DNA from: an uncultured Flavobacteriaceae bacterium
GTDB taxonomy: Bacteria; Bacteroidota; Bacteroidia; Flavobacteriales; Flavobacteriaceae
Length of the DNA stretch: 37,579 bases
Assembly: GCA_943788095.1 (NCBI GenBank)
Contig: CALSOZ010000015.1
Location: 1-37,579 of the forward strand
Direction: 5' to 3'
Both the position numbers and the translations under genes were made by a program. Shown one piece after another: positions 1 to 37,579 of this stretch (positions within the stretch are counted from its first letter, which is position 1; each line of letters starts with the position of its first letter). The notes under the pieces are model-generated. The model saw nothing but the letters and a program-made list of their open reading frames with translations. It did not search any database and was not told where the DNA came from.

Positions 1-1305
1 TGACCTAAAGACTGCATAAAACTCAGTTAATCTTGGAGAGACACCCACAGTATCTTTAATCTGTTGCAGATTTTTTATTTCATTAATTGAGTCATAGGTG
101 TCGTACAGTTTTTGAATATTTTCTTTGGTTAATGGTGCAACATGAGTAGCAATGCTTCCAGAAGCTCGTGCCTTAATTGAATCGTTTTTATTTATTCTAT
201 ATATTTCTACGTCTTTTCCTGTTATCGTCTTACAATTGATGAAATCGTTAGCTGAAATATGACTAAGTGCCATCTCAATAAAAGCTTGATAAACATCCTC
301 AAATTCATAAGATTTTTGATTTGTTATTTTATTTTCTTTATAAGAATTATAAGCGGCACGAGCACAGGCAATTTTAAAAATACCTGGGCTGATTTCATAA
401 GTTAATTCCTCTTTTTCATCATCTGATTCATCTTGAAATTTAGGTTTGATTCCTTCTACAAAATCTTCATAACTCATTGATTGATGAAAAGTTGTAAATA
501 AGACATTTTTATTCTTATAAAGGTTATCGTATATCAATTTATTAGCTTTATGATTATCCTCTTGGTACTCATTGGGTGAAATGATACTTACAACTTTATC
601 AACTGTAGAATATGTTTTCCCTGTTCCAGGAGGTCCGTATAAAATGGTATTTAATTGGCCTATATCAATACACGATACACGGAACTCTGAAGAATAATAT
701 TTTAATAATAATTGCAATCCTTTTTTGTAATTTCCATCTGATTCAGAATATTCTTTTTTAAAATCAGAAGTGTTTAAAATATTTTTTTTGTCTTCATTGA
801 TATTATATTCATGCAGAATCTCCATTGCTGAATACCCCTTATTTTTAATGTTTAAATAGTCATTTTCAATATCTCTATGACTTTTCCCCTCTTTTAAATA
901 ACCATATATTATTTTTGCATGAATTTTTTCTTTTTTATTCTTTGTTTCATTCATGGATTCTATGGAATCCAACTTATATTCATTAAATAATTTTGAGCAT
1001 ATCGAATCAAACTCTTCCTTTGTTATTTTCTGAAACGATCCAGTCTCTGCTATGGGCTGATCAATTGATTTCTTAATTTCAAAAATCTTCTTTAACTTGA
1101 GATGATTCAAAGACTTAGAAACTACTTCTAAATTGTAATAAACTGTATCATCTAAATGAACCAGTATCTTATCTCCAGAAATAATTTCTTGTTCCTTAAT
1201 ATTTGTGTCTTCTGTTTCTATTCTGAAATCAAATTCAGTACCTGATTTAATACTTGAAAATGTATTAATTAGTGGGTCAATTGAAATTATATAGTGATTT
1301 GCCAT
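1..1305 (-). CDS. McrB-type AAA+ ATPase of an R-M operon (partial, C-terminus outside window)
   Basis: The frame is open from ATG at 1305 to the window edge, giving 435 residues without a stop. Walker A GPPGTGKT lies at residues 224-231. It is followed near residues 277-293 by TTFHQSMSYEDFVEGIKP, a signature of the McrB family of nucleotide-driven restriction motors. Walker B and the sensor motifs must lie beyond the edge. Residues 1-85 look beta-rich (GDKILV, then YYNLEVV, then LKLKKIFEI) and could be a PUA/EVE-like DNA-reading domain; that is inference. The gene starts 3 bases after the stop of the preceding gene, so it is the last visible cistron of the operon. By analogy with McrBC and LlaJI it should drive a nuclease partner by nucleotide hydrolysis; a McrC-like gene would be expected just beyond base 1. 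Confidence is high for the family, low for the N-terminal domain. Confidence 0.85.
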   Translation of the reverse strand, partial: MANHYIISIDPLINTFSSIKSGTEFDFRIETEDTNIKEQEIISGDKILVHLDDTVYYNLEVVSKSLNHLKLKKIFEIKKSIDQPIAETGSFQKITKEEFDSICSKLFNEYKLDSIESMNETKNKKEKIHAKIIYGYLKEGKSHRDIENDYLNIKNKGYSAMEILHEYNINEDKKNILNTSDFKKEYSESDGNYKKGLQLLLKYYSSEFRVSCIDIGQLNTILYGPPGTGKTYSTVDKVVSIISPNEYQEDNHKANKLIYDNLYKNKNVLFTTFHQSMSYEDFVEGIKPKFQDESDDEKEELTYEISPGIFKIACARAAYNSYKENKITNQKSYEFEDVYQAFIEMALSHISANDFINCKTITGKDVEIYRINKNDSIKARASGSIATHVAPLTKENIQKLYDTYDSINEIKNLQQIKDTVGVSPRLTEFYAVFRS

Positions 1306-1308
1306 ATC

Positions 1309-2445
1309 TTAATATTGAAATTTATCTTTTTGATTTAACACTTCATTTTCAAAATATTCTATTTGTGTTTTGTTATCATTTAGAATTTTGTCAATGAGAA
1401 TTTGAATTTTATCATTTTGTTTAGATGAATAATCATATATATCAGTATTTATAGTTTTGATGAAATTTACAATCCATTCTTTTCCTTTTGCTTTATGGCC
1501 ATCGGGAATTTTTTTTGCTATTTCCCTTAATATTTCCCTATTATGCTCATTGCCTGGGGAAATAACAAACTTTAACTGAACAAACCCTTTTCTATAAATT
1601 ATTTCATAGGAAAAACTTTCTTTGTGAAGCCAATTACCGTTACTTGTTTTTGGCACAATATCTTTAATTTTTTTAGTCAGAAACCGGACTCCTCCTTTAA
1701 CAGATGAGCCAACTACATAACCATTGTTTTCAATTGTTTTCTCTATTAATTTTTTAATATTTTCCTTTCTTTTTTTATCTTCTTTTGTATTTATAGCATC
1801 AGGTAAAATAAATTCAAATTTCTGCCAAACAAGAACCTTTTTTAAAACTTTATTAGTTTGAGAATTGGACAGTTCAATGAATTCATCATGCTTGTAATGA
1901 TCTAATAGATTTTCTTTATCAAAGAAAATGTTATAAAAATCAGAAGCTTCTTTTGAGTTCTTTTTTTTCTTTTCTTTAGATTTAAATTCAATTTTAAGTT
2001 TTCCTACTCTTTTGTTGTACTCAACTTGATTTAATTCAATAGAGCTTTGTGATTTACTGAATAAAGCATCTATGTTCAAAATTTCAAACCCTTTTTTATT
2101 ACACTGAAAAACAACAATATTTTTTCTAGTTCTAATATTCATATAATATTCAATACTATTTCCTTTATCATGTTTTTCGAAAATAATTTCGTCTCCAGCG
2201 TTTACATTATTTTTTTTCCAATATTTTCCAAGACCATTAACTCTTAATTCATTTCCGGGTGTTGTAATATTTATCTGGTCATAATAGGTGCCTGATTTTA
2301 AATCTAAAAATCGAGGTGAAGGGATGTCAAGAAAAATATTTTGTCCTGTTTTTGCTGTGACTGGTACAAGAACATAAGAATCGTTAGTTCCTTTTTTATT
2401 CAGTTCGGTATCGTTTAATGACTTTATGAATTGTTGAATTTTCAT
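1309..2445 (-). CDS. Putative restriction subunit with B3/EcoRII-N-like N-terminal domain
   Basis: 378 residues. Residues 1-105 match the N-terminus of the neighbouring HNH protein in order and spacing: FIKSL, KKGTNDSYVLVP, a SGTYYD strand, NELRV, GKYW and AGDEIIFEK. This pattern resembles the B3-like DNA-binding domain of EcoRII-type enzymes (G-x2-D/H-x-Y-x-IP). The middle is lysine-rich and probably a linker (about 150-170). The C-terminal third, with NGNWLHKESFSYEI and YRKGFVQLKFVIS, resembles the non-catalytic end of some PD-(D/E)xK-type proteins. I cannot identify a nuclease active site, so catalysis is not claimed. The start ATG overlaps the stop of the HNH gene as ATGA (2442-2445), indicating translational coupling. 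Its likely role is site recognition for the McrB-like motor encoded 3 bases downstream. It could instead be an effector with an unrecognised active site. Confidence 0.6.
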   Translation of the reverse strand: MKIQQFIKSLNDTELNKKGTNDSYVLVPVTAKTGQNIFLDIPSPRFLDLKSGTYYDQINITTPGNELRVNGLGKYWKKNNVNAGDEIIFEKHDKGNSIEYYMNIRTRKNIVVFQCNKKGFEILNIDALFSKSQSSIELNQVEYNKRVGKLKIEFKSKEKKKKNSKEASDFYNIFFDKENLLDHYKHDEFIELSNSQTNKVLKKVLVWQKFEFILPDAINTKEDKKRKENIKKLIEKTIENNGYVVGSSVKGGVRFLTKKIKDIVPKTSNGNWLHKESFSYEIIYRKGFVQLKFVISPGNEHNREILREIAKKIPDGHKAKGKEWIVNFIKTINTDIYDYSSKQNDKIQILIDKILNDNKTQIEYFENEVLNQKDKFQY

Positions 2446-3146
2446 CTTTTTAATTTTTCTTTTATTTCATCAATAGTAAAGGGCATAGGCCTTCTTTTAT
2501 GAATCATTGCGTGGCAATTTGGGCACACCGGAATCAAATCATTAATGGGGTCGACTTCATATAATTCTCCTATCTCTGAAACTGGTTTAATATGATGAAC
2601 ATGGATAAATCCATCACCAACATCGCCATACTCGGCACTGAAATCAAATTCACAAGCTGCGCATAAAGCTCCATAATGTTCAATGCATTTATCTCTTGCT
2701 TTGGTATTGCGTTCATATTTATTTACCAAAATACTCTGTTTAGAACCTTCAAGATAATATTCCGCGGCATCTTCGTTTACTTCATCTGGTTGTAAAGTGA
2801 AAGTTGGGTGTGAACCAGGCACTCCATTTTTTAATAAATCAATCACAAATTTTGTTGAACCACTCGAAATTAATTTTTCAATAACTATTTCATCATCAAC
2901 AACTGCATTTTTATCATCAAAGTAGCTCCCGAATTGTGTCAGGCGAAATTCCCCATTGGCTGCATTTGAAAATGGAAAGTCATATAAGACTCCTGAGATT
3001 TTATCAATACATGTTATATTTTTCGGAGGATGACCAAAAAATGCAGGTGGGTCTGTTTTTTTTGGAATAGTTATGTATTTGTCATGCATACCTGCCTCAC
3101 CCAGATTAGAAGGGTATAGTTTTTTAACAAATGATAATTGATCCAT
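2442..3146 (-). CDS. HNH endonuclease with B3/EcoRII-N-like DNA-recognition domain
   Basis: 234 residues in two domains. Residues 1-108 are the putative reader domain shared with the next gene (FVKKL, GMHDKYITIP, SGVLYD, GEFRL, GSYF, DDEIVIEK). Residues 150-234 form a classic zinc-bound HNH/McrA-type nuclease: C162-x2-C165, H182-x-H184-H185 in IHVHHIKP, N202-D203, C208-x2-C211-H212 and H216 in VCPNCHAMIH. All expected metal and zinc ligands are present. It lies 9 bases after the first-listed methyltransferase gene and overlaps the next gene by 4 bases. In this operon it is the best visible candidate for the DNA-cleaving restriction enzyme, acting at the site protected by the two methyltransferases. 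Family assignment is firm; the cleavage site and dependence on the ATPase are inference. Confidence 0.85.
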   Translation of the reverse strand: MDQLSFVKKLYPSNLGEAGMHDKYITIPKKTDPPAFFGHPPKNITCIDKISGVLYDFPFSNAANGEFRLTQFGSYFDDKNAVVDDEIVIEKLISSGSTKFVIDLLKNGVPGSHPTFTLQPDEVNEDAAEYYLEGSKQSILVNKYERNTKARDKCIEHYGALCAACEFDFSAEYGDVGDGFIHVHHIKPVSEIGELYEVDPINDLIPVCPNCHAMIHKRRPMPFTIDEIKEKLKR

Positions 3147-3155
3147 ACTAATATT

Positions 3156-4679
3156 TTATAAATGTTTTTTAATTGCCTTTGCAATTCCTCTGGCCATTAC
3201 GGGAGGAACAGCATTTCCAATTTGCATATATGTTTTTAAATAAGCGCCTAAAAAGACATAGTCATCAGGAAAAGATTGTATTCTGGCCGCTTCTCTTGGA
3301 GTAATACTTCTCACTTGCCTTGGGTGTATATGAGAATGGCAATCCATTTTTAGATGTGCTGTTATTGTTCTTGAAGGTCTGTCTTCAATCAGTTTAAAAT
3401 ATTTGTCTTTAAAAATATGATTACGGTGTTTGTATGGCATAACATGCTTTATATTATCACTTGTCCCATCTTCTCCTTGTTTTAGAGTTCCGTATATTTC
3501 ATAATTAATATCATTTGTATATCTAGCTTTGTGGTTAAAAACATATTCTATTTTTCTCCCTTCATTGATGAGCTTCAAATAAGAGTTTTCATTGCCATTA
3601 AATTGATTTATATCCACTTTTTTACCTGTGATTTCATCATCAACTTCAGTCATGTTTTTAATCCGTGGAGCATCAAGAGGCTTTATGTATCCAAGAGCAT
3701 CTCTTAAAATATGACCTTTATTTTGGGAATAATTGTTTTCAATTTCTTGAATTATTGAGAAAGGGGTTATTTTTCTTTTTTCAGAAATATCATTTCTTAT
3801 GGCAATAAAAATTAACCGTTGTCTTTTCTGGGCAACTCCAAAATCATTTGACACTAATACTTTACAACCAACTGAATATGTAAAAGTTTTGTTTCCTTTT
3901 TCTATACTAATGTTTTTGTAGTCTTCAACTACTTGTTCTGCGTAAGGAAGCATCCCTCTTACATTTTCCATCACAACAAACTTTGGTGCAATCTTTTCAA
4001 TTGCTTTTAAATAATATTTATAAAGCTCATTTCTTGGATCATCAATGATTCTTTGCTGATTAGCTGAACTAAAACCCTGGCATGGTGGCCCTCCAATTAC
4101 AATATCTATTTCATTATCAATATACTCATCTAAATGATCAACAATATTTCGAATATCACCTAAAATAACCCTATCGTCTGGTACTTCAGGATGATTGTAT
4201 CTAAAAGTTTCTATACAAACATCTTCATAGTCATTAGCAAGATCAATCTTAAAACCTTCTTGACTAAACCCAAGGCTTAAACCACCAGCACCACAGAAGA
4301 AATCAACAGTTAGTGGCCTGTTATTTTTGTTAGACTTTTCTTGAATAATCTTCCTTTTTCTCGGGTCTAAATTGTTTAGTAAACCTCCGATCAATTTTTG
4401 GTACTTAAGGTTAAAATTAATTGCTATGATGAATTCTTTATAAAGGGGTGTTTTTAGTACTTTTATTAAATGATTTTGTTCATCCTCTGAGTTTGATTCA
4501 ATTATTCTAAGCTCTTTTAGTCTTTTTATTGTACTATTTGATATTTCTGGATCTACTGAAGAAACAACAAGATTATTCCTTTGTGCAAAAACATTTATAA
4601 GCTTAATAAAAAGATTAACCTTTTCTACAAAGAATTTTTTTTCTCTAGAGTTCTCTATTTTTTTTATGTTTTTAAACAT
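3156..4679 (-). CDS. DNA (cytosine-5-)-methyltransferase with N-terminal extension
   Basis: 507 residues. C5-cytosine methyltransferase motifs appear in canonical order: motif I DFFCGAGGLSLGF (about 126-138), motif IV GGPPCQGFSS with the catalytic Cys at 200, motif VI ENVRG (about 238-242), motif VIII QKRQRLIFIAIR (about 285), then ITPREAARIQSFPDDY and motif X GNAVPPVMARGIAKAI at the C-terminus. The target-recognition region lies between VIII and IX. A 120-residue segment precedes motif I, longer than in simple Dcm-type enzymes, and contains helix-rich lysine/isoleucine-rich sequence; it may contact DNA or a partner. The gene begins one base after the end of the upstream methyltransferase. 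It protects host DNA from the restriction proteins downstream; two enzymes in tandem suggest one per strand of an asymmetric site. Confidence 0.93.
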   Translation of the reverse strand: MFKNIKKIENSREKKFFVEKVNLFIKLINVFAQRNNLVVSSVDPEISNSTIKRLKELRIIESNSEDEQNHLIKVLKTPLYKEFIIAINFNLKYQKLIGGLLNNLDPRKRKIIQEKSNKNNRPLTVDFFCGAGGLSLGFSQEGFKIDLANDYEDVCIETFRYNHPEVPDDRVILGDIRNIVDHLDEYIDNEIDIVIGGPPCQGFSSANQQRIIDDPRNELYKYYLKAIEKIAPKFVVMENVRGMLPYAEQVVEDYKNISIEKGNKTFTYSVGCKVLVSNDFGVAQKRQRLIFIAIRNDISEKRKITPFSIIQEIENNYSQNKGHILRDALGYIKPLDAPRIKNMTEVDDEITGKKVDINQFNGNENSYLKLINEGRKIEYVFNHKARYTNDINYEIYGTLKQGEDGTSDNIKHVMPYKHRNHIFKDKYFKLIEDRPSRTITAHLKMDCHSHIHPRQVRSITPREAARIQSFPDDYVFLGAYLKTYMQIGNAVPPVMARGIAKAIKKHL

Positions 4680-4680
4680 A

Positions 4681-5886
4681 TTATAACGTTGCTAAAACTT
4701 GTTTAATACTTTTTGCGATAGCCTCGGCCATTAATGGAGGCACAGCATTACCAATTTGTTTGTACTGTTGGGTTCTCGAACCTTCAAAAATAAAATCATC
4801 AGGAAATGATTGAAGTCTTGCTGCTTCACGAGGTGTTATTGTTCTTTCTTGTTTTGGATCTGGATGTATAAACTGATTACCATCTTTGTATAGATGCGCA
4901 ATAATTGTTCTCGCAGGCTTGTCCCAAAATTGAACAACGTAACTGTTGTTAAACACTCTTTTATTAATATGATTCAAGGATGGTTTTTTTTCTAATAGAT
5001 CTGTAAAAGTCCATTTGTTTTTGCTCATTTCATAATATCTCTTTCGATCTTTTTCATTGTGTGTTCTTGATACATGGTCTAATATAATAGTTTCTTTTTT
5101 GGACCTTATTTTTGATAAATAGTCGTTCCATGAACTAATACTATGGTCAAATACCTTTTCACCTTCACCTGGTTTGATTGTTGGTAGGTCATAAATAGCA
5201 TCCTTAACTGTTGCATATTTTTTCTTGCCTTTTTTTTCTTCATCTGAGGAATTAGGATTGTAATGTGTTTTTATTATTCCATTGTATATTTCTGTTGGAT
5301 TAATTTCTATATTCTTTCTAACCCCAATTAGAATAACTCTTTTTCTTACTTGTGGAACACCGTAATCACAAGAATTTAAAACCATATCATTCGGAGATTT
5401 GATAAGTTTATAATCTTTACCAAGCTTTTTTAGAATGATATTTACCGTTTTTTCGTTTCCAAGTTTAGCAGATAACAAACCTGTTACATTTTCAAAAACA
5501 AATATTTTAGGTTTAAAATGATTTAAGATTTTTTCATAACTCTCAAAAAGATAATTTCTTGGATCATCTTGCATCCCCTTGTCATCTTTCGCCCTACCTA
5601 GTGACGAGAAGCTTTGACATGGTGGTCCACCAATTAATAAGTCGACAGACTTACCTGATATTTCTAATTCAATTTGTTCAATAATATCCTTATCAGTTAT
5701 ATCTTTCTCTAGAACACTTATTTCATTCTCTTGGTAGCCATAATGTTTCATTCTAGTTCGTAGGCTCTCACAAGCATAATGATCATATTCAACATGTGTT
5801 AAACCTTGAAAACCTTGTTTGTAGAACCCTTCACTTAATCCGCCACAACCTGCAAATAGGTCTATAAATGTATATTTCTTACTCAT
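4681..5886 (-). CDS. DNA (cytosine-5-)-methyltransferase
   Basis: 401 residues, a complete C5-cytosine methyltransferase: motif I FIDLFAGCGGLSEGF (7-21), motif IV GGPPCQSFSS with catalytic Cys 90, motif VI ENVTGLL, motif VIII QVRKRVILIGVR, TPREAARLQSFPDDF, and motif X GNAVPPLMAEAIAKSI. I chose the ATG at 5886 (MSKKYTF) over an upstream TTG at 5892 because motif I then sits at the usual distance from the N-terminus. The start overlaps the end of the controller gene by 8 bases, so translation is probably coupled. The region between motifs VIII and IX differs from that of the downstream methyltransferase, so the two probably recognise different sequences or opposite strands of one asymmetric site. 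Confidence 0.94.
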   Translation of the reverse strand: MSKKYTFIDLFAGCGGLSEGFYKQGFQGLTHVEYDHYACESLRTRMKHYGYQENEISVLEKDITDKDIIEQIELEISGKSVDLLIGGPPCQSFSSLGRAKDDKGMQDDPRNYLFESYEKILNHFKPKIFVFENVTGLLSAKLGNEKTVNIILKKLGKDYKLIKSPNDMVLNSCDYGVPQVRKRVILIGVRKNIEINPTEIYNGIIKTHYNPNSSDEEKKGKKKYATVKDAIYDLPTIKPGEGEKVFDHSISSWNDYLSKIRSKKETIILDHVSRTHNEKDRKRYYEMSKNKWTFTDLLEKKPSLNHINKRVFNNSYVVQFWDKPARTIIAHLYKDGNQFIHPDPKQERTITPREAARLQSFPDDFIFEGSRTQQYKQIGNAVPPLMAEAIAKSIKQVLATL

Positions 5887-6070
5887 GTTCAACTAAAAGT
5901 TCTTTTACACTGATGTTTAATATTTCAGCAATTTCATTAAGGCACTCAATATTCGGCTGTCTTCTGTTTTGCACATACCCGTTCACCATGTTGTAGCTCT
6001 TACCAAGTTTATCAGCGAGCCAAATTTGCTTAATGCCTTTCTCTTTAAGTACTTCTTTTATACGATTCAT
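5879..6070 (-). CDS. XRE-family HTH regulator, probable R-M controller (C) protein
   Basis: 63 residues from ATG at 6070. An upstream GTG at 6091 would add 7 residues, but ATG places the helix-turn-helix at the normal position. The whole protein is one XRE/Cro-type domain: RIKEVLKEKGIKQIWLADKL, GKSYNMVNGYVQNRRQPN, LNEIAEILNISVKELL. Small XRE proteins placed first in type II R-M operons commonly act as controller proteins that delay restriction until methylation is complete. Here it overlaps the methyltransferase start by 8 bases and heads all five downstream genes. Inverted repeats lie just upstream (6073-6081 and 6101-6117) and could be its operators. Family confidence is high; the controller role follows from position. 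Confidence 0.87.
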   Translation of the reverse strand: MNRIKEVLKEKGIKQIWLADKLGKSYNMVNGYVQNRRQPNIECLNEIAEILNISVKELLVEHE

Positions 6071-6072
6071 AG

Positions 6073-6117
6073 TTACTGTAATAGTAGGCACAATATAACT
6101 AAAAATATCTCATTTTT
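6073..6117 (-). promoter_or_regulatory. Candidate operator region of the R-M operon (two inverted repeats)
   Basis: Two short inverted repeats precede the controller ATG. One is TTAC-T-GTAA at 6073-6081, only 2 bases upstream of the start. The other is AAAAAT-N5-ATTTTT at 6101-6117, with 6-base arms. Controller proteins often bind paired symmetric sites in their own leader. The DNA is very AT-rich, so the longer repeat could be chance. Confidence 0.3.
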
Positions 6118-6144
6118 CGAGTACTTTTTAACTAAATCTTCTAC

Positions 6145-6152
6145 CAAATATA
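6145..6152 (-). promoter_or_regulatory. Possible -7 element (TATATTTG) for the R-M operon
   Basis: On the minus strand TATATTTG matches the Bacteroidota -7 consensus TAnnTTTG. No well-spaced -33 TTG is visible (nearest about 25 bases upstream). If used, the leader would be about 65-70 bases and would include both inverted repeats. Confidence 0.35.
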
Positions 6153-6275
6153 ACAATTGCCAAAATAGTAGTCATACCAACAGATATGGGGTTATTAAAG
6201 ATTTGTTATTGGTTTTCTTTTGGTCTTTCTGATCCAATCAATGACTCTGCAATTTTTAGTCGACTTTTATATTTC

Positions 6276-6626
6276 TCAACTTCTACTCAATGCCTGTTTT
6301 AAGGCATAGTTAGATTCATCCCGGTCGTGAATGGCTTTGTTAGATCGTTGTTGCATATTGGAAGCGTACTCATCTGTAGTGTCCCGCTGCGCTTTTAACT
6401 TTTGAATTTCTTTATTTTTTAACTCTAAAGCTCTTTCTAATTTCACTTCTTTTGGTGTGGGTTCTCCAATTGTACCATAATCATTTTTATGATGTTCTAT
6501 AAGTGTTAGTGCCCATTCAGATACACTCACGTTATATTTTGCTGCGAGTCTTACATATTCAGCTTTTTGAGCAGCAGAGACCCTTGTACTAAGGGTCACG
6601 TTTCTGTAATGCATATTGTTTTCCAT
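6276..6626 (-). CDS. Small ribbon-helix-helix-like protein with coiled-coil tail
   Basis: 116 residues, starting at ATG 6626 (MENNMHYRN). Residues 6-45 have the pattern strand-helix-helix: RNVTLSTRVSAAQKAEYVRL, then a NVSVSEWALTLIEHH helix, as in Arc/MetJ or MobC-type DNA-binding proteins of plasmids and integrative elements. Residues 60-110 are highly charged with heptad character (VKLERALELKNKEIQKLKAQ) and probably form a coiled coil. It is separated from the controller gene by about 200 bases and is not clearly part of that operon. A role in element maintenance, mobilisation or autoregulation is plausible but unproven. No catalytic motif is visible. Confidence 0.55.
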   Translation of the reverse strand: MENNMHYRNVTLSTRVSAAQKAEYVRLAAKYNVSVSEWALTLIEHHKNDYGTIGEPTPKEVKLERALELKNKEIQKLKAQRDTTDEYASNMQQRSNKAIHDRDESNYALKQALSRS

Positions 6627-6872
6627 TGTTTTTATTGTATTTAAGTTATTAATCTACAGCCTGTTGACTTGGTGTTTACTCAAGGACATCTCACAGTCTT
6701 TATTTTTACTCACTTTTCGTGATTGTTTCAAAAAATAAAAATTATTTCCTTTAATAATTCTTTATTGACTTTGTATGATGAAGTCCATTGATAAGTGCAA
6801 TATATCTATTAATTTTGAGAAAGTTGTACCATTACAACGATTTATATATAACTTTTTTGTTTCTTTGTATTT

Positions 6873-7757
6873 ATGGATAGTAAATTTGTTTTAGATCCTT
6901 ATTTTGGTGAGTTATCAGACCCCGATAGTTTGATTAATTATATATGCACACCATTGTTTTTAAAAACAAAAGTTGATGTACAATATTATGAGATTTTAAA
7001 CTGGGAGAGGTTTGGTTTATTAGACATTGATCTTGGTTTAAGTACCCTAAAAACAGACTATAAAAAAACAGCGATAAGCTTTGTGCAGTATGTTTGGATT
7101 AAGATGATTGAGTCCTTAAACAAATATGGTTTTTCCTATGATGACATAAGAGCAATTAGAGCCAAATTGGGTCAAAAATTGCATTTCGAGCTCAATTATA
7201 ACCAAAGGATTGCAGAGAATAAAGCATTACAAACGTCAGATAATCACAAAGAAGGCTATATCACTGAGCTTGAAAAGCTAATATTATCTACAATCGCTCA
7301 TAAAAAAAACTATACTTTTTTCTTTTTTATAGATGTACCTGCAGACTATTTTTTGTTTTCAGATGATTTATTAGAAATGTTTCATTCTAGCAATGAAAGT
7401 TATTTTTTTCTTGACAAATTTAAAAAAGACCATTTCAGCTTTTCATTCTATAAAATATTTGAACCTTTTCTTCATGGCGATTCACATCAATTTGACAACA
7501 GGTCAATTTCAATGCTTTCAGATGAAGAAGATAAAGTACTAAGAATGATAAGACGGAATTATAACGAGTTAAAATCCATTACAATTCGGTTCAATCAATC
7601 CAAGCCAACGCATTTAGAAATTAAAACAACAAAGCAAGTTTCAGCAGAAAGTCGAATTATGGAACACATTCAAAAAAGAGATTATTCAACCATTGTTATT
7701 CAAACAGTTGATGGGAGTGTGGTTAATTTTGAAAATACAAAGAAATATAAATTATGA
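6873..7757 (+). CDS. MerR-like HTH protein of the recombinase module
   Basis: 294 residues. Residues about 38-105 read like a MerR-type winged helix: YYEILNWERFGLLDID, a YKKTAISFVQYVWIKMIESL helix, then YGFSYDDIRAIRAKL, matching the 'conditions, GL, fS..d...i..L...G.sl..I' layout of that family. The remaining 190 residues are not recognised; they are aromatic-rich and end with VDGSVVNFENTKKYKL. The gene heads a plus-strand module in which each following reading frame overlaps the previous by ATGA, ending with a serine recombinase. Its likely role is to regulate or assist excision and integration of the island. The C-terminal function is unknown. Confidence 0.6.
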   Translation: MDSKFVLDPYFGELSDPDSLINYICTPLFLKTKVDVQYYEILNWERFGLLDIDLGLSTLKTDYKKTAISFVQYVWIKMIESLNKYGFSYDDIRAIRAKLGQKLHFELNYNQRIAENKALQTSDNHKEGYITELEKLILSTIAHKKNYTFFFFIDVPADYFLFSDDLLEMFHSSNESYFFLDKFKKDHFSFSFYKIFEPFLHGDSHQFDNRSISMLSDEEDKVLRMIRRNYNELKSITIRFNQSKPTHLEIKTTKQVSAESRIMEHIQKRDYSTIVIQTVDGSVVNFENTKKYKL

Positions 7758-7867
7758 TACTGAATACCTCAGATCAATTGATACGTCACAATCCTATTGT
7801 ACCAAGCAAAGGAATTGTACATACATCAAAATCATGTTATCAGAATATGAATGCAAAATCATTTTAA
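7754..7867 (+). CDS. Possible 37-residue overlapping ORF
   Basis: An ATG at 7754 overlaps the stop of the MerR-like gene as ATGA and opens 37 codons (MILNTSDQLIRH... to ...NMNAKSF, stop TAA). The arrangement is what translational coupling would need. It overlaps the next small ORF in another frame by 34 bases. No domain is recognisable, and so short an ORF could be chance. Confidence 0.3.
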   Translation: MILNTSDQLIRHNPIVPSKGIVHTSKSCYQNMNAKSF

Positions 7868-7977
7868 ATAAAAACAGAAAAGAAAAACTAACAAACGAAG
7901 AAGTACAACAAATCAAAGCTTTTTTTGAGCTCATTGCCAATGCTCAATTAGAAGCTTTTCAAAATTCTAAGCAATGA
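7834..7977 (+). CDS. Small helical protein upstream of serine recombinase
   Basis: 47 residues from ATG at 7834 (MLSEYECKIILNKN). The frame is open further upstream to 7693, but that part overlaps the MerR-like gene and reads like out-of-frame sequence, so I start at the internal ATG. The C-terminal half (KLTNEEVQQIKAFFELIANA) is a clean amphipathic helix pair. Its stop overlaps the recombinase ATG as ATGA (7974-7977), indicating coupled expression. It may be a recombinase cofactor; function unknown. Confidence 0.5.
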   Translation: MLSEYECKIILNKNRKEKLTNEEVQQIKAFFELIANAQLEAFQNSKQ

Positions 7978-9561
7978 AAAGAGCTGTAATCATGTCAAGA
8001 GTAAGTAGTGACGAACAAGCCAAAGGGTTTAGCTTGGGTGTTCAATTTGAGCAGCTAACAAATTATTGCAAACGCAAGGATATTGAGGTTGTTGCGCATT
8101 ATAAAGAAGACCACTCCGCTAAAAACTTCAATCGTCCTGAATTTCAAAACTTTTTGAGATTCGCAAAGAAGAACAAAAAGACCATTGATTATTCTCTTAG
8201 TCACCACTTGGGACCGCTTTTCCAGGAATGTCACAGATTCATTTGTAATGATTCGTCAATTAAAAGAAATGGGAATAGAAGTTCAAGCCATTGAACAACC
8301 CATTGATTTTAGCATACCAGAGAGCAAAGCAATGCTAGCCATTAATTTAGTATTCCCAGAAATAGATAATGACCGAAGATCGATAAAGATACGAGGTGGA
8401 ATCAGAGGGTCTTTAAAAGCAGGTCGTTGGTGCAGAATGGCACCTGTAGGTTATGTAAATAGGAGGGATGCAAATAACAGACCCATTATTCAGCCCAGCC
8501 CAAAGGCTAAATTTATTCAATTTGCATATAAGGGAATCATAAAAGGGAAAACCCAAGCAGCGATTCGTGAGGAGTTAAGTAGTAAAGGATTCAAAGTCAG
8601 TAGAAATAATTTATCTCTTTTATTGAAAAACCCTGTGTATATGGGTAAGATTGTCGTTCCAAAAGAAGGAGAGGAGCAGGAGCAGTGGATTGAGGGTGTT
8701 CATCAAGGAATTATCTCTGAGAAACTATTTTACCAAGTTCAAGAAAAGTTGTCCGAACGCCAAAAGAAAAGAAATCGACCTATTTATAATACACTTCGCG
8801 AAGAGCTTCCATTAAGAGGAATCTTACATTGCTCCAAATGCCAGTCAAAAATGACAGGAAGTCCTTCAAAGAGCTGCACGGGTAAAAAGTATTTTTATTA
8901 TCACTGCAATCATTGTAAAAAAGAGCGATTCTCTGCTAAGAAAGTCAACACGGTTTTTGAATCTATTTTGGATGATTTTCAATTTACCAAACAATCAAAA
9001 GTTCTGTATAAAGAGATTTTAAAGTCTTTATCTGGAGTTAATCAAAAAGACAGAGCAAGGAAAAGAAAAAAGTTAGAGAAGGAGTTAGCTTCCGCAAACC
9101 AACGGATTGAAAATCTACAAGATTTATTGGTAGACGGAACTATTTCTCCAAAAGTCTATGGGCAAACATTAAATCGATATACCAAGCAACGAGATCAAAT
9201 CACGTCTAATTTGAATGGACTCAATACCTCAGATTCTGAATATAAGGGTCTTATTGAAAATGCATTTCAACATTTAGAAAATTTTAAGCAAACCTATACC
9301 AACAGTGCTATTGCGCATAAAAAGAAGCTGATAAGTTCGATTTTTCCAGAAAAAATAGAATTTGACGGAAAAAAATGTCGAACTACAAGAATCAATGATG
9401 TGTTGAGGTATATCTTGCAGATAGACAAGGAGTTAGATGAAAATAAAAAGGGACAAATCTCAAAAAAATTGAGTTTGTCCCGTCTAGTGGAGTCGCCGAG
9501 AATCGAACTCGGGTCCAAACAAGCTAATAAAAAGCCTTCTACACGTTTAGTTTTTAATTGA
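7974..9561 (+). pseudogene. Large serine recombinase/integrase, frameshifted near 8192
   Basis: Two overlapping frames make one protein. The first (from ATG 7974) carries MSRVSSDEQAKGFSL, with the catalytic Ser at residue 11. The second carries LLVTTWDRFSRN, the rest of the resolvase core (IDNDRRSIKIRGGIRGSLKAGR), a recombinase domain (about 8440-8760), a zinc ribbon (HCSKCQ...HCNHC, about 8829-8925) and a coiled coil (about 9040-9140). One extra T at 8192-8193 separates them; removing it joins IDY to LLVTTWDRFSRN and restores the family motif. Large serine recombinases integrate and excise mobile elements. The last ~25 codons run antisense through the ssrA terminator and tmRNA 3' end, so the native C-terminus may end nearer 9480 or depend on the integration target. 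It may be a real pseudogene or a sequencing indel, given similar indels at the right end of the window. Confidence 0.85.
9441..9481 (-). terminator. Rho-independent terminator of ssrA, inside recombinase coding sequence
   Basis: On the minus strand a 13-14 base stem (GGGACAAACTCAA paired with TTGAGATTTGTCCC, one bulge) with a short T-rich loop is followed by TTTTTATTT. It begins 7 bases past the tmRNA discriminator base, the right place to end ssrA transcription. On the plus strand the same bases encode the end of the recombinase. Confidence 0.8.
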
Positions 9562-9878
9562 TTGTCGGAAATAAACTGACTAAAAACGGCCCACTTATTT
9601 CTTAGCTTCTTTAGTTTCGAATCCCTACCAAAGCCTTAGAGATTCTAGGTTGACATTTACGATGTCTCAAAATTGAACGCCGTGAACCAAGGCTTTCAGG
9701 AGACATAAAGCTTGCACACCTTGTGTGCCGAGGCTCATCCTACTATAATTCGGATTAAGCAGCTAAAGCGTAGTTATTCTCGCCGTTTAAAAGTTGATAT
9801 GGACTTTAACGTGTATCAATATCATCACACGACGTGCTTACAGTTTAGTAGATCTCGCTGTCAATACCAGTCGACCCC
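9488..9878 (-). ncRNA. ssrA: Transfer-messenger RNA (tmRNA)
   Basis: On the minus strand the RNA begins GGGGTCGA at 9878 and ends CGACTCCA at 9488; GGGGTCG pairs with CGACTCC to form the acceptor stem. The 3' end includes the TΨC-like GAGTTCGATTCTCGGC. The tag frame at 9784-9755 reads GGC GAG AAT AAC TAC GCT TTA GCT GCT TAA, giving the peptide GENNYALAA, as in other Bacteroidota. Mature length is about 391 nt before CCA addition. CCA is not encoded (CTA follows), so it must be added by a tRNA nucleotidyltransferase. tmRNA rescues stalled ribosomes with SmpB and marks the nascent chain for proteolysis. Its 3' end is a common attachment site for mobile elements, and here the recombinase gene ends in it. 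Confidence 0.96.
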
Positions 9879-9892
9879 ATTACTATAATTGT

Positions 9893-9904
9893 CCTCCGAA
9901 GAGG
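9893..9904 (-). other. UUCG tetraloop hairpin in the ssrA 5' leader
   Basis: On the minus strand CCTC-TTCG-GAGG forms a 4-bp stem capped by the very stable UUCG tetraloop (a flanking C/A pair does not extend it). It lies between the predicted start of transcription (about 9903-9905) and the mature tmRNA 5' end at 9878, so it would be in, or at the very start of, the leader trimmed during maturation. Confidence 0.45.
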
Positions 9905-9909
9905 GGTGG

Positions 9910-9938
9910 CAAAGTTACAAAAAAACTTGTGCAACCAA
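9910..9938 (-). promoter_or_regulatory. ssrA promoter (-33 TTG, -7 TAACTTTG)
   Basis: Minus-strand TTG at 9938-9936, an 18-base spacer, then TAACTTTG at 9917-9910, matching the Bacteroidota TTG-N17-23-TAnnTTTG consensus. It lies about 30 bases upstream of the mature tmRNA 5' end. Confidence 0.75.
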
Positions 9939-9957
9939 TCAATTCCTTTTACTTTCG
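9927..9957 (+). promoter_or_regulatory. Probable promoter of the dehydrogenase-like gene
   Basis: TTG at 9927-9929, a 20-base spacer, then TACTTTCG at 9950-9957 (one mismatch to TAnnTTTG), about 29 bases upstream of the ATG at 9987. It overlaps the divergent ssrA promoter. Confidence 0.55.
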
Positions 9958-9986
9958 TAAAAAATAGTTAATATTATTATCTGCCT

Positions 9987-11192
9987 ATGAAGTTTGCTGT
10001 CATTCAAGAACGAAAATCTCCACCAGATAGACGTGTAGTTTTAGACCCAATATCGTGCCAAAAGTTTCTTTCTGATTTCCCATCGGCAAAATTACTTATT
10101 GAAGCATCCCCCATTCGTGCATTTACAGATGCCGAATATACCAACGCAGGTTTAGAAGTTGTGACGGATGTGAGTGCAGCGGATGTCTTGATAGGGGTTA
10201 AAGAAGTTCCAATTGAGGCTCTTATTCCTAACAAAAGCTATTTCTTTTTTAGTCATACCATCAAAAAACAACCCTACAATCGAAAATTACTTCAATCGAT
10301 TTTAGATAAAAACATCACCCTATATGATCATGAAACTTTGGTCAATGAACACAACCACAGACTGATTGGATTTGGCTATTATGCTGGCGTTGTAGGGGCT
10401 TATAATGGCATGCGAACTTTAGGGTTGAAGCTAGATATATTTGATTTACCTAAAGCATCCACTCTTAATGGACGTGCTGTTTTGAACGCCAAACTCGATC
10501 AAATTAAACTTCCCAATCTGAAAATTATTTTAACGGGAACTGGACGTGTTGGGCAGGGAGCTAAAGAAATTTTAGACCATCTAAATATTAAAGAGGTATC
10601 GGTAGATCAATTTTTAAATGAAAATTTTACTGAAGCCGTGTATGTACAGTTAGATGTCTTTGATTATTGCGAACGTCTAGATGGAACACAATTAGGAAAA
10701 ACAGATTTCTTTCAGCATCCAGAAGCCTATCGCTCTACTTTTGATCGTTTTACGGCGGTCGCCGATCTGTTTATTGCGGGTCATTTTTATGGTAAAGGGG
10801 CGCCACCATTTTTCACCCGCGAGCAAGCCAAAGCCGATACTTTTAAGCTAAAAGTTGTGGCAGACATCAGTTGTGATATCGACGGGCCAGTGGCCTGTAC
10901 CATTCGACCCTCAACCATCGAAAGTCCTATATATGGCTATGATCCTGAATCCGAAATGGAAGTGGACTTTAAAAACACGAATGCGATTGCGGTCATGGCA
11001 GTGGATAATTTACCTTGTGAATTACCAAAAGATGCGAGTGAAGGTTTTGGAAAAATATTTGTGGATAAGATAATGCCTTCTTTTTTTAATGCGGATGCCT
11101 TTGGTATTTTGGAACGTTCTAGAATGACCGAAAATGGCCAACTCACTGCCGCATTTTCTTACCTTCAAGCGTATGTCGATGGAACCGAATAG
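9987..11192 (+). CDS. NAD(P)-dependent oxidoreductase, saccharopine/alanine dehydrogenase-like
   Basis: 401 residues. The N-terminal half follows the AlaDh/PNT and saccharopine dehydrogenase layout: an ERKSPPDRRVVLDP opening, ADVLIGVKEVP and FFFSHTIKKQPYNRKLL (the His/Lys substrate region of LYS1-type enzymes), then DHETLVNEHNHRLIGFGYYAG. A Rossmann nucleotide-binding motif ILTGTGRVGQGAKEIL lies near residue 190. The C-terminal part contains DISCDIDGPVACTIRPSTIESP, typical of bacterial and fungal LYS1-like proteins. The likely reaction is NAD(P)-linked oxidative deamination of an amino acid or saccharopine-like adduct. The true substrate cannot be read from sequence: lysA and dapD in this window show that lysine is made by the diaminopimelate route, so a LYS1 biosynthetic role is unlikely. 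It is transcribed divergently from ssrA. Confidence 0.8.
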   Translation: MKFAVIQERKSPPDRRVVLDPISCQKFLSDFPSAKLLIEASPIRAFTDAEYTNAGLEVVTDVSAADVLIGVKEVPIEALIPNKSYFFFSHTIKKQPYNRKLLQSILDKNITLYDHETLVNEHNHRLIGFGYYAGVVGAYNGMRTLGLKLDIFDLPKASTLNGRAVLNAKLDQIKLPNLKIILTGTGRVGQGAKEILDHLNIKEVSVDQFLNENFTEAVYVQLDVFDYCERLDGTQLGKTDFFQHPEAYRSTFDRFTAVADLFIAGHFYGKGAPPFFTREQAKADTFKLKVVADISCDIDGPVACTIRPSTIESPIYGYDPESEMEVDFKNTNAIAVMAVDNLPCELPKDASEGFGKIFVDKIMPSFFNADAFGILERSRMTENGQLTAAFSYLQAYVDGTE

Positions 11193-11195
11193 GAT

Positions 11196-11223
11196 CAAAA
11201 AAGCCCGTCCGAATGGACAGGCT
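11196..11223 (-). terminator. Terminator downstream of the cold-shock gene
   Basis: On the minus strand AGCCTGTCC-ATTC-GGACGGGCT (one mismatch in 9 bp) is followed by a run of six T. It lies 26 bases past the stop of the cold-shock gene and may also block readthrough from the convergent dehydrogenase gene. Confidence 0.75.
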
Positions 11224-11248
11224 CTGTAAAAAATAATGTATGTAACTA

Positions 11249-11440
11249 TTAGATAATTCTAACGTTTACTGCATTCATACCTTTTCTACCTTCTTTTAAT
11301 TCAAACTCAACTGCGTCACCTTCATTAATCTCATCGATTATTCCAGTTACGTGTACAAAGTACTCTGTGTTTGAATCGTCTTCTGTAACGAATCCAAATC
11401 CTTTGGATGCGTTGAAAAATTTAACTGTACCGTTTTTCAC
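11249..11440 (-). CDS. Cold-shock domain (CspA-like) protein
   Basis: 63 residues, a single cold-shock OB fold. RNP1-like KGFGFV is at 13-18 and RNP2-like YFVHV at 27-31, with the opening NGTVKFFNASKG and a GDAVEFELKEGRKGMNAVNV strand pair. The start appears to be GTG at 11440; no in-frame ATG precedes RNP1. CspA-family proteins bind single-stranded RNA/DNA and melt RNA structure. The -7 element at 11461-11468 gives a leader of only about 15-20 bases, unlike the long thermosensing leader of E. coli cspA, so cold induction by that mechanism is not indicated. Confidence 0.93.
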   Translation of the reverse strand: MKNGTVKFFNASKGFGFVTEDDSNTEYFVHVTGIIDEINEGDAVEFELKEGRKGMNAVNVRII

Positions 11441-11460
11441 TTGTATAAAATTTTAGACTA

Positions 11461-11468
11461 CAAATGTA
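11461..11468 (-). promoter_or_regulatory. -7 element (TACATTTG) for the cold-shock gene
   Basis: TACATTTG on the minus strand matches TAnnTTTG and lies 20 bases upstream of the GTG start. No clear -33 TTG is visible. Confidence 0.5.
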
Positions 11469-11550
11469 CTATTATATTTAACGTGTGCACACTTTTTAAT
11501 ATTTTATTAAGAATTATTTTTTATAAAAAATAGTTTTAATCCTCTCACAT

Positions 11551-12756
11551 CTAGAAGTCTACAAGAACTTGATTGGTTGTTAAGTCTTCAAAAACTTCTC
11601 GTTTTCTTATCAAGTGTGCTTTTTCATTATACCATAAAACTTCCGCTGGTCGATAGCGTGAGTTGTAATTACTGGCCATCATGAAACAATATGCGCCAGC
11701 ATTTTTAAAGGCCAATACATCTTCTTCTCTAATCTCATTGATACGTCTATTATTTGCAAAGGTATCCGTTTCACAAATATAACCTACAACCGAGTAAAAC
11801 CGTTCTCTTCCCTTTGGGTTTGAAATATTCACAATGTCGTGTTGTGATCCATAAAGCATCGGACGAATCAAATGATTAAATCCAGAATCAATTTGTGCAA
11901 AAACGGTTGAAGTTGTTTGTTTGATGGCATTCACTTTCGATAAAAAGTAGCCAGATTCACTCACAATAAATTTCCCAGGTTCAAATGCTAAAGTCACATC
12001 TTTGCCATAGTTTTTACAAAAGGTTTGAAAACGCTCTGTCAGTTTTTCACCCAATTCTTCTATATTGGTTTCGATGTCGTTGTCTGTATAAGGCACTTTA
12101 AACCCAGATCCAAAATCAATAAATTCTAGAGTCTCAAATTGACGGGCTACGTCAAATAAAATTTCACTCGCTCGTAAAAACACATCAATATCTAAAATAT
12201 CACTACCCGTGTGCATGTGAATACCATTGATGGTCATCTTTGTATTTTCAACAATCCGCAGTAATAAGGGGGTTTGATGTATGGAAATTCCAAATTTTGA
12301 GTCGATATGTCCGACCGAAATATTGGTATTTCCGCCCGCCATAATGTGTGGATTGATTCGAATACATACTGGAACTTTTGGATGTTTGGTTCCAAATTGC
12401 TCCAATATAGATAGGTTGTCGATATTAATTTGAACCCCTAATTCAGCTACTTTTTCAATTTCTTTTAAAGAGACACCGTTGGGCGTATAGATAATATTTT
12501 CTGGTTTAAATCCGGCATGAAGTCCCAATTGTACTTCCTGAATCGATACCGTATCTAGTCCTGCGCCAAGATGATTGATGAATTTAAGTACCGAAATATT
12601 TGTCAATGCCTTGGCCGCATAATTGACTTTTAAATGTTTGACCTTACTAAAAGCGGCAGTTAAGCGCTTATATTGCGCTTCCATTTTGTGTGCGTCATAC
12701 ACATAAACAGGACTTCCGTGTTCTTTTGCAATTTGTAATAAGGTACTTGATTTCAT
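11551..12756 (-). CDS. lysA: Diaminopimelate decarboxylase
   Basis: 401 residues. Fold-type III PLP decarboxylase: SPVYVYDAHKMEAQYKRL at the N-terminus, the PLP-lysine region NYAAKALTN (about 45-53), the HMHTGSDI glycine/histidine motif (about 176-183), the phosphate-binding FGSGF (about 212-216), EPGKFIVSESG and a C-terminal ICETDTFANNR with the active-site Cys. It converts meso-diaminopimelate to L-lysine and CO2 as the last step of lysine synthesis in the cytoplasm. Length is typical. It is transcribed divergently from the ACT-domain protein gene, consistent with linked control of aspartate-family synthesis. A -7-like TATGTTTG lies at 12785-12792. Confidence 0.95.
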   Translation of the reverse strand: MKSSTLLQIAKEHGSPVYVYDAHKMEAQYKRLTAAFSKVKHLKVNYAAKALTNISVLKFINHLGAGLDTVSIQEVQLGLHAGFKPENIIYTPNGVSLKEIEKVAELGVQINIDNLSILEQFGTKHPKVPVCIRINPHIMAGGNTNISVGHIDSKFGISIHQTPLLLRIVENTKMTINGIHMHTGSDILDIDVFLRASEILFDVARQFETLEFIDFGSGFKVPYTDNDIETNIEELGEKLTERFQTFCKNYGKDVTLAFEPGKFIVSESGYFLSKVNAIKQTTSTVFAQIDSGFNHLIRPMLYGSQHDIVNISNPKGRERFYSVVGYICETDTFANNRRINEIREEDVLAFKNAGAYCFMMASNYNSRYRPAEVLWYNEKAHLIRKREVFEDLTTNQVLVDF

Positions 12757-12784
12757 AAGTTTGTTTTCAAAAGGTTTAACGAGG

Positions 12785-12792
12785 CAAACATA
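12785..12792 (-). promoter_or_regulatory. -7 element (TATGTTTG) for lysA
   Basis: Minus-strand TATGTTTG matches TAnnTTTG, 28 bases upstream of the lysA ATG. The -33 region is weak. Confidence 0.45.
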
Positions 12793-12834
12793 TATTTAAT
12801 GCGTTTATAAACCATAAAAATGTGAAAAAAATGC

Positions 12835-12842
12835 TATTTTTG
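12835..12842 (+). promoter_or_regulatory. -7 element (TATTTTTG) for the ACT-domain gene
   Basis: TATTTTTG matches TAnnTTTG, 25 bases upstream of the TTG start at 12868. With the lysA element it makes a divergent promoter pair in a 111-base gap. Confidence 0.45.
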
Positions 12843-12867
12843 CACGAAATGTTAAATAATAAACAAT

Positions 12868-13524
12868 TTGAAAACAATTGCTTCCTGTGTACAAGAAATA
12901 TTGGTGTCAAGGCCATTTTTAGAAGAAGCCTTAGCTCGAGAAATTATAAACTTCTCGGCTTTAGCAAAAGATTTAAATGCAACCATTTCTGAAATGTTGA
13001 GAAAACCGGTAAAAGATGGTGCCATTACCATGGCATTACGACGCTATAATCAGCCTCATACTGTTAAAAATTCTGTTCAGCTAAAAACAATATTTAAAAA
13101 TTTAGGAGATATCACAGTGCGGTCCAACTTAAGTGATTTTACATTTCAAAATTCCAAAACCTTGATTAAAAGTCATTCAAAAGTGTTAGAGAAAATTAAC
13201 ACGAATCAGCAAATATTTTATGCATTTACTCGCGGAATTTTCGAAAGTAATATTATTATTTCTAGTTCAAAAAAAGACCGTCTTTTTGAGGTCTTTAAAG
13301 AGGAGACACTTATCGGATCGCAAGATAATTTATCAGCCATCAGTATCAATTTACCAAAAGGGAATTCTAAAATAGCTGGATTGTATTATCAAATATTTAA
13401 GCGCTTGGCCTGGGATAATGTCACCTTATACGAAGTCATTTCTACCACAAATGAGTTTACCATCCTCGTCGAAGACCATTTAGTTGACAAAGCATTCTCA
13501 GTCATAAAAGGGTTGAAATATTAG
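12868..13524 (+). CDS. ACT-domain protein related to aspartate kinase regulatory region
   Basis: 218 residues with a TTG start at 12868 (KTIASCVQEILVSRPFLEEAL). The only nearby upstream ATG (12849) is in another frame that closes soon after, so TTG is the best start. The N-terminal part is a helical segment found in flavobacterial proteins of this kind (FSALAKDLNATISEML, GAITMALRRY). The C-terminal 80 residues look like an ACT domain: NLSAISINLPKGNSKIAGLYY, LAWDNVTLYEVISTTNEFTILVED, KAFSVIKGL, as in the C-terminal half of aspartokinases. There is no kinase catalytic domain. Divergence from lysA suggests a regulatory role in aspartate-family amino acid synthesis, perhaps as an amino acid sensor. 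The role is inference. Confidence 0.65.
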   Translation: MKTIASCVQEILVSRPFLEEALAREIINFSALAKDLNATISEMLRKPVKDGAITMALRRYNQPHTVKNSVQLKTIFKNLGDITVRSNLSDFTFQNSKTLIKSHSKVLEKINTNQQIFYAFTRGIFESNIIISSSKKDRLFEVFKEETLIGSQDNLSAISINLPKGNSKIAGLYYQIFKRLAWDNVTLYEVISTTNEFTILVEDHLVDKAFSVIKGLKY

Positions 13525-13569
13525 AAGGATATAAAAAATGAATTATCTCAAAATCAATCCTAAAAATTA

Positions 13570-13600
13570 TTGGTAAAACGCATTAGGTTAATTACTTTTG
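13570..13600 (+). promoter_or_regulatory. sucC promoter (-33 TTG, -7 TACTTTTG)
   Basis: TTG at 13570-13572, a 20-base spacer, then TACTTTTG at 13593-13600. The start of transcription would be about 13606, giving a leader of about 55 bases with a small hairpin TTCCT-ATG-AGGAA at 13624-13636. Confidence 0.65.
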
Positions 13601-13659
13601 GGCTCTAAAGTTTTAAATATTTCTTCCTATGAGGAAATAAAAAATAATTCTAGTTAAAG

Positions 13660-14850
13660 ATGAACTTACACGAATACCAAGGAAAAGAAATATTAAGTAC
13701 TTTTGGCGTTAAAATCCAAAAAGGAATCGTTGTAAATACGCCTCAAGAAGCGGTTGCAGCAGCAAAAAAACTGACCGAAGAAACCGGCACAGGTTGGCAC
13801 GTCCTCAAAGCTCAAGTACATGCAGGTGGCCGTGGTAAAGGGGGCGGAGTGAAGCTCGCTAAAAATTTGGGTGAAGTAGAATCAATTGCAGATCAGATCA
13901 TAGGGATGCAACTCATCACACCTCAAACGTCTGCCGAAGGTAAAAAAGTACATCAAGTCTTGGTAGCTGAAGATGTTTATTACCCTGGTGAAACCGAAAC
14001 AAGTGAATTCTATGTTTCAGTGCTTTTAAACAGAACTACAGGAAGAAATATGATTATGTATTCTACAGAAGGTGGAATGGATATTGAAACCGTAGCTGAA
14101 GAAACACCACATTTAATTTTTACGGAAGAAATTGACCCTGCTACAGGATTGTTACCATTCCAAGCGCGACGAGTGGCTTTTAATTTAGGACTTTCTGGAG
14201 CAGCATTTAAAGACATGACCAAATTTGTAACGGCTCTTTATACAGCTTATGACAAATCGGATGCGTCTTTATTTGAAATCAACCCAGTCTTAAAAACAAG
14301 TGATAATAAAATATTAGCGGTCGATGCAAAAGTAACCCTTGACGACAATGCTTTGTTCAGACATAAAGACTATTTAGAATTAAGAGACATCCGTGAAGAA
14401 AATCCAATTGAAGTTGAAGCAGGTGCTTTAGGTCTAAATTATGTAGATTTAGAGGGCAATGTTGGTTGTATGGTCAACGGCGCTGGTTTGGCAATGGCAA
14501 CCATGGATTTGATCAAACAAGCAGGGGGTGAGCCGGCTAACTTTTTAGATGTTGGTGGTACGGCCGATGCTGCACGTGTAGAAGCAGCTTTTCATATCAT
14601 CTTAAAAGACCCAGAAGTGAAAGCAATTTTAATCAATATTTTTGGTGGAATTGTACGTTGTGATCGAGTCGCTCAAGGGGTGATAGACGCTTATAAAAAC
14701 ATGGGAACGATCAACGTGCCAATCATTGTGCGTTTACAAGGAACCAATGCCGATATCGCTAAAAAATTAATTGACAATTCTGGATTAGACGTTCAAAGTG
14801 CCGTTGAATTTCAAGAAGCTGCTGATAAAGTACAAGCTGTTTTAGCATAA
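13660..14850 (+). CDS. sucC: Succinyl-CoA synthetase (ADP-forming) beta subunit
   Basis: 396 residues. It has an ATP-grasp N-terminus: MNLHEYQGKEILSTFGV opening, KAQVHAGGRGKGGGVKLA (about 48-65), FEINPVLKTSDNKILAVDAKVTLDDNALFRH (about 205-235). The C-terminal CoA-ligase-type domain has NGAGLAMATMDLI, FLDVGGTADAARVEAAF, ILINIFGGIVRCDRVAQGV and VRLQGTNADIAKKLI. With SucD it interconverts succinyl-CoA + ADP + Pi and succinate + CoA + ATP in the TCA cycle. Length is typical. No sucD lies next to it; the gene appears monocistronic, with its own promoter and a strong terminator. Confidence 0.97.
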   Translation: MNLHEYQGKEILSTFGVKIQKGIVVNTPQEAVAAAKKLTEETGTGWHVLKAQVHAGGRGKGGGVKLAKNLGEVESIADQIIGMQLITPQTSAEGKKVHQVLVAEDVYYPGETETSEFYVSVLLNRTTGRNMIMYSTEGGMDIETVAEETPHLIFTEEIDPATGLLPFQARRVAFNLGLSGAAFKDMTKFVTALYTAYDKSDASLFEINPVLKTSDNKILAVDAKVTLDDNALFRHKDYLELRDIREENPIEVEAGALGLNYVDLEGNVGCMVNGAGLAMATMDLIKQAGGEPANFLDVGGTADAARVEAAFHIILKDPEVKAILINIFGGIVRCDRVAQGVIDAYKNMGTINVPIIVRLQGTNADIAKKLIDNSGLDVQSAVEFQEAADKVQAVLA

Positions 14851-14893
14851 ATAGACATTTCAGTCCCTTCATAGGGTTTTATTTATATCCTTA

Positions 14894-14923
14894 AAATCCA
14901 GAGCATTCGCTCTGGATTTTTTT
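14894..14923 (+). terminator. Terminator of sucC
   Basis: AAATCCAGAGC-ATTC-GCTCTGGATTT is a perfect 11-bp stem followed by TTTT, 44 bases past the sucC stop. Confidence 0.9.
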
Positions 14924-14981
14924 GAATTATAACAGTATAGATGTTTTAAATTTCCATACAACTTGTCAGAATTACAACTGT

Positions 14982-15926
14982 TTACAATTTGTCCTCTATT
15001 TCTTTATCGGTTAACACATCGGGTCTAAACTCGCTCATCATTTCTTCTTGTTTAGACTTGGCATATTTATAGCCAGATTTCCACCATTTACGCATTAATT
15101 TTTCATCAAAAACTAAAGAGTTTGTGGTTAAAACGGTGGGTGTATAATATAAATTAAGCTTTACGTTTTTATTTGTTGCGGCGAGTTTACCTATCGTAAT
15201 ATTATGTCTTTCTACGTGTGTGAGCATAAAATCAAAGATGTCAAATAGTAAAGAAAACGGATTTTTAGCTGGTAATTTATTAAATTGAGTGACTTCCGTT
15301 TCTAAAATAATGGCATCTATTTCTGTGGCGCCTCTTAAAATGGCTTCTCGAATTGGTACCAAAGACCCAAAACCACCATCCGCATATTGATAATGATTTT
15401 TTTCTAATAAACTCATAAAGGGTATATAGTTGCAGGAACCCCAAATCCAATCGCAAAAATCATCATAGGTACACTCTTGAATAGATTTATATTCAACTTG
15501 ATTGGTGGTTAAATTAGAAACAGTAACCACCACTTCTTTGTTTTTTGTTCTAATTTTAGCATACATTTCTTTGGTAATATTCCTCTTAATCAAATGTCTT
15601 AGATTTTCACTTTCACCAAACGTTTTTCTTCCATTTAAAAAATTCCAAAGCGTATTTAAATGCCGAATACTTACTACTTTTTCGCCATCAACTTTTTTAA
15701 TTTTAAAAGGATTGTTACTAAAAATACTTTTCTGATTTACATTTGTGTAGAGTTTTTTCAGTTCATCTAACATGCCTAAAGCCAGATGTGATACCATCAG
15801 ACTGCCTGTAGAAGTCCCTAAAAACAAATCATATTGATTGCCCTTTTGTTTCATCAAGTATTGAGCAACGCCCCCTGCAAAGGCGCCTTTGCTTCCCCCT
15901 CCAGAAATTACCAATGCTTTTTTCAT
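14982..15926 (-). CDS. Patatin-like phospholipase
   Basis: 314 residues. The patatin fold is marked by the oxyanion loop ISGGGSKGAFAGG (7-19), the nucleophile elbow GTSTG (38-42, catalytic Ser at 40) and the catalytic-Asp motif DGG (about 180) in QYADGGFGSLVP. These enzymes are cytosolic or membrane-associated lipid acyl hydrolases using a Ser-Asp dyad. No signal peptide or beta-barrel extension is visible, so this is the short intracellular type, not the type V-secreted PlpD type. It is flanked by intergenic gaps and converges with sucC. Substrate is unknown. Confidence 0.92.
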   Translation of the reverse strand: MKKALVISGGGSKGAFAGGVAQYLMKQKGNQYDLFLGTSTGSLMVSHLALGMLDELKKLYTNVNQKSIFSNNPFKIKKVDGEKVVSIRHLNTLWNFLNGRKTFGESENLRHLIKRNITKEMYAKIRTKNKEVVVTVSNLTTNQVEYKSIQECTYDDFCDWIWGSCNYIPFMSLLEKNHYQYADGGFGSLVPIREAILRGATEIDAIILETEVTQFNKLPAKNPFSLLFDIFDFMLTHVERHNITIGKLAATNKNVKLNLYYTPTVLTTNSLVFDEKLMRKWWKSGYKYAKSKQEEMMSEFRPDVLTDKEIEDKL

Positions 15927-16006
15927 ATCTTGTAAATCAATAGCTTATCCAGTTCTATAAAAATATTAAAAAAAACTAAAAATCAGAATATATTTTGTTT
16001 TTGTTT

Positions 16007-18010
16007 TTACACTTTTAAAGCGTCTAGCTTTTTTTGATAGTCTTTGATTTGATCTCGAAATTGTGCGGCATGTAAGAAATCCAAATCTTTAGCAGCGGAT
16101 TCCATGAGTTTTCGGGTGTCTCTAATTTTTTGCTCTAATTCAGGTGCTGTCAAGTAAGCATTTTCTGGTTCAGCAGCCTTCATAGCCTCTTGTTCATAAT
16201 AATAACTACTCACCGAGTTTTTAGTCAGTGCATTATTTAAACTTTTATTCAGTGCTTTAGGTTTTAGGTTGTGTTTTGTATTGTAGGCGATTTGCTTTTC
16301 CCGTCGGTAAGTGGTTTCGTCCATGGTTTTTTGCATGCTCTTCGTAATTTTATCGGCATACATTATGGCACGCCCGTTAAGGTGTCTGGCCGCACGTCCT
16401 ACGGTTTGGGTCAGTGAACGCGCCGAGCGTAAAAAACCTTCTTTATCCGCATCTAAAATGACGACTAAGGACACTTCAGGAAGGTCCAATCCTTCTCTTA
16501 ATAAGTTGACACCAACAAGGACATCAAAAATACCTTTACGTAAATCTTGCATAATTTCGACCCGTTCCAAAGTGTCCACATCACTATGAATATAGCGACA
16601 TCGAATTTGAATCCGTGCGAGGTATTTGGTCAACTCCTCCGCCATGCGTTTGGTAAGGGTGGTCACTAAAGTACGTTCGTCTTTTTCGACTCTTTGTTGT
16701 ATTTCTTCAATCAAATCATCAATTTGATTCAAACTCGGTCGCACTTCGATAATCGGGTCTAATAGCCCTGTTGGACGAATGACTTGTTCTACAAAAACCC
16801 CGTCTGATTTTTCCAATTCATAATCGGCGGGTGTGGCACTGACATACAATACTTGGTTTTGAAGACTTTCAAATTCTTCGAATTTCAACGGTCGGTTGTC
16901 CATTGCTGCAGGCAGTCGAAAACCATATTCTACTAAATTTTCTTTCCGACTACGATCACCACCATACATGGCATGAACTTGTGAAATCGTGACATGACTT
17001 TCGTCAATCACCATTAAGGAATCGCTTGGGAAATAATCAAGCAGGCAAAATGGGCGTGTGCCAGGTGCTCGACCATCTAAATAGCGCGAATAATTTTCGA
17101 TTCCAGAACAATACCCTAATTCTCGAATCATTTCTAAATCAAATTCGGTACGTTCTTTTAGCCGTTTGGCTTCTAAGTGTTTCCCAATTTCTTTGAAATA
17201 ATCGTGTTGTAGTACCAAATCATCTTGAATGTCTTTGATGGCATTCTGTAAAATATCTGGAGAGGTCACAAACATATTTGCAGGGTAAATAGTCACACTT
17301 TCATAAACTTCGATAACTTTATTAGTGTTGATGTCAAACGCTTCAATGGCTTCAATTTCATCGCCAAAAAAATGAATTCTAAAACCGTGATCGGCATAAC
17401 TAGGAAATACATCCACCGTATCGCCTTTGATTCTGAAATTTCCATGGTTAAATTCACCTTCGGTTCGAGAATATAAACTTTGAACGAGTTTATGTAATAA
17501 GGCGGTTCTGGAAATGACTTCATTGGCTTTTAGACTTATGACATTTTTTTGAAACTCAGCAGGATTTCCAATGCCGTATAAACAGGAAACGGATGCAATC
17601 ACAATCACATCTCTTCGGCCCGATAATAGGGAAGAGGTAGTACTTAATCGTAGTTTTTCAATTTCCTCATTAATAGATAAATCTTTTTCAATGTACGTTC
17701 CTGAGACGGGGATATAAGCTTCTGGTTGATAATAATCGTAGTAGGAAACGAAATATTCGACTGCATTTTCAGGAAAAAACTGTTTAAATTCCGAGTACAG
17801 TTGGGCAGCAAGTGTTTTATTATGCGCCAAAACTAGAGTTGGGCGCTGCACTTCTTGAATGACATTTGCCACTGTAAAGGTTTTCCCTGAACCAGTAACT
17901 CCTAACAGGGTTTGGTACTTTTCATTGGACTCAATTCCTGCAACCAATTGCTTGATTGCCTCAGGTTGGTCTCCAGTAGGTTTAAAGTCGGATGTTAGCT
18001 TAAACTGCAT
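16007..18010 (-). CDS. uvrB: Excinuclease ABC subunit B
   Basis: 667 residues, typical for UvrB. Walker A GVTGSGKT (about 39-46) is followed by the damage-verifying beta-hairpin region YYDYYQPEAYIPVSGTYIEKD (about 91-111), SVSCLYGIG, the Walker B box DESH with ISQVHAMYGGDRSRKE, TRPTGLLDP-type motif IRPTGLLDP, LLREGLDLPEVSLV, and helicase motif VI QTVGRAARH. A C-terminal UVR coiled coil (LEQKIRDTRKLMESAAKDLDF) contacts UvrA and UvrC. In nucleotide-excision repair UvrB verifies the lesion delivered by UvrA and recruits UvrC. The promoter at 18015-18046 sits almost on the ATG. Confidence 0.98.
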   Translation of the reverse strand: MQFKLTSDFKPTGDQPEAIKQLVAGIESNEKYQTLLGVTGSGKTFTVANVIQEVQRPTLVLAHNKTLAAQLYSEFKQFFPENAVEYFVSYYDYYQPEAYIPVSGTYIEKDLSINEEIEKLRLSTTSSLLSGRRDVIVIASVSCLYGIGNPAEFQKNVISLKANEVISRTALLHKLVQSLYSRTEGEFNHGNFRIKGDTVDVFPSYADHGFRIHFFGDEIEAIEAFDINTNKVIEVYESVTIYPANMFVTSPDILQNAIKDIQDDLVLQHDYFKEIGKHLEAKRLKERTEFDLEMIRELGYCSGIENYSRYLDGRAPGTRPFCLLDYFPSDSLMVIDESHVTISQVHAMYGGDRSRKENLVEYGFRLPAAMDNRPLKFEEFESLQNQVLYVSATPADYELEKSDGVFVEQVIRPTGLLDPIIEVRPSLNQIDDLIEEIQQRVEKDERTLVTTLTKRMAEELTKYLARIQIRCRYIHSDVDTLERVEIMQDLRKGIFDVLVGVNLLREGLDLPEVSLVVILDADKEGFLRSARSLTQTVGRAARHLNGRAIMYADKITKSMQKTMDETTYRREKQIAYNTKHNLKPKALNKSLNNALTKNSVSSYYYEQEAMKAAEPENAYLTAPELEQKIRDTRKLMESAAKDLDFLHAAQFRDQIKDYQKKLDALKV

Positions 18011-18014
18011 TTAG

Positions 18015-18046
18015 CAAAGCTAAGGCAAAGTAAGTACTAGAGCAAA
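18015..18046 (-). promoter_or_regulatory. uvrB promoter (-33 TTTG, -7 TAGCTTTG)
   Basis: Minus-strand TTTG at 18046-18043, a 20-base spacer, then TAGCTTTG at 18022-18015, a full consensus match. Only CTAA separates it from the ATG, so the mRNA is probably leaderless or nearly so. Confidence 0.7.
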
Positions 18047-18076
18047 GCAGAGATTGAATACTTTAATAAAATTTAT

Positions 18077-20881
18077 TTAGCGCTTTAATGAAAAATGTCC
18101 TTTAAAGTCTCTACCATCTTGAAGTTTCACATAGAACCAATAATCTGAGCTGGGGAGGTTAGAACCATTATGTGTGCCGTTCCAGCCATCTCCTAAAGCG
18201 TTTAATTTTATGATCAGTTTACCAAAACGATCAAAAATATAAACATCGCTATCCATTTGAGTCGAGGTGCCAATTCCCGAAACATGCCAACTGTCATTAA
18301 ATCCATCGTTATTGGGTGTAAAAAACTTAGGGAATCCAATGACAGAAATAGGAGCGTTTATGACGCCACAATTGTTTTTATCCCGAATATAGACCGTATG
18401 TAATCCAGGAGCCACATTCATAAAAACTGTTGAATCTTGGTAGCCTGAGAACTCATTGTCTAACGAATACTCGTAGTCGCCTTCTCCAGATACGATAACG
18501 GTGACTGTGTTGTTTTCTGATGGATCCACAATTGTAATCGATTCAATCGTTGCAGTATTTGAAGGACTGACTTCAATCGTTCTGAGTTTTGAGCAGCCCT
18601 TAGTATCTGAAATTGTCACGGAATAAGTTCCAATTTCGTTTACTTTAATTGAGGGTGTTTTTGCGCCTGTTGACCATTCATAATTGAAGTCAGTTAAAGG
18701 TCTAGATAAGGCTCCCACATCTATTGTAATTCCGTTTGGATACGTATTTAAACAATATAGTATCTCGTCGTTAACTACAATTTCTGGAAGTGGATTTACC
18801 ACCAATTTTAATTCATTGATGCCATAACAATCATTGTCATTTTCGATACGTGCAAAAATGGTTTGATTATAGGCAATGGTGTTCGTGAAATTATTCGAGA
18901 GTACATTTGTCTCTAAAAGCGCATCTTGGTAATCTTTATAATAATTTAACATCGAACTCGTTGGTAAACCTGCTAGAATCAAGGCATCGGCATCTTTTAG
19001 ATTGAAACTAAATTTCCCATCTTCAGTTCCATCGGTATCACACGTCTCTAGTTTGGCATCATTTCCGGTAGTTGCACTGACTTTTAAAGTCAATTCAGCT
19101 ACACTATAGCATCCAGTTTGCGTGTCTAAAACCTGAATGTAGAGTTGCTCTGGATTTAGAACATTTACATAAGCATCTCCATTAATGTTGTTAGAAGCGT
19201 CCATTTCAGCATCTGTTTTATTTTGGTAGAATTTAAGACTTCGGTTCGAAAAATTATTTGTGACTTTATTGTAAACCTGGTTTAAATTAAACACGGTTAT
19301 TCCATCATAAACACCATCTTCATCACACTGGGCTAAAGACACATCGACAGCTTCGGGAGGTTCCGTAACCGTAAACGTTTTTGAAAAGGTAGTTGTATCG
19401 GGGCCTATTTGGAGGGTGGCCATGACGGTATAATCTCCTGGAGAAGCATAAATATGAGTTGGACTGTCTGCCGTCGATGGACTACTTCCATCTCCAAAAT
19501 CCCATGAAATTCGATCATAAGTTTCAGAACTATCAATAGTGAATTTAACAGCTTCACCAAAACATAAGTTATCAACATCAATTTTTACCAAGAAAAACGA
19601 TTGAATAAAAGGCGGTAAGCCAAGCCTTGTATATGTGCCTGGAGCTAACGACTGTCCAAAAGCGTTATAATCGCACAAACTCCCTAATTCATCAGGACTA
19701 TTAATGACGTCTAGGGTTGAGTCTTCTTCAGTATTAATTACATAGATTTTACCATTAGGTGCGAGTTGAATAGCAGCTATAAACTCACTTCCGTTATAGA
19801 TACTAGTTCTCGAAGCGGAAATATCAGTAGCTTCTAAATCAAATTGTATCACCGAGTTTGAACCAGTTGTATAGAGCTTGCTGGAATCTGGAGAAAATGC
19901 CGCACCATACACACCAATATTACTTATAAGATTTACGGGGTTACTAACGGTTCCAGTGGCATCATCAAAGTCATATATCCATAAACTTCCAGAATTATTA
20001 GCACCTTGCCCTTGGGTCGTTCCTTGCTCATTATGACAGATAACAAGTTTAGTGCCGTCAGGGGAGGATTTCATATATCCAATGGCATTACGTCGATAGC
20101 CATTAATTGTAATGTCAGGGCTGATTTGTGTCGTAACTGGGGTGGTATTGACGCCACTGGCATCGATACGAAAGGCATAAAATACATCCAAAAAGTGACT
20201 CAAAACCCAATACGATTGTCCATCGTTATGTTCAACAGCTGTGATTTTTTCAGAACATTTAAAGGCTTCTTGGTCGGGGTCACTCGGATCGTACGTTATT
20301 AAGTGGATGTTTTTTTCAGTGTCAACGATATCGCCATTCCCACTATTGAGAGTTAAATCTAAAAGTGAGTAATTTAAACCATTATTATAGCCATCATCTG
20401 CAGAAGGAATTGTGGCGAATAAACCTTCACTATACGAAGTTAAGGGAGTTCCGTCGGGATCGGCGGGGCCTTGGTTTGGAAATGCCCATGCATTATTGTG
20501 ATGTGGTTCATCAACGGTAAATACATAGTAGTGATCTTGGTTGCCCGGTCTTGGCACAATCAATGCAGATGAGGTGCTTGAGGGATCTCCTAACAAACCA
20601 CTGCCAGCATTGTAATTGGCATTGGGCATGATTTGATGATTTTTATCCCAAACATTTCGACCATCAGAATAAAATAATAAATTCCCATTAAAATCTGAAA
20701 TGGACGAACATCCTTCTGTAGTGTTTATAGTTGACGTTGCTGCATTCGTGTTGGTGACGGTGCCAGAGTTGACATCAAAAATTAATCCAGCACCATTTCC
20801 AAAATACCAATGCGAAGCTTCCCCTTGTGAATAAAGAGATGCGCTTAGGAACAGAAAAACGAAAATAGCAATATGTTTCAT
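18077..20881 (-). CDS. T9SS type B sorting-domain surface protein with PKD domain
   Basis: 934 residues from ATG at 20881 (an upstream TTG was not chosen). A Sec signal peptide is clear: KHIAIFVFLFLSASLYSQ. Residues about 20-430 look like a beta-propeller or similar repeat surface (GNGAGLIFD, SSISDFNGNLLFYSDGRNVW, IYDFDDATGTV, SPDSSKLYTTGSN). A PKD domain follows at about 440-515 (ISWDFGDGSS, THIYASPGDYTV). Two related beta modules begin near 517 and 614 with CDEDGVYDGITVFNL and CDTDGTEDGKFSFNL. From about 857 to the end is the gliding-motility-associated type B C-terminal domain: FTPNNDGFNDSW, VYIFDRFGKL, GDGWNGTHNG, LPSSDYWFYVKLQDGRDFKG. Such proteins are exported by the type IX system to the cell surface or medium. 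Ligand unknown. Confidence 0.92.
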   Translation of the reverse strand: MKHIAIFVFLFLSASLYSQGEASHWYFGNGAGLIFDVNSGTVTNTNAATSTINTTEGCSSISDFNGNLLFYSDGRNVWDKNHQIMPNANYNAGSGLLGDPSSTSSALIVPRPGNQDHYYVFTVDEPHHNNAWAFPNQGPADPDGTPLTSYSEGLFATIPSADDGYNNGLNYSLLDLTLNSGNGDIVDTEKNIHLITYDPSDPDQEAFKCSEKITAVEHNDGQSYWVLSHFLDVFYAFRIDASGVNTTPVTTQISPDITINGYRRNAIGYMKSSPDGTKLVICHNEQGTTQGQGANNSGSLWIYDFDDATGTVSNPVNLISNIGVYGAAFSPDSSKLYTTGSNSVIQFDLEATDISASRTSIYNGSEFIAAIQLAPNGKIYVINTEEDSTLDVINSPDELGSLCDYNAFGQSLAPGTYTRLGLPPFIQSFFLVKIDVDNLCFGEAVKFTIDSSETYDRISWDFGDGSSPSTADSPTHIYASPGDYTVMATLQIGPDTTTFSKTFTVTEPPEAVDVSLAQCDEDGVYDGITVFNLNQVYNKVTNNFSNRSLKFYQNKTDAEMDASNNINGDAYVNVLNPEQLYIQVLDTQTGCYSVAELTLKVSATTGNDAKLETCDTDGTEDGKFSFNLKDADALILAGLPTSSMLNYYKDYQDALLETNVLSNNFTNTIAYNQTIFARIENDNDCYGINELKLVVNPLPEIVVNDEILYCLNTYPNGITIDVGALSRPLTDFNYEWSTGAKTPSIKVNEIGTYSVTISDTKGCSKLRTIEVSPSNTATIESITIVDPSENNTVTVIVSGEGDYEYSLDNEFSGYQDSTVFMNVAPGLHTVYIRDKNNCGVINAPISVIGFPKFFTPNNDGFNDSWHVSGIGTSTQMDSDVYIFDRFGKLIIKLNALGDGWNGTHNGSNLPSSDYWFYVKLQDGRDFKGHFSLKR

Positions 20882-20950
20882 CAAAATAATTAATTCGTTT
20901 TTCTAATGTGCATCAAAAAAACAAACACTTAAATTATAATTTGAAATATA

Positions 20951-21775
20951 CTATAAATCTCTTCTTTTTAATAATTTATAAGATAAAAATATAAATAAAA
21001 TAGTCCAACAAATGACAATTATTACTGTGTATGCATGAACCGCATAATCATAAGCGATGTCTGAGTTGGATGGGAATTTGGTCATGGCAACGCGCTGAAA
21101 TGGTTGCTTGATAAGGTTAGACATTGAAGTTAAAGGGAAAAAGTTTTGCACTTTTTGAGCGATTTCATAACTTCCTTTCCAAGTGATAATTCCTAAAATA
21201 AGCCACTCTAAAATCAGATCGACCAACAAGAATGCTAATGCAAAAGCAGACCGTTTGGCTAGAACCCCTAAAAATAAACAAAACGAAAAGAACCCAACAA
21301 GTTTTACAAAATAGGCGAGTAGAAACTCCATTTGTTGAATAATGATATGAAATTCATTGTAACTCGAATAAATAAGACCAAGAACCAAAGAGATGATGAA
21401 AATTATGACCGTTGAAATGAGTGAGAAAAAAATAATCACATAGAATTTAGACAAGATAAATTCCTTTTTACTGAGTCCATCGATGAGGTTTTGTTTGAGG
21501 GTTTTATTACTATATTCGTTTCCAATCATGGATACCACTACGATGGCAAAAAAGAATTTAAATAAGGCCGAAAAAAAGGTGGTGATGTGCCATACAATCG
21601 GGAAATTAAAAATCCCTAATTCTCCTAGTTCCATTGTAAAAAAACCAAATACATTGATTTTTAGTGCGGATAACAGAATCACACAAAGCGGTAAAATAAA
21701 GGAAATAAAGATCAATATTTTACTCGTTTTGTTGAGCAATAGTTTCTGAAGTTCTAAATTGAGTAATCGTCTCAT
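20951..21775 (-). CDS. ABC-2 type transporter permease
   Basis: 274 residues with about six hydrophobic segments: ILIFISFILPLCVILL (about 20-36), VWHITTFFSALFKFFFAIVV, IIFFSLISTVIIFIISLVLGLIY, LVGFFSFCLFLGVLA, FALAFLLVDLILEWLILG and a final VIIVICWTILFIFLSYKLL. The charged start RRLLNLELQKLLLNKTSK and the SNKTLKQNLIDGLSKKEFILSK loop are typical ABC-2 permease features. Its ATG overlaps the stop of the ATPase gene as ATGA, so the two form one transporter. Substrate cannot be read from sequence; such pairs often act in export, peptide resistance or gliding. Confidence 0.88.
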   Translation of the reverse strand: MRRLLNLELQKLLLNKTSKILIFISFILPLCVILLSALKINVFGFFTMELGELGIFNFPIVWHITTFFSALFKFFFAIVVVSMIGNEYSNKTLKQNLIDGLSKKEFILSKFYVIIFFSLISTVIIFIISLVLGLIYSSYNEFHIIIQQMEFLLAYFVKLVGFFSFCLFLGVLAKRSAFALAFLLVDLILEWLILGIITWKGSYEIAQKVQNFFPLTSMSNLIKQPFQRVAMTKFPSNSDIAYDYAVHAYTVIIVICWTILFIFLSYKLLKRRDL

Positions 21776-22668
21776 TGGTGGTCAGTTAATTGTAAAAATT
21801 GTTCTTCAAGGCTTTCTTTTCGTTTGACTAAATGACTCAAAACGATTCCCTTTTTAAACAGGAGTCGGTTCAATTCTTCAGCGTCCATTGGGTGTTCTAG
21901 AAACGCAGTGATTAAATCAGTTTCTACTTTCATATGTGAAAAATTGGGGTGAGCTTCAAGAAGTGACATCAAGTCTTCTTTTTGATGTGTTTTTAATTCA
22001 AAAAATCCGTGACTTGAAATTAATTCATCGACCCGCCCAGAAAAAAGATTGACCCCTTTTCTTAAAACCACCACGTGTGTACATACTTTTTCAACTTCAT
22101 CTAACAGATGAGAAGCTAATAAAATCGTAGTCCCATTTTGAGCAATGGATTTTATAATTTCTCTAATTTGATGAATGCCTTGTGGGTCTAATCCATTTGT
22201 AGGTTCGTCTAAAATTAATATTTCCGGATCATTTAGAAGTGCCGAAGCGATTGCTAATCGTTGTTTCATTCCTAAAGAAAAGGCGCTAAATTTACTATCT
22301 TTGCGATCCATGAGTCCAACGATTTCTAAGGTCTTATTTATGGAATCATAGGGGATTTCTTTAATTTTGCAAACCAATTTAAGGTTTTGGTATGCTGTCA
22401 TGTAAGGATAAAAATTGGGGTGTTCAATAATGGCCCCCACTTTTTTAAGCGCTTGATGCGTTGACAATGAACCACCAAACCAAGAGAAATTTCCAGACGT
22501 TTTATTTACAACGTTTAAAATAATCCCTAAAGTGGTCGATTTCCCACTACCATTGGGCCCTAAGATGCCATAGATGTTTCCTTTATCGATGTTAAATGTT
22601 AGATCACTGACAGCTGTCAGTAGTCCGAATTTTTTGGTAAGATTTGAAATTTTTAGAATGGATTCCAA
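21772..22668 (-). CDS. ABC transporter ATP-binding protein
   Basis: 298 residues with a TTG start (ESILKISNLTKKFG); no in-frame ATG fits the family N-terminus. Walker A GPNGSGKS (about 37-44), Q-loop region AIIEHPNFYPYMTAYQN, ABC signature FSLGMKQRLAIASAL (about 133-147), Walker B ILILDEPTNGLDP and the H-loop LLASHLLDEVE are all intact. The C-terminal 80 residues are the variable regulatory part common in ABC-2 exporter ATPases. It pairs with the 4-base-overlapping permease gene downstream to power export. Confidence 0.95.
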   Translation of the reverse strand: MESILKISNLTKKFGLLTAVSDLTFNIDKGNIYGILGPNGSGKSTTLGIILNVVNKTSGNFSWFGGSLSTHQALKKVGAIIEHPNFYPYMTAYQNLKLVCKIKEIPYDSINKTLEIVGLMDRKDSKFSAFSLGMKQRLAIASALLNDPEILILDEPTNGLDPQGIHQIREIIKSIAQNGTTILLASHLLDEVEKVCTHVVVLRKGVNLFSGRVDELISSHGFFELKTHQKEDLMSLLEAHPNFSHMKVETDLITAFLEHPMDAEELNRLLFKKGIVLSHLVKRKESLEEQFLQLTDHQ

Positions 22669-22858
22669 TGGGTTGTAATTTTGTTAGTTCCTACTGTTTT
22701 AGACGAGATATTTTCAATTTTGTTACAAGTTAAAAAATAAAACTTAATTTTGGGGTTCAAGTTATAGAATGAAACGAGCCAGTTCAAAATTTTATTCCTC
22801 TTGAAAAATGATTCATAGCGAATCGTAAGTAACTGCTTAAATAAATAAACATAAACAC

Positions 22859-23923
22859 GTGAAAGACGATTTAAAAATATCACTAAAGAAACCTTCTTAC
22901 CCTGTTAATCCGGGATTGAAGTCTTACTTGCATAAATTCAATCGTACGATTCGATTGCCTATTTTTTATGATGATTTACTTCGTTTTCAGGGATCCGTAG
23001 AGGTGTTTGATAAAAATGATAAGGATACGCTTTGGGTTCGAACGTATTATAGCGATTTTGATCGTCAGGAGATCGATTTATGTCTAAAAAAAATATATAC
23101 GACCCTGCATTCAGATGGAAATGAAATGACGATTCCATTTTTAAATGTCGACGCTATTGATTATTGTACGTTTGGAAATTCTAAACCATTTCGCATAAAA
23201 ATTAGAAACATACTCAATGATAATTTTGCATATTTTTATGTAAAAAAGGCAGATGCATCAAGAATTTATGGCTTAGAACTTGAACATATGTTATCGCCAC
23301 ATAACTTAAATTTTCTGGTCTATGAAGACACCCTTGTGGAAGAGCACATCACAGGGATACCTGGCGATGTATTTATCGAAACTATGTTGCCAAATTGTAC
23401 GCCTTCAGAAACCTCTCAAATAGCAAAAGAGTTTGTGAAATTTAATGAGCGGTGTATGATTCGCTTATTGGGCGATATGCGTTCTTATAATTATGTAATT
23501 GTTCCGACACACGATTTTGATCATGTAGTTTACACCATTCGAGCGATTGATTTTGATCAACAATGTTTTGAGGGTAAATTTAATGTGTATCGCCCACAAT
23601 TTTTCAAAGAGAACTTTAAGATGGTTGATCTGGTCTCAAGGAAATTTAAAAAGGAGTCTATTAATCAGTATAAACTAGAAGAACGATCGATTGTCGCTAA
23701 ACGTTTGATGAGTTTTAAGAACCGAATTGAACGATTGATAAGCAGCATGATGTCTGATACCCTTTCGACTCCAGAACACGAAACCTTATTGAAGACTAAA
23801 ATCTACGAATACACAGGGGATGTTCGGTTTTTGAAAAGTAAAAACATGGGAGAAATTCTAAAAAATTCGTTGAGTTTTGTGAAACGAAATTACCAAACAG
23901 AAAATTCGGGAATTTTCTTTTAA
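22859..23923 (+). CDS. Conserved-looking protein of unknown function, faint kinase-like pattern
   Basis: 354 residues, GTG start at 22859. I do not recognise a family with certainty. The N-terminal 130 residues are mixed alpha/beta (LPIFYDDLLRFQG, LWVRTYYSDFDRQEIDLCL, AIDYCTFGNSKPFRIKIRN). The middle has ELEHMLSPHNLNFLVYEDTLVEEHI, then NERCMIRLLGDMRSYNYVIVP and IRAIDFDQQCFEG. The order Asp-x4-Asn (D-MRSY-N) followed by IDFD is reminiscent of the catalytic loop and DFG metal motif of kinase-like folds, but there is no clear glycine loop. It is transcribed divergently from the ABC exporter and its end overlaps the convergent PRiA4-like gene by 4 bases. Confidence 0.55.
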   Translation: MKDDLKISLKKPSYPVNPGLKSYLHKFNRTIRLPIFYDDLLRFQGSVEVFDKNDKDTLWVRTYYSDFDRQEIDLCLKKIYTTLHSDGNEMTIPFLNVDAIDYCTFGNSKPFRIKIRNILNDNFAYFYVKKADASRIYGLELEHMLSPHNLNFLVYEDTLVEEHITGIPGDVFIETMLPNCTPSETSQIAKEFVKFNERCMIRLLGDMRSYNYVIVPTHDFDHVVYTIRAIDFDQQCFEGKFNVYRPQFFKENFKMVDLVSRKFKKESINQYKLEERSIVAKRLMSFKNRIERLISSMMSDTLSTPEHETLLKTKIYEYTGDVRFLKSKNMGEILKNSLSFVKRNYQTENSGIFF

Positions 23924-24438
23924 TTCCAGTTTTCTTCAAAGTCTAAATGATCGTAATCATCGATGCCATAGTCATCTTCAAACTCATCAAAATGATCTTC
24001 ACCGCTTTCGGCTTCAAACACCTTTTCGGGGGCTTCGCCTGGTACTTGACCATGGACAAAAAGTAAGTTAGGATAATCAGTGCCTTTCGCTTCTTCGACC
24101 ACCTCGCCCAATTCAACCATAAACGTCCACATACTTAGAAAATCATAGACATAAATCAGCTTTGTACGATTTTCATTCACGGCAGTATTAAGGATCGTTT
24201 GGCTCATGAGTTGTATGTCACTTCCACCTTCGCTCATGTCAAATAAAGAGATTTCTTCGCCTTGATTCCATTCGTTGTCACTGATGTAAAACGAGGCCAT
24301 TTCACTACCGTCAAACCCAAAAGATTGAGTGATCACATTGTGTAAATCTTCAAGAGTATCAGTGTCTCTGATTTCAATATCTCTAAAAATATCTTCTTTG
24401 GTATCGTTGTCTAAAACAACTCTAAATCTAAAAATCAT
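23920..24438 (-). CDS. PRiA4-ORF3-like (IS1096 TnpR-type) domain protein
   Basis: 172 residues. The pattern FRFRVVLDNDTKEDIFRDIEI, LEDLHNVITQSFGFDGSEM, SFYISDNEW and KLIYVYDFLSMWTFMVELGEV matches the PRiA4 ORF3-like fold found widely as a stand-alone protein in Bacteroidota. The last 30 residues are strongly acidic (EDHFDEFEDDYGIDDYDHLD). Despite the family's name from transposon passengers, nothing here suggests mobility: there are no terminal repeats or transposase. Function is unknown. A -7 element TATATTTG lies at 24466-24473 on the minus strand. Confidence 0.8.
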   Translation of the reverse strand: MIFRFRVVLDNDTKEDIFRDIEIRDTDTLEDLHNVITQSFGFDGSEMASFYISDNEWNQGEEISLFDMSEGGSDIQLMSQTILNTAVNENRTKLIYVYDFLSMWTFMVELGEVVEEAKGTDYPNLLFVHGQVPGEAPEKVFEAESGEDHFDEFEDDYGIDDYDHLDFEENWN

Positions 24439-24465
24439 AATACAATAAGATTAAAAAATATGAAA

Positions 24466-24473
24466 CAAATATA
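24466..24473 (-). promoter_or_regulatory. -7 element (TATATTTG) for the PRiA4-like gene
   Basis: Minus-strand TATATTTG matches TAnnTTTG and lies 27 bases upstream of the ATG at 24438. No clear -33 TTG. Confidence 0.45.
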
Positions 24474-24486
24474 AGATGCATTTTTC

Positions 24487-25521
24487 TTATGCGAGTTGGT
24501 TTTGTTTTTTTTTATGCAGGACTTCCAGAAGGATATAACTCTGAATTCCAAACAGAATTGATGCAATGACCAAATGTAAAGGTTGACTCAGGAAAGGGAA
24601 CTCAAAGTAGTACATCAGAATTCCAGTTCCTGCTTCAATAATGACACAATAGATCACTAATTTAATTTTGTGATATCCCAAGCCCATGGAGCGGTTCAAC
24701 TGCCACAAATATCCATTTAAAGCTAAGACCAAAATAGAAGTAGAACGGTGGATGTAAAAGTTTAAATCGGGAGAAGCGAGCCAAAGCGCTTTTTGATAGC
24801 CGATGAGTTTTGTTTGCTCATCGACAAATTGCCGAACTTGAGTCCCTAAAACAATTTGAATTAATGACAGAATCAGTGCTAAAACTAAAATATTAAAAAA
24901 TTTCTTTTGATATATCTGAGTTTTATAACTGCTTTTTGAAGCAAATATGAGATACAAAATAAACGCCACGATGAGCAATGCCATCACCATGTGAATCGTG
25001 ATTTTATAAGGTGCTAGATTTGAGTCTACCACCGTTTTTCCAAGCCAAGCTTGAAAGCCCATCCCAAATACAGTGAGAATGGATACGATCGGAATCCACT
25101 TGTTTTTTTTCCAAAACCAAAACGATAGGACTGTAAAAATTAAAATGGGAATTCCAGACACAACCCCCACTAGGCGATTGATGAATTCTACCCAAGTATG
25201 AACGGGGTCATAGGTGGTGTAATCGTGTTTGCAATAGGTTTCCCAATTGGCAGTATTAAGTGAGTCACTAGAGATAAAATCAGTTTTGGCAACCAAAAAA
25301 GCTTCCTGATCTATGAGAATCATCATGCCTTTTTTGTACGCATGCTTGGGTTTAAAATCTAATTGCTTGCTTTCCGTAGGCGGGATATAATATCCAAAGC
25401 ATTTTGGCCAATCAGGGCATCCCATTCCTGAGCCAGTCATACGAACGATAGCCCCCGCCACAATAACAAAGTAGATGAGTACTAAAGCAATTTTTGAGCT
25501 GGTTCTAAATTTATTTTTCAT
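24487..25521 (-). CDS. ctaA: Heme A synthase
   Basis: 344 residues, about eight membrane helices. The N-terminus has [32 protein letters not shown], with the RxTGSGxxCPDWPxC motif diagnostic of CtaA/COX15. Conserved heme-ligand histidines are visible in [34 protein letters not shown] and PLHLVIAS. It converts heme O to heme A in the inner membrane for cytochrome oxidase. Its start overlaps the end of the tRNA nucleotidyltransferase gene by 11 bases; this is probably simple co-transcription, not shared function. Confidence 0.95.
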
Positions 25522-26935
25522 CGTCGATTTTTAGTCCTAAATCACTTCCTTTTTTTAACATTAATTCAAATGCTTTCTCGGGGTCATTTGGAATAATTCC
25601 GTCCAAAATAGCTTCTTTGATAAATTCTTTGATCACTCCAATCTCTCTCGAAGGTCCCAAGTTAAAGGTCTTCATAATTGTCTCCCCAGATATTGGAGGC
25701 TGGAAATCCCGCAGTCGGTCGCGCTCTTCCACCTCCACAATTTTTTCGCGAACTAGCTTGAAATTTTGGTGATATTTTTTAAATTTATAAGGGTTTTTGG
25801 TGGTAATGTCTGCTTCACAAAGCGTCATCAAATCTTCTGCAAATTCTCCAGCATCAAAAACCAATCGCCTCACAGCAGAGTCGGTAATATTTTCTTGTGC
25901 CAAAACAATGGGGCGCGAACTCATAAAAATGAGTTTTTGAACATATTTCATTTTATCATTTAAAGGCATTTTCAAACGTTTAAATAAAAAATAAACCATT
26001 TTTGAGCCCTTCAATTCATGCCCATGAAAGGTCCAACCGACTTTTTTGCTGAATCGCTTTGTCGGCGCTTTTCCAATATCGTGCAGCAGTGCCGCCCAGC
26101 GCAGCCATACATTGTCTGTATGAGGGCAAATATTATCAACGACTTCGAGGGTATGATAAAAATTATCTTTATGTTTTTGTCCTTCCTGTTCATCGACTCC
26201 TTTCAAATCGGTTAGTTCAGGTAAGATGCGTTCCAATAAGCCAGTTTTTTCAAGCAACAAAAACCCAATAGATGGTTTTTTGCTCTCTAATATTTTTTGA
26301 AGCTCCACGTTGATGCGCTCCTTTGTAATAATTTCGATGCGCTGCGATTGTTCTTTAATTGCGTTAAAGGAAGCGGTTTCAATTTCGAAATTGAGTTGGG
26401 TTGCAAAACGAATGGCTCTTAGCATGCGTAAAGGATCATCGCTATAGGTAACTGCAGGGTCTAAAGGCGTTTTGATGCGTTTTTCAGACAAATCCTTCCG
26501 ACCATCAAAAGGATCTAAGAGCGTTCCGTAAGTCGCTGTATTTAGACTAATGGCCATCGCATTGATGGTGAAATCTCTGCGGTTTTGATCTTCCTCTAAA
26601 GTGCCATCTTCAACAATTGGATTTCTGCTATCTTCGTTATAAGATTCTTTTCGGGCGCCTACAAATTCCAGTTCAACGCCTTCATAATTAATCATAGCCG
26701 TTCCATAGGTTTTAAAGATTTGCACTTTTGGATTCTTAGGAAGGTTTTTTGCAACTCGTTTTGCAAGTGCGATACCGCTTCCAATCGCCACAATATCAAT
26801 GTCTTTTTTATGGCTGCGTCCTAAAATAAAATCACGTACAAATCCACCAATCACATAGCAATCGACGCCTAAATCGTCTGCGGATTTTGAGATCACCTGA
26901 AAAATAGGGGCGGTCACTGCCTGTTTGTAATTCAT
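25511..26935 (-). CDS. tRNA nucleotidyltransferase / poly(A) polymerase family protein with HD domain
   Basis: 474 residues from ATG at 26935 (an upstream TTG at 26953 was not used). The class II nucleotidyltransferase head has [11 protein letters not shown] and KDIDIVAIG (about 28-53, metal-binding D-x-D), [11 protein letters not shown] (about 121), [10 protein letters not shown], and [15 protein letters not shown] (about 165). A C-terminal HD hydrolase domain has [19 protein letters not shown] (about 280) with the HD pair. It probably adds or repairs the tRNA 3' CCA end; the ssrA gene in this window lacks an encoded CCA, so such an enzyme is required. A split A-adding/CC-adding role cannot be excluded. 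Confidence 0.92.
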
Positions 26936-26965
26936 GTGTTGAGTGGTTTCCAAAGGTTCAATAAC

Positions 26966-27529
26966 TTAGTTTCTAATCACTTTTACTTCGCCGTTGTTAC
27001 TCAGTTTTATAATTGAAGACGGTTTAGATGATTTGTTTGTGCGCTCCAAATTTACGACATAGTCCACACCTTTTAAAATATAGTCTTCAATTTCTTGAAA
27101 GGATTTTGGGGTGGGGTTTCCAGAAATATTGGCAGAGGTAGATACAATCGGTTTTTTAAATCGTTTGAGCAAATCGGCACAAAACCCTTCTTTTACCATC
27201 CGAATGGCCAAGGTGTTGTCTGCTGCAATAAGGTTCTCTGTGACTCGTAAAGGTTTGTCATAAATGATGGTGGTTGGTGCTGTGGCATATTCTAAAATGC
27301 TGTAAGCCGCTTCCGGTATTTCTTCAATGTAATAATTTAACATATTAAAATCACTGACCAAGCAAATCATGGTTTTTTGATCTTCACGATTTTTGAGCTT
27401 ATATAACTTTTCGACCGCTGCAAAATTAGTCGCATCACAGCCTAATCCCCAAACCGTATCGGTAGGGTAAAGGATGATTCCACCTTGTTTAAGCGTTTTA
27501 ATGGTGTTGTTTAATTCAAGAGATTCCAT
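26966..27529 (-). CDS. L-threonylcarbamoyladenylate synthase (Sua5/YciO/YrdC family)
   Basis: 187 residues, a single YrdC domain. Key segments are GGIILYPTDTVWGLGCDA (about 16-33), KLKNREDQKTMICLVSD (about 45-61), TTIIYD, LAIRMVKEGFC and KPIVSTSANISGNPTP (about 131-146). This family makes threonylcarbamoyl-AMP from threonine, bicarbonate and ATP for the t6A37 modification of tRNAs. It has YrdC/TsaC length, without the Sua5 C-terminal domain. It lies 30 bases upstream of the tRNA nucleotidyltransferase start, so two tRNA-maturation genes and ctaA may share a transcript. Confidence 0.92.
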   Translation of the reverse strand: MESLELNNTIKTLKQGGIILYPTDTVWGLGCDATNFAAVEKLYKLKNREDQKTMICLVSDFNMLNYYIEEIPEAAYSILEYATAPTTIIYDKPLRVTENLIAADNTLAIRMVKEGFCADLLKRFKKPIVSTSANISGNPTPKSFQEIEDYILKGVDYVVNLERTNKSSKPSSIIKLSNNGEVKVIRN

Positions 27530-27677
27530 AAAAGGAGACGTTTGTTTTTGGATTTGTTTGAATGCGTTTTTATCGACTAAAAATGATTTTATACATCAAA
27601 TAAATCTTTTGTAAATTTACATCAAATTTTTAAAATAAGAGACTTTTAAAAAGCACCTTATTATTCCAATCAATCAC

Positions 27678-28439
27678 ATGAATATTGTCAATATAGTCAT
27701 TCCGATATACAAAACTAATCTTGAGGATTTTGAGATTAAATCTTTGAAACAGTTCCGTGAGGTGTTAGGAAATCACCCAGCAACATTGGTGATTCCAGAA
27801 CACTTAGAAGTGTCTGATTTTATAAAAACATACCAATTGGAGCAGTGCACAATTGAACGTTTTGATACCGCCTATTTCTCTTCAGTTTTTGGGTACAATA
27901 AGCTGATGTTGATGGAAGCGTTTTATGCGCGTTTTGAAGCCTATACATATATTTTAATATATCAATTGGATGCTTTTGTTTTTAGAGATGAATTATTAGA
28001 ATGGTGTTCTAAAGACTACGACTATATTGGTGCTCCGTGGATTGCAACTCCTAATAAAGGGTTCAAAAAAGTATTATCACTTTTTGATTCTAAAAAGAAG
28101 AAAGCGCGTTCTAGTATATTTTATAAAGTTGGTAATGGTGGTTTTTCGTTACGAAAAGTGAGCTCGCATATTTCTAATTCAAAGAAAATGAAGTCGGTTA
28201 TCGAACAAAATTTAAAGCGTTCAAAGACCGATTTTAGAATTATGGAAGATGTGTTTTGGTCCTCAATCCCTGAGCAGGATCCTAGTTTCTTAATTCCGGA
28301 TTATAAAGAAGGTTTGCGATTTGCTTTTGACCGAAAACCAGAGCTTGCTTTCAAGCTAAATAACCACAAACTACCCTTTGGGTGTCATGGATTTGAAAAG
28401 CCAAAAGTGAAGGCTTTTTGGGAGCAGATGATGTCCTAG
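27678..28439 (+). CDS. DUF5672-type glycan biosynthesis protein
   Basis: 253 residues. It matches the DUF5672 layout: NIVIPIYKTNLEDFEIKSL, FDTAYFSSVFGYNKLMLMEAFY, YTYILIYQLDAFVFRDELLEWC (with the QLDAFV acidic motif near residue 96), YDYIGAPWI, VGNGGFSLRKV and ED-VFWSSIPE. These proteins occur in surface-polysaccharide loci and are probably glycosyltransferases of a GT-A-like type; the QLD and ED acids would be the metal/catalytic residues. It opens the glycan cluster on the plus strand and converges with the GT2 gene that ends 4 bases away. Sugar substrate unknown. Confidence 0.75.
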   Translation: MNIVNIVIPIYKTNLEDFEIKSLKQFREVLGNHPATLVIPEHLEVSDFIKTYQLEQCTIERFDTAYFSSVFGYNKLMLMEAFYARFEAYTYILIYQLDAFVFRDELLEWCSKDYDYIGAPWIATPNKGFKKVLSLFDSKKKKARSSIFYKVGNGGFSLRKVSSHISNSKKMKSVIEQNLKRSKTDFRIMEDVFWSSIPEQDPSFLIPDYKEGLRFAFDRKPELAFKLNNHKLPFGCHGFEKPKVKAFWEQMMS

Positions 28440-28442
28440 TTT

Positions 28443-29204
28443 TTATTTGCTAGCAGCGTTCCAATGGCCTCTTAATTTGGAATACTTTAGATAGGTCACT
28501 CTAAATGTTTGTTTGCAAATTCGCCAGCCATTCACACCGTCCAAAATACCCAATCTTAAAAAATAGGCTTTAAAAAAGGCCCATGAGGGTCTCACGATCA
28601 ATTTAAAAAGAGAGGCTTTGATGCCCAATTCAAAATAGGCATTTGCTGCAATGCTAGAAAAATTTTCAACTTTTTGTTTGTGTTCGTCGTAGTCTCTGTA
28701 AATCCAATGTAAAAGATCGCCTTTTAAATGTCCACTTTTAAGCTTGGGTTTTAATTTATATGAATCGTGCGGATTGATGCCTTTCCATTCTCCATGCCCT
28801 TTTTTGAAAAGTCTTAACTTTTTATCGGGATACCAATCTGAAAAGTGAATCCATTGTCCACAATAATTATTTTTTCGGTTGGAGTAATAGCCGTCAAATT
28901 TCCAGTTTTTCTTGACCTCTAAAATAGACCTTTTTAAGCGTTCCGAAAGTGCTTCATCACCATCCAAAGACAAAATATAATCGAAGTTAGCTTGTTCAAC
29001 TGCAAAGTTTTTTTGCTCCTTATATCCCAAAAATTCTTGAGGGATAAAACGGACCTTAAATTTTTCACAAATGGCTTGTGTTTTATCAGTAGAGTAGGAG
29101 TCTACCACCACAATCTCATCAACAATTCCCACTAAAGATGCCAAACATTTTTCTAAATGTTCTTCTTCATTATAGGTAATAATTACACCTGAAATTTTAA
29201 TCAT
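28443..29204 (-). CDS. GT2 glycosyltransferase (WaaE/KdtX-like)
   Basis: 253 residues. GT-A fold: ISGVIITYNEEEHLEKCLASL (4-24), VDEIVVVDSYSTD (about 29-41, first acidic motif), EQKNFAVEQANFDYILSLDGDEAL with the DGDE metal motif (about 77), and the acceptor-side YSNRKNNYCGQWIHFSDWYPDKKLRLFKK typical of lipopolysaccharide-core WaaE-like enzymes. The C-terminal helix LGILDGVNGWRICKQTF is shared with its neighbours. It probably transfers a hexose to the inner core of LPS at the cytoplasmic face. It follows the degenerate GT2 gene by 2 bases. Confidence 0.9.
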   Translation of the reverse strand: MIKISGVIITYNEEEHLEKCLASLVGIVDEIVVVDSYSTDKTQAICEKFKVRFIPQEFLGYKEQKNFAVEQANFDYILSLDGDEALSERLKRSILEVKKNWKFDGYYSNRKNNYCGQWIHFSDWYPDKKLRLFKKGHGEWKGINPHDSYKLKPKLKSGHLKGDLLHWIYRDYDEHKQKVENFSSIAANAYFELGIKASLFKLIVRPSWAFFKAYFLRLGILDGVNGWRICKQTFRVTYLKYSKLRGHWNAASK

Positions 29205-29206
29205 AG

Positions 29207-29917
29207 TTATTCAAGATTTCGATACATGAGCCAAAGAAATAAATAGGTTTTAAATTCTTCAAATGCTTTTAAATAAGCCAAAACAAAGCCTTCTTTTCCG
29301 TCCAGAAAACCAAGTTTGAACACGAAATTTACTTTGAGTTTCCACAAGGGTTTACATAATAAATGAAAAAAATGGGGACGCTTTTGACGAGCGAATAGTT
29401 CGCTTGCTCTTTGTTTTGCTTTTTTGGTTAATCGTTCATTATAACTATCAAAATCTAAATAGATTTCATCAATAGAATGTTTTAATGTGTTGGTATTTAG
29501 TTTAAAGTCCGTCACTTTTGTTGGATACAATAATGGACTCATAGACGTTCGATACCCCGAATACTGCATCCACTTCCCCATAAAATTGAAACGTGTTTTA
29601 ACGTTATAAACCCCAGAAGCGGGAGCGTTTGTTGCAATCTCAATAATTTCTTGAGATAACGATTTTGATATACTGCGATTGGCTTCCAGAGTAATAATCC
29701 ATTTGTGGGATGCTTTTTTGCGGGCGTCTTGTGTCATTTGATAGACATCAACAGACTCAGATTCCACATATTGAATAGGGGAAGAGTCCTGTATTTCTGA
29801 CAGTACTGTTTGTTCTATTTTTCCGACAATGAGTATCTCATTAGCAAACGATACGCTTGCAATGCAGTCTTTTAGGTACTTGTGGTCGTTAAACGAAATA
29901 ACAATGGCACTAATCAT
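29207..29917 (-). CDS. Degenerate GT2-like protein lacking the catalytic acids
   Basis: 236 residues. It aligns along its length with the gene 2 bases downstream: ISAIVISFNDHKYLKDCIASV matches the GT2 opening, the FNFMGKWMQYSGYRTSMSPLLYP segment matches the acceptor loop, and LGFLDGKEGFVLAYLKAFEEF matches the C-terminal helix. However, the first acidic motif VVDSYSTD is replaced by IVGKIEQ and the metal motif LDGDEAL by LEANRSI. The protein is intact and well spaced, so this is a diverged paralog, not an indel product. It may be a non-catalytic partner of the adjacent enzyme, or a transferase using other residues. Confidence 0.75.
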   Translation of the reverse strand: MISAIVISFNDHKYLKDCIASVSFANEILIVGKIEQTVLSEIQDSSPIQYVESESVDVYQMTQDARKKASHKWIITLEANRSISKSLSQEIIEIATNAPASGVYNVKTRFNFMGKWMQYSGYRTSMSPLLYPTKVTDFKLNTNTLKHSIDEIYLDFDSYNERLTKKAKQRASELFARQKRPHFFHLLCKPLWKLKVNFVFKLGFLDGKEGFVLAYLKAFEEFKTYLFLWLMYRNLE

Positions 29918-29999
29918 GAAATATAAAACTATTTAAAAAATAATTGTGTAGTCGGCTGTAAAAGTAATAATTTTACGTTGAATATAAGCTATCGAATTA

Positions 30000-30722
30000 A
30001 TGTCGCGTTTACCAATTTTAATGTATCATGCTATTTGTAAAAACCCTTCCGAAAGCAAGGGCCTCACATTGAGCTATGATAAATTGGAAGCACAGTTTAA
30101 GTATTTAGTTTCAAAAGGCTATACAAGTTTACATTTTAAGGATATCCAGTCATTTAAACATACCGATGAATTTCCAACAAAACCAATCATTATCACTTTT
30201 GATGATGTGTATGTAAATCAATATGAATTTGCTTACCCGCTTCTCAAAAAATACAATTTGAAAGCCTGTTTTTATGCACCGTTAGCGCATGTGGGAGGGT
30301 TTGATTCTTGGAATCAGGGCTCAGAACCTCTCATGAGTGTTTCACAATTAAAGGCCTTAGATCCGGAAGTGGTAGAACTTGGGTTGCATTCCTTTGAGCA
30401 CCGTCCTTATGATTCATTATCTATAGAGTCCATACAAGACGATTTTAAAAAATGTCAAGATTTTATTGCGAAACACGAACTGAATGTTTGTAATGTTTTG
30501 GCCTATCCCTATGGAAAGTTTCCTCGTAAAGAGCCTTCCAAATCCTTATTTTTCAATGAATTATCGACTCAAAAAGTGGCCTATGGTTTGCGCATTGGCA
30601 ACCGATTGAATCGACTTCCTTTTAAAAATAATTATGAATTAAATCGATTGGATATTAAAGGGGAAGAACCTCTATTTAAATTCAAACTAAAATTAAAATT
30701 AGGAAAACTATCCTTATTTTAA
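30000..30722 (+). CDS. Polysaccharide deacetylase (NodB-like)
   Basis: 240 residues. NodB homology motifs: LPILMYHAICKNP at the N-terminus, motif 1 IIITFDDVY (about 60-68; the usual TFDDG has Val in place of Gly), motif 2 LGLHSFEHRPYDS (H-S-x2-H zinc ligands, about 132), and motif 3 NVLAYPYGKFP (about 164). These enzymes remove N-acetyl groups from sugars using a divalent metal. There is no signal peptide, so it probably acts in the cytoplasm on a glycan precursor such as an LPS intermediate. Its end overlaps the convergent GT2 gene by 9 bases. Confidence 0.88.
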   Translation: MSRLPILMYHAICKNPSESKGLTLSYDKLEAQFKYLVSKGYTSLHFKDIQSFKHTDEFPTKPIIITFDDVYVNQYEFAYPLLKKYNLKACFYAPLAHVGGFDSWNQGSEPLMSVSQLKALDPEVVELGLHSFEHRPYDSLSIESIQDDFKKCQDFIAKHELNVCNVLAYPYGKFPRKEPSKSLFFNELSTQKVAYGLRIGNRLNRLPFKNNYELNRLDIKGEEPLFKFKLKLKLGKLSLF

Positions 30723-31451
30723 CCCTTTTTTAAGAAGCATCAATTTTGCATATCTCGAAAACACCCCGTAGGCATTTATTCCAGCGACTGCAAGTCCAGG
30801 GACACCGTCCAAAAAACCACGTTTTATGATATATTCATGAAAAAATCGATACATCGGTTTAAACGCTAAATGAAAATAACTCATTCCTTTGCCTTTTGAT
30901 CGCTGTCGGTCAGCTTGAAACCAAGCATAGCTGTCTTTTTTTCCAATATAATGTACGAGTCCTTTGTAAGTGTAGTGCAGAACTTTGTTTTTAAGGGTCC
31001 CAATAGATCCATCTACGATCAATTTTTCATGTACATTTCCTTCAAAATGACAGTTGGTTCTCTTAACCAATCGGGTCACATTGTTGTAATGATGATACAA
31101 AAAGCGATTCATATAGAAATGAGGGAAATTGAGTTTATAACCTGTATGCGTATTAGATTCGATCGCTGTTAAAATTTCTTTTTGAAGTGCCTCTGTAATC
31201 CGTTCATCCCCATCTAAAAACAAGACCCAATCAGAGGTTGCGAATTGAAGTGCGTAATTTTTTTGATTTGAAAAATTATCAAACTTTCTAGAAATAACTT
31301 TACATCCGTAATCGGTTGCAATTTGAACAGTTGCATCGGAACTCATGGAATCCACCAAAATAATTTCATCCACAAATTTTAGGCCGTATAAAGCACCCTC
31401 TAGGTAGTGGGCTTCGTTATAAGTTGGTATGATAACCGTTAGAGTTTGCAT
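30714..31451 (-). CDS. GT2 glycosyltransferase (LPS core type)
   Basis: 245 residues. GT-A signature: LTVIIPTYNEAHYLEGALYGL, VDEIILVDSMSSD (first acidic motif), QKNYALQFATSDWVLFLDGDERI (DGDE metal motif), and an acceptor segment FPHFYMNRFLYHHYNNVTRLVKR, then FEGNVHEKLIVDG. The C-terminal EYIIKRGFLDGVPGLAVAG helix is the same type as in the two GT2-like genes at 28.4-29.9 kb, so the three are paralogs. It probably acts on the LPS core. The gene is single on its strand, divergent from the GT2 gene at 31499. Confidence 0.9.
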   Translation of the reverse strand: MQTLTVIIPTYNEAHYLEGALYGLKFVDEIILVDSMSSDATVQIATDYGCKVISRKFDNFSNQKNYALQFATSDWVLFLDGDERITEALQKEILTAIESNTHTGYKLNFPHFYMNRFLYHHYNNVTRLVKRTNCHFEGNVHEKLIVDGSIGTLKNKVLHYTYKGLVHYIGKKDSYAWFQADRQRSKGKGMSYFHLAFKPMYRFFHEYIIKRGFLDGVPGLAVAGINAYGVFSRYAKLMLLKKGLK

Positions 31452-31484
31452 AGGTGTTTAAAGTGTAAATTTACAAAAAAACTT

Positions 31485-31492
31485 TATATTTG
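31485..31492 (+). promoter_or_regulatory. -7 element (TATATTTG) for the GT2 gene at 31499
   Basis: TATATTTG matches TAnnTTTG and ends only 6 bases before the ATG, so the transcript would be leaderless or nearly so. No clear -33 TTG. Confidence 0.5.
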
Positions 31493-31498
31493 TACCTA

Positions 31499-32329
31499 AT
31501 GAATCGTCTAGACACTTCCATTATTATAAGTACTTACAACTCTACCAAATGGTTAGAGAAAGTATTGCATGGCTACAATAATCAAACCTATAGACTTTTT
31601 GAAATTGTGATTGCTGACGATGGATCAAATCAAGAAACATCGGATCTTATTAAGCAACTCCAAAAGGAGGTTTTTTATCCGATTGTACATGTGTGGCATG
31701 AAGATAATGGATTTCAAAAATCTCAAATATTAAATAAAGCCATCAACCGCTGCACCACGCCCTACATTATTATGTCTGATGGGGATTGTATTCCGAGAAC
31801 TGATTTTGTTGAAATTCATGTAAAACACCGAAAACTAGGGTGGTTTTTATCTGGAGGCTATTTTATGTTACCGATGAATATTTCAAATCTCATTACGATT
31901 GAGGATATTTATGAAGGTCTATGTTTTAATTTAAAATGGTTAAAATCAAACGGCTTAAAATCATCTTTTAAAAACAATAAACTTACTTCAGATGGGTTTA
32001 AATCTTGGATCTTAAATATATTCACTCCAACCAATGCCAGTTGGAATGGTCACAATGCTTCGGGTTGGAAAAAAGATATCATCGCTGTAAATGGCTTTGA
32101 TGAACGGATGCAGTATGGCGGTCAGGATCGCGAACTGGGAGAACGTTTGTTTAACCATGGAATAAAGAGTCAACAAATTCGGTACAGTTCAATTTGTGTT
32201 CATTTGGACCATCCTCGAGGCTATAAAACTAAAAAATCGATTGATAAAAATTTAGAAATACGAAGAATCGTAAAATCTGAAAAACGCGCTTGGACCGACT
32301 TTGGAATTATTAATTCTGAAAAAAAATAA
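31499..32329 (+). CDS. GT2 glycosyltransferase with galactosyltransferase-type C-terminal domain
   Basis: 276 residues from ATG at 31499 (an upstream TTG at 31490 lies inside the likely -7 element). GT-A motifs: SIIISTYNSTKWLEKVLHGY, FEIVIADDGSNQETSDLI (ADDGS, about 37), QILNKAINRCTTPYIIMSDGDCIP (DGD, about 97). The C-terminal region HNASGWKKDIIAVNGFDERMQYGGQDRELGERL matches the Glyco_transf_7C-type domain (G-x-D-E, then GGQDRE). This architecture is common in flavobacterial surface-glycan loci. The sugar donor cannot be assigned. Confidence 0.9.
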   Translation: MNRLDTSIIISTYNSTKWLEKVLHGYNNQTYRLFEIVIADDGSNQETSDLIKQLQKEVFYPIVHVWHEDNGFQKSQILNKAINRCTTPYIIMSDGDCIPRTDFVEIHVKHRKLGWFLSGGYFMLPMNISNLITIEDIYEGLCFNLKWLKSNGLKSSFKNNKLTSDGFKSWILNIFTPTNASWNGHNASGWKKDIIAVNGFDERMQYGGQDRELGERLFNHGIKSQQIRYSSICVHLDHPRGYKTKKSIDKNLEIRRIVKSEKRAWTDFGIINSEKK

Positions 32330-32333
32330 CATT

Positions 32334-32921
32334 CTACTTCTTTCGATACACTCCTATTTTCCATGAGGTGATTCCATTTTTAGAGTCCACTTTAGAAAAT
32401 TCGATTTGTTCTAATTCGGGAATGTCAAAATACTCCCAGCATCCTGTACCTTCTCCAAAAATGGAGGTGATTAAAATACCGTCTTTTTTAAGTTTACTTA
32501 GAATCCGATTCACAACCTTTGCTTTCACATTGGTATTAATATAATAAAAAGCTTCATTAAAAACGATGGTATCAAAATCTTGAGCTGGTGTGTAGTAATG
32601 AAGATCTGCCACTTGAAAATCAGCATTTTTAAACTTGTTTTGTAGGGCTTTCTCAATGGAAACCTTTGAGAAATCGACTCCATAAAAATAGCCGAGATCA
32701 AGCGGATCTAGGACCATTCTTAAAACCCCTTCACCAGATCCTAAATCTAAAACATGGGGTTTTTCTTTAGAATGGGTTTTAATGATTTCTGAAATTTTTG
32801 CATACCGAGGTGCTTCTTTTTCTGTTTTTAAATAGTCCCATTTACCGTTTCGGTATTGGTGGTTCCATTTTATTTTTTTTCTCCAAATATGAAATCGATC
32901 GATAAAGTTTAGAGTGTTCAT
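32334..32921 (-). CDS. Class I SAM-dependent methyltransferase
   Basis: 195 residues. Motif I HVLDLGSGEGVLRMVL (about 57-72) binds SAM; YFYGVDFSKVSIEKA (about 79) carries the acidic residue for the ribose; ADFQVADLHYYTP and FDTIVFNEAFYYI (about 115-127) are motifs II and III; LKKDGILITSIFGEG follows. The N-terminal WRKKIKWNHQYRNGKWDYLKTEKEAPRY segment is a small cap. Placed after the GT9 gene with a one-base stop/start overlap (TAATG), it may methylate a sugar of the same glycan. Substrate unknown. Confidence 0.87.
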   Translation of the reverse strand: MNTLNFIDRFHIWRKKIKWNHQYRNGKWDYLKTEKEAPRYAKISEIIKTHSKEKPHVLDLGSGEGVLRMVLDPLDLGYFYGVDFSKVSIEKALQNKFKNADFQVADLHYYTPAQDFDTIVFNEAFYYINTNVKAKVVNRILSKLKKDGILITSIFGEGTGCWEYFDIPELEQIEFSKVDSKNGITSWKIGVYRKK

Positions 32922-33977
32922 TATATGTGATGTTTTAAAAAGGGTGATAATTTTTCTAAAATGAGTTCGGGTGTCAGTTGTTCGTAAAAAAACGATGGGT
33001 TTTCTTCAATTTTTTTCCGATCTTCTCTTGAAGTTGAAAACAAATCGGGGTTTTGATCCAATAAATGCACGGAGGTATGCAGCTGTCCGTCTTCAAAACT
33101 GGCCCAGTGAGATTTTATAACATAAGGAGAAAAAATAGTAAAAGTGGGTTTGTCAAGCGCTTTGGCAATATGAACAATACCACCTTCATTGGCGATTAAT
33201 AATTGACACTGATTCATCAGAGCAATAAATCCCTCTAATACTTGCTTCATATACATCAAAAATAATCGCATCTTGATGCTTGCAAGCGTTATAAATTTTA
33301 GTGGCCTCTACTTTTTGGTCGGGTGCATAGTTAAATAATATGTAGACCTCAAAATGGGTCGTTACATAGTCTATGAGTGCTACAATGTATTCATAAGGCA
33401 TCGATTTTTGGGGTGTGCTTCCCAAAACCCCAAACATGACCACTGGCTTGTCATAGGTTTTTAATTTTGAATATTTTTTTTCGGTCGCTGTTAAATGTAT
33501 TTTTGGCGTGTAGATAGGTGCTTCTAGTGGAAAAGCTGCGTTTACTAAATGAACTCGATCTTCTATAGATTTTCCACAGGGTTTTGATTTTTCCTTTAAA
33601 AACGACACATTATGAGTGTAGAAATTGAGCACCGGATTTTTATCTGTTTTTTTATATCCCACTCGAATGGGGGCTTTTGAAAACAACGAGATCACTCTAC
33701 TTTGAAACTTAGCGTAGGGATCAAAAATAATATCATACTGCGCCTTTCGAACCTCACAAACCGTTTGTATAAGAGTTGGAATTTTTTTTAATTCCTTTTC
33801 ATTCAATGGAATAATTCTATCGATCGCTGGATTATTTTCGATCACCCCAGTTGTGTAATCATAAACCATATAATCCACTCGTGAATTTGGTATTATTTTT
33901 TTGATATTCGTGGCGATTAAAGAGGCTATGAGTACATCACCAATTCGCTTATTTTGGATAACAAGTATTTTTTTCAT
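32921..33977 (-). CDS. GT9 (ADP-heptose:LPS heptosyltransferase-like), one apparent +1 frameshift
   Basis: Two frames make one protein of about 351 residues from ATG at 33977. The first has MKKILVIQNKRIGDVLIASL (GT9 opening), YDIIFDPYAKFQSRVISLFS, IRVGYKK and VVMFGVLGSTPQKSMPYEYIV. The second has FIALMNQCQLLIANEGGIVHIAKAL, the donor-binding motif of this family. The frames meet at a GGG (33231-33233 on the plus strand); one G fewer joins IRG to FIALMNQC, and the total then divides by three. Members transfer heptose or related sugars from nucleotide donors to the LPS inner core. The insertion resembles others in the last 4.4 kb and is probably an error, not gene decay. Confidence 0.82.
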
Positions 33978-34036
33978 CACTTACTAAAGACTATCTTAGC
34001 AAGATATTACTTTTTTTAAAGCTACTAAAAGTTTAC

Positions 34037-34816
34037 ATGAACAATCTTATTATACATCCCGATTTTGCATCATATTCAGAAGCCATTTCTATAGCCATTC
34101 GCGATTTTAATTCATCTGGAACGACCGTGCTAAAAGGAGAGCGGAACACCATCAAATCATTGAAAATTGACGGCTTAAACCTTAATATTAAGCAATTTAA
34201 AACACCGGCGTTTTTTAATGCATTTGTGTATAAATACATTCGAAAATCAAAAGCACGTCGGTCCTATGAGTATGCCAATATATTAACTCAGAAAACAATT
34301 TTAACGCCTACGCCAATCGCTTATTTTGAAGCTACATCTTGGTTTGGTCTCAGGCAGAGTTATTATATCAGTCAGCATGTGGCTTATGATTTAGATTTTA
34401 GAGTTTTGATTCACAATTTAAAGTATCCTAATCGAACCGAAATTCTAAAACAATTTTCGGCATTTACCTTCAAATTACACGAGCAAAGTGTCAATTTTTT
34501 AGACCATTCACCTGGCAATACACTGATTGTTAAAACAGACACGAACCACTATGATTTTTATCTAATCGATTTGAATCGCATGCGATTTGAACCTATGAGT
34601 TTCAATAAGCGAATGCATAATTTCAGACGCCTTTGGTTGTCTAAAGCTATGGTCAAAACCATTTCCAAAGAATATGCCTCTTTAAGTGATTCCGGTATTT
34701 CTTCAGAAAAAACACAGGATTTAATGTTGCATTACAGTCGGAAGTTTCAAAAACACATCAACTCCAAAAAGCTCAGACGTAGCGGTCGAAAAATGGTTTT
34801 TAAAACCACGAATTAA
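34037..34816 (+). CDS. Kdo/heptose kinase-like (lipopolysaccharide kinase family) protein
   Basis: 259 residues. The layout fits the small RfaP/InaA/KdkA-type LPS kinases with a protein-kinase-like fold: NIKQF with a candidate nucleotide-binding Lys at 52, RRSYEYANILTQKTILTPTPIAYFE (candidate C-helix Glu 78), SYYISQHVAYDLDFR as hinge, a catalytic loop FLDHSPGNTLIV with Asp 156 and Asn 161, and the metal-binding IDLNRMRF with Asp 178. These kinases phosphorylate Kdo or heptose of the LPS inner core at the cytoplasmic membrane. Its place beside a GT9 heptosyltransferase-like gene supports this. Which sugar is modified is inference. Confidence 0.8.
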   Translation: MNNLIIHPDFASYSEAISIAIRDFNSSGTTVLKGERNTIKSLKIDGLNLNIKQFKTPAFFNAFVYKYIRKSKARRSYEYANILTQKTILTPTPIAYFEATSWFGLRQSYYISQHVAYDLDFRVLIHNLKYPNRTEILKQFSAFTFKLHEQSVNFLDHSPGNTLIVKTDTNHYDFYLIDLNRMRFEPMSFNKRMHNFRRLWLSKAMVKTISKEYASLSDSGISSEKTQDLMLHYSRKFQKHINSKKLRRSGRKMVFKTTN

Positions 34817-34867
34817 TCGATACAGGGGGTATCCACATAGTGGTGTCTCTTTATCACAAAAATGATT

Positions 34868-36750
34868 TTAGTTAGACACTTCTTTAATTGAAACCGTATT
34901 ATTTATAAAGTTGTTATTAAAGGTTTGCAAAAACGCTTTAATTTTTTGTTCCAATTCGAACCGTTTAATATTGGTTATTGTATGTTTTAGATCTTTAATA
35001 TCTAACTTATTTGTGGTGTCGTATAGTTCTGTGATTTTGTCACCATCAAAAATAAAGTAATAATTATCAATCATGACTTGGTAGTTATTGTTTAACAAAT
35101 TCACAACTAAATTAGTTTTTTCTTTATAACTATTGCCAAAGCTAAAAAAAGGTTCTGGGTAGTTCAGATAGTCAAGAATACTAGGGATTATATCAATTTG
35201 TTGGATGTTTTTAGGGTTGACCTCAGGGGTATCGTTGCTAGGGTCAAAGAATAGTATAGGAATAGAATAGTTTTCCATCGGTGGCTGGTTGTGTTTTTTT
35301 GCTAACATCGAACAATGATCTGCCGTAATTACAAAAATAGTATTTGGATACCATTCTTGAGTTTTTGCATATTCAAAGTATTTTTTGATGGCGTAATCTG
35401 TATAGCCTACCGATTCATGAAACATAGATCTAGAGTCTCCAAAAGCGCCTTTATACCGTTCTGGAATCACAAATGGCATGTGTGATGATATCGTAAATAT
35501 GGATGTTAAAAAAGGAGGAGTCATGCGGCTGGTTTCTTCTCCAAAAAACTGTAAAAATTCTTCATCAAAAATCCCCCATTTGCCATCTTCATGCCCTGGG
35601 GTTGGGTATTCATCTTTTCCGTAATAAGCATCAAAACCAGCTACTTTTGCATACTGATCAAAATTTTGACTGCCATTAAATGCACCATGAAAAAAAGCTG
35701 TCTCATAGCCTTGTTTGGCCAAAATTTTCGGCAGACTTTCAATGTCATTAAAGGCATAAGTAGAGTTGATAAACGCTTCTCCAAATATACTCGGAACCCC
35801 CGTTAATATCGATGGAAGTGCTTCGTTAGACAATCGACCATTGGCATAGCCATTTGGAAAATAAACAGAGCGGGTTATTAAAGAGTCTAAAAAGGGCGTA
35901 TTTCCTACTTCTGGGGTCGAATAACTAATATTTTCATCCCCAAAACTTTCCGCAATGATAATAACGATGTTTTTTTTTAGTCATTACTTTGCCTATGTTA
36001 TAATGTTTTAATGGGGTATAAATTTCTTGCAACGCATCGTTCTCAAAGTGACTTAAAACCGCAAGTTTCTCTTTGTCTTTTAGGGTTTTCATAATGCAGA
36101 AGGGCGTATTCAGCACAATAACATTCGTATGAATGTTGGAGTAGTTAACAGCATCAATTCTGCTCAATGGTTTTTCTTGTATGCCGCCTCTTCCCATCAC
36201 TAAACTCAACCCAAGAACCAGCACAAATCCCAAAATAGAATACATACTTTTGACAGCGGTAATTTGATTTTTTTGACTCTTAAAATTTGGAATGAATTTC
36301 CAGAAAAATGTAATAAACACTAGAAACGAAAGCGCTACATACCAATATTGAGATACATAAGAGGGAATCAGTCCCATAATTTCGGTTTCCATGCCTTTGG
36401 CGGTAATTAAATCAAAGGTGCTTCGTCTGCCTGTAAATTCAAAATAAACGAAGTCGATAAAATTGGTTGCTAAAAAAATACTATTGGTTAAGAAAAACAC
36501 CAATTTTAAAATTTTCTGATAGGTATTTCTATATTTAAAACCTCCCGGAATGGAGTGACCGATGATGATTAAAATGTTTGTGTAAATGATCACAGAGACA
36601 TCAAATCGAATGCCCCCTAAGAAATTGATGAGATTAATTTCATCAAACGTACTGTAATGAAAAAGCACAAAAAGAATTCTACAGAAACTGTAAAACAGCG
36701 TTACGTACAAAATCCGTTTCGCTAAGGTTTTTTAAGCTTTCAACATACAT
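34868..36750 (-). CDS. LTA synthase-like membrane sulfatase, two apparent +1 frameshifts
   Basis: Three frame segments join into one protein of 626 residues. From ATG at 36750 (MYVESLK) the first shift is in a T6 run at 36728-36733; removing one base continues into LAKRILYVTLFYSFCRILF. The second is in a T9 run at 35970-35978; removing one base turns MTKKKHRYYHC into MTKKNIVIIIAESFGDE. About five membrane helices (residues 10-185) precede the alkaline-phosphatase-superfamily domain: IIIAESFGDEN (metal-binding Glu), GRLSNEALPSILTGVPS (Ser probable nucleophile), KWGIFDEEFL, ISSHMPF and FVITADHCSM. Such proteins transfer phosphoglycerol or phosphoethanolamine to surface glycans at the periplasmic face. 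In a Gram-negative glycan cluster, LPS or lipid decoration is more likely than lipoteichoic acid. Confidence 0.82.
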
Positions 36751-36754
36751 CGGA

Positions 36755-37574
36755 CTAAACCGCTACATTATGCGTTCGCAAAGCATCATTTAAAGACGTC
36801 TTTTTGTTGGTGCTTTCTTTTCGTTTTCCAATAATTAAAGCACACGGAACATTGAAATTTCCAGATGGAAATTCTTTTGCATAACTTCCAGGAATCACTA
36901 CCGAACGTGCAGGGACGAGTCCTTTATATTCTTTTGGTTCATCGCCAGTCACATCAATAATTTTGGTACTCATAGTCAAGACCACACCAGCCCCTAGGAC
37001 GGCTTCGGTTTCTACTCGAACCCCTTCCACCACAATGCATCGAGACCCAATAAAAGCATTATCTTCAATAATTACCGGAGCTGCTTGAAGTGGCTCTAAG
37101 ACCCCTCCAATCCCTACGCCTCCAGAAAGGTGCACGTTTTTTACCAATTTGTGCGCAACTTCCTACCGTTGCCCACGTATCGACCATGGTGCCTTCATCG
37201 ACATACGCTCCAATATTCACATAACTGGGCATCAAAATAGTGCCTTTTGAAATATAGGCGCCATGACGTGCAACCGCATGGGGTACCACTCGGATGCCTT
37301 TTTCGGCATAGCCTGTTTTTTAAGGGAATTTTATCGTGAAACTCAAACGGCCCCAACTTCGATGGTTTCCATGGTTTGAATCGGGAAATACATCACAACT
37401 GCTTTCTTGACCCATTCGTTCACCTTGCCATCCCTCTGTGGTGGGTTCAGCGACTCGAAGGTCTCCTTTGTCTAATAAATCAACAATGGTTCTAATTGCA
37501 TCTTGAGTTGTGGTTTCGTCTAAAAGAGCTCGATTGTCCCAAGCTGCTTCAATAAGTGGTCGTAAGTTGTTCAT
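36755..37574 (-). CDS. dapD: Tetrahydrodipicolinate N-succinyltransferase, four apparent +1 frameshifts
   Basis: The gene starts at ATG 37574 ([17 protein letters not shown]) and is read in shifted frames, ending [17 protein letters not shown] at 36755. Removing one base from each of four runs (CC at 37423-37424, CCCC at 37351-37354, T6 at 37316-37321, T6 at 37137-37142) gives one 271-residue frame, the normal DapD length. It contains [75 protein letters not shown] and [16 protein letters not shown], the left-handed beta-helix of this acyltransferase. DapD adds succinyl to tetrahydrodipicolinate in the diaminopimelate/lysine pathway, complementing lysA in this window. It supplies peptidoglycan and is normally essential, so real inactivation is unlikely. 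Confidence 0.9.
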
Positions 37575-37579
37575 TATGT

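Follow-up and report, generated by a model that had tools for sequence, protein, structure and literature searches.

A LlaJI/BsuM-like restriction-modification cassette of a Flavobacteriaceae bacterium with two putative restriction arms behind one methyltransferase pair

In the usual view, a restriction-modification (R-M) system couples a single set of methyltransferases with a single matching restriction enzyme. McrBC targets modified DNA and does so without methyltransferases of its own. The B3 fold serves as sequence reader in UbaLAI, EcoRII, BfiI and NgoAVII, as it does in the locus presented here, and is joined in UbaLAI, EcoRII and NgoAVII to nuclease folds other than HNH. BfiI is described as B3 joined to a PLD nuclease fold (PMC4081073). 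According to the published accounts, LlaJI of the Lactococcus plasmid pNP40 (R1, McrB-like; R2, PD-(D/E)XK) reads an unmodified asymmetric site via a B3 domain and possesses two methyltransferases (PMC12707154, PMC1459862). BsuM and LlaI are reported to have three-ORF restriction cassettes whose McrB-like protein is short (343 and 337 aa, respectively), and the portions of the description consulted mention no HNH arm, whereas our locus has one (PMC1459862). As far as they are described, PcaI and PcaII place a methyltransferase and a McrB/DUF2357 restriction enzyme in one cell with an HNH endonuclease, a combination that our locus resembles; the HNH enzyme there is methyl-dependent, lacks a neighbouring methyltransferase gene and is in conflict with the R-M system (PMC8989522), whereas the HNH gene reported here lies inside the operon and comes with a B3 reader.

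The stretch of DNA analysed, hereafter the window, comprises the 37,579 nucleotides of contig CALSOZ010000015.1 from an uncultured Flavobacteriaceae bacterium. Six minus-strand ORFs occupy positions 1..6070, followed by a recombinase and a tmRNA gene:

5879..6070, minus strand: XRE/Cro-type regulator (Pfam HTH_3, 2.8e-9)
4681..5886, minus strand: M1, C5-cytosine methyltransferase (PF00145, 4.9e-71)
3156..4679, minus strand: M2, C5-cytosine methyltransferase with an N-terminal extension of ~120 aa (PF00145, 2e-66, residues 124-505)
2442..3146, minus strand: B3-HNH protein, B3 (residues 1-108) plus HNH nuclease (PF01844, 2.5e-7; Foldseek B3)
1309..2445, minus strand: two-part B3 reader (1-214) with a PDC-S26-type C-terminal domain (224-374) (B3 fold; PADLOC)
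1..1305, minus strand: McrB-like ATPase, incomplete at the contig end (6ut5/6ut3, TgMcrB, E 6e-9; Walker A)
7974..9561, plus strand: large serine recombinase in two overlapping ORFs (PF00239, 2.1e-9 and 1.3e-8; PF07508, 1.5e-14)
9487..9878, minus strand: tmRNA gene (ARAGORN)

The preliminary description of this DNA had reported six clustered minus-strand genes with gaps or overlaps of 9 bases or fewer, which the ORF positions bear out: counted from ATG starts, the spacings are -8, +1, +9, -4 and +3 bases, the 4-base overlap being that of the B3-HNH and reader genes. It had also proposed to search other Flavobacteriaceae for the same order and to regard the operon as a chance neighbourhood if its homologs always lacked the HNH and second reader genes. 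The order recurs in Hyunsoonleella aestuarii (locus L061), which carries both genes; the operon is therefore not a chance neighbourhood. Base 1 is the contig end and interrupts the operon, so that the ATPase is an incomplete ORF of 435 aa. We interpret the locus as a mobile, LlaJI/BsuM-like type II R-M cassette in which two restriction arms stand behind one modification pair, a reading to which we assign a probability of roughly 0.6.

The XRE regulator is 82% identical over 62 aa to the XRE protein at the same place in L061; its ATG start at 6070 is conserved, and GTG 6091 is also possible for the ORF. M1, listed as an ORF from TTG 5892 with an ATG at 5886, is 85-91% identical to its counterparts in L059, L060 and L061, and M2 81-85%. 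The two genes are in tandem, both match PF00145, and the pair is conserved in relatives. Two cognate methyltransferases are thus present where type IV McrBC systems have none; as far as visible the window and McrBC have the McrB-type ATPase core in common, to which the window adds the methyltransferases. LlaJI likewise combines two C5 methyltransferases and a McrB-like motor, at an asymmetric site as would the window's pair (PMC1459862), and the published accounts attribute B3-type site reading to LlaJI (PMC7680126, PMC12707154), as we find here. The LlaJI-like logic initially proposed, of two C5 methyltransferases with a McrB-like motor, is upheld, for the motor as far as it is visible.

The departure from LlaJI lies in where recognition resides. 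AlphaFold models both reader proteins as B3 folds, with confidence over the B3 part, and Foldseek returned B3 pseudobarrel matches with a probability of 1.00 for both, including LlaJI.R1 (6c5d) and, as a direct match, UbaLAI (5o63), both for the B3-HNH protein; the structure check suggested beforehand hence identifies a B3 DNA-binding fold in each. The first ~100 residues of the two proteins are homologous (29% identity, E 9e-6 and 3e-6). Pfam B3 was not reached by the window reader proteins and only weakly by the L061 reader (0.036); a B3 HMM made here places the domain in two separate window proteins and in no part of the window McrB. LlaJI, by description, carries its DNA-binding domain at the N-terminus of R1 and has one nuclease subunit, while the visible part of the window McrB has no N-terminal B3 of its own and an HNH nuclease with its own B3 is present. 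Recognition thus does sit on separate small proteins, as had been supposed. A B3 tree places the window B3-HNH in a group (96/91) that also holds HNH and GIY-like proteins and L062, and the window reader among the stand-alone readers (97/84); they represent two lineages and not a fresh duplicate. The three B3-HNH proteins do not form a cluster of their own inside the former group, and the branches are long. All 71 of 71 B3 domains carry R68 and D85, and 62/71 keep E66, a conservation that may be general to the B3 family.

The B3-HNH protein carries intact HNH residues (HxHH...N...CxxCH) with zinc-type cysteines and matches PF01844 above cut-off; the motif is common to all three B3-HNH proteins aligned. 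The added HNH nuclease first suggested belongs to an operon that recurs, in the same order, in L061. The model reaches a pLDDT of 85-97 over the B3 half and is low over the HNH half. Identity is 54% to L061 and 52% to L064 over 232-234 aa; the HNH of both was assigned by Pfam, the motif pattern having missed it. Against 296 genomes, the query matched 34 including its own; outside its own genome, every match is confined to the HNH half. Among 12 listed of 205 plasmid records, five match from before residue 92, and four of them (L185-L188, H45 being left out) contain no B3 domain at E 10. The parts of the literature surveyed hold no description of a B3-HNH fusion that we met.

The second protein had been described as a stand-alone reader. 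This stands for its B3 reader part (1-214), which over 213 aa is 44-48% identical to the stand-alone readers of L059, L061 and L063, but the protein has a further part, residues 224-374, which match PADLOC PDC-S26 (1.2e-20), a module also found C-terminally in a PD-(D/E)XK protein. Three of 395 genomes of the phylum match the query, its own included, the other two over part of its length, and neither plasmids nor phages gave a match (tblastn, 1e-5). An alignment across a stop had suggested that the PDC-S26 domain forms an N-terminal extension of the L061 McrB; a pairwise E of 4.2 rejects this.

The ATPase matches McrB of T. gammatolerans (5.9e-9), with a Walker A GPPGTGKT at residue 224, and a FHQSMSYEDFVEG motif (FHQSxxYEDFVEG) at 273. 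McrB motifs are present as far as the sequence is visible, and Walker B and the sensor region lie beyond the contig end: NTAD occurs about 315 residues past Walker A in two plasmid relatives, and Walker B 257 residues past it in one of these two (pattern search), whereas the window ORF ends 211 past. Residues 1 to about 140 form an N-terminal domain that it shares with the McrB of L059, L061 and L063. The AAA module is of a different subtype from that of L059 and L061, and L061 is therefore an ortholog only in part. Of three plasmid ATPase relatives, two lie in BREX clusters beside a nuclease/McrC-like gene; the third lacks such a neighbour. The left flank of the operon, with any McrC gene, is off the contig. 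A profile search in which the B. subtilis control matched PF09563 found none elsewhere in the 75%-complete assembly; the L061 McrC gave no match there in a search run without a positive-control genome, and an L061 McrB query for the rest of the operon matched the window alone.

Among 84,980 genomes scanned, 229 relatives of M2 were found, of which 80 were kept as loci. A B3 domain occurs in 66 of the 80, stand-alone with a separate McrB-like gene, or fused to McrB (L062), to HNH or to a GIY-YIG-like domain. Stand-alone readers accompanied by a separate McrB-like gene (counted as a Walker-A ORF within 9 kb) are common, with 27/80 loci. The label first given, of a hybrid or intermediate linking type II systems to McrBC, fits LlaJI itself and does not capture what is new here. 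Reader and B3-HNH together are rare (3/80, plus the window). Hyunsoonleella has both arms in the window's order. L059, L060, L063 and L146 encode reader, McrB and McrC and no B3-HNH, the McrC of L060 and L063 being DUF2357/PDDEXK_7 by Pfam, as also found in L061; Psychroflexus has the McrB/McrC arm only and a Flavobacterium MAG the B3-HNH only. L064 bears B3-HNH without McrB, and because a 430-aa ORF lies 750 bases downstream, an McrB arm may have been lost there. Behind M1/M2, L068 and L072 carry a B3-GIY-like protein alone. The GIY-YIG assignment of L068, L072 and L087 relies on a motif and mutual alignment: Pfam SegE_GIY-YIG matches L068 below cut-off (0.064), L072 and L087 have no Pfam match of this kind, and the GIY-like proteins have no PDB match; the L087 gene is on the strand opposite M2. 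In Lachnospiraceae, L071 and L103 have both arms, with a divergent B3-HNH after a McrC-type gene (L071, RE_LlaJI, PF09563 2.8e-37; L103, 57% identical to it). This B3-HNH matches 7/387 genomes, at full length only in G1108, the source of L071, and from residue 198 on in the others. Viral contigs yielded no confirmed relative for A1 and, for A5, 26 loci of which 0/26 have a B3 domain by the B3 HMM; nor does the HMM find B3 in phage record MT836682 (89% coverage, 27%).

We propose that M1 and M2 would between them modify both strands of a single asymmetric site. On one arm, B3-HNH would bind the unmethylated site and cut nearby, alone and NTP-free. On the other, the stand-alone B3 reader would mark the unmethylated site for the McrB motor, which with an off-contig McrC-type PD-(D/E)XK partner would translocate and cut in an NTP-driven manner. 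Methylation would block both B3 domains, so that one methyltransferase pair protects against both arms. Both arms would then read the same site, although the B3 domains are only 29% identical. Because each arm occurs alone behind an M1/M2 pair of the same kind (L059, L060, L063, L146; L064; L068, L072), the arms would be separate modules, acquired, lost and exchanged independently. Two cutters behind one mark, each with its own B3-type reader, suggest that cutters are swapped or stacked while the mark stays constant.

The arms could instead form one machine, in which B3-HNH assembles with the reader, McrB and McrC as an extra nuclease or nickase subunit on which cleavage depends. The 4-base overlap with the reader gene and the identical order in L061 are in its favour, yet reader-McrB-McrC exists without B3-HNH in L059, L060 and L063, B3-HNH without McrB in L064, and in L071 and L103 the divergent B3-HNH gene comes after McrC. 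Since each arm thus occurs without the other, the HNH protein, from its sequence context, does not look like a subunit required by the motor, and we regard this arrangement as unlikely. Slightly less probable still is that each methyltransferase guards a different site with one reader per site: two methyltransferases and two readers as divergent as these would fit, but operons with a single reader or cutter (L059, L060, L063, L064, L068, L072) keep both M1 and M2. Least probable of the three is a B3-HNH that accompanies the methyltransferases as a type IV-like enzyme dependent on modification or as a repair nickase, for although its closest solved HNH relative is McrA, named 5-methylcytosine-specific (1.2e-4), the gene after B3-HNH in L071 is a Vsr repair gene (PF03852, 8.5e-33), and SRA-HNH and EVE-HNH enzymes are described as modification-dependent (PMC6212794, PMC7897488), its reader is a B3 and not an SRA, EVE or YTH fold, members of its B3 group are fused to McrB (L062) or to GIY-like domains, and cutting C5-methylated DNA would attack the M1/M2-methylated host.

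If the two arms share one site, as the two-arm reading has it, the nuclease would be the exchangeable part and the methyltransferase pair the stable platform. How McrBC-like motors came to be recruited into type II systems would then be easier to understand, and B3 would be a portable address module. More tentatively, at somewhat under even odds, the relatives could be generalised as one mark with many executioners: a fixed C5 pair would define the protected word and any B3-matched effector (HNH, GIY-YIG-like, McrB fusion or stand-alone McrB/McrC adaptor) would plug in, one or two at once, the window and Hyunsoonleella having for the same word one cutter that is NTP-driven and one that is NTP-free, such that a phage blocking one arm would still be cut by the other. 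Phage protection might, we conjecture, become wider when a single mark serves both a nuclease with a motor and one without.

As for mobility, the recombinase reading frame is broken into two overlapping ORFs and overlaps the 3' end of the tmRNA gene, which is probably the attachment site. The serine recombinase would be an integration module at the island edge, outside the restriction mechanism. Within the window, no direct repeat of the tmRNA 3' end of at least 15 bases was found, the other island end being off the contig. Because the operon is near a serine recombinase at a tmRNA gene and two genomes of the same genus lack the methyltransferase, it is probably a mobile island.

All six minus-strand genes that the preliminary description placed in the operon are present, with spacings of -8, +1, +9, -4 and +3, and Pfam identified the XRE regulator, the two C5 methylases (M1 and M2) and the HNH domain. 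The McrB-like ATPase matches T. gammatolerans McrB structures (E 6e-9) and displays, upon motif inspection, a Walker A and FHQSMSYEDFVEG. The contig, which is the entire window, belongs to a 1.74 Mb, 75%-complete assembly and ends at base 1. The NTAD sensor of the ATPase relatives L140 and L141, carried by two Bacteroidota plasmids, sits beyond the 211 residues available in the window, as does the Walker B of L140. Consequently, the end of the ATPase and anything after it lie outside the window.

The two DNA-reading proteins, B3-HNH and the stand-alone reader, are homologous over their first ~100 residues (29% identity). AlphaFold was confident for residues 1-110 of B3-HNH and, on the whole, for residues 1-215 of the reader, whereas the HNH half and the reader C-terminal domain were modelled at low confidence. 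Foldseek searches with these models recovered B3 folds for both (probability 1.00), the matches including H. pylori LlaJI.R1 (6c5d) and UbaLAI (5o63) for B3-HNH and UbaLAI for the reader; sequence profiles matched plant B3 chains weakly (E 0.08 to 1.9), amid other weak, unrelated matches. R68 and D85 are invariant in 71/71 B3 domains and E66 is retained in 62/71, a conservation that fits a single reader family and is no proof of a single target site. The C-terminal part of the reader matches PADLOC PDC-S26, a module shared with the C-terminus of a PD-(D/E)XK (PDDEXK_4) protein in locus L037:

1309-1785, minus strand: PDC-S26 module of the window reader

A related operon in Hyunsoonleella aestuarii (L061) encodes, in order, XRE, M1, M2, B3-HNH, the reader, a 941-aa McrB and a 759-aa McrC-type protein (DUF2357/PDDEXK_7). 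Identities to the window proteins are 82% for XRE, 85% for M1, 81% for M2, 54% for B3-HNH and 48% for the reader; that of McrB is 43% over 134 residues, limited to an N-terminal domain. L061 is a partial ortholog of the window operon, whose AAA module is of another subtype. Among three plasmid relatives of the window ATPase viewed, those of Runella and Haliscomenobacter lie inside BREX clusters and adjoin a gene annotated as a restriction endonuclease or 5-methylcytosine restriction component; the Vibrio casei relative has no such neighbour. In L140 and L141, the McrB-like ATPase gene is followed by a restriction-nuclease gene within BREX clusters, before pglZ.

An aligned M2 region from the window and L036 was used to scan 84,980 genomes, which revealed 229 M2 relatives, from which 80 loci were kept. 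These are not all independent, since one of the two seeds, L036, recurs in identical form as L096, and the B3 domains of L122 and L123 are near-identical.

Gene content of the 80 loci, using a B3 HMM made from, and hence fitted to, these operons, simple motif patterns and nucleases assigned by hand (Walker-A ORFs counted if longer than 180 aa and no more than 9 kb away)
Reader and separate Walker-A ORF: 27
Fusion of B3 with a Walker-A protein: 24
Reader only: 5
B3-GIY-like: 3
Reader, Walker-A ORF and B3-HNH: 3 (L061, L071, L103)
B3-HNH alone: 1 (L064)
Two readers and Walker-A ORF: 1 (L112)
Long B3 protein lacking Walker A: 1
Cut B3: 1
No B3: 14

Two loci lacking B3, L077 and L088, stop just past M2, with 83 and 191 bases remaining. 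Among the 12 others, M1 is missing or at most 36% identical in 11. The position of the B3 gene relative to M2 varies: some 5 kb upstream in L121, separated from it by two genes in L085 and on the opposite strand in L087. The B3-GIY-like genomes are labelled Rickettsiales (L068), Alphaproteobacteria (L072) and Rhodospirillaceae (L087). In L112, the second-reader set is preceded by genes for a reader, an McrB-like and an McrC-like protein, and may be another kind of effector.

L068:3462-4253, L072:10574-11374, L087:4351-5166: B3-GIY-YIG-like fusions beside M1-M2, assigned at motif level only (YVGQDSxCxG...YFGSS)
L112:14525-18845 (Myroides guanonis): second stand-alone B3 reader, then AAA_21-type ATPase and HNH protein

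Passages of PMC1459862, PMC12707154 and PMC7680126 describe LlaJI as reading an unmodified asymmetric site through a B3 domain, with two C5 methyltransferases protecting that site and McrB/McrC-like subunits carrying out restriction. The simplest transfer to the window operon would be two independent restriction arms, the reader with McrB/McrC and B3-HNH, sharing one methyltransferase protection. A single obligate machine is argued against by loci in which an M1/M2 pair of this kind is followed by just one of the arms: reader, McrB and McrC without B3-HNH in L059, L060 and L063, and B3-HNH only in L064. One reader per methyltransferase is argued against by operons that have a single reader and retain both methyltransferases. 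A limited literature search found no paper describing B3-HNH proteins, or LlaJI-like operons with two restriction arms, which is weak evidence of novelty; passages of an McrBC census (PMC11090510) mention frequent methyltransferase association and defer it to a later paper.

Readers have been swapped while the methyltransferases stayed nearly constant, since M1 and M2 of L059 and L060 are 95% and 89% identical whereas their readers share just 30%. In a B3 tree (71 domains, 112 columns, many unresolved forks), the window reader clusters with those of L059, L061, L063 and L065 (branch supports 97/84). The window B3-HNH groups with those of L061 and L064, three B3-GIY-like proteins and the L062 B3-McrB fusion (96/91), a group with several long branches in which the three HNH proteins do not fall together. 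Lachnospiraceae B3-HNH proteins form a separate group (100/100). Because the starred branches require at least two changes of HNH label, to which losses could add, the HNH fusion probably arose or moved at least twice. The Lachnospiraceae and window HNH halves are weakly similar (29%; E 6e-6 and 6e-4) and both match PF01844; the Lachnospiraceae gene is placed after McrC, while that of the window precedes the reader.

A large serine recombinase lies near the operon, its end overlapping the tmRNA gene 3' end, a typical site of island insertion:

7974-9878: large serine recombinase with a broken reading frame, split over two overlapping ORFs, and tmRNA

GC content is 30% in the operon versus 36% past the tmRNA, and the operon probably resides on an island inserted at ssrA. 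An M2 match was absent from two same-genus genomes at 1e-25 and present in 2/397 same-family genomes (its own and G761, in which the L061 operon lies within stretch L148) and in 3/395 genomes of the class sample (its own, G359, which carries L036, and G630).

Other clusters were also detected, of which that in L043 is possibly a different multi-subunit B3 system.

L043:7092-13999: HNH protein, GHKL ATPase-like ORF, small B3 protein (9.3e-19), C5 methyltransferase and EcoRII-N/B3 reader-like ORF
L062:7454-7894, L071:14996-15442, L103:13338-13568: Vsr mismatch-endonuclease-like genes beside methyltransferase operons, assigned by Pfam in L071 and by eye in L062 and L103
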